Source: an uncultured Flavobacteriales bacterium (GTDB lineage Bacteria; Bacteroidota; Bacteroidia; Flavobacteriales_D; Parvicellaceae). Taken from it: a stretch of 44,659 nucleotides of DNA. Positions 1-44,659 of the stretch are shown here, piece after piece; position 1 is the stretch's first letter, and every line of letters starts with the position of its first letter. The notes under the pieces were generated by a model, which saw only the letters and a list, made by a program, of their open reading frames with translations, did not search any database and was not told the origin of the DNA. Position numbers and translations under genes: made by a program. The stretch covers positions 1 to 44,659 of the forward strand of contig CAJWDP010000023.1 in NCBI GenBank assembly GCA_913030835.1, in the 5' to 3' direction.

Positions 1-1
1 C

Positions 2-118
2 AGCACCTGCAATCATTTCTCTTAAAATAGTACCAGATCCCAAAAATTGAATTTTAGTTTTTTTATATTTATTAAACTCTTTAATTTTATACATCCCTTT
101 TAAAATTCCTTCTTTACA
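2..118 (-). other. AceE-like coding fragment (homodimeric pyruvate dehydrogenase E1)
   Basis: The last 39 codons on the minus strand read KEGILKGMYKIKE, then K-I-Q-F-LGSGTILRE and AGA. This matches, from memory, the E. coli AceE segment EGIRKGIYKLE ... KVQLLGSGSILR. Third positions are nearly all A or T, unlike the rest of the ORF and of the window. The junction with the lipoprotein sequence lies somewhere around 119-165. Nothing else in the window belongs to the pyruvate dehydrogenase complex. Assembly chimerism at a contig end is the simplest reading. Confidence 0.6.
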
Positions 119-844
119 TGATTTATCAAATGATTTCAAACCATTTTGCGGTGGCAGTTTTTTAGTTATCCCGATAAGCGGCACTCCAAGGCCGGAGCTA
201 TGACTGAATGTTTTCAAGTTTTCCGGCATGTATTCAGGACAAAAAAGAATATCCTGATAATCATTGAGCGGGAACGGCAGGTCATATAGTGGTTTACTGA
301 AGCGCAATTTCATATCAGTCGCGGTCTCCAGACTGAATGAATCATTTTTCAGCATCTGCCTGTTTTTCAAATACTCGCCGATGATCAAAAGTGAGTTGTT
401 ATAATACCGCGTCATAAAAAAGACAACAGGATTGTATTTAGGCAAGCCCTCCGGAGTAAGACTCCGGTCAAATAAATAGCGATAACTGTAATAGGCCGCC
501 GAACAGTAATATTTCACCGATTTATCCGGATCGCTGCGGTAACGGTATCCCATGGCGGAACACAAATCGGCCAATATCTGCATCAGGTGACGCTGTTTAT
601 TCATCTTTGCGCGCTGATCGAGCAAGCGGATAACTTCGTCCGGATTTTCTTCGAATCGCGTCAGCAGCAAATTCGACAACAGGAAATTTGTTGATTTGTG
701 ATTTATCTCACCGCCCCATTCCACCACACTGGAGTAAACACTGTTGTATCTATCAGCAGGAGAAACCTTGGTCAGCTTTACACTTGAACTGCAACCGGCC
801 AGCAAAACTAACAGCGGCACTAACAACAAGCTAATTTTTTTCAT
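2..844 (-). CDS. Truncated lipoprotein ORF with an AceE-like 3' part, running off the left edge
   Basis: The ORF opens with ATG at 844 and stays open for 281 codons to the window edge, with no stop. The N-terminus is a lipoprotein signal peptide: MKK, a run of Leu/Val, then the lipobox LAGC and SSS. The mature part to about residue 225 is rich in Tyr and Arg. It contains a SGLGVPLIG segment that reminds me of large lipoproteins preceding alpha/beta-hydrolase domains, but I cannot name a family. From about residue 243 on, the sequence instead reads like the pyruvate dehydrogenase E1 C-terminal region, and base composition becomes strongly AT-rich. The two halves are probably not one natural gene. 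The lipoprotein start is well supported; the C-terminal content is not. Confidence 0.6.
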   Translation of the reverse strand, partial: MKKISLLLVPLLVLLAGCSSSVKLTKVSPADRYNSVYSSVVEWGGEINHKSTNFLLSNLLLTRFEENPDEVIRLLDQRAKMNKQRHLMQILADLCSAMGYRYRSDPDKSVKYYCSAAYYSYRYLFDRSLTPEGLPKYNPVVFFMTRYYNNSLLIIGEYLKNRQMLKNDSFSLETATDMKLRFSKPLYDLPFPLNDYQDILFCPEYMPENLKTFSHSSGLGVPLIGITKKLPPQNGLKSFDKSCKEGILKGMYKIKEFNKYKKTKIQFLGSGTILREMIAGA

Positions 845-950
845 GATTTAATCGTTAATTAAGTTAGGTGGGGAAGTTAGTTAAAAAATACAACAATGAA
901 AAGCCTCGACCTTATCTGTTGTTTGCTGTGAGGTAAGAGAGTTAAGTCAG

Positions 951-984
951 AAAAAAAAGGAGAAGGATAGACCTTCTCCTTTTT
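951..984 (-). terminator. Rho-independent terminator of tRNA-Leu
   Basis: The arms AAAAGGAGAAGG (955-966) and CCTTCTCCTTTT (972-983) are perfectly complementary around a five-base loop. On the minus strand the hairpin is followed by eight T residues (951-958). It lies four bases past the 3' end of tRNA-Leu. Confidence 0.85.
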
Positions 985-987
985 CAG

Positions 988-1069
988 TACCGAAGGTGGG
1001 AATCGAACCCACACGTCCGAAGACACACGAGTTTGAGTCGTGCGCGTCTACCAGTTCCGCCACTTCGGC
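988..1069 (-). tRNA. tRNA-Leu (anticodon CAA)
   Basis: The minus strand folds as a class II tRNA of 82 nt. The acceptor stem is GCCGAAG/CTTCGGT, with a G-U pair at the end and discriminator A. The anticodon stem CACGA/TCGTG holds the loop CTCAAAC, giving anticodon CAA for UUG codons. A variable arm is present and the T-loop is GTTCGATTC. The CCA end is not encoded. A -7-like element (TAAATTCG, 7 of 8 to TAnnTTTG) lies at 1105-1098 on the same strand. Confidence 0.95.
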
Positions 1070-1070
1070 A

Positions 1071-1087
1071 TTTCCAACAATTGGAAA
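1071..1087. repeat. Perfect 7-bp inverted repeat abutting the tRNA-Leu 5' end
   Basis: TTTCCAA and TTGGAAA flank a three-base CAA centre, two bases from the tRNA 5' end. If transcription starts near the -7-like element at 1098-1105, this hairpin would form the 5' leader removed by RNase P. It could also be an operator; nothing further can be said. Confidence 0.5.
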
Positions 1088-1181
1088 CTTTGGAGTGCGA
1101 ATTTATTAATAATTTCGAAACGTGTAAGGCAGGGGGCGAAATTTCATTCCTGCACCTAGTATGATTTGAAAGGAATTTGGT

Positions 1182-1189
1182 TAACTTTG
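1182..1189 (+). promoter_or_regulatory. Bacteroidota -7 promoter element of prs
   Basis: TAACTTTG matches TAnnTTTG exactly and is followed by CCACC, as is common at such sites. It lies 32 bases before the prs ATG. A TTTG stands only 13 bases upstream, so the -33 element is not convincing. Confidence 0.55.
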
Positions 1190-1221
1190 CCACCCGTTAA
1201 AGGGCACCGAACAACTACAGC

Positions 1222-2160
1222 ATGTCGGAAAAAGTAAAAATATTTGCAGGGCGTCACAGCAGAGCATTAGCGGAGAGAATCTCTCAGAGCTATGGTACCG
1301 GTTTGGGTAAGATCGATATATTGGAATTTAGTGACGGGGAGTTTCAGGCATCGTATCAGGAAACTGTAAGAGGAAATGTGGTGTTTATCGTTCAGTCAAC
1401 ACCCCCACCTACTGAAAATCTTTTTGAGCTATTGTTAATGGTGGATGCCGCAAAGAGAGCATCAGCAAAAAGAATTATTGCCGTTATCCCTTATTTTGGT
1501 TTTGCTCGACAGGACAGAAAGGATCAACCGCGCGTGGCTATTGGTGCTAAACTGGTTGCCAATTTGTTAACGGCCTCTGGTATAGACAGAATCATGACGA
1601 TGGATCTGCATGCTGACCAGATTCAGGGCTTTTTTGAGGTTCCCGTAGATCACTTGTTTGGATCCACCATATTCTTACCATGGATCAGGAACAACATGGA
1701 TACGACAGACCTGGTCATGGCAGCACCGGACACAGGCGGTACAAAGCGAGCCAATGCCTATGCCAAACACTTGGATGTGGATCTGGCGATATGTTATAAA
1801 CAGCGTAAGAAGGCCAATGAAATCTCGGATATGACGGTAATCGGTGATGTTTCCGGAAAAGAAGTGTTGTTGGTAGACGACATGGTTGATACGGCCGGAA
1901 CATTAACAAAAGCAGCTGAGTTGTTCATGAACCATGGGGCAAAAAGTGTAACAGCATTGTGTACTCATCCTGTACTCAGTGGTCCTGCTTACGACAGAAT
2001 CAACCAATCGGTATTAAAGAAACTCATTGTAACAGATACACTTCCGATCAAGCACCAAAGCGATAGGATCGAAGTATTGTCTGTCGATGGGCTGTTCGCG
2101 GATGTGATGGCCAAAGCAATAAGCCATGAATCCATAAGCGAACATTTTGTAATTGCATAA
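1222..2160 (+). CDS. prs: Ribose-phosphate pyrophosphokinase
   Basis: The protein makes PRPP from ribose 5-phosphate and ATP, supplying purine, pyrimidine, histidine and tryptophan synthesis. At 312 residues it has the usual bacterial length. FSDGE (37-41), the cation-binding DLHADQIQGFF (128-138) and the PRPP-binding loop LLVDDMVDTAGT (217-228) are all intact. The ATG at 1222 gives the conserved N-terminus in which KIFAGRHS aligns with the family. There is no Shine-Dalgarno sequence. The gene is followed 21 bases later by rplY and then pth, a frequent order in bacteria, so the three are probably cotranscribed from the -7 element at 1182. Confidence 0.97.
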   Translation: MSEKVKIFAGRHSRALAERISQSYGTGLGKIDILEFSDGEFQASYQETVRGNVVFIVQSTPPPTENLFELLLMVDAAKRASAKRIIAVIPYFGFARQDRKDQPRVAIGAKLVANLLTASGIDRIMTMDLHADQIQGFFEVPVDHLFGSTIFLPWIRNNMDTTDLVMAAPDTGGTKRANAYAKHLDVDLAICYKQRKKANEISDMTVIGDVSGKEVLLVDDMVDTAGTLTKAAELFMNHGAKSVTALCTHPVLSGPAYDRINQSVLKKLIVTDTLPIKHQSDRIEVLSVDGLFADVMAKAISHESISEHFVIA

Positions 2161-2181
2161 TGAACATAAATAAATAATAAA

Positions 2182-2844
2182 ATGAAACAGTTATCATTGA
2201 GCGGTTCCCTTCGAGGGAACGTAGGGAAGAAAGATGCTGCTGAACTTCGCAGACAGGGAAAGGTTCCTGCTGTAATTTATGGAGGTTCTGAACAGGTTCA
2301 CATATTCCTTGAAGAAAACGAAGCTAAAAAGATCGTATTCACACCTGAAGTATATGTACTTCAAATTGATGTAGAAGGCAAAGTGTATAAGGCAATTTTG
2401 CAGGATTTACAGATGCATCCTGTAAAAGACACGGTACAGCACATGGACTTTTTGGAAGTTGTTGATGGGAAGACGGTTAAGATTAATATCCCCGTCGTAC
2501 TTGAAGGACAGGCTAGAGGTGTTTTGAACGGAGGAAGATTATCACGACTTTTTAGAAGACTACAGGTAGAAGCGATGGAATCTGACCTTCCTGATGCAAT
2601 CAACATCAATATTGCTCCATTGCGTATTGGGCAAAAAATTAGAGTTGGTGACCTGAAATATCCAGGAGTGAAGTTCTTAGATCCTGAATCTGCAGTTGTT
2701 GTAGCGGTGAGAGTGGCAAGAGGAGCTGTTGAGGATGAGGAAGAAGAGGAAGAAGAAGGAGCAGAAGGAGCTGAGGGAGCAGAAGGTGAAAAAGCTGCAG
2801 AAGGTGAAAAAGCTGAGCCTGCCGCAGAGAAATCTGAGGAGTAA
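2182..2844 (+). CDS. rplY: Ribosomal protein bL25, long Ctc/TL5 form
   Basis: This is a 5S rRNA-binding ribosomal protein. The N-terminal ~95 residues form the L25 beta-barrel (LRGNVGKKDAAELRRQGKVPAVIYGG is the typical opening). About residues 100-185 form the TL5/Ctc C-terminal domain (ending in GVKFLDPESAVVVAV). The last ~35 residues are a low-complexity acidic tail of Glu, Gly, Ala and Lys, encoded by imperfect GAAGGAGC-like repeats. Such tails are common in Bacteroidota Ctc proteins. It sits between prs and pth in the same orientation, with 13 bases before pth. Confidence 0.95.
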   Translation: MKQLSLSGSLRGNVGKKDAAELRRQGKVPAVIYGGSEQVHIFLEENEAKKIVFTPEVYVLQIDVEGKVYKAILQDLQMHPVKDTVQHMDFLEVVDGKTVKINIPVVLEGQARGVLNGGRLSRLFRRLQVEAMESDLPDAININIAPLRIGQKIRVGDLKYPGVKFLDPESAVVVAVRVARGAVEDEEEEEEEGAEGAEGAEGEKAAEGEKAEPAAEKSEE

Positions 2845-2857
2845 GAGCCCACTGTAG

Positions 2858-3421
2858 ATGAAACACTTAATCGTTGGATTAGGGAACATCGGAGAGAAGT
2901 ACGATCGTACTCGACACAATATAGGATTTGAAATACTGGACGCTTTTGCAGAAGCGTCCAGTGTTGTTTTTACACCCGACCGATATGGAGCCCGCTGCGA
3001 AATAAAGCACAAGGGCAGATCATTCATATGTGTCAAGCCTTCTACTTATATGAATTTGAGTGGAAAAGCGGTTCGATACTGGCTGCAAAAGGAAAAACTT
3101 GACCCCGAACAACTGCTTATCATCACCGATGACATTGCCTTGCCGTTTGGTACAGTCCGGCTCAAGGCAAAGGGAAGTGACGGTGGGCACAATGGGCTGA
3201 AAAGTGTTCAGGAGACATTGGGAACTTCGAAGTATCCCAGATTAAGGTTCGGAGTAGGGTCCGATTTTGGACCCGGACAGCAGGTGAACTATGTCTTAAG
3301 TAAATGGACAGATGACGAAAGTAAAGCACTCAATGGCAGAAAAGAAATCTGTATTGACCTGATAAAATCATTCGGAACCATCGGTATCGATAGAACAATG
3401 AACCAATTCAACAACAAGTAG
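2858..3421 (+). CDS. pth: Peptidyl-tRNA hydrolase
   Basis: The enzyme releases tRNA from peptidyl-tRNA that has dropped off the ribosome. The 187-residue protein has the family hallmarks: GLGNIGEKYDRTRHNIGF with Asn10 and catalytic His20, KPSTYMNLSG (60-69), ITDDIALPFG with Asp91/92, and GSDGGHNGLKS with Asn112. It follows rplY closely and completes the prs-rplY-pth cluster. Its stop lies 14 bases from the stop of the convergent glyS gene. Confidence 0.97.
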   Translation: MKHLIVGLGNIGEKYDRTRHNIGFEILDAFAEASSVVFTPDRYGARCEIKHKGRSFICVKPSTYMNLSGKAVRYWLQKEKLDPEQLLIITDDIALPFGTVRLKAKGSDGGHNGLKSVQETLGTSKYPRLRFGVGSDFGPGQQVNYVLSKWTDDESKALNGRKEICIDLIKSFGTIGIDRTMNQFNNK

Positions 3422-3435
3422 AAATTAAGCGGATT

Positions 3436-4992
3436 CTATTTTGATACGGTTGTAGAAAAATTCAGTAATTTTTTCATTCCGACACTTTCTCCCAGGAGCT
3501 CAGGTAATTTCGAAATGGAAACCCGTTCTTGTTGCATGGTGTCCCGCTCTCGAATAGTAACTGTGTCGTTTTCAAGAGTCTCATGGTCCACGGTAATGCA
3601 AAACGGTGTTCCAATCGCATCCTGACGTCTGTATCGTTTCCCGATAGAATCTTTTTCTTCATACTGGCAGCTGTGATCAAACTGGAGCAAACGCATGATT
3701 TCTCTCGCCTTATCAGGTAAGCCATCCTTTTTGGTCAGAGGGAAAATCGCTGCTTTTATCGGAGCGAGCGGCGGAGGGATCCGAAGTACTACTCTCGAGG
3801 TTCCGTCGTTGAGCTCTTCTTCTTTGTAAGATGCAGCCAATACGGCCAGAAAAACTCGATCTAGCCCAATCGAAGTCTCGATTACATAAGGTACAAATCG
3901 TTCATTTTTTTCGGGATCAAAATAGGTTAGATTCTTGCCGGAAAATTCCTGGTGTGCATTCAGATCAAAATCTGTGCGGGAATGTATCCCTTCCAGCTCT
4001 TTGAATCCCATGGGAAAATTAAATTCAATATCACAAGCTGCATCAGCATAATGGGCCAGCTTGATATGATCATGAAATCGATAATTATCTGAACCAAAAC
4101 CGAGCGCATTGTGCCATGCCATTCGAGCCTCTTTCCAATAGCTGTACCATTCCTTCTGTGTACCGGGCTGGATGAAGTATTGCATTTCCATTTGCTCAAA
4201 TTCCCGCATCCTGAAAATAAATTGTCTGGCAACAATTTCGTTTCTGAATGCCTTTCCGATCTGTGCAACTCCAAATGGGAGCTTCATTCGGCCGGTTTTT
4301 TGAACATTTAGGTAATTCACAAAGATTCCCTGGGCAGTTTCTGGCCGCAAATAAATAGTTGCCGATTCCCCGGAAACGGATCCTAGCTCTGTTCCGAACA
4401 TCAAATTGAATTGACGCACTTCCGTCCAGTTGGCCGTGCCACTAACAGGACACTTAATTTCCATGTCAATGATCAAATCTCTGATGGCCTCCAGGTCGTC
4501 ACCGGAAAAGGCCTGCTCCATTCGTTTGTTCAGATCATCAATTTGAGCTTGTCTGCGTTGAACATTCGGATTCGTTGCTCTGAACTCTGTTTCATCGAAA
4601 TCTGCCCCAAACTTTTTTGCTCCCTTGTTGACATCCTTTTGAATTTTCCCTTCGATTTTAGCGACGTGCTCTTCCAGCAACACATCCGCTCGATATCTCT
4701 TTTTTGAATCTTTGTTGTCGATCAAAGGGTCGTTGAAAGCATCCACATGACCTGAAGCCTTCCAAACGGTAGGATGCATAAAAATGGCGGAATCAATTCC
4801 GACTATATTTTCGTGCATCTGAACCATTGCCTTCCACCAAAATTCTTTGATGTTGTTCTTCAGCTCAGAGCCATACTGGCCATAATCATACGTTGCACTT
4901 AATCCGTCGTAAATTTCGGAAGACTGGAATACAAACCCGTATTCTTTCGAATGTGAAATAACCTTCTTTAAAATATCATGCTGGTCCGCCAT
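3436..4992 (-). CDS. glyS: Glycyl-tRNA synthetase, dimeric (eukaryote/archaea-like) type
   Basis: This class II synthetase charges tRNA-Gly. At 518 residues it is the single-chain alpha2 form rather than the split alpha/beta form. The N-terminus (HDILKKVISHSKEYGFVFQSSEIY then GLSATYDYGQYG) is typical. Motif 2 is FRNEI...REFEQMEMQYF and motif 3 is ETSIGLDRVFLAVL. The anticodon-binding domain fills the last ~120 residues (APIKAAIFPL onward). The ATG lies only four bases after a perfect -7 element (TACTTTTG), so the mRNA may be leaderless or nearly so. The gene is monocistronic and convergent with pth. Confidence 0.97.
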   Translation of the reverse strand: MADQHDILKKVISHSKEYGFVFQSSEIYDGLSATYDYGQYGSELKNNIKEFWWKAMVQMHENIVGIDSAIFMHPTVWKASGHVDAFNDPLIDNKDSKKRYRADVLLEEHVAKIEGKIQKDVNKGAKKFGADFDETEFRATNPNVQRRQAQIDDLNKRMEQAFSGDDLEAIRDLIIDMEIKCPVSGTANWTEVRQFNLMFGTELGSVSGESATIYLRPETAQGIFVNYLNVQKTGRMKLPFGVAQIGKAFRNEIVARQFIFRMREFEQMEMQYFIQPGTQKEWYSYWKEARMAWHNALGFGSDNYRFHDHIKLAHYADAACDIEFNFPMGFKELEGIHSRTDFDLNAHQEFSGKNLTYFDPEKNERFVPYVIETSIGLDRVFLAVLAASYKEEELNDGTSRVVLRIPPPLAPIKAAIFPLTKKDGLPDKAREIMRLLQFDHSCQYEEKDSIGKRYRRQDAIGTPFCITVDHETLENDTVTIRERDTMQQERVSISKLPELLGESVGMKKLLNFSTTVSK

Positions 4993-4996
4993 GTGG

Positions 4997-5034
4997 CAAA
5001 AGTAAAAAGTTCATGACAATTCGCCACCAAAAAA
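4997..5034 (-). promoter_or_regulatory. -33/-7 promoter of glyS with almost no leader
   Basis: On the minus strand, TTTTTTG (5034-5028) is followed after 23 bases by TACTTTTG (5004-4997), an exact TAnnTTTG. Only CCAC separates this from the glyS ATG at 4992. Transcription starting 4-7 bases after the element would begin at or inside the start codon. Confidence 0.65.
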
Positions 5035-5039
5035 TAGAG

Positions 5040-6104
5040 CTAGTGAAGAATTTCTATTTTTTTTGTCAGGACTCCGCCGTTTTCGGCTGTCATTACCATG
5101 AGATACACCCCCCCTTCTAATAGTGACAGATCCACCTTGGAAAAGGCCCCAAAGACCCCGCTGGAGACGAGTCTTCCTGACAGTGCATAGATAGAAAAGC
5201 TTCCGGATTGATCCGATTCGATGAAAAGCGCTTCGGAAGTAGGGTTAGGAAAAAGTTTCACAGAATGGTCAACGCCCGGGTCAATTGTGGTTAGATGTTC
5301 GTTCAGGTAGCTTGCTGATGTCACAATGCCAAGACTGTTCGTTGTGGCCGTGAATACCGGAATGCCTTCATCCTTTGCAATCCAGTCGTAAATGAAATTG
5401 GTTGCTGTAGGAATACTGCTCCCAAGACCAATTGTGTCAAGATACAAGGTGTCTGTGATGGTGAGCTCCGTCTTTACCCGAAGACAATCAAACGAACCGT
5501 ATGGCGTCGTGACAGTTCCCCATCCATCTACCTCTTTGTTTCGAAAAAATTCCTGTCCGTAAGCACCTACAGTTGGGATGTCGATCAAGTAGCTGCCTTC
5601 TGAGGAATGGGTGTTACCGAAATTCATTGGAAAATCATAGATCACGTCGATTTGGTCGTATTGGATCGAAGTTGGAATTCCATTCAGGTTAGCTCCTGAG
5701 CCTGTTATCTTGTGTCCTGAAGCGTCGTCTCTGAAGTATTCAAATCTGTCAGACAGTGAGACCACACCCGAGCTTCCAATGTCCTCCGATGCAATCGCAT
5801 AATCCGCCGAATGATCAGGATACAGTAGCGGATTATTGAAAAAAAATTGATAGGCCAGTGGAGTGGATGAAACGCTCACAGGATTCAGGGTGTCCCCCGG
5901 CATTCCGAACACCCAGGAAAAATCCCAGTTGTATCCAGAACCGGTGGATATGACGTCGATGGTAAAAAGGTCAATTACACTTTCCGAAATGTATTGATGA
6001 CCTACAATGGGCATATCTGAGCCATCAACGGTAATTTGAGCACGGAATGAAACAGTCAGAATTGTCAACAATAAAACAAACGAAATCGGTTTCAGCATAG
6101 TCAT
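5040..6104 (-). CDS. Secreted protein with T9SS type A sorting domain
   Basis: The 354-residue protein has an N-terminal signal peptide (hydrophobic FVLLLTILTVSF followed by RAQ). Its middle part of about 250 residues has many Tyr, Asp and Gly residues and no domain I recognise. The last ~75 residues are the Por secretion (type A) sorting domain: KLFPNPTSEALFIES, then FSIYALSGRLVSSG, and the terminal TKKIEILH. The protein is therefore exported and passed through the type IX system to the surface or medium; its function is unknown. Translation may start at ATG 6104 or two codons later at 6098. Confidence 0.85.
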   Translation of the reverse strand: MTMLKPISFVLLLTILTVSFRAQITVDGSDMPIVGHQYISESVIDLFTIDVISTGSGYNWDFSWVFGMPGDTLNPVSVSSTPLAYQFFFNNPLLYPDHSADYAIASEDIGSSGVVSLSDRFEYFRDDASGHKITGSGANLNGIPTSIQYDQIDVIYDFPMNFGNTHSSEGSYLIDIPTVGAYGQEFFRNKEVDGWGTVTTPYGSFDCLRVKTELTITDTLYLDTIGLGSSIPTATNFIYDWIAKDEGIPVFTATTNSLGIVTSASYLNEHLTTIDPGVDHSVKLFPNPTSEALFIESDQSGSFSIYALSGRLVSSGVFGAFSKVDLSLLEGGVYLMVMTAENGGVLTKKIEILH

Positions 6105-6144
6105 TAACTTTAATTTAAATCTACGGAACTTCTACAAGAAAAGT

Positions 6145-7164
6145 TTAGGTTAGGTCGAAACAAGAAATATATTTCGGGAAATCGTGAAAATTGGATTTCT
6201 TTTTCTCGTCGAAATTAACAAAGTTGCACAAAATACTCACCGATGGAGGATGCTGTAATTTCTGCATGAGCCCCATTCCTTTTTCGGCTTCAAAAAACAA
6301 AAAGAAGGGGTCGGTGAGATCTAAATATAGCATCCCGACATGTCGGTTGAAGGTGGCCAGGCAAGATTCCAGTAAAGGAGACACTAGATGTTGATCCTTC
6401 ACGCACAGACCCTCGAATGCTAGATAGTGGAATTTATTTCTTGGCGATAGCCGCCCCAAAATGGGCAGGTAGTGAAAGATGTTTCTCCCCAACCATCCGA
6501 GCATTCCCGGAATGTTGTGTAGTTTCCAGCCAACGGGATTTGCCTGGACGGCAACTTTCAAATGTCCGTTGTTCCTGATGCCATAACATTGCCCTTTGTA
6601 TCCGACTTTATTGGTGTGAAACAAAGCGTGCTCACTGTATTGATCAGAAACAAAGGCTTCATACTCAGTTGTGCTGATTTGTTCGAAGCCGGCAGCAACC
6701 TTCGGAAAGAAACGGCTGAAAAGTACAGGCTTAAATGCCCCAATAGATTCTTGTTTAAAATGGTTTGAAACACCGATAGATTGAAGGTTGCGCTTTTCGA
6801 TGTACGCATAAAATACGGTTTCTTTTGTCAGCTTTTCACGGTAATGTGACTCCAGCTTACCGGTTAGTAATTTCCCGATTCCTTTTCCCTGATGAGCAGG
6901 TTTTACTGAGAAATAGCGAATGTAGTATGCGTCATACAGGGTTGAGCTACACTTGACTTTTCTTTTACAATATGCAGCAACTGCGATCAATTCATTTCCA
7001 TTCCACAGGGTGTGAAAATCAGGGGTAGTCAAGTCGTGGATCTTTTGCTCCGCATCCAGGTGGGTGTAGCGCAATCCTGAGCTTCCATAAACAGTTGAGC
7101 TAAGCAAATCAACGATCTCTGGTGTTGCTGTATTGAAGATTCTGTATCGTAATTGTTCAGTCAA
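6145..7164 (-). CDS. GNAT-family acetyltransferase
   Basis: The N-terminal half is a GNAT fold: YYIRYFSVKPAHQGKGIGKLLTGKLESHY (80-108) carries the acetyl-CoA-binding Q-x-x-G-x-G motif (QGKGIG, 92-97). The last ~180 residues are an extension with no domain I recognise, ending in a lysine-rich tail; substrate unknown. The frame opens with TTG at 7164 immediately after an in-frame TAG, and no ATG or GTG occurs near the N-terminus. TTG is therefore the likely start. The gene is divergent from the DUF3109 gene, with a perfect 20-bp inverted-repeat element between them. Confidence 0.75.
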   Translation of the reverse strand: MTEQLRYRIFNTATPEIVDLLSSTVYGSSGLRYTHLDAEQKIHDLTTPDFHTLWNGNELIAVAAYCKRKVKCSSTLYDAYYIRYFSVKPAHQGKGIGKLLTGKLESHYREKLTKETVFYAYIEKRNLQSIGVSNHFKQESIGAFKPVLFSRFFPKVAAGFEQISTTEYEAFVSDQYSEHALFHTNKVGYKGQCYGIRNNGHLKVAVQANPVGWKLHNIPGMLGWLGRNIFHYLPILGRLSPRNKFHYLAFEGLCVKDQHLVSPLLESCLATFNRHVGMLYLDLTDPFFLFFEAEKGMGLMQKLQHPPSVSILCNFVNFDEKKKSNFHDFPKYISCFDLT

Positions 7165-7177
7165 CTATCGATTTAGA

Positions 7178-7197
7178 TTACTTTAGTGCTAAAGTAA
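7178..7197. promoter_or_regulatory. Perfect 9+9 inverted repeat between divergent genes; overlapping -7 elements
   Basis: TTACTTTAG and CTAAAGTAA are perfectly complementary around the two bases TG. Each arm also contains TACTTTAG, 7 of 8 to the -7 consensus TAnnTTTG, pointing outward on each strand. The site lies in the 38 bases between the TTG start of the acetyltransferase and the GTG start of the DUF3109 gene. It could be a pair of face-to-face promoters, an operator for a dimeric regulator, or both. Confidence 0.5.
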
Positions 7198-7202
7198 ACA
7201 CT

Positions 7203-7784
7203 GTGATTGAAATAGAAGGGAAATTAATTTCATTGGATATTTTTCAAAAGCAATTTGTGTGCGACCTGTCCAAGTGCAAAGGTGCATGCTGCGTTGAAGG
7301 AGATGATGGAGCGCCACTTACAGAGGAGGAAATTCATTGGATAGAGGAAGATCTGGATTCAATTAAACCGTATATGAGGAAAGAAGGGATGGAAGCAGTT
7401 GATCGGGATGGTGTTTATTATATGGATGCAGATGATGAGCCGGTAACGACGTTGGTAAATGGTGGAGAGTGTGCTTTCGTTCGGTTCGATGAACAAGGGA
7501 TAGCAAAATGTACGATAGAAGAGGCATTTGAAGATGGAAAATCACAATTCAAAAAACCGATCAGCTGTCATTTGTATCCGATTCGAGTAAGTCAATTGAA
7601 AAAGTATGAGGCGCTGAATTACAACAGCTGGCACTTGTGTGATCCGGCTTGTGCGTTGGGGAAAGAACTAAAAGTAAAAACGTATAAATTTTTGAAGGAA
7701 CCCATCATCCGAAAATGGGGAGAAGAATTCTTTAACGAACTGAAATTAGTTGATTCTCAATTAGAAAGGGAAAAGAGAATATAG
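7203..7784 (+). CDS. DUF3109 cysteine-rich protein
   Basis: The 193-residue protein matches the DUF3109 family, which is common in Bacteroidota, related to YkgJ-type Cys clusters, and has no firmly established function. Nine cysteines are arranged in conserved blocks: C20, C25, C29 and C30 (CDLSKCKGACCVEGD), C90 and C103, C122 (PISCHLYPIRV), and C146 and C150 (LCDPACALGK). Metal or Fe-S binding is inferred from this spacing. The start is GTG at 7203, giving the family's usual IEIEGKLISLDIF opening. Confidence 0.85.
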   Translation: MIEIEGKLISLDIFQKQFVCDLSKCKGACCVEGDDGAPLTEEEIHWIEEDLDSIKPYMRKEGMEAVDRDGVYYMDADDEPVTTLVNGGECAFVRFDEQGIAKCTIEEAFEDGKSQFKKPISCHLYPIRVSQLKKYEALNYNSWHLCDPACALGKELKVKTYKFLKEPIIRKWGEEFFNELKLVDSQLEREKRI

Positions 7785-8343
7785 ACCTGACACCTGAAAC
7801 AATTTTGTCCGATCATTCTCCTCCAATTTTGATGCCAATTTAGTCGCCGTACAGCAGAAAAAATTTGTTTCCATTTGTCCTATTATTTTGTAGCCAACGT
7901 GTGGCCTGACATTGAGCTACTTATCAAAAATTCGGTGTTGATATTAACAATGGTTGAAATTGTTTATAACCGCGTAAAACCTTGTAAATTGGGGTATTGC
8001 GAAAGCCAAACGCATTCTTAAACGCTTAATTTTTGCCCGACCAAAACCCCATCTCCCACAATTGCAGGGACTTAAGAGGGTTATCAAAAGAGAGTGTTAA
8101 TAACTAAGTAAAAATGTGAGAGAATATTAAGCCGATGGAATGTCAAAATTTTGAATTTTTGTAATCACCAAAGACGCTAAATACGCTTTTAAAATTTATC
8201 GGTTTCAGGACTGATATTCCTGTAGAATTGAGATGAAGTTGGGAAACCTCATCATTAGATTTTACAGCCCTAATTTGAAATTAACTTTACAAAAAACAGG
8301 TGAAGGTTCGGGAGGATTTTTACCAAAAAATGAAGACAAGAGT
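7785..8343. promoter_or_regulatory. Long leader region upstream of nrdB
   Basis: About 560 bases carry no supported gene once the nrdB start is placed at 8344. I see no convincing NrdR box, riboswitch or terminator. Notable sequences are a near-palindrome TGTTGATATTAACA (7936-7949, 12 of 14 symmetric), a related half-site TGTTAATAAC (8095-8104), and two copies of TTATCAAAA (7921-7929 and 8081-8089) that match 7 of 9 positions of a DnaA box. A -7-like TAACTTTA (8282-8289, 7 of 8) would give a leader of about 50 bases. Confidence 0.4.
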
Positions 8344-9387
8344 ATGGAAGAAACAAGCAAAACAGCCGAGGACCGGGAGGTCAAATTAGATGAAGTGTTG
8401 ACGGAAAATACTACGCTAGAGGAACCGATTCTAAAAGAGAACGACAATAGATTTGTTCTTTTCCCAATTGAACACGATGACATTTGGGCAGAATACAAAA
8501 AACAGGAGGCAAGCTTCTGGACTGCTGAGGAGATAGACCTGTCACAAGACATCTCAGATTGGGAAAATAAACTGAACGACAACGAAAGACACTTTATTAA
8601 ACATGTGTTGGCGTTTTTTGCAGCGAGTGACGGAATTGTAAACGAAAATCTTGCTGAAAACTTTTTAGCTGAAGTACAATATACGGAGGCCAAATTCTTC
8701 TACGGTTTTCAGATTGCCATGGAAAATGTGCATTCGGAAACCTATTCATTATTGATTGATACCTATATAAAAGATAAAGTCGAGAAAGATAAATTGTTCC
8801 GCGCAATCGAGACATTGGATTGTGTTGCTAAAAAAGCCCAGTGGGCATTGCGTTGGATCGATAATGGCTCCTTTGCCGAAAGACTGATAGCGTTTGCCGC
8901 AGTAGAAGGAATATTCTTCTCCGGCAGCTTTTGCTCCATCTTCTGGTTGAAGAAAAGAGGGCTGATGCCGGGACTTACCTTCTCGAATGAGCTGATATCC
9001 AGAGACGAAGGAATGCACATGGATTTTGCCTGCCTGCTTCATGGGAAGCATGTGGTCAATAAAGTTCCAAAAGAACGGATCGAGGAGATCATTAAGGATG
9101 CAGTTGAGATCGAAAAGGAATTTGTTGTAGATGCAATTCCGGTAAGATTAATCGGCATGAATGCGGATTTGATGTCGCAGTACATTGAATTTGTTGCTGA
9201 CAGACTTTTGGTGGAGCTTGGGAATGAAAAAGTATACAACGTTTCCAACCCATTCGACTTTATGGATATGATCAACCTTCAAGGGAAAACGAATTTCTTC
9301 GAGAAAAGAGTTGGAGAGTATCAAAAAGCAGGTGTAAAAACTGGCGATTCGTCGAGAAGTACGTTCAGCCTTGATGCTGACTTCTAA
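8344..9387 (+). CDS. nrdB: Ribonucleotide reductase class Ia small subunit (R2)
   Basis: This subunit carries the diiron-tyrosyl radical cofactor that drives ribonucleotide reduction by NrdA. The sequence is eukaryote-like: [13 protein letters not shown] with a metal-ligand Asp, [18 protein letters not shown] with the probable radical Tyr120 and further ligands, and the C-terminal SLDADF that docks into R1. The frame is open from 8233, but its first 37 codons have no counterpart in the family and contain a -7-like element. I therefore take ATG 8344, which gives 347 residues. nrdA follows after 55 bases in the same direction. Confidence 0.95.
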
Positions 9388-9442
9388 GAAGCACCAACCA
9401 GAATTAGTAGTGAATATTAACCGCGAAACACACAAGTAGACT

Positions 9443-11800
9443 ATGTATGTAATTAAAAGAGACGGTAGAAGAGAGGCTGTGAAATTTGATAAGATCACGG
9501 CCAGAGTTAAGAAGTTATGTTATGGATTGAGCCCATTGGTCTCAGCCGAACAGGTGGCCATGAAGGTCATCGAGGGTCTTTACGACGGAGTAACAACATC
9601 CGAGCTAGACAATCTAGCAGCTGAGGTGGCTGCGTCCAACACGATCACACATCCGGATTATGCATTGCTGGCATCAAGAATTGCAGTTTCTAACCTGCAC
9701 AAGAATACCAAAAAATCATTTTCGGAAACAGTAAAACAGTTGTATGAATACGTAGATCCGAAAACCGGGAAGAATGCATCACTGATTGCCGAAGACGTAT
9801 ACAAGGTAATTATGGAGAATGCTGAGCTGTTGGATTCGAATATCATCTACGACCGAGATTTTCGATACGATTTCTTCGGGTTCAAAACATTGGAGCGTTC
9901 GTACTTACTGAAATTGGACGGTCAGATCACAGAACGACCACAGCACATGTTGATGAGGGTTTCCGTAGGAATCCACAAAAACGACGTCGAGGCTGCTATC
10001 AAAACGTATAACCTGATGAGTGAAGGTTGGTTCACGCACGCTACACCAACTTTGTTCAATGCAGGAACACCAAAGCCGCAGATGTCCTCTTGCTTTCTTT
10101 TGACGATGAAAGAAGATAGTATCAACGGAATCTATGACACCTTACAGCAGTGTGCTAAAATTTCACAATCTGCTGGAGGTATAGGGCTATCGATTCACGA
10201 CATTCGTGCAACAGGTTCCTATATCAAGGGTACCAATGGGACTTCCAATGGAATTGTTCCTATGCTGCGGGTATTTAACGATACAGCTCGCTACGTAGAT
10301 CAAGGAGGAGGAAAAAGAAAAGGATCTTTTGCTATCTATATTGAACCATGGCATGCGGATGTTTTCGACTTCCTCGACCTGAAGAAAAACCATGGAAAAG
10401 AGGAGCAGCGTGCACGAGACTTGTTCTATGCGCTTTGGATACCGGATCTCTTTATGGAAAGGGTCGAGTCCAATGGAGAGTGGTCACTGATGTGCCCCAA
10501 TGAATGTCCTGGCCTTTCAGACGCGTACGGAGAAGACTTCAAAAAACTATATGAGGGATATGAAAAAGCCGGAAAAGCAAGAAAGTCGATAAAAGCGCAG
10601 GACTTGTGGTTCAAAATTCTGGAGTCACAGATCGAAACGGGCAATCCGTATATGTTGTACAAAGATGCTGCGAACGAAAAATCAAACCAAAAGAATTTGG
10701 GTACGATCAAGTCGTCCAATCTGTGTACGGAGATCATGGAATATACTTCTGCTGATGAAGTGGCCGTTTGTAATCTGGCATCTATTGCACTGCCCAAATT
10801 TGTAAAAGACGGCGAGTTCGACCACGAAAAATTATTTGAAGTCACCTACCAGGTCACGAAAAATCTGAACAAAATAATCGACGCGAACTATTATCCGATT
10901 GTTGAGGCCAGAAATTCAAATATGCGGCATAGACCAATCGGTATTGGAGTACAAGGGCTTGCTGATGCATTCATCACGATGAGATATGCATTCGATTCAA
11001 CCGAAGCCAAAGACTTGAACAAGGAAATATTCGAAACGATCTATTTTGCGGCATGCACCGCATCCAAAGATCTTGCAAAGGAGGATGGTCCCTATGAAAC
11101 TTACGAGGGATCTCCGATTTCAGAAGGAACATTCCAGTTCGATATGTGGAACGTAACGCCAAGCGACAGATGGGAGTGGGATGTGCTGAGAGAAGAAGTG
11201 AAGGAACACGGTGTTAGAAACTCGCTGTTACTGGCCCCAATGCCAACTGCTTCAACGGCTCAGATCCTTGGAAATAACGAATGCTTCGAACCCTACACGT
11301 CCAACATCTACACGAGAAGGGTATTGTCCGGTGAATTCATTATTGTAAACAAGCACTTACTGAGAGATTTGGTTAAGCTTGACATCTGGAGCGATGAGCT
11401 AAAAAACAAATTGATGGCGGCGAATGGGTCGGTTCAGGGAATAGAAGAGATTCCTGACAACATCAAAGCACTCTATAAAACGGCATGGGAGCTTTCTCAG
11501 AAAACCATAATTGAAATGGCCGCCGATAGAGGAGCCTACATTTGTCAGTCGCAGTCGCTGAATGTATTTATGGAAAATGCCAATTTCGCGAAACTGACCT
11601 CCATGCACTTCTATGGATGGAAGCAGGGGTTGAAAACAGGCATGTATTATCTGAGAACGAAGGCCGCAGTTGATGCGATCAAGTTTACTCTTGAGAAAAC
11701 GGCCGTGGTACAACCTATTGCAAAAACGGAGGAAGAAAGACAGGCGGAGATCGCTTGCTCTTTGGACGATCCGGATAATTGCGAGATGTGTAGCGGATAG
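9443..11800 (+). CDS. nrdA: Ribonucleotide reductase class Ia large subunit (R1)
   Basis: The enzyme reduces ribonucleoside diphosphates to deoxyribonucleotides. Residues 1-90 are an ATP-cone ([17 protein letters not shown]). The active-site cysteines appear as C217 (MSSCFLL), C428 (SNLCTEI, the thiyl-radical position) and C443 (AVCNLAS). These numbers fall one below the eukaryotic enzyme's C218/C429/C444. [15 protein letters not shown] is the conserved loop, and the tail ends in CEMCSG, a CxxC pair for re-reduction by thioredoxin or glutaredoxin. It forms an operon with nrdB and is followed by a terminator. Confidence 0.97.
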
Positions 11801-11858
11801 AAGATTGATCTGTCTATCAATACAGTAAATCTGCTGTTAGCGTTTAATTGTTGATTAG

Positions 11859-11889
11859 GAAAGCCCGCCGCAAGTGGGCTTTCTTTTTT
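11859..11889 (+). terminator. Rho-independent terminator after nrdA
   Basis: GAAAGCCCGC pairs with GTGGGCTTTC around the loop CGCAA, with one G-T pair, and is followed by six T residues (11884-11889). It lies 58 bases past the nrdA stop. Confidence 0.9.
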
Positions 11890-12080
11890 GGTTAATACCT
11901 ATTGATGAATCAATCCATTTCACACAAGAAGTGATCGTTCAATTCAATATTTTCGGTAATTCATGAAATATTGGTTTAAAGAGCTTTTGTATGTACAGTA
12001 GATAAAATGGGACAATTAATTCTTTTAACTCGCTTCGAGAATTTTTAATATTACAAAGGTTAGTTTCCCGTGCAAGGAAT

Positions 12081-12647
12081 ATGAATAAGGAAGATCTAAA
12101 ATATCTGGAGCGGATAAGAGCAGGAAGCGAAGAAAGTTTGGTAGACTTGTATAGAAAGTACAGAGATAATTTTGTGACCTGGAGCCAAACCCAATTTTCA
12201 GTTTCGGAAGAGCAAGCAAAAGATATTTTCCAAGAAACTATGATTGACTTTTATCAAAACACGGTCTCCGGTCAATTAGACCAATTGACTTGTAGTTTGA
12301 AAACATATTTGTTTCAAATTGCAAAATTTAAGCTGATCAATCTATTAAATAAAGATTCTCGAACAACTTACCTCTCAGATTTGAATTTGATAAATAGTGA
12401 AAGTCAGATATATACGATGGATAACGAATCCGATTTTAATTCCGATCAAATCAACGAGGCATTATCAAAGTTGCCAGAAGACTGTCAGAAAGTTTTAAGA
12501 CTTTATTATCATAATGAATATGACATGACCTCTATAGCCCGAGAGCTGAATTACAAAAATGCAAATACTGCGAAGTCGAAGAAGTCCTTGTGCATGCAAA
12601 AGTTAATTCGAGAGTTAGCAAAAATGTCAAAAATATTAGTGCTATGA
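12081..12647 (+). CDS. ECF-type RNA polymerase sigma factor
   Basis: The 188-residue protein has a sigma-2 region (about 20-95: LVDLYRKYRDNFVTWSQ, then AKDIFQETMIDFYQN) and a sigma-4 region (about 130-185: LSKLPEDCQKVLRLYYHNEYDMTSIA, then RELNYKNANTAKSKKSLCMQKL). This is the size and layout of an ECF sigma factor that recruits RNA polymerase to a small regulon. The stop TGA overlaps the ATG of the next gene (ATGA, 12644-12647). Translation is therefore coupled to the membrane protein that follows, the usual arrangement for a sigma factor and its anti-sigma. Composition is more AT-rich than in the neighbouring nrd genes. The regulon is unknown. Confidence 0.88.
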   Translation: MNKEDLKYLERIRAGSEESLVDLYRKYRDNFVTWSQTQFSVSEEQAKDIFQETMIDFYQNTVSGQLDQLTCSLKTYLFQIAKFKLINLLNKDSRTTYLSDLNLINSESQIYTMDNESDFNSDQINEALSKLPEDCQKVLRLYYHNEYDMTSIARELNYKNANTAKSKKSLCMQKLIRELAKMSKILVL

Positions 12648-13360
12648 TTACACAAGCGTATATTGACATATTTGAAAATTATTTGAGTGGAGAGCTCAGC
12701 CCGGATGAAAAATTGAATTTTGAATCACGGCTTGAAATGGATCAAGAATTTCGTTTTTCTTTCGAGAAATATAAAGAACTCGAATGCTCTTTAAAGAGAC
12801 ATTTTGAACGGGAATCACTCAAAAATAAACTCAGAAAGTCTGATGCTGATTCAAAAATAAAAGGTCGCAGAGGGATAAGTCGTCTTCATATAGGTCGTTT
12901 TGCTGTCATTGGATCAGCAGCGGTAATCCTATTGTCAATATTGATATACTACAATAAAAATGACGATCAGGAACAAGCTAATTTTCTGGATATGTGGCCC
13001 TATGAAGAAGGGTTAGTAGTGAAAATGGGATCATCAATCAAGTATAATCCTGCTATGAATGCCTATAGGCTGGAAAATTGGGAAGAGGCTATTCTTCTTT
13101 TTTCAGAACTAAAAACAGATACGGCGGCGTATTTCGAAGGAAACGCAAGATTTTATCTTAAAGACTATGTAAAAGCCAAAAAGATCTTTTTATCTATTGA
13201 TAATAATTCGTCCTACTATCCTGATGCACAGATTAGATTCGCGATACTGTCAATTTATTGCGGAGAGAAACAGGTGGCGAAGATTACACTTGATGATATT
13301 ATTCAGGATTCTTCAAGTGAATATCACGATTTAGCGCTCCAACTGTTGGAGATGATGTAG
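12644..13360 (+). CDS. Membrane anti-sigma-like protein with TPR-like C-terminus
   Basis: The start is ATG 12644, overlapping the sigma stop; the 18 codons upstream lie inside the sigma gene in another frame. Residues 1-80 are charged and cytoplasmic. The opening, IDIFENYLSGELSPDEKLNFESRLEMD, resembles the N-terminus of Bacteroidota anti-sigma or zf-HC2-like proteins but lacks the zinc-binding His-Cys-Cys set. A single transmembrane helix lies at about 86-104. The periplasmic part (about 110-238) is helical with tetratricopeptide-like pairs (YRLENWEEAILLFSEL, YLKDYVKAKKIFLSI). The role as a membrane-bound regulator of the sigma factor is inferred from gene order. Its last 37 bases overlap the convergent CHAT gene. 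Confidence 0.7.
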   Translation: MITQAYIDIFENYLSGELSPDEKLNFESRLEMDQEFRFSFEKYKELECSLKRHFERESLKNKLRKSDADSKIKGRRGISRLHIGRFAVIGSAAVILLSILIYYNKNDDQEQANFLDMWPYEEGLVVKMGSSIKYNPAMNAYRLENWEEAILLFSELKTDTAAYFEGNARFYLKDYVKAKKIFLSIDNNSSYYPDAQIRFAILSIYCGEKQVAKITLDDIIQDSSSEYHDLALQLLEMM

Positions 13361-15663
13361 AGAATAGGAATAAGGATAATTAGCAGGGAAAGTATCCAAG
13401 GTGATAGGGATGATTCGGAATGATTATTTCTTTTTTTAAATTTTTGATCAGCCCCCATGGCTCTATGACCAGCCCAATAAAATGGGGCAGCCAAGCTACT
13501 GTTTAATGCGTTGGAAATGTAATCGAACTGTGCGGTTCGAAGGGATGCAGAAGTGGTTGATCCGAGTGCAAGGTTCTTGTAAAACTGATTTAGTATGATG
13601 TGGGAAGATCGATCATCAAGATCCCAGATTGAATACATAATTTGAGCTACACCTTTCATGTAGAAGGCTCTTTGAAACCCATCTAATCCATCTCCTTCAT
13701 TATGGATTCCTTCTCCTGTAGAACAAGCGTTTAAAACGGCCATTTTGCAGTTCCAATCTCTTGCATAGACATCCGCTATTGAAAACTTATCTTGGTTAAA
13801 AACAAGAGAGGAGGATTCCCGTTCTGTATTGTCCCAATTCGCATGTCCGGAAAAATGTAAAATAGCACTTTTTGATTCCATGAATTTTTGCAGCGCATGT
13901 TCGTTCTGTTTATTGTGCAAACCGAATGACTCCATACTGTCGACAAATTGTTGTCCAAAAGGCAGTATGAATTGTTTCTCATATTCAGGAGCAATAACAT
14001 CAACATACCAATTACTGATTTGTGTAGGATTCGTTATAAAATCATTCACTGAGAATACCATTTTGAAATTGACATGGTGCATGAGGTAGTCAAGTTTTCT
14101 ATAGTCTTTACTTTCAATTCCTTTCTTCGAACCTAATAGAGCATTAAACGGTATTTTATGAAACCAATTTGACGGAGAGATGATTGCTTCACTGAAGGAG
14201 CTTAGGTTTACATCTTTAAATATTTTTAGGAATAAATTATACGCTGTTGTAACGTATTCCTGGTAATTTAAATCTGTTATGGCCTTTTGAAGGGATAGTA
14301 CCTCTAATTCTGATACGACTAGAGGAAGTACCTGATAGTCATATTTGGATACGAATAATAGGAATGGTTCTGGATTGGTGGAAAAGTCAATGTAGCACTG
14401 GTTTTTCGTTAGTTCGGATTGAACAGACTCAATAGAAACGATTTCTGAATAAGCTGATTTGCTCCATTTTTTTTTGTCATGATATTTTAATAATTGAAGA
14501 CATTTAAATATAGATTCAACATCATCAGAGTTTTGATGGAGATACTCAAAATACTTTTGTTTAATGCGTTCAGAAAATGGAACTAAGTCGTAAAGAGCGA
14601 AGAGTTGATTTGGATTTTGACTTCTGTATGATGCGAATGCACACTGCCATAATTTTTCAGCATCATAAAAGGCGGAGTCAAGTTTATTTTTGATCTCTGC
14701 GTTTGAATTTATTTTGTAATACTGAAGTAATGTTCTCTGATAATGTTTGGAACAACTAAGTGCATTTGTTGGGCTTATTATTTCGTCTACATTTTTGAGG
14801 TCAAAAGACGCCAATGCATCTTCAAAAAGGGATAAAGAAAAGTCAAAATTAAAACTTGTTCTGTTTTGAAATGTATACGTGTAAGCAAGTGCTTTTACAA
14901 ATTTGGATCGGGCGATTTGATAATGTTGATCATTAGAAAGTTCATGATAAATTTCAATTGCCCTGTCGTAAAGTTCGTTCGCTACCAATTGGCAAGAATC
15001 GATAAAATTATAAGAAGTGGTATTTGATTTGATCGTTGGGATTAAATCGACAAAAGAATTGGCGTATAAATGCAAGGTTTGGGCGTACATGAATGCATTA
15101 CCACTGGAATTTTCTTGAATTCTTAGACTTTTCTCATAGGTAGGAAAAATATGTTGGCGGTATTGTTTTACCAACTCAATTCCGGAATAATCTCTCAGGG
15201 TTAATTTTTTTGATTGTGCATAAACATTAAGTAACCAGCACTGTAAGGAATCTGATAGTCTGTTGTCTTCTGTTAATTTGAATAGTGAGTCGACATATAA
15301 TCTTGTTTTTGATACATCAAACTTTTCGTAAAAATAAGTACTTAAATGTCCCAATCGAATAGCTCGAAGAGCCGGATTGGCTGTGCCAATTTCCTGTCCG
15401 ATGCTGTCTGATTGATTCCAATAATATAGAGCTGTTTCAAAATCCCCTTTTACTTTCTCAATGTCTCCAAGCAGTCTGCAAGCATATTGCTGAATTTTCA
15501 AATTCGGATGATGAACAGAATTTTTTAGAGATGGTAATAAGGATGTGAATTCACCTCGTTCAAATGAAACTTGCCAATCGCTAATAATTGACTGACAGCG
15601 AACACCATTGATTACGCACAGATTAATCAATACAAAAAGTAAATATTTGAGTTGAATTGGCAT
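13324..15663 (-). CDS. TPR-CHAT caspase-like protein, secreted and membrane-anchored
   Basis: I start at ATG 15663, since the frame otherwise begins at a TTG four codons earlier. The result is 779 residues. The N-terminus is a signal peptide (KYLLFVLINLCVINGV, then RCQ). About residues 25-400 are helical and contain tetratricopeptide-like repeats. The C-terminal ~300 residues are a CHAT domain with both catalytic residues: His607 in HFSGHANWD and Cys647 in VLNACSTGEG. A hydrophobic helix near the end (LSPWILSLLIILIPILYIIS) should anchor it. This topology puts the protease-like domain in the periplasm. CHAT proteins are caspase/separase-related peptidases, several of them in defence or cell-death systems; the substrate here is unknown. 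Confidence 0.85.
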   Translation of the reverse strand: MPIQLKYLLFVLINLCVINGVRCQSIISDWQVSFERGEFTSLLPSLKNSVHHPNLKIQQYACRLLGDIEKVKGDFETALYYWNQSDSIGQEIGTANPALRAIRLGHLSTYFYEKFDVSKTRLYVDSLFKLTEDNRLSDSLQCWLLNVYAQSKKLTLRDYSGIELVKQYRQHIFPTYEKSLRIQENSSGNAFMYAQTLHLYANSFVDLIPTIKSNTTSYNFIDSCQLVANELYDRAIEIYHELSNDQHYQIARSKFVKALAYTYTFQNRTSFNFDFSLSLFEDALASFDLKNVDEIISPTNALSCSKHYQRTLLQYYKINSNAEIKNKLDSAFYDAEKLWQCAFASYRSQNPNQLFALYDLVPFSERIKQKYFEYLHQNSDDVESIFKCLQLLKYHDKKKWSKSAYSEIVSIESVQSELTKNQCYIDFSTNPEPFLLFVSKYDYQVLPLVVSELEVLSLQKAITDLNYQEYVTTAYNLFLKIFKDVNLSSFSEAIISPSNWFHKIPFNALLGSKKGIESKDYRKLDYLMHHVNFKMVFSVNDFITNPTQISNWYVDVIAPEYEKQFILPFGQQFVDSMESFGLHNKQNEHALQKFMESKSAILHFSGHANWDNTERESSSLVFNQDKFSIADVYARDWNCKMAVLNACSTGEGIHNEGDGLDGFQRAFYMKGVAQIMYSIWDLDDRSSHIILNQFYKNLALGSTTSASLRTAQFDYISNALNSSLAAPFYWAGHRAMGADQKFKKRNNHSESSLSPWILSLLIILIPILYIISNSWSAKS

Positions 15664-15869
15664 TAGTGTATTCAAAAGAATGTGTGTTCAACAAACATAG
15701 CGACTTACCTTTTCGAATTTCAATTGATTAAGATAAATATTACAAATCGTGACTACCATGGGCTTACCTTTTTATGAGTTTGTGGAATAGGGTCCAGGAA
15801 CATAATTTAAACTAAATACCATTCCATGTTGAAAAGGCAACATGATAACCAAATTTAAATGAATTGAAG

Positions 15870-17882
15870 ATGACAAATGAGGATAATTCAGAGAACTTGG
15901 AACGGCAAAAGTTCGAATTGGAGAAGCAGAAATTAGAGTTGGAGAAACAAAAATTAGCCTTTGAGAAGGAAAAAAGCAAAGAAAAGCCAACCGTATTACC
16001 CTCAAGAAAAATCACTATTGGTGATATCGTGGGATATGTTTGTTCTTTGGCACTTATTGTATCCACTTTTTTGCCTTGGATCTCCGGAAAGTCTAGAGGC
16101 GGAGGTTTTTCTTTCAGTGGTTCAATCAATGGGTTGGAAGTGGGTCACGGCTATATCATATTACTTTGCGCAATAGCGGTAGCAGTTCTAATTGCGTTAA
16201 AGAAAGTCTGGGTAGTAATTCCAGCAGGTATTGCGTTGTTGGATTCAATAGCTGTGATATCTGGAATTGGTTCATTTTCTGCCAGTGTAGGATCCGCAAG
16301 TGCAAGGGTTGGCTTTGCTATAGGACCGGTCATAGTTCTAATATCCAGTTGTTTGATATTTGTTTCAACCTTTTTTCTAAAAAAGTCTGTAGAAGGTGGT
16401 GGAGGATCGGTAAACATCCTATCATTTTTCATCAAACACAAATTCACAATTTTACTTACGATCGCTATTCTATTGATATTAACTCCTCTGATTGGGGGTG
16501 AATTTGAGCTACATAAATTTTCTAATCTACTCACAGCTCTATTTATTGGGTGTTTTATCCCTGCAGGAATACTTTTTTATCTGAAGCTTAAGAGATCATT
16601 TCTAGCGTTCATCCCATTGATTGCTTTTTATATTTTGGGTTACATATTTGATTACAACCCCAGTTTCAGCCTCGGGTTTCTTGGAGGTGAAGACAACATG
16701 TCGTCTTTTAGCTATTTTTCATCACTTGCATTTGGCTCTTTTGCGACCTGGTTTAATATTGTTTTCTATTTGGTGTTTTTTGCAATTTTGATAACCGAGC
16801 TTTTTCAAGTTAAAGAAATCAATATCATTCCGGAAGGGGTTGGAAAAGTGGTAAATTACTTTAAACCGAAACTGTTTTATTCGATTTTGTTTGTTCCGTT
16901 GGTAATTCTACTTATCTATAACGTTTCTACCAAAAATCTGGTCACCGAAGAAGATCGTAATGCCTTTTACAAATCAACCGATCAGATAATGGGGGAATGG
17001 TATTTTACAGATAACGATTCATCCTTGGTTTATCAACTTAAGATTTCAACTCCGGAATTAACGGAGGAGGATTACGAATCCGAAGAAAACTATGAAAGTA
17101 GTAGTCTACCACAATTTCTTAGAGATCCGGATTATAGTGGAGAACTTGCGAAGAAATTTTCCTTCAAACTGTCTTGCGCTGACGCAATGATTGTCGAAGA
17201 TAGGTTTGAGTATGTTGCTAGTTATGATGAATTGTTTGATTTCCCCTTTACTGTAAATGCTAACTTTTTGATTAGATCCTTGAGTAATGAAGAACTACTG
17301 ATTGAAACTGACTATGTAGGCGGTAATAAAGCTGAATTTATTTGTGTCAATAACTACGAAATCATTAATAGGCTCTGTGAGGATAAACAGAAATTGGCAA
17401 TGGAACTCCAGAAGAAGAAAGAAAAGGAAGAGTTGATGAATGGGTATAAGTCCTGCAAATGCGATGTGTCGAATGAAGGAGATTTTGAAATCACAAGCTG
17501 TGTATGGGGTATCTACAAGTTTGTAACCGAAAACTTCTATGATTCAGATGATTGTAAGTTTGGGTGTAAAAGTCAATTCATTTATAAAAACGAAGGTGAG
17601 ATTCACATTAGCGAGTTGTTTGAAAATAGCGCGAAAGGAATGGAGTTTTTAGGGTCGAAATTTGAGCAAGCTTTTAACGAAATGAGTGAGCAGGATCCAA
17701 GTTGCTTCGAGGAGACTGAATTTCAAGCTCCAATGTGGTTTGAAATGCAATTTTTGTCTGACGAATCAGGGCTTACTTTTACTACTCCATTGGATGTGCC
17801 TGCGTATTGCAGCGGACCATTCGGGGAGTCTAGTGTTTTTATACCGTACAATGAGCTTATTTCAATGATAAATCTTCAATAG
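15870..17882 (+). CDS. Polytopic membrane protein with DUF3298/RsiV-like C-terminus
   Basis: The best start is ATG 15870; the frame also has a TTG two codons earlier. The 670-residue protein begins with a short coiled coil of 7-residue repeats (FELEKQK, LELEKQK, LAFEKEK; about 10-36). About ten hydrophobic segments follow between residues 50 and 355. The rest is hydrophilic, with Cys pairs (CKCD, CKFGC). Its end (SGLTFTTPLDVPAYCSGP, then VFIPYNELISMI) strongly resembles the end of DUF3298 domains, which occur in the anti-sigma RsiV and in lipoproteins. I do not recognise the whole protein. It lies next to the sigma/CHAT genes, but cotranscription with them is not possible. Confidence 0.65.
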   Translation: MTNEDNSENLERQKFELEKQKLELEKQKLAFEKEKSKEKPTVLPSRKITIGDIVGYVCSLALIVSTFLPWISGKSRGGGFSFSGSINGLEVGHGYIILLCAIAVAVLIALKKVWVVIPAGIALLDSIAVISGIGSFSASVGSASARVGFAIGPVIVLISSCLIFVSTFFLKKSVEGGGGSVNILSFFIKHKFTILLTIAILLILTPLIGGEFELHKFSNLLTALFIGCFIPAGILFYLKLKRSFLAFIPLIAFYILGYIFDYNPSFSLGFLGGEDNMSSFSYFSSLAFGSFATWFNIVFYLVFFAILITELFQVKEINIIPEGVGKVVNYFKPKLFYSILFVPLVILLIYNVSTKNLVTEEDRNAFYKSTDQIMGEWYFTDNDSSLVYQLKISTPELTEEDYESEENYESSSLPQFLRDPDYSGELAKKFSFKLSCADAMIVEDRFEYVASYDELFDFPFTVNANFLIRSLSNEELLIETDYVGGNKAEFICVNNYEIINRLCEDKQKLAMELQKKKEKEELMNGYKSCKCDVSNEGDFEITSCVWGIYKFVTENFYDSDDCKFGCKSQFIYKNEGEIHISELFENSAKGMEFLGSKFEQAFNEMSEQDPSCFEETEFQAPMWFEMQFLSDESGLTFTTPLDVPAYCSGPFGESSVFIPYNELISMINLQ

Positions 17883-17948
17883 GAGCAATTCTAAAATTTC
17901 TTGGGAGTACATTAGACAGATAGTAAAGCAAATACCGAAGAGGTTTGT

Positions 17949-19778
17949 TCAATCAAACGACTGCAGATCGGTGAGCTTTTTGTACACCCCGGCTTTATTG
18001 ATCAGCTCTTGATGATTTCCACGTTCCACAATGCATCCTTCGTGCATCACAATGATCTCATCTGCATGTTGAATGGTAGACAATCGGTGTGCGATTACAA
18101 GGGAGGTTCTGTTTTGCATCAGCTTATTTAAGGCATCCTGTACCAGTCGTTCCGATTCTGTGTCCAATGCCGATGTAGCTTCGTCAAGGATTAGGATTGC
18201 GGGATTCTTCAATATGGCGCGGGCAATGCTCAGCCGTTGCCGCTGTCCCCCTGATAATTTACCTCCACTGTCACCGATGCGTGTGTCATATCCTTGTTCC
18301 AGCTCAAGGATGAAATCGTGGGCGTTGGCTATTCTCGCGGCCTCCATCACTTCTTCTTTGGTAGCATTGGGTTTGCCGAAGGCAATGTTGTTGAATACCG
18401 TGTCATTGAAAAGAATCGGGTTCTGTGTGACCACTCCCATAAGGTCGCGCACATCGTGAAGCTTAGCATTTCTAATGTCCACACCATCGATCAGAATAGC
18501 TCCTTCCGTTACGTCATAAAATCGTGGTAGCAGGTCGGCCATGGTTGTTTTGCCCGAACCACTTTGCCCGACCAGTGCGATCGTTTTGCCTTTTTCAATG
18601 GTCAGCTCGATCCCTTTCAATACATATTCTGTTTGGTATCTAAAAGAAACATTGCTGTATTTCACCTCTTTCGAAAAACTCGAAATGCTGTCTTTTTCGC
18701 CGTCCAGAATGGTAACCTCCGCCTCAGTAATTTCTTTAATTCGGGTTAAAGCAGCTAATCCGCGTTGAGCGTTGGAATATGCATTGGTGATACTTTTGAA
18801 CGGAGCGATCAGCTGGGATAGGAATGCGATGTAAGCAATAAAGAAGGATCCGATCAGCTCCCCACCAAACACTAGCTGCCCTCCAAACCACAGAACAACG
18901 GCGATTAACGCTACGCCCAAAAATTCACTTACGGGTGAGGCAAGGTCTCCTTTGCGGTACATTTTGATCATAGTGGACGTATAATCTTCATTTTGTTCTT
19001 TGAATCGCTGGTACGATTTGTCTTTCGCATTGAACCCTTTTATAATGCGCAATCCACTTAGCGTTTCTTCCAGAGTCGACATCAGCAGACCCAGCTTTGA
19101 TTGTCCTTTTTGTGCACTTCTTCTTAGGCTTTTACCAATAATACCGATCAGTAATCCTGCGATGGGAAAAAAGATCACCAAGAAAACGGTCAGCTGAGGA
19201 CTCATCCAAATGAGCATAATGAAGAATGAAATGATGGTGATCGGATCTCGGAATAATGCTTCAATAGATCTTAGGATCGACCATTCAATTTCTTTCAGGT
19301 CATTGGTGACTTTCGATAAAATATCGCCTTTTCGTTCATCCGAGTAATAGGCCAGCTGAAGGTCAAGGATTTTGCGAAAAATCCCATTTCTATAATCCCG
19401 TATAATGCCATTTCGTAATACTGCGATTACATAAAGCGCAGCATAAGTACACAGATTTTTGAGCAAAATAGCAGCCACGATGAAAATACAAACATACAAG
19501 AGCACTTGCTCAGCTCCGAGCATTTGAACTTGTTGTGCGAGGTAATAAAAGCCGTGCTGTTTTAGGTCATAATCGGAAGCCCAAAAATCGGTGATTGGAG
19601 GATGTGCGAGCATTTCGGTAAGCTCTGCTTCCGATTTAAACAAAATTTCGAGTACCGGAATGAGCAAAACCATGGAGAACAGACTGAACACTACGGCCAT
19701 TGCATTGAATAAAATATTGGCAATGGCATAAGGCCGATAACCCTTGATCAGTTGTATAATTTTGAAAAAGTCTCTCAT
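17949..19778 (-). CDS. MsbA-like ABC exporter (fused permease and ATPase)
   Basis: The 609-residue half-transporter has about six membrane helices in residues 1-320 and an ATPase domain from about 350. Walker A is GQSGSGKTT, the signature is LSGGQRQR, and Walker B is ILILDEATSALD followed by the switch His in VIAHRLSTI. This layout fits the type IV exporters for lipid A, lipids or drugs; MsbA function is possible but not proved. A -7-like TATATTTA (19794-19787) with TTTG 17 bases upstream lies just before the ATG. It is divergent from rbfA. Confidence 0.9.
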   Translation of the reverse strand: MRDFFKIIQLIKGYRPYAIANILFNAMAVVFSLFSMVLLIPVLEILFKSEAELTEMLAHPPITDFWASDYDLKQHGFYYLAQQVQMLGAEQVLLYVCIFIVAAILLKNLCTYAALYVIAVLRNGIIRDYRNGIFRKILDLQLAYYSDERKGDILSKVTNDLKEIEWSILRSIEALFRDPITIISFFIMLIWMSPQLTVFLVIFFPIAGLLIGIIGKSLRRSAQKGQSKLGLLMSTLEETLSGLRIIKGFNAKDKSYQRFKEQNEDYTSTMIKMYRKGDLASPVSEFLGVALIAVVLWFGGQLVFGGELIGSFFIAYIAFLSQLIAPFKSITNAYSNAQRGLAALTRIKEITEAEVTILDGEKDSISSFSKEVKYSNVSFRYQTEYVLKGIELTIEKGKTIALVGQSGSGKTTMADLLPRFYDVTEGAILIDGVDIRNAKLHDVRDLMGVVTQNPILFNDTVFNNIAFGKPNATKEEVMEAARIANAHDFILELEQGYDTRIGDSGGKLSGGQRQRLSIARAILKNPAILILDEATSALDTESERLVQDALNKLMQNRTSLVIAHRLSTIQHADEIIVMHEGCIVERGNHQELINKAGVYKKLTDLQSFD

Positions 19779-19861
19779 TCAATGGGTAAATATAGCTGAA
19801 TTTGATAACGGCAAATCTTCAATTATTGTATTTATAACCGAATTCATCAAGTTGCATTTCA

Positions 19862-19869
19862 TACCTTTG
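19862..19869 (+). promoter_or_regulatory. -7 element of rbfA
   Basis: TACCTTTG matches TAnnTTTG exactly and ends six bases before the preferred ATG at 19876, and directly before an alternative ATG at 19870. The leader would be absent or very short. I see no -33 element at a normal distance. Confidence 0.45.
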
Positions 19870-19875
19870 ATGGCC

Positions 19876-20217
19876 ATGGCGAGTATCAGACAAGAGAAAA
19901 TAGCAGGCCTTATTCAAAAAGAGCTGAGTCAGATCTTTAGAAAAGAAGCGCGTACCGTTTGCCTTGGGGCAATGGTGTCGGTAACGGTAGTGCGTATGTC
20001 TCCGGATATGGGTTTGGCAAAAGCATACCTTAGCATTTTCGGTTCGGCCAGTAAGGATGAAGTTTTCAAAAACATTCAAGCGCAGAATAAGACGATTCGC
20101 CATGATCTGGCCAAGAGCACAAGAAATCAATTGAGGAGAACCCCTGAGCTGATGTTCTTTTTGGATGACTCACTGGACTATGCTGATCAGATCAATCAGC
20201 TATTGAAAGACGGGTAG
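19876..20217 (+). CDS. rbfA: Ribosome-binding factor A
   Basis: RbfA binds the immature 30S subunit and helps 16S rRNA processing and cold adaptation. The family begins with a short N-terminus followed by R-x-x-K-I-A; here ASIRQEKIAGLIQKELSQIF fits, with ATG at 19876 (113 residues) or 19870. The longer open frame back to 19744 overlaps the divergent ABC gene and has no family match, so I reject it. The KH-like core contains VSVTVVRMSPDMGLAKAYLSIF and the C-terminal part has RTPELMFFLDDSLDYADQI. It stands alone and converges on a membrane lipoprotein gene 18 bases away. Confidence 0.93.
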   Translation: MASIRQEKIAGLIQKELSQIFRKEARTVCLGAMVSVTVVRMSPDMGLAKAYLSIFGSASKDEVFKNIQAQNKTIRHDLAKSTRNQLRRTPELMFFLDDSLDYADQINQLLKDG

Positions 20218-20235
20218 ATAGCTGCCAAATTTGTA

Positions 20236-20823
20236 TTACAGACCTTCCAAACCACTCATGTCGATGTCGTCATCGGTCATTTCTCGTTGTTCCGTATTGT
20301 TTGCCTTTTCCATATTCGATTCGGGCTTCTCTTCTGGCTCTGACTCCCCATGATCTTCTTCTACAATGGTTGCATCCGATGCGTAGGGATGCTCTTTTCT
20401 GGGTGTTTGCTGATACGGCTGTTCAAACCGCAAATTGCTTTGTTTAGCCTTGAGTTTTGGATTAGGGATGAGCAGCATGATCCACGCCCCAATCAGTGCA
20501 CCCCATAGGATCAAGAGATACAAGAGGATCTCATCGCTCATCATTCCATTTGAAAAATCTTCAATGCAGTTTAATGTGTAGATAAGACCAAAGAAGCTAC
20601 CAATGGAGGCAAAAACTATTCCTGTCACTTTTGCTCCTTTGGATCCATTCCCTCTTGCAGAGGCAGCAAGAATGATTGCAGGCATACACGTTGGAATGAA
20701 AATTAAATAGAAGAAAAATGTGTAAAATGCAACCTTTGCTTTGTATCCGGAACAACCGGAGAGAATAACGACCAAAATTCCAATCAAAAGCATTAAAATT
20801 GGATGTTTCAGCAATCGGGTCAT
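20236..20823 (-). CDS. Predicted membrane lipoprotein, function unknown
   Basis: The 195-residue protein starts with a hydrophobic stretch and a possible lipobox (LSGCSG, Cys23). Further hydrophobic segments follow at about 35-53, 66-85 and 99-118. The last ~75 residues are hydrophilic and acidic, with many Glu and Asp residues (TDDDIDMSGLEGL at the end). I recognise no domain. If the first helix is a membrane anchor rather than a cleaved signal, the protein has four helices and a cytoplasmic acidic tail. A -7-like TACATTTA (20847-20840) lies 16 bases before the ATG. Confidence 0.6.
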   Translation of the reverse strand: MTRLLKHPILMLLIGILVVILSGCSGYKAKVAFYTFFFYLIFIPTCMPAIILAASARGNGSKGAKVTGIVFASIGSFFGLIYTLNCIEDFSNGMMSDEILLYLLILWGALIGAWIMLLIPNPKLKAKQSNLRFEQPYQQTPRKEHPYASDATIVEEDHGESEPEEKPESNMEKANNTEQREMTDDDIDMSGLEGL

Positions 20824-20942
20824 TCGTTTTGATTTGTTTTAAATGTATGGAATTTAAGGTTAAGGCCTTCGATTTTAACGTTTATTAGAATTATGTTGGT
20901 CTGCAATCGTGTGGACTTAAGAAATCAGTTTATTTTCGTGAG

Positions 20943-22163
20943 GTGCGCTTTCCATTTTACATAGCTAAACGATATCTGGTTTCTAAGAAATCACATAAAA
21001 TAATCAATGTGATCTCACTTATTTCGGTTGCCGGGATCTGGGTCAGCACAGCAGCTATGGTCATTGTCCTATCCGCATTCAATGGGTTTGAAGGAGTAGT
21101 AGAAGGGGTATATACAGCCACGGATACCGATTTGAAAGTCGAATTGAAAGAAGGGAAAAGCTTTGATTCAACTTTAGTAGCACAGGAGGCGATTGAGGCA
21201 ATAGACGGAGTTAGCCATACTTCGTTTGTTATTGAGGAGATTACGCTGGTGAAACACGAGGACAGATGGATTACCTGTACGATGAAAGGCCTTGATCACT
21301 CATTTTTGCAGCAGTCCGGATTTGATTCATTGATCATTGAAGGGTTTCTCGATCTGGGTGATTATGGGGATGCTCCAATGGCTGTAGTAGGTTATGGGAT
21401 AAAAAACCGGCTGGGTGTTACGGCGGACCCACGGTTCTCAGATGTGGTTTCCGTCCATGGATTGGTTCGAACAAAGGACATGAGAAAGGATGCGCAACCC
21501 TTCAATAAGGAAATGATTCTCATTGGGGGAGTATGCAGCGTGAACCCTGAGTTTGATGAAAAGTATTTCATAGTACCCTTGGCATTTGCTTCAGAATTAC
21601 TCGAGTACGACACGGAAGTAACCGGTTTTGAGATCAATTGCATGAACGATGCAGATGTACATGAGATCAAAGAAAAAGTGATGCAGATCATCGGCTCTGA
21701 TTTTACCGTAAAAACCAGTATGGAACAGAATGAGCTCATGTATCAGGTACATCAGAGTGAAAAAGGTATGACGTTCATCATACTTTCTTTCATTTTAGTC
21801 CTTTCATCATTCACCTTGATTGCTTCATTGACCATGCTGGTTATCGATAAGAAGAACGACATAAAGATTCTGGCGAGCATGGGGGCCTCTTTACGGCAGA
21901 TCAGGAAAGTGTTTTTTCTGCAAGGCTTAATGATCACATTTATGGGGGCTCTCATCGGATTGCTGACCGGCTACGGGATCTGCTGGGTACAAATGAAATT
22001 TCACCTATTAAAAATGGAAGGTGCGATCATTTCATACTATCCAATTGAGACCCAATGGGAAGATTTTTTGCTAATTATGGCAACGGTGGGTTGTATAGGT
22101 GTTATCGCCACTTATTTTCCTTCAAAATACCTGGTAAGACGGCACTTTGATCAGGCAAACTGA
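20943..22163 (+). CDS. LolC/LolE-type ABC transporter permease (FtsX/MacB family)
   Basis: The 406-residue protein opens with FYIAKRYLVSKKSHKIINVISLISVAGI, the typical start of LolC/E proteins, which extract lipoproteins from the inner membrane with the ATPase LolD. One membrane helix lies near residues 20-45, then a periplasmic domain of about 220 residues. Three helices sit in the C-terminal FtsX region (FIILSFILVLSSFTLIASLTML and following). The start is GTG at 20943, four bases after a -7-like TATTTTCG. No ATPase gene is adjacent. The 3' end overlaps dusB by 13 bases. Confidence 0.88.
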   Translation: MRFPFYIAKRYLVSKKSHKIINVISLISVAGIWVSTAAMVIVLSAFNGFEGVVEGVYTATDTDLKVELKEGKSFDSTLVAQEAIEAIDGVSHTSFVIEEITLVKHEDRWITCTMKGLDHSFLQQSGFDSLIIEGFLDLGDYGDAPMAVVGYGIKNRLGVTADPRFSDVVSVHGLVRTKDMRKDAQPFNKEMILIGGVCSVNPEFDEKYFIVPLAFASELLEYDTEVTGFEINCMNDADVHEIKEKVMQIIGSDFTVKTSMEQNELMYQVHQSEKGMTFIILSFILVLSSFTLIASLTMLVIDKKNDIKILASMGASLRQIRKVFFLQGLMITFMGALIGLLTGYGICWVQMKFHLLKMEGAIISYYPIETQWEDFLLIMATVGCIGVIATYFPSKYLVRRHFDQAN

Positions 22164-23128
22164 CACAATATATCTTCAAATATTTCATAGAGACCAGCCA
22201 CATCATCTGTTGTAACCAGCTTCGTTCTGACCGGTTTGAAGTCCGGTATCCCTTTAAAATAATTGGCATAGTGCCTTCGCATTTCCACGACGCCTACGCG
22301 TTCCCCTTTCCACTTAATGGATCGATCCAGATGCTCTTTTGCAACATCTACCCGTTCTTTGATTCCCGGGGTTGGCAGATGGGTTCCCGTATGCATAAAA
22401 TGTTTTAGCTGATCAAAGACCCATGGATTTCCGATGCTGGCTCGCCCGATCATCACGCCGTCAACACCATACCTCTTTTTGTATTCCATGAGCTTTTCGG
22501 GCGAATTGATGTCTCCGTTCCCGAAAATTGGAATTACCACGTTTGGGTTTTCCTTGATCCTCCCGATCAACGTCCAGTCGGCTTCTCCTTTGTACATTTG
22601 AACCCGGGTCCTGCCGTGGATCGAAAGTGCTTTGATACCCACATCCTGAAGCCGTTCGGCGATTTCTTCAATGAAGAGTGAGTTGTTGTCCCAACCTAGT
22701 CTTGTTTTTACGGTTACCGGAAGGTTCGTCGATTTGACGATCTCTGCCGTCATGCGCACCATTTTCGGAATATCCTGCAATATTCCGGCTCCCGCGCCCT
22801 TGCAAGCCACTTTTTTTACGGGGCAACCGTAATTGATGTCGATGATGTCTGGATTTGCTGCTGCGGCGAGCTCGGTCGCCTTTTTCATCGATTCAATTTC
22901 AGAGCCGAAGATCTGAATGCCAACGGGCCGCTCATCTTCAAAGATGTCCAGCTTTTTTTTGCTCTTTAGTGCATCTCTGATCAGTCCCTCAGAAGAAATA
23001 AATTCTGTATACATTACATCGGCTCCATGCTTCTTGCACAAAGCTCTGAATGGAGGGTCGCTCACATCTTCCATTGGTGCAAGCAACAACGGGAATTCAC
23101 CAACTTCAATATTTCCTATCTTTACCAG
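22151..23128 (-). CDS. dusB: tRNA-dihydrouridine synthase, apparent CTG start
   Basis: The FMN enzyme reduces uridines in the tRNA D-loop. Family motifs include LLLAPMEDVSDPPFRALC, INYGCPVKKVACKGAGAG (catalytic Cys), KTRLGWD, IHGRTR, FGNGDI and GVMIGRA. The first ATG/GTG/TTG in frame is a TTG at 23089, but this omits a conserved upstream segment. Codons 23128-23090 read CTG then VKIGNIEVGEFP, exactly the usual DusB N-terminus if CTG is the initiator. No ATG, GTG or TTG occurs upstream of it before the promoter. I therefore call 325 residues from CTG 23128. The gene converges on, and overlaps, the permease gene. Confidence 0.85.
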   Translation of the reverse strand: MVKIGNIEVGEFPLLLAPMEDVSDPPFRALCKKHGADVMYTEFISSEGLIRDALKSKKKLDIFEDERPVGIQIFGSEIESMKKATELAAAANPDIIDINYGCPVKKVACKGAGAGILQDIPKMVRMTAEIVKSTNLPVTVKTRLGWDNNSLFIEEIAERLQDVGIKALSIHGRTRVQMYKGEADWTLIGRIKENPNVVIPIFGNGDINSPEKLMEYKKRYGVDGVMIGRASIGNPWVFDQLKHFMHTGTHLPTPGIKERVDVAKEHLDRSIKWKGERVGVVEMRRHYANYFKGIPDFKPVRTKLVTTDDVAGLYEIFEDILCQFA

Positions 23129-23171
23129 CCGTTTAAAAATTTTGGCAGAACCAATTCTGCTATTAAAAAGG

Positions 23172-23179
23172 CAAAAGTA
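23172..23179 (-). promoter_or_regulatory. -7 element of dusB
   Basis: On the minus strand TACTTTTG matches TAnnTTTG exactly and is followed by CC. Transcription from here would start near 23167, leaving about 38 bases before the CTG start. This limits any alternative dusB start to 23090-23165. Confidence 0.55.
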
Positions 23180-23187
23180 TTAAAATC

Positions 23188-24114
23188 GTGAGGAAACCAA
23201 TCTTTCAACACTTCTCACCGGGCCTTAAGTTCTTTATGGCGATCTGTGTGTGCCTGTGTATGCTTACATTTTTCGGTAGTATTGGAAATATGCTGGCAGA
23301 GTGGCTTACCGGTGTGCGACCCTATGCAGAAACCGGTGAGATGGATTATTCAAATCCCAATACACTAAAGGCATATAGAATAGCTGTCGTCTTTTCGAAT
23401 GTCGGGGGATTTTTGTTGGCTTCGATCCTTTTTGCATGGTTCTGTACCACTCAGATCAGATCGTACTTTAGATTCAATTCGGGGGTGCAATGGAAGCACT
23501 TAGGACTGATCTTAATTTGTTTTTTTCTTGCAATCCCCGCGATTCAGATGCTGTCAGAGCTCAATGAAATGATCAGCGGTGGCAGCTATTTAATGGATGC
23601 TCAGGAAGAGACCAGTAATTTACGTTCGGCATTGCTGCAAACCGATGGAATAGGCATTGTTTTATTGAATGTATTAACGATGGCGTTACTTCCGGCGATC
23701 GGAGAAGAATTGTTTTTTCGAGGAGTCATATTGCGATTGGCTTATCAGGGGACGAAAAGAATGCATGTTGGGGTATTGCTTTCAGCGATCCTGTTCGCGC
23801 TGGTGCATTTGGAATTCAACAATTTTCTAGCCATTGTTTTTATGGGAATGCTACTTGGGTATTTGTATGTTTATACCGGTTCTTTGCTGATTCCTATGGG
23901 ATTGCACTTTCTGAATAATGCGGTGTACATATTATTGGAATCAACACCTTCAGGAGCAGAGTTTACAGCGCAACTGGAATCAGACAACAACGTGTTAATC
24001 TGGCTGATTGTTGGAGCCGCTGCATTACTGCTTTTTACCTATTTGCTGAAGCGGGCTTCTAATAAAGGAAGCTGGAATGAAATGGAGCAATCCATGCTCC
24101 GGGACGAAGCATAG
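23188..24114 (+). CDS. CPBP-family intramembrane metalloprotease
   Basis: The 308-residue protein has about seven or eight hydrophobic segments and the CPBP (CAAX protease/bacteriocin-processing, ABI) signature. EE at 173-174 with Arg178 (GEELFFRG), His207 (FALVHLEF) and H240-N244 (HFLNN) form the metal site. The family cleaves substrates within the membrane; its bacterial substrates are mostly unknown. The start is GTG at 23188; the next Met lies inside the first helix. It is divergent from dusB, with 59 bases between starts. Confidence 0.88.
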   Translation: MRKPIFQHFSPGLKFFMAICVCLCMLTFFGSIGNMLAEWLTGVRPYAETGEMDYSNPNTLKAYRIAVVFSNVGGFLLASILFAWFCTTQIRSYFRFNSGVQWKHLGLILICFFLAIPAIQMLSELNEMISGGSYLMDAQEETSNLRSALLQTDGIGIVLLNVLTMALLPAIGEELFFRGVILRLAYQGTKRMHVGVLLSAILFALVHLEFNNFLAIVFMGMLLGYLYVYTGSLLIPMGLHFLNNAVYILLESTPSGAEFTAQLESDNNVLIWLIVGAAALLLFTYLLKRASNKGSWNEMEQSMLRDEA

Positions 24115-24135
24115 CACTCAATTCACTAGTTGCGG

Positions 24136-24588
24136 TTATTTATTTTCCTTGGCAGAGTAGGCCAGCTCGTATTGCTCTACGGATTGAAGGCGTTCTTTGA
24201 TCTTATTGACAATGGCCATTTTAGTGTCCACATCAACGTCCAGATACGCAACGATCTTATTCACATCAACCGCGGCAACCAAACCTCTTTTCTCCCAAAT
24301 AAAGTCAGGAATATCATCCACAGACTTGATTGCATCATTCAATTGTATTTTGGAAACCTTGGAAGGAGATCCGATCTGTCTTCCAACCCTGATGTTTGCC
24401 AATATAGAGGCATCTTCAAATCTATAGATCGCTTCCCCGGTTGGCTTTTCGTATTCAACCAAAGGATCTGTTGTTTTCATTACTGCAACAGCCATGAAAA
24501 AGAAAAGGAGCATGAATACGATATCCGGCAGAGATGCGGTGGATATCCCCGGTTGTCCTTTTCCTGATTTTTTCTTTATCCTAGACAT
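24136..24588 (-). CDS. exbD: ExbD/TolR-family biopolymer transport protein (short)
   Basis: The 150-residue protein has a basic cytoplasmic N-terminus and one membrane helix with the proton-conducting Asp22 (LPDIVFMLLFFFM). The periplasmic domain (LVAAVDVNKIVAYLDVD) is typical of ExbD. It is the last gene of the exbB - four-helix protein - exbD - exbD operon. Such units use the proton gradient to energise TonB-dependent uptake or related envelope work; the TonB itself is not in this window. Confidence 0.9.
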   Translation of the reverse strand: MSRIKKKSGKGQPGISTASLPDIVFMLLFFFMAVAVMKTTDPLVEYEKPTGEAIYRFEDASILANIRVGRQIGSPSKVSKIQLNDAIKSVDDIPDFIWEKRGLVAAVDVNKIVAYLDVDVDTKMAIVNKIKERLQSVEQYELAYSAKENK

Positions 24589-24597
24589 AATTCCGGA

Positions 24598-25335
24598 TTA
24601 AATGTTTCTTGCATCTGGTTCAAGTAATCTCAGCGGATAACGAACTCGCACCGCCTTGATCATGGGGCGTAATGACTTGTCGCCACCATCCTCTAATTTT
24701 TCCATTTGATCGTAGGTCATACCGAAAGCACTCATGGAAAAATCATTTCGCAATCTTTTCAGCACACCTTTGATCTGGTCCAACACTTCGAAATAGGTTT
24801 CGAAGGTTGTCCCGTTGTTCGATTCATACCGTATTACCGCTCTTTTGGAGATGCACATAAATGGCTCTTTCGTCAGCTCCAAACAGCTTTCTTTCCCTTC
24901 CCATTCCTCCAAAGCTTTCTCGTATTTATCCAACAAAGCAACCTTCAGGTTCTCGTCGGGAATCAGCTTAGTTTCATTGATGAGAATAGCTAGTCTTGCC
25001 ATGGTATCCGCAATGGTGTTTTCATTCACCAAATGCCTTTCGGGCATATTGTCCGCGTCGCTGTTGTAAAAATCATCGACCCATTGCTCCACGTCTTCGA
25101 TCTCCGCTCTTTCTTCTTCAATTTGAAGCTCGTCCTTACCGTTTACAGCTATTTTCAGCACATTTCGATCCCGCACTTCAGGACAATCTTCACATGGCGG
25201 CAGCTCTTGAGGTAACGTTAGCCTCAGCCCCATGTCTCTGTCCATCGTTGTGGTAACCAGCCAAAAGATCAGCAGCAGGAATGCAATATCGGCCATGGAG
25301 CCGGCATTAATTTCTGGTATGTCTTTTTTCGCCAT
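24598..25335 (-). CDS. exbD: ExbD/TolR-family protein, long, with periplasmic Cys pairs
   Basis: This is the first of two ExbD paralogues. The membrane helix carries Asp16 (MADIAFLLLIFWLVTT). At 245 residues it is far longer than a normal ExbD (about 140). The extra length is a helical periplasmic insert around residues 75-165. Cys48 and Cys51 (PPCEDCPE) follow the helix, and two more Cys lie in CLELTKEPFMC. These could form disulfides. ExbD duplication, with one long copy, is common in Bacteroidota. The gene lies 9 bases before the short exbD and 6 bases after the four-helix protein. Confidence 0.88.
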   Translation of the reverse strand: MAKKDIPEINAGSMADIAFLLLIFWLVTTTMDRDMGLRLTLPQELPPCEDCPEVRDRNVLKIAVNGKDELQIEEERAEIEDVEQWVDDFYNSDADNMPERHLVNENTIADTMARLAILINETKLIPDENLKVALLDKYEKALEEWEGKESCLELTKEPFMCISKRAVIRYESNNGTTFETYFEVLDQIKGVLKRLRNDFSMSAFGMTYDQMEKLEDGGDKSLRPMIKAVRVRYPLRLLEPDARNI

Positions 25336-25341
25336 TTACCT

Positions 25342-25923
25342 TTACTTTTTTATGATACCGTAAATTCCTCCGCCGATCCAGGATAGGACGGCTAGGCCGA
25401 TCAACACGATTGAAGTGGTGATTCCCCAGCTGGCAAGATTGTATCCGAACGTATCGTAAGCCACATTGTTTTTATCCAACACTTCAGCCAATTCAGTTGG
25501 AACCGCATCGGCACGTGTAGCAAAGAATATAATGAGCAGCAGCAGAGCGAATGAACCGAACGTTACCAGCACCTTCACAATGCCTTTTGGGTTTTTAATG
25601 AACCCAAGAAAGATGAAGATGACCCAAATGACAACTGTCATAACGGTCAGCAATAGTGCCCAACCTACGGATGTACTTGTCGCGTTGTTGATGTTGTTCA
25701 TCACACGCGTATAGGCCTCTTTTTCAAACTCATCCACCGACTTTTCCGGATTACATTGACAAGCGTTGGCTTCTGCATTGTAGGCAATAATGCCCAGCTG
25801 CTTCGATTCCCGCTCACCCGGGGTGTCTCCATAGTGAATAGAGATCGCAGACACGACAACTCCGATCAACATCAGAACCACCGTGAGTCCGGTCAATATT
25901 CGTTTTATTGTCTTGTTTTCCAT
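25342..25923 (-). CDS. Four-helix membrane protein of the exb operon, function unknown
   Basis: The 193-residue protein has hydrophobic helices at about 9-29, 85-107, 115-135 and 165-190. A loop with Cys55 and Cys57 (NACQCNPE) after the first helix should be periplasmic. It lies between exbB (15 bases) and the long exbD (6 bases), so it is cotranscribed and probably part of the same complex. I know of similar small membrane proteins in this position in Bacteroidota but not of an assigned function. Confidence 0.7.
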   Translation of the reverse strand: MENKTIKRILTGLTVVLMLIGVVVSAISIHYGDTPGERESKQLGIIAYNAEANACQCNPEKSVDEFEKEAYTRVMNNINNATSTSVGWALLLTVMTVVIWVIFIFLGFIKNPKGIVKVLVTFGSFALLLLIIFFATRADAVPTELAEVLDKNNVAYDTFGYNLASWGITTSIVLIGLAVLSWIGGGIYGIIKK

Positions 25924-25938
25924 CAGAAGGTTCCTTTT

Positions 25939-26706
25939 TTAGCTTTTTGAAACGTTGTGCTTGATCAGCAGGTCAATGAAAGAGATAGAAGCATCTTCCA
26001 TTCCGTTGATCAGACTGTCTATTTTCGAAACGATGTAGTTGTAAAATACCTGAAGGATAATGGCTACAACCAATCCCGATACCGTGGTGATCAGTGCGGT
26101 TTTAATACCACCTGCTACCGTTACGGCGTCCACTTTACCTGCGTCCTGAATTGCGTCGAAGGCATCGATCATACCAATTACCGTTCCAAGGAAACCAAGC
26201 ATGGGCGCCAATGCAATGAACAGCTGGATCCAAGGTAATCCTTTCTCCAGAATACCTGCTTGAATACCACCGTAGGCGATTACTGATTTCTCTACAGCAT
26301 CCAAGTTCTCACCATCTGAAGCCCTGTCCAATCCTTGATAAAAGATACCGGCTACAGGCCCTTTGGTATTTCTACACAGCTCTTTTGCTGCATCTACTCC
26401 CCCGGAAGCGAGTGAAGACTCAATTTCCACCAAAAGTTTGTCGGTGTTTTGGGTGGAAAGATTCAAATAAATGATTCTTTCGATACAAAGAGCAAGACCC
26501 AATACCAAGGCGATCAATACAAATGACATGAAAAACGGCCCACCTTCAATAAACTTTTCTTTCAAAGATTGGGTGATCTCCGCTTTATTGGCGGTTTGCA
26601 CTTCTTCCGTTGGCGCTCCTTCATCAGGATTTTGAGCATACGACACACTTGTTGTTCCGATTGCCATCAAGCTTACCAATGCGAATAAGGTGAATAACTT
26701 CTTCAT
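25939..26706 (-). CDS. exbB: MotA/TolQ/ExbB proton channel protein
   Basis: The 255-residue protein starts with a cleavable-looking signal (LFTLFALVSLMAIGTTSVSYAQ), usual for Bacteroidota ExbB. A membrane helix follows (about 57-75), then a cytoplasmic domain (LCRNTKGPVAGIFYQGLDRA) and two long C-terminal helices (IALAPMLGFLGTVIGMIDAF and ALITTVSGLVVAIILQVFYN), which hold the conserved Gly-Thr-Val and Thr residues of the channel. It is first in the exb operon and drives ExbD with proton flow. Confidence 0.93.
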   Translation of the reverse strand: MKKLFTLFALVSLMAIGTTSVSYAQNPDEGAPTEEVQTANKAEITQSLKEKFIEGGPFFMSFVLIALVLGLALCIERIIYLNLSTQNTDKLLVEIESSLASGGVDAAKELCRNTKGPVAGIFYQGLDRASDGENLDAVEKSVIAYGGIQAGILEKGLPWIQLFIALAPMLGFLGTVIGMIDAFDAIQDAGKVDAVTVAGGIKTALITTVSGLVVAIILQVFYNYIVSKIDSLINGMEDASISFIDLLIKHNVSKS

Positions 26707-26799
26707 GATTTTAAAATTGCGTGTTTATTATTTAAATTTTCAAACTGTTACTTAATCTTTTTATTGTTCAGAGGCCTTACTTTTTGGCGTTTACATCAC

Positions 26800-26889
26800 T
26801 GGCGGAGAGAGAGGGATTCGAACCCTCGGTACCCTTACGAGTACACTACCTTTCCAGGGTAGCCCGTTCGACCGCTCTGGCACCTCTCC
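26800..26889 (-). tRNA. tRNA-Ser (anticodon GGA), CCA encoded
   Basis: The minus strand gives a class II tRNA. The acceptor stem is GGAGAGG/TCTCTCC with discriminator G and an encoded CCA. The anticodon stem CTACC/GGTAG holds the loop CTGGAAA, giving anticodon GGA for UCC/UCU. A long variable arm (GTACTCG...GGGTAC) and T-arm GAGGG-TTCGAAT-CCCTC complete it. A -7-like TATTTTGG (26929-26922) lies upstream. Unlike the tRNA-Leu of this window, the CCA is in the DNA. Confidence 0.95.
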
Positions 26890-27040
26890 AAAATCCTCAA
26901 AGACAATCCTCTTTTGGGTGGCCAAAATACAAAAAATTACATTACTTGCATGCACAATTCAGCTCAATTCAAAGGCATAGTACATTTCAATTTTTTGATC
27001 GTCTTTGCAATCAGAAATTACAGCATTAGAAAAAGGATGC

Positions 27041-28075
27041 TTATAATGTGATTTCTCCACAAATGGGTTCAGAAAATTTCTGTTTGATCGTCTCAACATC
27101 ATCGTATTTGCCAAACAGATGCATGAGCTTGGTTACAGTCGCTTCCGTGGTCATATCCCTCCCGGAAAGCACTCCGAAATCATCAAATGCACTTGACGTT
27201 TCGTATTTCCCCTGTTTTACCGATCCGGCCTGGCATTGACTGACGTTGGTAAATACAATGCCTTTTTCTACCCCATATTGCAGTGTTTCTCTAAACCACT
27301 GGTGAGATGGAGCATTGCCGGAACCGAATGTTTCAAGCACAACGGCAACCAGATCCGGTGTGTCCAGGAAGTGCATGATCTGCTTTTTATTGATGCCCGG
27401 AAACAGCTTGAGAACACCAACGTTTGAGTTCATGTTCGTATGAACGATGAGCGGTTTCTGAACGATAGACTTAACACTTCTGAGGTATTTGTAATTGTAC
27501 TTGATTTCAATTCCTGCCTGTGCCAGCTTTGGGTAGTTGTAGGACTCGAAGGCATTAAAATGTTCTGTATTGGTTTTGGTAGTTCGATTACCTCGGTACA
27601 ATTGGTATTCAAAATAGATCACTACTTCCGGAACGATAGGGTAGTTGTTGTTGCTCGCACAAGCAATCTCAATAGCAGTGATGAGGTTTTCCTTGCCGTC
27701 TGTTCGAATGGTTCCGATCGGCAGCTGGCTCCCTGTGAGTACGATCGGTTTGGATAAGTTCTGTAGCATAAAGCTGAGGGCCGATGCGGTGTACGCCATG
27801 GTATCAGAACCATGCAAAATCACAAATCCATCGTAGTTGTCGTAATTCTCTTGTATGATGTTCGCGAGCTCGATCCAGGTAGAAGGGCCCATGTTGGAAG
27901 AATCGATGGGCTTTCCAAAGGATGCGGTGTCGATTCGATGCGCGAAGCGATTCAGCTCGGGTACCTGCTTGTTGATCTGCTCAAAGTCAAAAGGTTTCAG
28001 CCGGTCGGTTTCGGGATCTTTCATCATACCGATGGTCCCTCCTGTGTATATGATAAGTACTGACTTCCCGTTCAT
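27041..28075 (-). CDS. ansA: Type I (cytoplasmic) L-asparaginase
   Basis: The enzyme hydrolyses asparagine to aspartate and ammonia. The 344-residue protein has the first catalytic Thr in YTGGTIGMM (Thr14) and the second group in HGSDTMAYTASALSFML (Asp91, Thr92), with Lys128 in RTDGKENLITA. There is no signal peptide, which fits the cytoplasmic type. It follows tatD with three bases between them and is probably cotranscribed; I see no metabolic link beyond the shared transcript. Confidence 0.93.
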   Translation of the reverse strand: MNGKSVLIIYTGGTIGMMKDPETDRLKPFDFEQINKQVPELNRFAHRIDTASFGKPIDSSNMGPSTWIELANIIQENYDNYDGFVILHGSDTMAYTASALSFMLQNLSKPIVLTGSQLPIGTIRTDGKENLITAIEIACASNNNYPIVPEVVIYFEYQLYRGNRTTKTNTEHFNAFESYNYPKLAQAGIEIKYNYKYLRSVKSIVQKPLIVHTNMNSNVGVLKLFPGINKKQIMHFLDTPDLVAVVLETFGSGNAPSHQWFRETLQYGVEKGIVFTNVSQCQAGSVKQGKYETSSAFDDFGVLSGRDMTTEATVTKLMHLFGKYDDVETIKQKFSEPICGEITL

Positions 28076-28078
28076 CGC

Positions 28079-28846
28079 TTAAATTCCAAAGATCTTTTTG
28101 CTGTTTTCCGTTGTGGTTGCTGCTATTTCTTCCAAACTTACATTTTTTACTTCAGCCAACCGTTGTGCAATCAATTTTAGGTAGGAAGATTCATTCCTTT
28201 TGCCCCGATGAGGTGTAGGGGCTAGATACGGTGAATCGGTTTCCAATACCAGATGCTTCAGATCGATCGGTTCGATCACCGCTGCCAGTCCGGAATTCTT
28301 AAAAGTAAGCACACCACCAATGCCCAACCAGAAATTGCCGTAGTCCAGAATTCGTCGGGCTTGCTCTGCATCTCCGGAAAAGCAATGGAAGATACCGGAG
28401 AGTGAATCATCATTCAAATCGTCTAAAACTTCAAACACCTCATTGAACGAGTTGCGGGTATGGATCACGATCGGGCGATTCAGCTCTTTTGCCCATTCGA
28501 TCTGAATTCGAAATGCCTCTTTTTGTTCTTCCACATAGGTGGTGTCCCAATACAAGTCTATGCCGATCTCTCCAACGGCAACGAAATTTCTTTTGTTCCA
28601 CCAAGAACGAATAGTAGCCAACGATGCTTGAAAATCATGATCAACAGAGCAGGGATGCAATCCCATCATCGCAAAACAATTTTCCGGATATGCTTTTTCC
28701 AGCTGCACCATCGGATCGATGGATTCCAGGTCAATGTTGGGTAAAAAAATCCGGTCAACTCCATGGTCTTTGCACCGCTGCATAACGGCTTCCAGATCAT
28801 CTTGAAGTGTGTCTGCATACAGGTGGCTATGGGTGTCAGTGAGCAT
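28079..28846 (-). CDS. tatD: TatD-family metal-dependent deoxyribonuclease
   Basis: The 255-residue TIM-barrel protein has all the metal-ligand motifs: DTHSHLY (His6, His8), VGEIGIDLYWD (Glu), IVIHTRNS (His), IFHCFSGD (His) and LETDSPYLAPTPHRGKRN (Asp). TatD enzymes remove nucleotides from DNA 3' ends and act in repair and DNA turnover. It heads the tatD-ansA operon and is divergent from the L,D-transpeptidase-like gene with 45 bases between starts. Confidence 0.93.
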   Translation of the reverse strand: MLTDTHSHLYADTLQDDLEAVMQRCKDHGVDRIFLPNIDLESIDPMVQLEKAYPENCFAMMGLHPCSVDHDFQASLATIRSWWNKRNFVAVGEIGIDLYWDTTYVEEQKEAFRIQIEWAKELNRPIVIHTRNSFNEVFEVLDDLNDDSLSGIFHCFSGDAEQARRILDYGNFWLGIGGVLTFKNSGLAAVIEPIDLKHLVLETDSPYLAPTPHRGKRNESSYLKLIAQRLAEVKNVSLEEIAATTTENSKKIFGI

Positions 28847-28871
28847 CGGTTTCGTCTATTTTCAATTTAAT

Positions 28872-28879
28872 TATATTTG
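28872..28879 (+). promoter_or_regulatory. -7 element of the L,D-transpeptidase-like gene
   Basis: TATATTTG matches TAnnTTTG exactly and ends 12 bases before the ATG at 28892. Because the element contains a TTG that reads in frame, a start at 28877 is unlikely. Confidence 0.5.
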
Positions 28880-28891
28880 ACGCCTTTCAGG

Positions 28892-29629
28892 ATGGGAAAT
28901 GTAAAAGTAAACATATTGCTATTAATCTTGTTTTGGGGTGTCGGAGTATCGGTTACCTCCGGCGAGGAAGATGGAGATAATGCCGAAGAAGTGTTCCAAA
29001 ACTTTACAGAGTCGTTTTACGACTGTATTAAAGATGAAAACATCAGCTACGATGCACTTCACACGGGTTTAAAGGGTTATCATTATTTGCGTAAGAGCTA
29101 CAAGCTGAAAAAGAAGCAATACCTGACGATCGTTGATTTTTCCATACCGTCAGATCGGGATAGGTTATTTGTGATCGATGTGGCCAAGAATCAGGTGGTG
29201 CATCGGTCGTTGGTTGCTCACGGGGAAGAATCCGGGGATCGCATACCGACGAGTTTTTCCAATGACCACGATTCCCACAAAAGTAGCCTTGGCTTCTACA
29301 TCACCGGCATCGTATATACCGGAAAGCACAAAGAAAGTGTAAAGCTTTATGGACAGGAAAAAAGCATCAACGATAAGGCCTTTTTTAGGGGTGTTGTGGT
29401 GCACCGTGCAGAGTATGCCAATCGGTCATATTTGGACTCCAACAACGTTTTGGGAAAGAGCCTGGGTTGCCCGGCTGTTCCTTTTAAGGACTATGACAAA
29501 CTGGTGGAAATGATCCGGGACGGATCCTGTTTGTTCATCTATGCTCCGGATGAAGACTATCTGAAGGCATCTAAGATCGTGAATAGTAAGAAGGGGTACA
29601 GCAATTTCATGGAGGCGTACAATTCCTGA
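28892..29629 (+). CDS. Murein L,D-transpeptidase-like protein (YkuD_2 type)
   Basis: The 245-residue protein has an N-terminal signal (VKVNILLLILFWGVGVSVTSG). A domain follows in which His171 (GVVVHRAEY) and Cys193 (KSLGCPAVP) match the catalytic His and the SxGC motif of the L,D-transpeptidase fold. LFVIDVAKNQVVHRSLVAHG is the usual first strand pair of the YkuD_2 group. Such periplasmic enzymes act on peptidoglycan cross-links or lipoprotein attachment. I place the start at ATG 28892 rather than the earlier TTG, which lies inside the -7 element. Confidence 0.85.
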   Translation: MGNVKVNILLLILFWGVGVSVTSGEEDGDNAEEVFQNFTESFYDCIKDENISYDALHTGLKGYHYLRKSYKLKKKQYLTIVDFSIPSDRDRLFVIDVAKNQVVHRSLVAHGEESGDRIPTSFSNDHDSHKSSLGFYITGIVYTGKHKESVKLYGQEKSINDKAFFRGVVVHRAEYANRSYLDSNNVLGKSLGCPAVPFKDYDKLVEMIRDGSCLFIYAPDEDYLKASKIVNSKKGYSNFMEAYNS

Positions 29630-29655
29630 TAATTTTCATGCACCTCCTTGTTCAA

Positions 29656-30135
29656 TTATTCCTTCACAAAATAATGCGTATAATGACAATAGCATTCGGG
29701 TTCATCAGAGTTGAAAGGGAAATCGTATTGAATCGTTAACGTGTCCGGGTGCTGGTCTAAAGACCCCGATAGCTGATCATCCGTATCATTGTTAAGCAGT
29801 ATATTGAATGTATGGTAACCAGCACTTTGAATCTGATTCCATTCCGAAAAGACCATCCGTTTCCTACAAAGGAGATCTGAATTCTTGTAGAATTCCAATT
29901 TACCCTTTTCAGTAAACTTCAACGAATAATCATTTCCATCTGTCAACGGTGTGAAATATTTGATCGGAGGAGATGGCCCATATCCTGCAGAAAGTGAATA
30001 CAACCATTCCCATTTGCCTATAAGCTCGGTCTTATCGTCAACCAGCCGATCTTTTTTACAACCGGTCGGCAATGAAATGGCCAGCAACAACATAAGGTGA
30101 ATGCACCAACATTTTCTTAGAATAGCTTTTATCAT
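29656..30135 (-). CDS. Small lipoprotein, lipocalin-like
   Basis: The 159-residue protein has a signal peptide ending in the lipobox PTGC-KK. The mature part (ELIGKWEWLYSLS, then YSLKFTEKGKLEFYKN and RKRMVFSEW) resembles the small lipocalin-like lipoproteins of Bacteroidota, a beta-barrel of unknown ligand. It is the last gene of a five-gene minus-strand operon beginning at 33181, with 68 bases after the barrel-like gene. Confidence 0.65.
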   Translation of the reverse strand: MIKAILRKCWCIHLMLLLAISLPTGCKKDRLVDDKTELIGKWEWLYSLSAGYGPSPPIKYFTPLTDGNDYSLKFTEKGKLEFYKNSDLLCRKRMVFSEWNQIQSAGYHTFNILLNNDTDDQLSGSLDQHPDTLTIQYDFPFNSDEPECYCHYTHYFVKE

Positions 30136-30203
30136 TTGAATCCATTTTATTTTTTTACGTCAGATTACTAAAACCATGTTGTCATTGAAGCTCAGCATCT
30201 GTT

Positions 30204-31007
30204 TCAATCCTTTTCCTTTGAGCAGAGCTTGAAACCTGCTCCCAAATTTATCCCGACAGAGTGCCGAAATTCGTTACTGTAATCATTTTCCCCTGGAATG
30301 GGAAGCATCAGACAACGATAATTGAATTCGATGGACATTGAGCATTTTTCACTGATGTTAACAGTCAAAGGAATAGAAGTCAATAGGTTGACATATAATG
30401 CAGCAAGCCCCCTTAATTTGCGTCGTTCCACCAACTCTCCATACCTCCATTCTCGTCGGTATAACCCAAAATAGGTCAATTCCGGCCCGAACAATGCAGA
30501 TACGTACACTCTTTTTGACTCAGAGGAATTGTACCCCAGTAAAAAATAGCCACCAATACCTCGATAGATATCTTTATAGGAGACCAGAACGGGGCGATAG
30601 TAATAATACAACGGATATTTGCCAACGATCTCATTCCTAATATATTCAAAACTTACTACATGTTCTCTATAAGACAGACCGCAATTGAAACCCCAGTGCT
30701 TACCCAGTCTACGGTCATACCCGATCCGGGCATTAAAAGAGCAATGCCCGGCCATGCTGTTTCGAATAAAACCCTGTTCCCAGGTGATGCTGTCGATAGG
30801 ATAACCCGAATGTTGTGATCCGACATAAAAATTGAACGTATCTACAACGTCAAACCGATCTATCACATTGCTTGTTGATCCATAAAAGTCGGCAAACCAC
30901 GTGTATTGACTGCCGCCTGATACCGTTAATCGATGTTGGCCATAACTTGAGCAGGTAAGCAAGCCTACGGTTATGACAAAAAAGCTATTCAACAAAGATT
31001 CTTTCAT
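30204..31007 (-). CDS. Outer-membrane beta-barrel-like protein, function unknown
   Basis: The protein is 267 residues from ATG 31007; the frame also has a TTG two codons upstream. It has a signal peptide (LLNSFFVITVGLLTCSSYGQ). The rest is rich in Tyr, Gly, Ser and alternating hydrophobic residues (NARIGYDRRLGKHWGFNCGLSYREHV, ending GINLGAGFKLCSKEKD), as expected for amphipathic strands. I recognise no named family. It lies 20 bases after the glycosyltransferase gene. Confidence 0.6.
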   Translation of the reverse strand: MKESLLNSFFVITVGLLTCSSYGQHRLTVSGGSQYTWFADFYGSTSNVIDRFDVVDTFNFYVGSQHSGYPIDSITWEQGFIRNSMAGHCSFNARIGYDRRLGKHWGFNCGLSYREHVVSFEYIRNEIVGKYPLYYYYRPVLVSYKDIYRGIGGYFLLGYNSSESKRVYVSALFGPELTYFGLYRREWRYGELVERRKLRGLAALYVNLLTSIPLTVNISEKCSMSIEFNYRCLMLPIPGENDYSNEFRHSVGINLGAGFKLCSKEKD

Positions 31008-31027
31008 TCGCAATTATCAGCATTACA

Positions 31028-32065
31028 TCAGAGCAGCACTTTCCGGATCTTTTCCAGTACTTGATCCACTGTAATTCCATCCATTGCCGCTTTTGCACAG
31101 TCACGTTGTTTTTGAGAATCCGTCTTTCCGTAAATGGTGCACGGACGGCAAGGTAGCGTTTCTCTCGGTACTTCCACGATCAGCCCCTCATTGCCCAACG
31201 GACCGAAACCCAGAAAATGATGCGTTCCGCCCCAGATGGACACCACCTTTTTTCCTAAAATACTCATTAAATGCATATTGGAGGAGTCCATGGAAACCAT
31301 CACGCGGAGCATTGTCATCAGCTCCAGCTCTTGATTCAGCTCCAGCTGTCCGGCTACGATCACCACTTCGGGATGGTTCTCTTGTAATCTCTGTAGCCGG
31401 TCGATCTCGTTCCTTCCTCCAAATAAGAGAATGTTGTCCAGACCTTTTTCCTTGAGCTTGCCAATCAGCGCATCGATCTTATCGCTTCCCCATATTTTAG
31501 ATTCATGAAGTGCGAAGGGAGCGATTCCGATCAGCTTAGCTTCCGGTGATAGCCTGTTTGCAGTGAAAAATTCATTCAGCTCACCCGAAGATTTCGGTTT
31601 TTTCCAAGGATCATCTGTCATTCCAATGGATAGCCCTAACGATTGAAAGGCCTCAAAATACCGAGCTGTTGTATGTGGAAGCGGTTTGAAATCACAATCT
31701 GGTTTCAGCAGCTTTTTTTTCTCTGATCGGCCCTTGTTAAATCGGATAATTCGTTTGCCCTGCCCTTTAAAATAGGTACAGAGGATTCTCGATCGCAGCA
31801 CATCGTGCAGGTCAACAACAGCATCAAACGGTTGGGTTTTCAGCTCCTTGAACAATTCGAACAATCCTCCGGCTCCTTTGTGCTTTGTTTTTAATTCCGC
31901 CGGATGAAACGAAAAACGATCGGAGCGATTGAAGAACGGCTCGAATGCTTTGTTGGATACGAATGTGATCTTGAGTGCTGGATTGCGTTCAAGTAAAGAA
32001 TGCACTACCGGAGCGGTGAGTGCAACATCTCCCATGGCCGAAAAACGGATGACCAGCAGATGCAT
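31028..32065 (-). CDS. Glycosyltransferase family 9 (heptosyltransferase-like)
   Basis: The 345-residue protein has the GT9 pattern of lipopolysaccharide heptosyltransferases. The N-terminal LLVIRFSAMGDVALTAPVVHSL holds the conserved Asp, and GIAPFALHESKIWG and LFGGRNEIDR form the nucleotide-sugar domain. MVSMDSSNMHLMSILGKKVVSIWGGTHH (around 250) is the C-terminal signature. It should add a sugar to the lipopolysaccharide core. It starts one base after DUF4254, a common neighbour in Bacteroidota. Confidence 0.88.
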   Translation of the reverse strand: MHLLVIRFSAMGDVALTAPVVHSLLERNPALKITFVSNKAFEPFFNRSDRFSFHPAELKTKHKGAGGLFELFKELKTQPFDAVVDLHDVLRSRILCTYFKGQGKRIIRFNKGRSEKKKLLKPDCDFKPLPHTTARYFEAFQSLGLSIGMTDDPWKKPKSSGELNEFFTANRLSPEAKLIGIAPFALHESKIWGSDKIDALIGKLKEKGLDNILLFGGRNEIDRLQRLQENHPEVVIVAGQLELNQELELMTMLRVMVSMDSSNMHLMSILGKKVVSIWGGTHHFLGFGPLGNEGLIVEVPRETLPCRPCTIYGKTDSQKQRDCAKAAMDGITVDQVLEKIRKVLL

Positions 32066-32066
32066 A

Positions 32067-32675
32067 TCAGTCTTTGTTTTGGTAGAGCACCGGGTTCAAC
32101 GATTCATCGTTATACATCTTCATCTGTCGATACACCTTTACGATTCGGTCGCCGGATGCAATGTCTTCCAGCAGCTCATCGAATGACCGTGTGATGTCTT
32201 GTTCCTGCTCAAGCAAAACAGCATATTTCATATGGCATTTTTGAAGATGAGCCGGCTCAGCGTCCGGTCTTTCGGTTTGCTCTTTCATGTGGTACAGCTT
32301 CAAACACAGGATTGAGATCCGATCCACTACCCAGGCAATACTTTCTGTATTCAAACGTGCATTTTCTTTTGGCTTTACCTCGCTAAGGGTCGCGTTAAAC
32401 CAATCGTCGATCTGTTCTACAAGATCCGTTCGTGCCTGATTGGAGGCATCGATCCTCCTTTTGATCTCAATTCCTTTTTTGTCGTCAATTTCAGGGTCCC
32501 GAATGATGTCTTCCAGGTGCCACTGAACCGTGTCGATCCAGCATTTTCGGTAGAGCAGCTCTTCAATACTGTCCGGCACGAAGTCTGAATTCATTTTTGC
32601 ATCCACATCGTCTGTGACATGGTAATCATCTATGGCCCGGTTAAATAGGGCAATACATTCTGTTGCTTTCATCAT
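32067..32675 (-). CDS. DUF4254 family protein
   Basis: The 202-residue protein is mostly helical and charged, with no signal or membrane segment. The opening (ATECIALFNRAIDDYH), the central DTVQWHLEDIIRDPEID and the block INLCLKLYHMKEQ-like (ISILCLKLYHMKEQTER) match DUF4254, whose function is unknown. The gene overlaps the thioesterase stop by four bases and sits one base before the GT9 gene, so it is translated from the same message. The linkage suggests a role near lipopolysaccharide assembly. Confidence 0.8.
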   Translation of the reverse strand: MMKATECIALFNRAIDDYHVTDDVDAKMNSDFVPDSIEELLYRKCWIDTVQWHLEDIIRDPEIDDKKGIEIKRRIDASNQARTDLVEQIDDWFNATLSEVKPKENARLNTESIAWVVDRISILCLKLYHMKEQTERPDAEPAHLQKCHMKYAVLLEQEQDITRSFDELLEDIASGDRIVKVYRQMKMYNDESLNPVLYQNKD

Positions 32676-33181
32676 TCAAAAAGGGCTTTAAGCTCGTAAG
32701 CGTCTTTCGGCTTCATTTTTCCCGCTAAGATAAGGCTCAGCTGTTTTCTGCGCAGTGCAGCATCATATCTTTCTTTTTCCTCTTCTGTTTCAGCTTCCAC
32801 TTGTGGAATTTCGATGGGTCTTCCCATCTGATCGATCGCCACAAAAATAAAGATGGCCTGATTCGCTCTGGTTTTGTTTCCGGTAACCTGATTTTCAACG
32901 TAAACATCTACGATCACTTCCATAGATGAGGTGAACGCTCTGGATACTTTTGCGTCTAGTGTAACGCAGTCTCCGAGCTTGATCGGGTAATCGAATGAAA
33001 CCGAATTAACAGCTGCAGTAACGACTACTCTCCTGCATTGTCGAGACGCAGATATACTGGCGATCTCATCCATCCATGCCATCAGCTGTCCTCCAAATAG
33101 ATTGTGCAGTGTATTGGTGTCGTTGGGTAGCACCAGCTTGGTAGCCGTTGCACAGGTATCTTTTGCTTTTACAGTTTTCAT
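32672..33181 (-). CDS. Acyl-CoA thioesterase, hotdog fold
   Basis: The 169-residue protein resembles YciA/BACH-type thioesterases that hydrolyse acyl-CoA. LPNDTNTLHNLFGGQLMAWMDEIASISA contains the catalytic Asn/Asp helix, and VSFDYPIKLGDCVTLDAKV the next strands. The protein ends in a helical tail. It is the first gene of the operon with DUF4254 and GT9 and shares a four-base overlap with DUF4254. The substrate is unknown. Confidence 0.88.
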   Translation of the reverse strand: MKTVKAKDTCATATKLVLPNDTNTLHNLFGGQLMAWMDEIASISASRQCRRVVVTAAVNSVSFDYPIKLGDCVTLDAKVSRAFTSSMEVIVDVYVENQVTGNKTRANQAIFIFVAIDQMGRPIEIPQVEAETEEEKERYDAALRRKQLSLILAGKMKPKDAYELKALFE

Positions 33182-33275
33182 AACCGGTTCAATTCAAAAT
33201 GCAAAGTAATTCAATATGTAGCGATTATGGCAAAGAAAAGGGTCTTATTTTGTTTAGGAGCATTACCTTTATGGT

Positions 33276-33815
33276 GTGGAAGAGACATATCTGGTCATAA
33301 AATCGTTGCACATCATTTTTGTGGTTTGCTGGTTTGCGGCACTTTTCTACATCGTACGTTTATTCATCTATCATGCCGAAGCACAGGAGAAACCGGAGGT
33401 GGAACGCTTGACCCTGCAGCGGCAGTACAAAATTATGGAGAAGCGATTGTGGTACATCATTGGATGGCCATCTATGATCTTAACCATTGTGTTCGGCGTA
33501 TGGATGCTGTTTTTAAAGTCTTGGTTGTTGTCAGAACCGTTCATGATGGTGAAACTCGTACTTGTAGGGGTGCTAATCGTGTATCATCTCTTTTGTGAGG
33601 TGATTCTGAATCGGTTTGAGCAGGATAAGATCTTTTGGAGCTCTACGGCACTGAGGTTTTGGAATGAAGTGGCCACCGTTTTTTTGGTGTCCATCGTGTT
33701 TGTCATTGAGCTAAAACACGAAATGAACTGGATCTGGGGAACCTTGGTTTTTATTGGCACGGGTGTTGTTTTGATGCTTGCTGTTCAGCTGGTAAAAAAA
33801 TTATGGAAAAAATAG
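33276..33815 (+). CDS. hemJ: Protoporphyrinogen IX oxidase HemJ
   Basis: HemJ oxidises protoporphyrinogen IX to protoporphyrin IX late in haem synthesis. The 179-residue protein has four or five membrane helices and the family pattern KSLHIIFVVCWFAALFYIVRLFIYHAEA, with the conserved His (LHIIF), plus RLWYIIGWPSMI and MMVKLVLVGVLIVYH. The start is GTG at 33276. Another ATG five bases earlier is out of frame. A -7-like TACCTTTA ends four bases before the GTG. The 3' end overlaps a small Kazal lipoprotein gene by 13 bases. Confidence 0.9.
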   Translation: MEETYLVIKSLHIIFVVCWFAALFYIVRLFIYHAEAQEKPEVERLTLQRQYKIMEKRLWYIIGWPSMILTIVFGVWMLFLKSWLLSEPFMMVKLVLVGVLIVYHLFCEVILNRFEQDKIFWSSTALRFWNEVATVFLVSIVFVIELKHEMNWIWGTLVFIGTGVVLMLAVQLVKKLWKK

Positions 33816-34012
33816 GGGTGTTTGGTATCCTGATGCTGCTCCTGGGTTGTGCAACTCAGCCGGCTCCTTGTATTGCTCACGATCCTGCAGGCGATTGTAT
33901 CTGTACCATGGAGTATGATCCCGTATGCGGATGCGACAATAAAACGTACAGCAATGCGTGCAGAGCCGAGTGTTTCGGGATAAAAGACTATACGGCAGGG
34001 GCTTGTGATTAA
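33803..34012 (+). CDS. Small Kazal-type lipoprotein
   Basis: The 69-residue protein begins inside the last codons of hemJ, in another frame. It has a short lipoprotein signal with lipobox LLLGC. The mature part carries a Kazal-like pattern: CICTMEYDPVCGCDNKTYSNACRAECFG and a final Cys before the end, matching the P-V-C-G-x-D-x-x-T-Y-x-N-x-C signature of serine protease inhibitors. It is probably an inhibitor on the cell surface or in the periplasm. Its stop shares TTAA with the stop of the convergent HU-CCDC81/SPOR gene. Confidence 0.8.
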   Translation: MEKIGVFGILMLLLGCATQPAPCIAHDPAGDCICTMEYDPVCGCDNKTYSNACRAECFGIKDYTAGACD

Positions 34013-35211
34013 AATTTCAGGATCCAGCAAGAGATGTCTTTCTCTTTTGCCAGCTTTCGTAGCTTTCTGATCTCACGACGTGAATCTGTTCCTCCTAAAG
34101 AAATTCGATGCAATCCCTTGTGAATGTCGAGCTCTTCCGCTTCGAACCCCTCATCGATCATATCTTCAATAAAACCTGAAGCGTACTTTTCTTTGCTGAA
34201 ACAACCACCGATGAGGTAATAGCGATACCGGATCTTTTCTTCCGGTTCAGGCGCGACATAAGTGGATTCAGCAACAGCTGTATCTAAGTCAACTAGATCA
34301 TCTACCGTCTCAAATTCAGATTCAGCCATAACGGGTTCAACTGCAACTGTATCAGCAGGGATTTCTGAATCCATTTGGACGGATGAGGTCTCCTCTATTA
34401 AAGTAGGGATTTCATTTTCAACTTCAACAGGAGTGTGCACTTCTTCAGAAATTGTATTTGGCTCTTCCGAAAAAACGGAATCGCTTCCTACGAACCAGGT
34501 TAATGGGTTGAACGATGCAGTATTGAATCCGTTTCCGTCTTTAAATCCGTTGTATCCTGTTAGCACCCCATAAAGAAGAAGGATAGGTATGAGAACGGCT
34601 GCAGCCCAAAACGCAAGACCTCGTCTCTTTTCATTGGATTGATCCACTTTTTTCGCAGCAGGCTCTTTATACGGGGTTGTTCTTGGGTGGAGTTTTCTTA
34701 CGGGTGCAGGTTGTTGTTTTTTAGGAGCGGGATCTATTGCAACTACTTTAGGCTCTTTACTTTCCTTTTTCTCCGGTACTTTGATTGCTTGCTTTTCAAT
34801 CGGTATCAGATCTACGGATGGCAACCCGAAACTGCTCGTAAGAAAATTGGTGGCATCCTGATTGAACTGAATGTTATTCTCTTTGTCCAGATACAGCACA
34901 CCGACCTTATCCAGCGAAACGCGTTCTCCGGAATTGATTTGCTTTTTGATTCGATTGGTGAACTTTGTCAGCTCTTTAATTGCCCGCTCATAGCTGATGG
35001 ATTCCTCCTTAACCAACTTGCTGGCGAGTAAACCGTCGTTCACCTTAACATGTTTGTTGAACAGAACATTCTTGGTGGGTGGGTGAATCAGCTTTCTGTG
35101 TGTGTCGATCTTGGCCGAGTGGTAATTGGAAATAAACCCTCCAAAATCAGGGAGTATCACGCAATCGTGATGATACAACAGTTCTGTTATGTGCTTCGCA
35201 ATCGTGTCCAT
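34009..35211 (-). CDS. HU-CCDC81 and SPOR domain protein
   Basis: The 400-residue protein has an HU-like domain of the prokaryotic CCDC81 type at residues 1-125 (HITELLYHHDCVILPDFGGFISNYHSA, then KLVKEESISYERAIKELTKF). A Pro/Lys-rich linker follows, then a membrane helix (about 200-215: FWAAAVLIPILLLYGV), an acidic Ser/Thr/Glu periplasmic stretch, and a C-terminal SPOR-like domain (YYLIGGCFSKEKYASGFIEDM). SPOR domains bind denuded peptidoglycan at division sites. Connecting cytoplasmic structures with the wall is inferred. A -7 element lies just upstream. Confidence 0.87.
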   Translation of the reverse strand: MDTIAKHITELLYHHDCVILPDFGGFISNYHSAKIDTHRKLIHPPTKNVLFNKHVKVNDGLLASKLVKEESISYERAIKELTKFTNRIKKQINSGERVSLDKVGVLYLDKENNIQFNQDATNFLTSSFGLPSVDLIPIEKQAIKVPEKKESKEPKVVAIDPAPKKQQPAPVRKLHPRTTPYKEPAAKKVDQSNEKRRGLAFWAAAVLIPILLLYGVLTGYNGFKDGNGFNTASFNPLTWFVGSDSVFSEEPNTISEEVHTPVEVENEIPTLIEETSSVQMDSEIPADTVAVEPVMAESEFETVDDLVDLDTAVAESTYVAPEPEEKIRYRYYLIGGCFSKEKYASGFIEDMIDEGFEAEELDIHKGLHRISLGGTDSRREIRKLRKLAKEKDISCWILKF

Positions 35212-35221
35212 GCCCTTTACT

Positions 35222-35229
35222 CAAAGCTA
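35222..35229 (-). promoter_or_regulatory. -7 element of the HU-CCDC81/SPOR gene
   Basis: On the minus strand TAGCTTTG matches TAnnTTTG exactly and ends ten bases before the ATG at 35211. A TTG lies about 25 bases upstream of it. Confidence 0.5.
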
Positions 35230-35268
35230 ATGTACGGTTTTCGCATGCTGTATTCAAGAGCTTTGCTG

Positions 35269-35276
35269 TAAATTTG
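35269..35276 (+). promoter_or_regulatory. -7 element of the EEP-family gene
   Basis: TAAATTTG matches TAnnTTTG exactly and ends nine bases before the ATG at 35286. Its TTG is in frame with the gene, which argues against a TTG start at 35274. Confidence 0.5.
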
Positions 35277-35285
35277 TCCACACCT

Positions 35286-36137
35286 ATGGGGAAAGTCTTT
35301 TGTTTCTTTTTCGTGTTCCTTTTCACAGGGGCAATGATTGCGCAGGATACGCTAACGATTGCTACGTGGAATGTTTTCCTTAGGCCGGCGATTCTAACTG
35401 ACAATCAAAAGGACCGAGTTGTTCCGATCTCTAATGCGATTATTGAGTATAACGCTGACGTTGTTTGTTTGCAGGAAGTGTTTCATGCCAGAAGCAGAAA
35501 GAAGCTGATTCAAGAACTGAATGATGTATATCCGCATTATCTCTTGCCGGGTAGGGCCGGCATGAAACAGTGTTCCGGATTGATGATCTTTTCGAAACAT
35601 CGAATTGTTTACGATACCATTGGTTATTACCGTTCGGGTAGTGGTATAGATGCGGCAGCTAGAAAAGGAGCTCAGCTGGTAAAGATTGCAATAGAAGGAG
35701 GTGAAATTATTGTCGTGAATACGCATCTTCAGGCAGGGAATCAACCGAAGCAACAGCGGGTTCGCAACAAACAGTATCAACAGCTCCAAGAAATTTTCGA
35801 AAACCACAGGGCGCTCAGCTATTGGATAGCCGGTGATTTTAATACCAGTGTAGATTCTTCTTCCTTTTCTCTGTTGAAAAAGTCAGTGATGGGTAAGGAG
35901 GGTAGTGAGCTCCGACCCAAAGAAAAATTCACATCCAACTTTGCAGACAATGGTCTGTTTGAATCCGATGGTTTAGGTCCGAGGCGAATCGATTTTATTT
36001 TTGTTAAAGCCCAATCAGATTGGAGTCGAATTGACCAAAGAATATATCGGCCAAAGTCCACTTGGAGGAAAAGGGGCGGGCATTATTTGTCCGACCATGC
36101 CTACGTTGAATCTACTTTCGTTCGATCTAAAAATTGA
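35286..36137 (+). CDS. Secreted endonuclease/exonuclease/phosphatase-family hydrolase
   Basis: The 283-residue protein (from ATG 35286) has a signal peptide (VFCFFFVFLFTGAMIAQ) and the EEP fold: TIATWNV, VVCLQEVFHAR (metal-binding Glu), VVNTHLQAG (catalytic His), AGDFNT (Asp, Asn), RRIDFIF and YLSDHAYVE (final Asp-His). The pattern with NTHLQAG and secretion resembles the neutral sphingomyelinase branch, but a nuclease or phosphatase cannot be ruled out. The 3' end overlaps the TonB receptor gene by 11 bases. Confidence 0.87.
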   Translation: MGKVFCFFFVFLFTGAMIAQDTLTIATWNVFLRPAILTDNQKDRVVPISNAIIEYNADVVCLQEVFHARSRKKLIQELNDVYPHYLLPGRAGMKQCSGLMIFSKHRIVYDTIGYYRSGSGIDAAARKGAQLVKIAIEGGEIIVVNTHLQAGNQPKQQRVRNKQYQQLQEIFENHRALSYWIAGDFNTSVDSSSFSLLKKSVMGKEGSELRPKEKFTSNFADNGLFESDGLGPRRIDFIFVKAQSDWSRIDQRIYRPKSTWRKRGGHYLSDHAYVESTFVRSKN

Positions 36138-38517
36138 ATGACATCTGAACGGCGTAAGTTCTCGGTGGCATTACGTCACCGGGTCGGCTCATGTACTCCC
36201 GGTTGAGTAGGTTTTTGATTACAAAAGATGCCTTCAGGTATTTTTTCACCTGACAAGCAATTCTTGAGTCGAACACCCAGTCGCCTCTGTTTCTTGTCAA
36301 TCTATAGGTGTCCATGCCGGGCAGAATAGCTATTCCAGGAATTAATTCCGTTTGGAAAATCTTGTCAATATTGGGGGTGAAGCTATTGTATCTTGCACTT
36401 AAACCTACACTCCAGATCTTATAATCTATCTGAAAGTCAATTTTCACGAGATGTGTGAATCGATATTTCAGCATATTGGTTGAGTCGTTGCTGAAGGTCG
36501 AGACATAAGCAGAGTCCGTATTCAAGGAAATAGGATTCATATAGGTGTAGCCCGAAAATATGTTGAACTGAAGATCGTCTGTCAAATGTCCGGCTCCCAT
36601 CAACTGTATATCGAACCCGGTAATTCTGGCGGTTTGCACGTTTTGAGATTGGGCTCCGAAATTGGATAGGGAAGGAAAGCCAGTAGCATAGTCCCATGGA
36701 CTTCCATCCGTATTATATATACCGAACATGAACTCCATCATGTTGTCGTATTGATTGGCAAAACCGGCGATATCAATGTATCCTTTAAACTTGTTGATCT
36801 TAAAGCCTTGTTTCAAGCCGATTTCTGCGCTCCATCCGGTTTCAGGTTCGACCATTGGATTGGGGAATATATTAAGCAAACTGACCGATGTGGATACGTA
36901 TTTTTCAGCAATGGTCGGGAATCGATAACCTTGCCCATAGGATGCACGAAGAAAGGTGTATTGACCCAGCTCATAAGTCGCGCCTGCTCTGAGAACAGGC
37001 TGTACAGGCAGCTTGCTTTCTCCAATAGTAAAGCTTGAACTCGTCTCTGCCGTGTCGATTCTGAAGTATTCGAACCGAATACCACCAGATATATTCAGTT
37101 TGTCGAAGAATTTTTTGTCAACCTGGGCATAGGCAGCAAGGTTATTGGAATTATGATTGCCATAAAGCTCAGATACCACAGATGTGTACATGGTCGTCAG
37201 ACCGGCAGTGAAATGATTTGACTTTTCCTTATTTCGTTTGGAAAATTGATACTCTGCGTAATACGTGTTGGCCGTAGCCGCCTGATTCGTGTTGTTTCGG
37301 TTGGTCGTATTGTACCATCGAGACCTTAAGCTGTGTTTGTACCCTTTTTTAGAAAAATAGGTAAGATAGGGATCTACATTGATCCGAATGGTCTGGTAAT
37401 CACTCAAAGTGGTTGTAGCTGTATCTGTTCCACCCTGGGGAATCAAAACACTATCGGCATCTTGCCACAGAAAGAATAAAGTTCCTTTCGAGACTTGTCC
37501 ATTACTGTTCAGTCCAATTGCAAGTCCGTCGATCTTTTTCGATCGATACCTTAGATTGGTATTCAGACGGCCGCGTTCCTCCCATTCGCCTTGTCGATAG
37601 CCAAGATCTTTAAATCCTGCTCCTCCGAAGGTCAGATCAAGATTTTCTTTTACTCTTCTGGAGTGAAAGAAATTTACGCCGGTATAGTACCTGGGTTCCA
37701 CCCACCATTTCTGATCTTTTCTTTTGAATGTGGAATCTGATGTTCCGGTTAAATTTGAGCCCTTGTAGTCGGCGTAAGGAGTGTCGTAGAATCCGGAAAA
37801 TATTCTGACGTTGGTACGTGGTTTTATTTTTGGAAATCCGGTACGTATGTGCACAACACCATTCAATGCGGACGAGCCATATAAAACGGATGAGGCACCT
37901 TTGATGATCTCGATCTGTTCCAGGTTTTCGATAGGCAGAGAGCTCCATTTGATGTCATTGGCATCACCTGCAAGCATGGGCATGTCGTCTACCATCAGTA
38001 GCACCCTGCTTCCTGCTCCGTAGCTAAAACCACTTCCGCCTCTGATTGAAATCTGATTTTCCTGCATGTTTACCCCAGGGACCTGTTCAATGATTTCTTC
38101 GCAGGTTACCGTATTTTTGTTCTCAATAAGATCAGGTTTCAATATGGCCATGGATACCGTGATTTCTCCAATTTTCTGCTCGAATTTCCCGGCTGAAACA
38201 ACCACTTCCTCGATCAGATTTTTATCGTCATTGTAGGTCATGTCTTTTACCAGCACTTCGCCTTCCTTTATGGTAATCGACTCCGTAATGTCATCGAACC
38301 CAAATGACTTGAAGGTGACTTCATGTTTGCCCACATTCACTTCTACGCTATACTCACCGGAGTTATTTGTAGTAGCAACCATTTTGCCATCTATGTATAT
38401 GTCACTACCGATCAGTTCGTAGCCCAGATCGTCGAGTAATTTTCCCTTCAATGTCCCGGTTTGGGCAATCGATACAATTGGAAATAAAAAGAGAATTAGC
38501 AGGTAGAGTTTTCCCAT
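36127..38517 (-). CDS. TonB-dependent receptor
   Basis: The 796-residue outer-membrane protein has a signal peptide and a carboxypeptidase-regulatory-like domain (about 20-105: GTLKGKLLDDLGYELIGSDIYIDG). A plug follows (about 125-225: VTCEEIIEQVPGVNMQENQISIRGG, then SSVLYGSSALNGVVHIRTG), then a beta-barrel ending in an aromatic residue (VQMSFNF). Such receptors import iron complexes, vitamins or sugars. The substrate is not clear, and no SusD partner is adjacent. It could be powered by the exb operon of this window. Confidence 0.93.
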   Translation of the reverse strand: MGKLYLLILFLFPIVSIAQTGTLKGKLLDDLGYELIGSDIYIDGKMVATTNNSGEYSVEVNVGKHEVTFKSFGFDDITESITIKEGEVLVKDMTYNDDKNLIEEVVVSAGKFEQKIGEITVSMAILKPDLIENKNTVTCEEIIEQVPGVNMQENQISIRGGSGFSYGAGSRVLLMVDDMPMLAGDANDIKWSSLPIENLEQIEIIKGASSVLYGSSALNGVVHIRTGFPKIKPRTNVRIFSGFYDTPYADYKGSNLTGTSDSTFKRKDQKWWVEPRYYTGVNFFHSRRVKENLDLTFGGAGFKDLGYRQGEWEERGRLNTNLRYRSKKIDGLAIGLNSNGQVSKGTLFFLWQDADSVLIPQGGTDTATTTLSDYQTIRINVDPYLTYFSKKGYKHSLRSRWYNTTNRNNTNQAATANTYYAEYQFSKRNKEKSNHFTAGLTTMYTSVVSELYGNHNSNNLAAYAQVDKKFFDKLNISGGIRFEYFRIDTAETSSSFTIGESKLPVQPVLRAGATYELGQYTFLRASYGQGYRFPTIAEKYVSTSVSLLNIFPNPMVEPETGWSAEIGLKQGFKINKFKGYIDIAGFANQYDNMMEFMFGIYNTDGSPWDYATGFPSLSNFGAQSQNVQTARITGFDIQLMGAGHLTDDLQFNIFSGYTYMNPISLNTDSAYVSTFSNDSTNMLKYRFTHLVKIDFQIDYKIWSVGLSARYNSFTPNIDKIFQTELIPGIAILPGMDTYRLTRNRGDWVFDSRIACQVKKYLKASFVIKNLLNREYMSRPGDVMPPRTYAVQMSFNF

Positions 38518-38621
38518 TTGGTCGTTTTCGTGTTTCGATCACAATATAGAAAAATTGAGCTAACGAGAAAGGAATCGTCCCGGTTAGGATAAGAGCTTAT
38601 CACAAAATGTAATTTTCAATG

Positions 38622-39971
38622 CTACGGCAAAAGGTCTTTTTGAAACGAATTGAATTCAGCTAATGATTTGATTAAAAACGATTTGCGCTCAAGATCCGAA
38701 ACCGTTTCCTGAATTGGATCAACTCCTGTTGGTAACGGTTCAAATTTTGGTTCAATGGAGTTTTCCGTGATGCGGGCAGCGGACCAATTTCCGTTTTTGT
38801 AGACGTACCGCATCTTATCTTGTACGAAACAGAATTGATTGTAAATGAACTTGTCCATGGTTTTCCCATTGTTGTCGTACCAATAGCTTTGCATAATGGG
38901 AAGTGTAAATTGTTCGTCATCGAAAAGCGTACCATTGGCATGTTCAAGGCCACACTTTTTAAGGATTGAATTCTGAATGAATCGGGAAGAAACTGGTGTA
39001 TGGATCACTCTTGAGGTTTTACTTTCATTATCCATCCAAAATAGAGGTACCTTATTACCGGCGTCGGTTACATTCGAAAAGTGATAATACCATTCCTGAT
39101 CCCCAAAATTATCACCGTGATCGGAGCAAAAAACAACCAAATTGTTCTTGTCTTCGTGAAGTTCCTGAATATATTCATCTAGCTTTTGTTGAAGTATCTT
39201 CCAGCTTTCATGCTGTCGTTTTTGAATAACTTCTGCAATTTTTGGCTGGATGTACTCTTTGTCTTTCTTCAGGAAGCTTTGATTGAGGAGGTGGTATAGC
39301 CCTTTGATTTCTTTGGTTTTGTTTTTAAGGCCTTTTTGACTCAGTTTAAATGTAGGCCCTATATGGTAGGGAAAATGAGACTCCATCATATTGATAAAGA
39401 TGAACGATCGCTCATTTTTTTGTTCGTTACGTTGCAGGATCTTTCTTGCCACTTCAAAAGAATCTTCGAAGGTATTCTGCACCCAGCAATTGCCAACGGT
39501 AAGGTCCTCAGATAGCTCATTGACTAGGCCATCCTTTGACATCAACATTTTTCGAACTCTCGGTTTTCCGGCCAATACGGCAAATCGAAGTGTTTTTTTG
39601 AATTTAGGCTGGACCATTCCCCAGATCTTATGCACTTCGTCAAACCCACGATCTAACCCGAATATTTCTGTAGTAACTACATTGGCGGTAACCTGATACG
39701 TTTTAAAGCCATCCAATTGCAGTCGCTCGGCTAGCGTCGGAGCGTGTTCAGAAAGTTTTCTGGTCTGGCTGGTTGCCCCATGCTCATGTGGCATCAATCC
39801 GGTAAATAGACTAGCAGTGGCTGGTAAAGTCCAGCATCCTGCAGATCTTGCTTCAGTGAATTTTGTGCCATGGGATTCGGCATACGATAATCCGGGTGCT
39901 GTTCCAAGGTGCATAGAGTCGTAACGCAAACTGTCTGCAACAATCAGTATGATATTTTGTGGTTTAGACAC
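38622..39971 (-). CDS. Sulfatase-fold protein with Thr at the nucleophile position
   Basis: The open frame runs back to 40253 across dprA, but the family begins at SKPQNIILIVADSLRYDSMHLGT. A GTG at 39971 supplies the start there, giving 449 residues. The alkaline phosphatase/sulfatase fold is shown by VADSLRYD (metal-binding Asp) and FCSDHGDNFGD (Asp-His). At the nucleophile the usual C/S-x-P-x-R is replaced by T-L-P-A-T (AGCWTLPATASLFTG), so formylglycine maturation is not expected there. Transferase or phosphatase activity is possible. It is divergent from dprA, and its GTG lies four bases after a perfect -7 element. Confidence 0.82.
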   Translation of the reverse strand: MSKPQNIILIVADSLRYDSMHLGTAPGLSYAESHGTKFTEARSAGCWTLPATASLFTGLMPHEHGATSQTRKLSEHAPTLAERLQLDGFKTYQVTANVVTTEIFGLDRGFDEVHKIWGMVQPKFKKTLRFAVLAGKPRVRKMLMSKDGLVNELSEDLTVGNCWVQNTFEDSFEVARKILQRNEQKNERSFIFINMMESHFPYHIGPTFKLSQKGLKNKTKEIKGLYHLLNQSFLKKDKEYIQPKIAEVIQKRQHESWKILQQKLDEYIQELHEDKNNLVVFCSDHGDNFGDQEWYYHFSNVTDAGNKVPLFWMDNESKTSRVIHTPVSSRFIQNSILKKCGLEHANGTLFDDEQFTLPIMQSYWYDNNGKTMDKFIYNQFCFVQDKMRYVYKNGNWSAARITENSIEPKFEPLPTGVDPIQETVSDLERKSFLIKSLAEFNSFQKDLLP

Positions 39972-39975
39972 CAAA

Positions 39976-39983
39976 CAAATGTA
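39976..39983 (-). promoter_or_regulatory. -7 element four bases before the sulfatase-like GTG
   Basis: On the minus strand TACATTTG matches TAnnTTTG exactly. It is followed by TTTG and then the GTG start at 39971. The transcript would begin at or next to the start codon. I see no clear -33 element. Confidence 0.5.
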
Positions 39984-40035
39984 AGGCCTCAAATAGACTA
40001 CGTTCTTCTTTCCTTCTTTTAGTTTTAAACAAATT

Positions 40036-41136
40036 ATGTCTACCGAACTAAAATATCTAATTGCGCTGACACAAATTGATGGTATAGGCCCCATCGTGGG
40101 TAAAGAATTGCTTCGGTTTTTCGGCTGTGCAGAAGCCATATTCAAGGAGAAGCCCGAAACCTTGAGTAAGATCAAGAGATACGGACAGCAGCTAGCCGGT
40201 GGGGTATCTAACCCTAAGCTGCTGCATCTGGCAGAGACGGAGCTGGAATTCATGGACCGGGAGGGAATTCTTGGTATGTCGATCTCAGATCACCGTTATC
40301 CGGAATGGTTGAAGGAATGTCCGGATAGTCCTGCTGTGCTCTTTTTGAAGGGAGGAGGCAGGCTCAACGAAGAGAAAGCAGTATCCATTGTGGGTAGCCG
40401 AGAAGCAACAGGCTATGGAAAAGAATTTGTAGAAGAGCTGGTTCGCGAATTATCTCGTTTTAATGTTGCGATACACAGTGGGCTGGCATATGGAATTGAT
40501 ATTACAGCTCACAAAGAGGCGTTGCGTAATGGTTTGCCAACGTATTGTACACTTGCACATGGATTGGACCGAATTTATCCCAAGAAACACACCAAATTTG
40601 CAAATCAAATGTTAGCAGAGGGCGGATGGATAACGGAATTCATGTCTGGTACCACGCCCGATCGGGAAAACTTTCCCAAAAGAAACAGAATTGTAGCCGG
40701 CATAACAGAAGCTACGATCGTGGTTGAATCTGCGAGGAAGGGAGGGGCGATCATCACTGCAAATATTGCCAATACGTATGGGCGGGAAGTCTTTGCCGTT
40801 CCGGGAAGGGTAGCTGACGAAAGGTCAAAAGGATGTAATTTTTTGATCAAAACCAATCGAGCCCATTTGCTGCAAACTCCTGAAGACCTGATTCGTATGA
40901 TGGGTTGGGAGAGTAAAAAAAGTAAATTAATACAAACACGATTATTTCCCGACTTGACCGATAATCAGGTGAAGATTGTAGAATCAATGCAGAGCCAGGA
41001 TCAGCTTACGATGGACGAATTGGTCCATGTGCTCAACAGGCCCATCAGTGATGTGTCGACCGACCTGCTCCTAATGGAGTTCAAAGGTATGGTCAGGCAG
41101 CTCCCCGGGAAAAAATTTGAGCTTTGTAACCAATAA
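40036..41136 (+). CDS. dprA: DNA-processing protein DprA
   Basis: DprA loads RecA on incoming single-stranded DNA in natural transformation. The 366-residue protein begins with a helix-hairpin-helix-like segment (LTQIDGIGPIVGKELLRFFG). The Rossmann-like core follows from about 113: SIVGSREATGYGKEF, HSGLAYGIDITAHKEAL, LAHGLDRIYPKKH, FPKRNRIVAGI, GGAIITANIANTYGREVFAVPG and GCNFLI. The last ~60 residues (LTDNQVKIVESMQ, then LTMDELVHVLNR) form a winged-helix-like domain. It is alone and divergent from the sulfatase-like gene. A -7-like TAGTTTTA ends eight bases before the ATG. Confidence 0.95.
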   Translation: MSTELKYLIALTQIDGIGPIVGKELLRFFGCAEAIFKEKPETLSKIKRYGQQLAGGVSNPKLLHLAETELEFMDREGILGMSISDHRYPEWLKECPDSPAVLFLKGGGRLNEEKAVSIVGSREATGYGKEFVEELVRELSRFNVAIHSGLAYGIDITAHKEALRNGLPTYCTLAHGLDRIYPKKHTKFANQMLAEGGWITEFMSGTTPDRENFPKRNRIVAGITEATIVVESARKGGAIITANIANTYGREVFAVPGRVADERSKGCNFLIKTNRAHLLQTPEDLIRMMGWESKKSKLIQTRLFPDLTDNQVKIVESMQSQDQLTMDELVHVLNRPISDVSTDLLLMEFKGMVRQLPGKKFELCNQ

Positions 41137-41232
41137 ATGACTTGCCGCTATTCCCAAAAAAGCATTCTAAATTCCTCTTGTTTGGTAAGGCTTTTAAATC
41201 GATACCGACGGGGGATTGATTCTAGTTTTCAA

Positions 41233-41266
41233 TTTGTAAAAATCCCTATTTATTTTCCTACATTTG
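41233..41266 (+). promoter_or_regulatory. -33/-7 promoter of gdhA
   Basis: TTTG (41233-41236) and TACATTTG (41259-41266) are separated by 22 bases and fit the Bacteroidota primary-sigma consensus well. The ATG follows 26 bases after the element, leaving a leader of about 20 bases. This is the clearest complete promoter in the window. Confidence 0.7.
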
Positions 41267-41280
41267 CGCCACCAATTTAA

Positions 41281-42666
<1,386 letters not shown>

Positions 42667-42685
42667 AAAAGATATACCTATTATT

Positions 42686-42720
42686 AATCCCATTGTCCCG
42701 TTGGATGGTGGGATTTTTTT
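42686..42720 (+). terminator. Terminator of gdhA running into the next start codon
   Basis: AATCCCA (42686-42692) pairs with TGGGATT (42709-42715), and the T-run continues to 42720, directly before the ATG of the kinase gene at 42721. The loop of 16 bases is long, so the hairpin is only moderately strong. Confidence 0.6.
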
Positions 42721-43590
42721 ATGAAAAAAATTGCGGTAATAGTAAATGGGAAGAAGAGATTTTCCAGCAGGATCAATCGCATGATCGAGCTGTTGAAAAT
42801 GGAGCACACTGTGCAAGTAATGACTACAGAATACAGTGGTCACGCTGTTGATCTGGCGATTGATGCATGTGGGGCTGCAAATGTATTGGTCGCGGCCGGA
42901 GGAGACGGAACGTTGAACGAAGTGGTCAATGGTATTTGTGCTTCCGGAAAGTCAACGACACTTTCAGTGTATCCTTGTGGGAATGGTAATGATTTTGCAA
43001 CAGCGATGGGTATTGGAAAGCACCCTGAAAAATTCGTTGCTATGATCAGAAAGAACTGCGTCAGGGAGATTGATGTCGGGGTAGTAACGAACGATGAAGG
43101 GAAGAAGTTTTTTATCAATATTGCCAGTATAGGTATTGGAGGATATGTTGCACAAAAAATCAATGAGGCCGGGGGTGTTTTGAAGTACCCGAGGTTGATC
43201 GTGGAAGGTTTTTTTCGCATGAAAAAAGCCGAGGTAGTTATTCGGTGGGGAGATTCCAAGGTGCAGGCTTTGGTCTTGACTGCTGCATTCTGCAATGGCA
43301 CTACTTTCGCGAATGGCTTGGTGATCCAGCCGGATGCCAGATTAGATGATGGACTGTTGCACAGCTGTTTAATTGGAGATGTTTCAGTAGGGGAGTATGT
43401 GAAAAACTTAAGGCGCCTAAAAAAGGGTAGGAAATTGAATCACCCTAAAGTGGGTTACGGTTTTGGCGAAAAGTACACGATTGAGCTGATTGATGGAGAA
43501 TGTCACATAGAAACAGATGGAGAATATTTTGGGATGTGTCCTGCCGTGTTTGAAATTGAAAAAGAGAAAATTTCTTTCCTACTACCTTAG
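42721..43590 (+). CDS. Diacylglycerol kinase/YegS-like lipid kinase
   Basis: The 289-residue protein has the catalytic domain of diacylglycerol kinases: KIAVIVNGKKRF at the start and the nucleotide-binding AAGGDGTLNEVVNGI (around 58-72). GNGNDFATAMGI and the Ile/Gly-rich FINIASIGIGGYVAQKINEAGG match the family, and the C-terminal part ends with the IDGECHIETDGEYFG block. It phosphorylates a lipid such as diacylglycerol or a sphingoid base; the exact substrate is open. The start codon touches the T-run of the gdhA terminator, so no leader of its own is visible. Confidence 0.9.
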   Translation: MKKIAVIVNGKKRFSSRINRMIELLKMEHTVQVMTTEYSGHAVDLAIDACGAANVLVAAGGDGTLNEVVNGICASGKSTTLSVYPCGNGNDFATAMGIGKHPEKFVAMIRKNCVREIDVGVVTNDEGKKFFINIASIGIGGYVAQKINEAGGVLKYPRLIVEGFFRMKKAEVVIRWGDSKVQALVLTAAFCNGTTFANGLVIQPDARLDDGLLHSCLIGDVSVGEYVKNLRRLKKGRKLNHPKVGYGFGEKYTIELIDGECHIETDGEYFGMCPAVFEIEKEKISFLLP

Positions 43591-43604
43591 GAGGTGGCTG
43601 GGTC

Positions 43605-43979
43605 CTAACTGTTCTCATTTCGAATATGGGCATGTTTTGCCTCAAATAGTTTTCCCATCAGTTTGGCCCTGTCAATCGCTATTTGAGCTTTTTCTCCTTC
43701 AAAGTGATCCGAAACAACAGATTCGAACAAGGTCACCCATCGTTCAAAGTGTCTTGTGTTAATGTCCAGCTTTATATGAGGGGGGAATGGCCTTCCGGAA
43801 TAGCTAGGCTCATTCAATAGTATGGATTGCCAGAACCTGTACATTTTTTCCAAATGAACTGGCCATCGATCTTTAACCGTTTCGTTAAAAATCGGTCCAA
43901 TTAAATCATCTTTTCGTACAGCGCTGTAAAACGTGTCAACCAACAATTTTATGTCTTCAATCGTCTCAATTTTCTTCAT
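43605..43979 (-). CDS. Group III truncated haemoglobin
   Basis: The 124-residue protein matches the group III truncated globins: DTFYSAVRKDDLIGPIF (B helix with Tyr18), KMYRFWQSILLNEPSYSGRPFPPH (E-helix region) and the proximal His77 in TRHFERWVTLF. These small haem proteins bind oxygen or NO; the role here is unknown. It converges on the lipid kinase gene, with 14 bases between stops. Confidence 0.92.
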   Translation of the reverse strand: MKKIETIEDIKLLVDTFYSAVRKDDLIGPIFNETVKDRWPVHLEKMYRFWQSILLNEPSYSGRPFPPHIKLDINTRHFERWVTLFESVVSDHFEGEKAQIAIDRAKLMGKLFEAKHAHIRNENS

Positions 43980-44038
43980 GTTTGTTGTTTAATAGGAGGC
44001 ATCGTTTTTACGATGTGTTGCAATACGAATGGTAAAGG

Positions 44039-44368
44039 TCATTTGCGTTTACGAATAATAGCAAGTACAACAAGTAATATGCAGATCATTGCAGCTATAC
44101 CTACCATCAACCAGAACAAACTTTTTTGTTTTTTTGTGGTATCCTCATGATCCTTGATTTTATCTTTAGTATCGAGAACAGTCATCTCAATATCGATGCT
44201 ATCGATCACGGGCGGATGTTTTAATTGATCCAGATAAGTAAGAAGATCAATGCTTATAGAGTCTTCTTCTAAAAAGTAATGCGGTTCGCTCCCTTTTGCA
44301 ACAAAGCTCAGTCGAGTGTTAGACTCATTGTTGTAGTAATGCTTTCTATATTCTTCTTCAGGATCCAT
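44039..44368 (-). CDS. Short tail-anchored membrane protein, function and start uncertain
   Basis: From ATG 44368 the protein has 109 residues: an acidic, Tyr-rich soluble part, a charged linker (DTKDKIKDHEDTTKKQK) and one C-terminal membrane helix (FWLMVGIAAMICILLVVLAII) followed by RKRK. The frame stays open upstream to a TGA at 44471-44473, without an ATG, GTG or TTG. That segment looks protein-like, with NFARIRANEIYWIIS directly before the Met. A frameshift joining it to the gene at the edge is possible. I recognise no family. Confidence 0.5.
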   Translation of the reverse strand: MDPEEEYRKHYYNNESNTRLSFVAKGSEPHYFLEEDSISIDLLTYLDQLKHPPVIDSIDIEMTVLDTKDKIKDHEDTTKKQKSLFWLMVGIAAMICILLVVLAIIRKRK

Positions 44369-44442
44369 TCCGCTGATAATCCAATAAATTTCATTGGCTC
44401 TGATTCGGGCAAAATTTTCTTGTCCGCGTTGTATTCCTTCTT

Positions 44443-44659
44443 CTAATACAATCGTTTTACTCGAAGTTTTTCATTTTCTCTTCCTTTGACCAAAGCATCA
44501 AAAAGTCTTTGACCTACAACAATCTGTTCTCCTTGTAGAGAGTCATCTATGTCTTCCACAATCGCATGACCAGCTCTCAATCCACCCAGCCATACTCGAT
44601 TGTCGCAAAGATATAGAAGGTCTTCTTTTTTAGCTTCTAATTTGGAGGCTAATTGTGGA
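44443..44659 (-). CDS. C-terminal fragment of an unknown gene, cut by the right edge
   Basis: A minus-strand frame enters from the window edge and ends at TAG 44445-44443. It reads LASKLEAKKEDLLYLCDNRV, then WLGGLRAGHAIVEDIDDSL and GQRLFDALVKGRENEKLRVKRLY. It was probably translated, since it is open for about 72 codons with ordinary residue use. No family is recognisable in so short a piece. It overlaps the upstream extension of the tail-anchored gene in another frame. Confidence 0.5.
   Translation of the reverse strand, partial: PQLASKLEAKKEDLLYLCDNRVWLGGLRAGHAIVEDIDDSLQGEQIVVGQRLFDALVKGRENEKLRVKRLY

Follow-up and report, generated by a model that had tools for sequence, protein, structure and literature searches.

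Four genes lie side by side in the window, by which the whole analysed stretch of 44,659 nucleotides is meant. An ECF sigma factor (SIG; 12081..12647, + strand, 188 aa) is followed by a predicted anti-sigma factor (ASF; 12644..13360, + strand, 238 aa from ATG), a TPR-CHAT protease (CHAT; 13324..15675, - strand, 783 aa from TTG, or from an ATG four codons later) and a fourth gene (15864..17882, + strand, an ORF of 672 aa). The stop of SIG and the start of ASF form an ATGA overlap, and the ASF and CHAT genes are convergent and overlap by 37 bases. The GC content of the four genes is 0.337-0.370, against 0.421 for the window and 0.407 and 0.444 for the nrd genes. Coordinates and strands were re-derived, and the four ORFs, the ATGA coupling, the convergent CHAT gene and the AT-richness relative to the nrd genes all stand as given in the preliminary description.

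The proteins encoded at the locus

SIG, which lies directly upstream of ASF in relatives as well, matches the NCBIfam model TIGR02937 over residues 20-178 with 62.7 bits against a cut-off of 42.9, while the Pfam r2 and r4_2 matches are present and both under their cut-offs. With sigma regions 2 and 4 only, and an ECF model above its cut-off, it classifies as an ECF sigma factor.

ASF is predicted to be N-in, with one transmembrane segment at residues about 83-101 (12890..12946, + strand), recognised by hydropathy and sequence, with basic residues before it and acidic ones after it. One such segment in a gene right after a sigma gene is the layout of class I membrane anti-sigma factors. The structural model (mean pLDDT 89.4) has helices within residues 4-71, a membrane helix at 84-115 and TPR helices at 132-237 (13037..13354, + strand), the last matching the YbgF TPR (2xev_A, Z 14.6, rmsd 1.7, 108 aligned), so that a membrane protein with TPR-like periplasmic repeats, as first described, is borne out by hydropathy and the model. 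TPR matches filled the results of Foldseek and VIA searches with this model, and the N-terminal domain was barely covered. Among the 39 members of the ASF alignment, the NCBIfam anti-sigma model NF052375 matches 18 at E<=0.01 (best 2.8e-10) and the LIMLP_03685 model 11 at the same threshold; the matches of the window ASF are weak and under the cut-offs (E 0.15 and 0.015, respectively). ASF probably holds back the sigma factor in the cytoplasm. Co-variation between SIG and ASF, scanned for a sigma-binding surface, gave pairs up to z 6.7 that were not localised to the N-terminal domain: 20 of the top 50 pairs fall there (72 of 234 columns), and linker column 123 leads.

The CHAT domain is matched by PF12770 (Pfam) with 113 bits against a cut-off of 24 and carries both catalytic residues of a CHAT protease, His611 (13843..13845, - strand) and Cys651 (13723..13725, - strand). 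These are the His607 and Cys647 previously noted as intact, counted there from the ATG, and neither varies in any of the 38 rows of the CHAT alignment. A signal-like N-terminal segment and a hydrophobic C-terminal anchor at residues about 757-775 (13351..13407, - strand; model helix 757-782) agree with the secreted, C-terminally anchored protein first proposed. Csx29 ranks first in a solved-structure search with the CHAT model (Foldseek, 8eex_B, E 4.9e-15); alignment to Csx29 7y9x_B gives Z 27.4 with an rmsd of 22 over 539 residues, hence a domain-wise match, and alignment to the separase protease domain (5fc2_B) gives Z 23.8 and rmsd 3.3 over 290. The model is weak at residues 653-662. Profile comparison of ASF with CHAT returned a TPR match only (probability 61).

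The fourth protein had been described as ending in a DUF3298-like domain and as an RsiV-like sensor, a likeness that lies in the idea of a periplasmic sensor beside an ECF sigma factor. RsiV has DUF3298, whereas the fourth protein has no Pfam or NCBIfam match at E<=1, its C-terminal 150 residues have no solved-structure match below E 0.09, and PF11738 (DUF3298) has no match in the whole genome at E<=1 (2 of 14 controls gave one); the assignment was therefore rejected. Relatives of the protein occur in 3 of 60 genomes, its own included, with one case near a CHAT gene outside its own genome, and a four-gene circuit was rejected since the fourth gene is rare and unlinked.

Conservation of the three-gene module

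The co-location sample comprised 345 genomes, in each of which at most eight ASF candidates and at most two CHAT candidates were scored. Leaving the window genome aside, the 40 top-ranked ASF places come from 28 genomes; 39 of them have the sigma gene directly upstream and 34 have a CHAT gene within the fetched stretch: 33 of these are within 5.6 kb and one, locus L147, is at 10.3 kb, the only one counted beyond 5.6 kb, several stretches having been drawn longer toward a listed CHAT match. Such linkage is far beyond chance, and a chance neighbourhood was rejected. In the pooled set, which includes stretches fetched for CHAT and in which a transmembrane segment was a condition of the ASF call, SIG is upstream of 142 of 151 distinct ASFs; a CHAT gene is found in the stretch for 99 of these 142 (86 of them C-anchored), and 43 have no CHAT within the fetched stretch. 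Sixty added stretches, chosen for family spread and not for rank and with flanks of about 5 kb, hold a CHAT gene in 37. Of the CHAT places that lack a listed ASF partner, the top 20 include none with a C-terminal anchor; a SIG-ASF pair is in the stretch in six, and two more have SIG at the cut edge. Module gene order is variable (tandem, convergent or divergent), so frozen synteny alone is no explanation for the co-location.

SIG, ASF and CHAT are a conserved module. Of the four families proposed to co-occur, the trio does so in many genera and the fourth gene drops out; seen from the ASF side, the genes are together, not separate, in most relatives.

CHAT could also be mainly an output of the system, an exported executioner or processing protease made under the active sigma factor and cutting other envelope proteins, with another protease controlling ASF. 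CHAT is often separately transcribed, with 50 of 84 ASF-CHAT pairs on opposite strands, and recurrent exported neighbours could be outputs or substrates. However, SIG is the only other neighbour cluster in most loci (77 loci; the next largest has 15), and an output-only role does not predict that an ASF linker residue should track the CHAT pocket, as described below; we consider this alternative unlikely. Where CHAT is transcribed separately, a search for a promoter signal in common with SIG found none (59 loci, mean percentile 0.538, p 0.49). The neighbour clusters are PKD/DUF7849 (15 loci), subtilase (7) and OmpA (4), with 5, 2 and 2 Pfam-checked members, and those recurrent neighbours to which an identity was assigned are exported or envelope proteins. 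A defence role, also raised in the preliminary description, found no support and was rejected: PADLOC, run on the four proteins only, gave only weak hits, to CasR with the sigma factor (E 0.0065) and to a TPR model with CHAT (E 0.005).

Co-variation of the ASF linker with the CHAT active-site region

The linker between the ASF membrane segment and the TPRs carries, in the window, the dyad Met128-Gly129 (13025..13030, + strand), which is the predicted cleavage site. Just outside the membrane, Arg or Met stands in 39 of 39 rows of the ASF alignment (38 of 51 candidates plus the window), and a looser, wider automated alignment has Arg, Met or Lys at the linker in 122 of 142 ASFs. The CHAT alignment contains the window protein and 37 of the 43 anchored CHATs that were candidates for it. 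Two CHAT residues are predicted S1-pocket positions, Phe577 (13945..13947, - strand), which is Glu in Arg-class partners, and Asn649 (13729..13731, - strand), two before the catalytic Cys. Glu577 is found in 48 of 51 CHATs with Arg-type partners and in 0 of 28 with Met-type partners (26 with a residue, two gaps), and the dyad residue with CHAT 577 ranks first of 185,820 column pairs (APC z 8.1, the next being 6.0). In the three Lys-type cases, all three partner CHATs have Asp649. A basic P1 and a pocket acid at 577 or 649 agree in 89 of 92 hand-checked rows and 577 alone in 86 of 92, where 15 rows were set by eye (eight as Arg/Glu, seven others by motif register), L232, L143, L171, L177 and three contig-edge rows were left out, and Asp649 was counted as a pocket acid only after the Lys rows had been inspected. 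In the last automatic alignment, free of hand edits, the 99 pairs divide into 59 Arg, 24 Met and 16 other; the Arg group has Glu577 in 51, a gap in five, Ser in two and Arg in one, and the Met group has no Glu. The exceptions are L152 and L220 (Arg without an aligned Glu), L219 (Leu with Asp), and L171 and L177 (Glu577 but no clear Arg or Met). Arg and Met types are present side by side in each of three genomes (G283, G357 and G349).

The same co-variation could reflect a docking contact, with CHAT binding ASF as a non-cleaving co-sensor or cap. TPRs are present in both proteins, and DdvA, a solved transmembrane anti-sigma factor, has CHAT in the same chain. Against this, the invariance of His and Cys argues for catalysis and the charge match at the active-site region suits an S1 pocket, and such a docking role appears improbable, slightly more so than that of a pure output.

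Five sister contrasts, picked by the analyst from a hand-edited tree and one of them gapped at 577, bear on the same residues. Position 577 is the sole one of 81 otherwise conserved CHAT columns that changes in at least four, its conservation of 1.0 in the Arg rows arising by construction, as these are the rows with an aligned Glu577 (48 of 51 unfiltered); 60 of the 81 change at none, and ten less conserved columns differ at all five. On trees, the Arg/Met label changes 4-5 times, mostly with the matching 577 state, with only 2-3 changes on well-supported branches. An independent-pairs test had the 577 state going the same way in 1.7 of 3 pairs, with no difference in 1.3 (median p 0.5), and after hand edits in 1.8 of 2 (median p 0.5), the pairs being too few. 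Mutual information with the Arg/Met class is 0.747 for CHAT 577, 0.73 for another ASF column and 0.50 for a SIG column, and prediction of the class from distant rows reaches 0.926 for an ASF column, 0.906, 0.889 and 0.886 for CHAT 649, 688 and 577, and 0.863 for a SIG column; as the SIG and ASF columns show, phylogeny also yields high scores. That linkage and co-variation are by-products of the shared descent of an operon-like module, lacking direct contact of CHAT with ASF, is nevertheless very unlikely: the high background of mutual information, one large Met clade of close relatives and the lack of power of the independent-pairs test speak for it, but the label changes with matching 577 states, the conserved columns that stay unchanged at all five contrasts and the gain of Asp649 in the Lys class speak against it.

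A predicted protease-sigma switch and its known counterparts

The trio is best read as a self-contained protease-sigma switch, in which CHAT would likely be the site-1 protease that cuts ASF after Arg, Met or Lys and so starts sigma release. At the sequence level this reading rests on the parts themselves, on their being kept together, on conservation of the dyad and on the matching changes in the dyad and the active-site region; from these we infer topology beyond hydropathy, sigma binding, cleavage, the site-2 step, the signal and the regulon. ASF would sit in the inner membrane, with its TPRs in the periplasm and with N-terminal helices that hold the ECF sigma factor on the cytoplasmic side; the TPR-CHAT protein would be exported and C-terminally anchored beside it. 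Triggered by a signal from the envelope, which the TPR parts probably sense, the caspase-like domain would cut the short linker immediately outside the membrane: after Met128 in the window, after Arg in most relatives and after Lys in a few. The remaining ASF stump would presumably be removed by general site-2 or cytoplasmic proteolysis, and the sigma factor would then be freed. The earlier idea of sigma release through proteolysis in the periplasm is thus well supported for three genes, by co-location and by linker/active-site co-variation, and falls for the fourth; for the convergent CHAT gene, a link by position only was too weak a statement.

Systems of the RseA/DegS and RsiW type release an ECF sigma factor by proteolysing a membrane-bound anti-sigma factor; the site-1 protease predicted here differs in being a caspase-like Cys protease whose gene accompanies the pair. 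RseA/DegS and RsiW are both named in the Csx29 study (PMC10028731). A literature search, with subscription journals mostly outside it, found no description of a SIG-ASF-CHAT module in the texts it reached.

DdvA belongs to the biology of Myxococcus DdvS and of CRISPR control. Entries 8rot and 8rw5 of the PDB title it a transmembrane anti-sigma factor, and its CHAT domain keeps the THG and AACEGG motifs; the window CHAT matches it with a Foldseek E of 2.3e-10. By titles and molecule names, DdvA joins CHAT and anti-sigma in one chain, whereas the window has them as separate proteins.

Csx29 and Csx30, protease and inhibitor, are cytosolic, whereas hydropathy gives the window CHAT a signal-like segment and an anchor and gives ASF a transmembrane segment, with the dyad outside the membrane. 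Guide RNA and Cas7-11 control the Csx29 system. Its TPR-CHAT fold, that of Craspase, is shared by the window CHAT, for which it gives the best structural matches. Csx29 cleaves the sigma inhibitor Csx30 (PMC10028731), and the type III-E CRISPR set of Csx29, Csx30 and CASP-sigma combines a TPR-CHAT protease, an ECF sigma inhibitor and a sigma factor, as the window trio is predicted to do. The Csx30 sites M|K, L|D and A|S are not conserved and are recognised mainly by position (PMC11106740), unlike the conserved Arg/Met dyad of ASF. Csx30 was absent among the matches listed for the ASF profile (best 60 solved chains), and CHAT 577, counted onto Sb-Csx29, is Gln in a region of low alignment confidence.

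Judged from the four proteins, the module would be a counterpart of the Craspase logic outside CRISPR, and it offers a concrete cleavage-site prediction and a specificity code read from sequence. A wider proposal, with somewhat less than an even chance of being right, is that periplasmic caspase-like proteases of this stand-alone kind form a widespread family in which S1 pocket and anti-sigma linker evolve together like lock and key (Arg with Glu577, Met with hydrophobic or small residues, Lys with Asp649), letting several insulated copies run per cell, and that the Csx29-Csx30-CASP-sigma arm and DdvA may derive from its kind. If true, caspase-like proteases encoded with their substrate would be added to the site-1 proteases by which ECF sigma factors are activated, and the module would provide a natural comparison for the acquisition by type III-E CRISPR of its sigma arm.

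The gene block and its proteins

Between nrdA and an ABC exporter gene lie four AT-rich genes. The first encodes an ECF sigma factor (12081-12647, forward strand) and is coupled by ATGA to the second (12644-13360, forward strand), the product of which, a predicted anti-sigma factor of 238 residues, carries one transmembrane segment. Convergent with it is the third gene (13324-15675, reverse strand). It encodes a TPR-CHAT protein of 783 residues, signal-like at its N-terminus and anchored at its C-terminus, and is the sole PF12770 match found in the window genome. The 3' ends of these two genes overlap by 37 bases (13324-13360); small overlaps were also seen in other convergent pairs.

The anti-sigma factor structure predicted from a 39-row alignment (mean pLDDT 89.4) consists of helices 4-14, 20-32 and 34-71, a transmembrane helix (84-115), a linker (116-131) and TPR helices (132-237), the last resembling YbgF (2xev_A; Z 14.6, rmsd 1.7, 108 aligned). 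The NCBIfam anti-sigma models NF052375 and LIMLP_03685 match 18 and 11 of the 39 members, respectively, and the window protein matches such models only weakly. The CHAT structure predicted from 38 rows (mean pLDDT 80.6, weak at 653-662) finds its best matches in Csx29/TPR-CHAT chains (8eex_B, E 4.9e-15), followed by DdvA and separases. Comparison by VIA gave Z 27.4 and rmsd 22 over 539 with 7y9x_B, the domains therefore fitting separately, and Z 23.8 and rmsd 3.3 over 290 with separase 5fc2_B. The catalytic His and Cys, described as intact on first reading, are indeed invariant: His611 and Cys651, numbered from the TTG start, are kept in 38 of 38 rows.

Relatives of the CHAT protein and the anti-sigma factor occur in 14 and 11 of 60 genomes, respectively (E<=0.001, own genome counted). 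Since the two genomes of the same genus have neither, and given its low GC, the block of sigma factor, anti-sigma factor and CHAT gene looks like an accessory one. The three genes are close together in 8 of 20 stretches fetched from those relatives (L037, L040-L045, L049), with the convergent layout of the window in L037 and L049. The CHAT gene of genome G053 (L038:5256-7637) is broken by an in-frame TAA, and its sigma and anti-sigma genes stand on a separate contig (L039:7886-9186), convergent with a Fic-domain gene; this module is possibly decaying.

Co-location across the phylum

An anti-sigma profile was searched against 345 genomes of the phylum; it was trained on ten members, nine from CHAT-linked loci, and linkage in new genomes is not built into it. 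Outside the window genome, its 40 best places fall in 28 genomes; these stretches were retrieved with about 5-13 kb flanks. The sigma gene lies directly upstream in 39 (exception L140), and a CHAT gene is present in 34 (absent from L128, L130, L132, L133, L140 and L156), at most 5.6 kb away in all cases except L147 (10.3 kb). Of the single block proposed in the preliminary description, the association of these three genes stands. The fourth gene (15864-17882, forward strand) is not part of it: relatives of its polytopic product occur in few genomes (3 of 60, own included). Family searches of its sequence returned no recognised family. One such relative in G053 (L038:2198-3760) lies about 1.5 kb from the CHAT gene, on its 3' side.

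In the reverse direction, stretches were fetched around 20 top-ranking CHAT genes for which no anti-sigma partner was listed. At the threshold used, none of the encoded proteins shows a hydrophobic segment at its C-terminus; six stretches hold a sigma/anti-sigma pair (L164, L165, L171, L172, L174, L177), three of these pairs adjoining the CHAT gene, and in L163 and L169 a sigma gene sits at the cut edge. By these two tests, anchored CHAT proteins accompany the anti-sigma factor nearly always and unanchored ones in a minority. Among 151 distinct anti-sigma factors in the pooled stretches, 142 have the sigma gene upstream; 99 of these 142 have a CHAT gene in the stretch, 86 of them anchored. An earlier pool (84 pairs) had the CHAT gene tandem downstream in 28, convergent in 26, divergent in 24 and tandem upstream in six.

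Variants were also seen. Two anchored CHAT genes stand in tandem beside one sigma/anti-sigma pair in L157:10306-15747 and L233:6836-12841, and tandem CHAT genes without the C-terminal hydrophobic segment, and with no such pair in the fetched stretch, in L051:9174-15097 and L054:1080-6844. At L143:6848-10896, an anti-sigma gene is followed in tandem by a 250-residue anchored CHAT fragment, convergent with an 855-residue protein matching CHAT weakly, possibly a split protease. Several genomes (G283, G141, G145, G368, G215, G121, G374) carry several paralogous anti-sigma modules.

Co-variation of the linker and a predicted pocket

The linker holds Arg or Met in all 39 rows (28 and 11, respectively), mostly followed by a small residue, as in the predicted cleavage dyad Met128-Gly129 of the window. 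In a wider automated alignment (n=142) the position is Arg in 86, Met in 29, Lys in seven and other or gap in 20; Met and Arg types share a genome in G283, G357 and G349. The CHAT column with the largest acidity difference between Arg and Met partners is 577, which is Glu in 22 of 23 Arg partners and Phe, Leu, Ala or Thr in 9 of 9 Met partners (32 pairs). Across 84 pairs, it is Glu in 48, Ser in two and Arg in one of 51 Arg partners, and Thr in 15, Leu in five, Ala in three, Ser in two, Phe in one and a gap in two of 28 Met partners, the remaining five pairs being of neither linker type.

An all-against-all scan (80 pairs, effective 56.6; 228 anti-sigma by 815 CHAT columns) ranked linker position 128 with CHAT 577 first of 185,820 column pairs (APC z 8.1, next 6.0), and the top 15 include CHAT 649, 688 and 571 as further partners of 128. 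Position 649 lies two residues before the catalytic Cys; by analogy with clan CD proteases, such residues are predicted to form the S1 pocket. Three loci sampled later that have linker Lys (L241, L251, L252) combine a hydrophobic 577 with Asp at 649, which is Ser, Thr, Asn, Ala, Gly or Gln in the other 89 rows; their sister row, L145, reads Arg/Glu/Ser. After rows had been checked by hand, the presence of a basic linker residue matched that of an acid in the predicted pocket in 89 of 92 pairs (misfits L152, L220, L219), and in 86 when 577 alone was counted.

Shared descent could itself produce such agreement. The Arg/Met label changes four times and the Glu577 state six times on a 74-row tree, basic/non-basic five times and the pocket acid eight times on a 92-row tree, with only two to three switches on starred branches. 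In independent-pairs tests, which with two to three pairs cannot reach significance, the 577 state follows the linker label in 1.7 of 3 pairs, opposes it in none and does not differ in 1.3; after hand edits it follows the label in 1.8 of 2. Mutual information with the Arg/Met class is 0.747 for CHAT 577, up to 0.50 for sigma columns and 0.73 for other anti-sigma columns. When the class was predicted from rows sharing no more than 30% identity (base rate 0.73), the best CHAT columns, 649, 688 and 577, scored 0.906, 0.889 and 0.886, against 0.863 and 0.926 for the best sigma and other anti-sigma columns, and sigma/anti-sigma column pairs reach z 6.7. These control scores therefore make phylogeny a real background to the co-variation. 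Against this, of the 81 CHAT columns that the Arg class conserves, 60 are unchanged at all five sister contrasts and 577 alone changes at four or more, although every one of the five also shows a difference in ten columns of poor conservation.

Neighbours and known systems

Beside CHAT, the sigma factor is a recurrent cluster in 77 loci. Other recurrent neighbours are a PKD/DUF7619/DUF7849 protein (15 loci: L129, L134-L138, L141, L144, L146, L147, L154, L155, L219, L226, L228; five checked), a small aspartyl protease (ten related loci: L129, L134-L138, L144, L146, L147, L155; the one checked, L135:1479-1949, is retropepsin-like), a protein without a family name (ten), a subtilase (seven; of the two checked, one carries a type IX sorting tail), another PKD protein (six, two checked) and an OmpA protein (four, two checked). 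These neighbours suit an envelope or surface role better than phage defence, though they are no proof of it; the secreted PKD/DUF7619/DUF7849-type protein is a candidate sensor, substrate or target.

The most economical account of the module would be that CHAT acts as a site-1 protease encoded together with its substrate, the anti-sigma factor, and the sigma factor. No description of such a module was found in the literature searched, coverage of which was incomplete. Among studied systems, the sigma arm of type III-E CRISPR comes closest: there Csx29 cleaves the CASP-sigma inhibitor Csx30 (PMC10028731), and the cleavage sites M|K, L|D and A|S are recognised mainly by position (PMC11106740). 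DdvA joins a CHAT domain and a membrane anti-sigma factor in one chain. The window module differs in its predicted placement in membrane and periplasm, in having the protease as a separate, anchored protein, and in the residue conserved in the linker.
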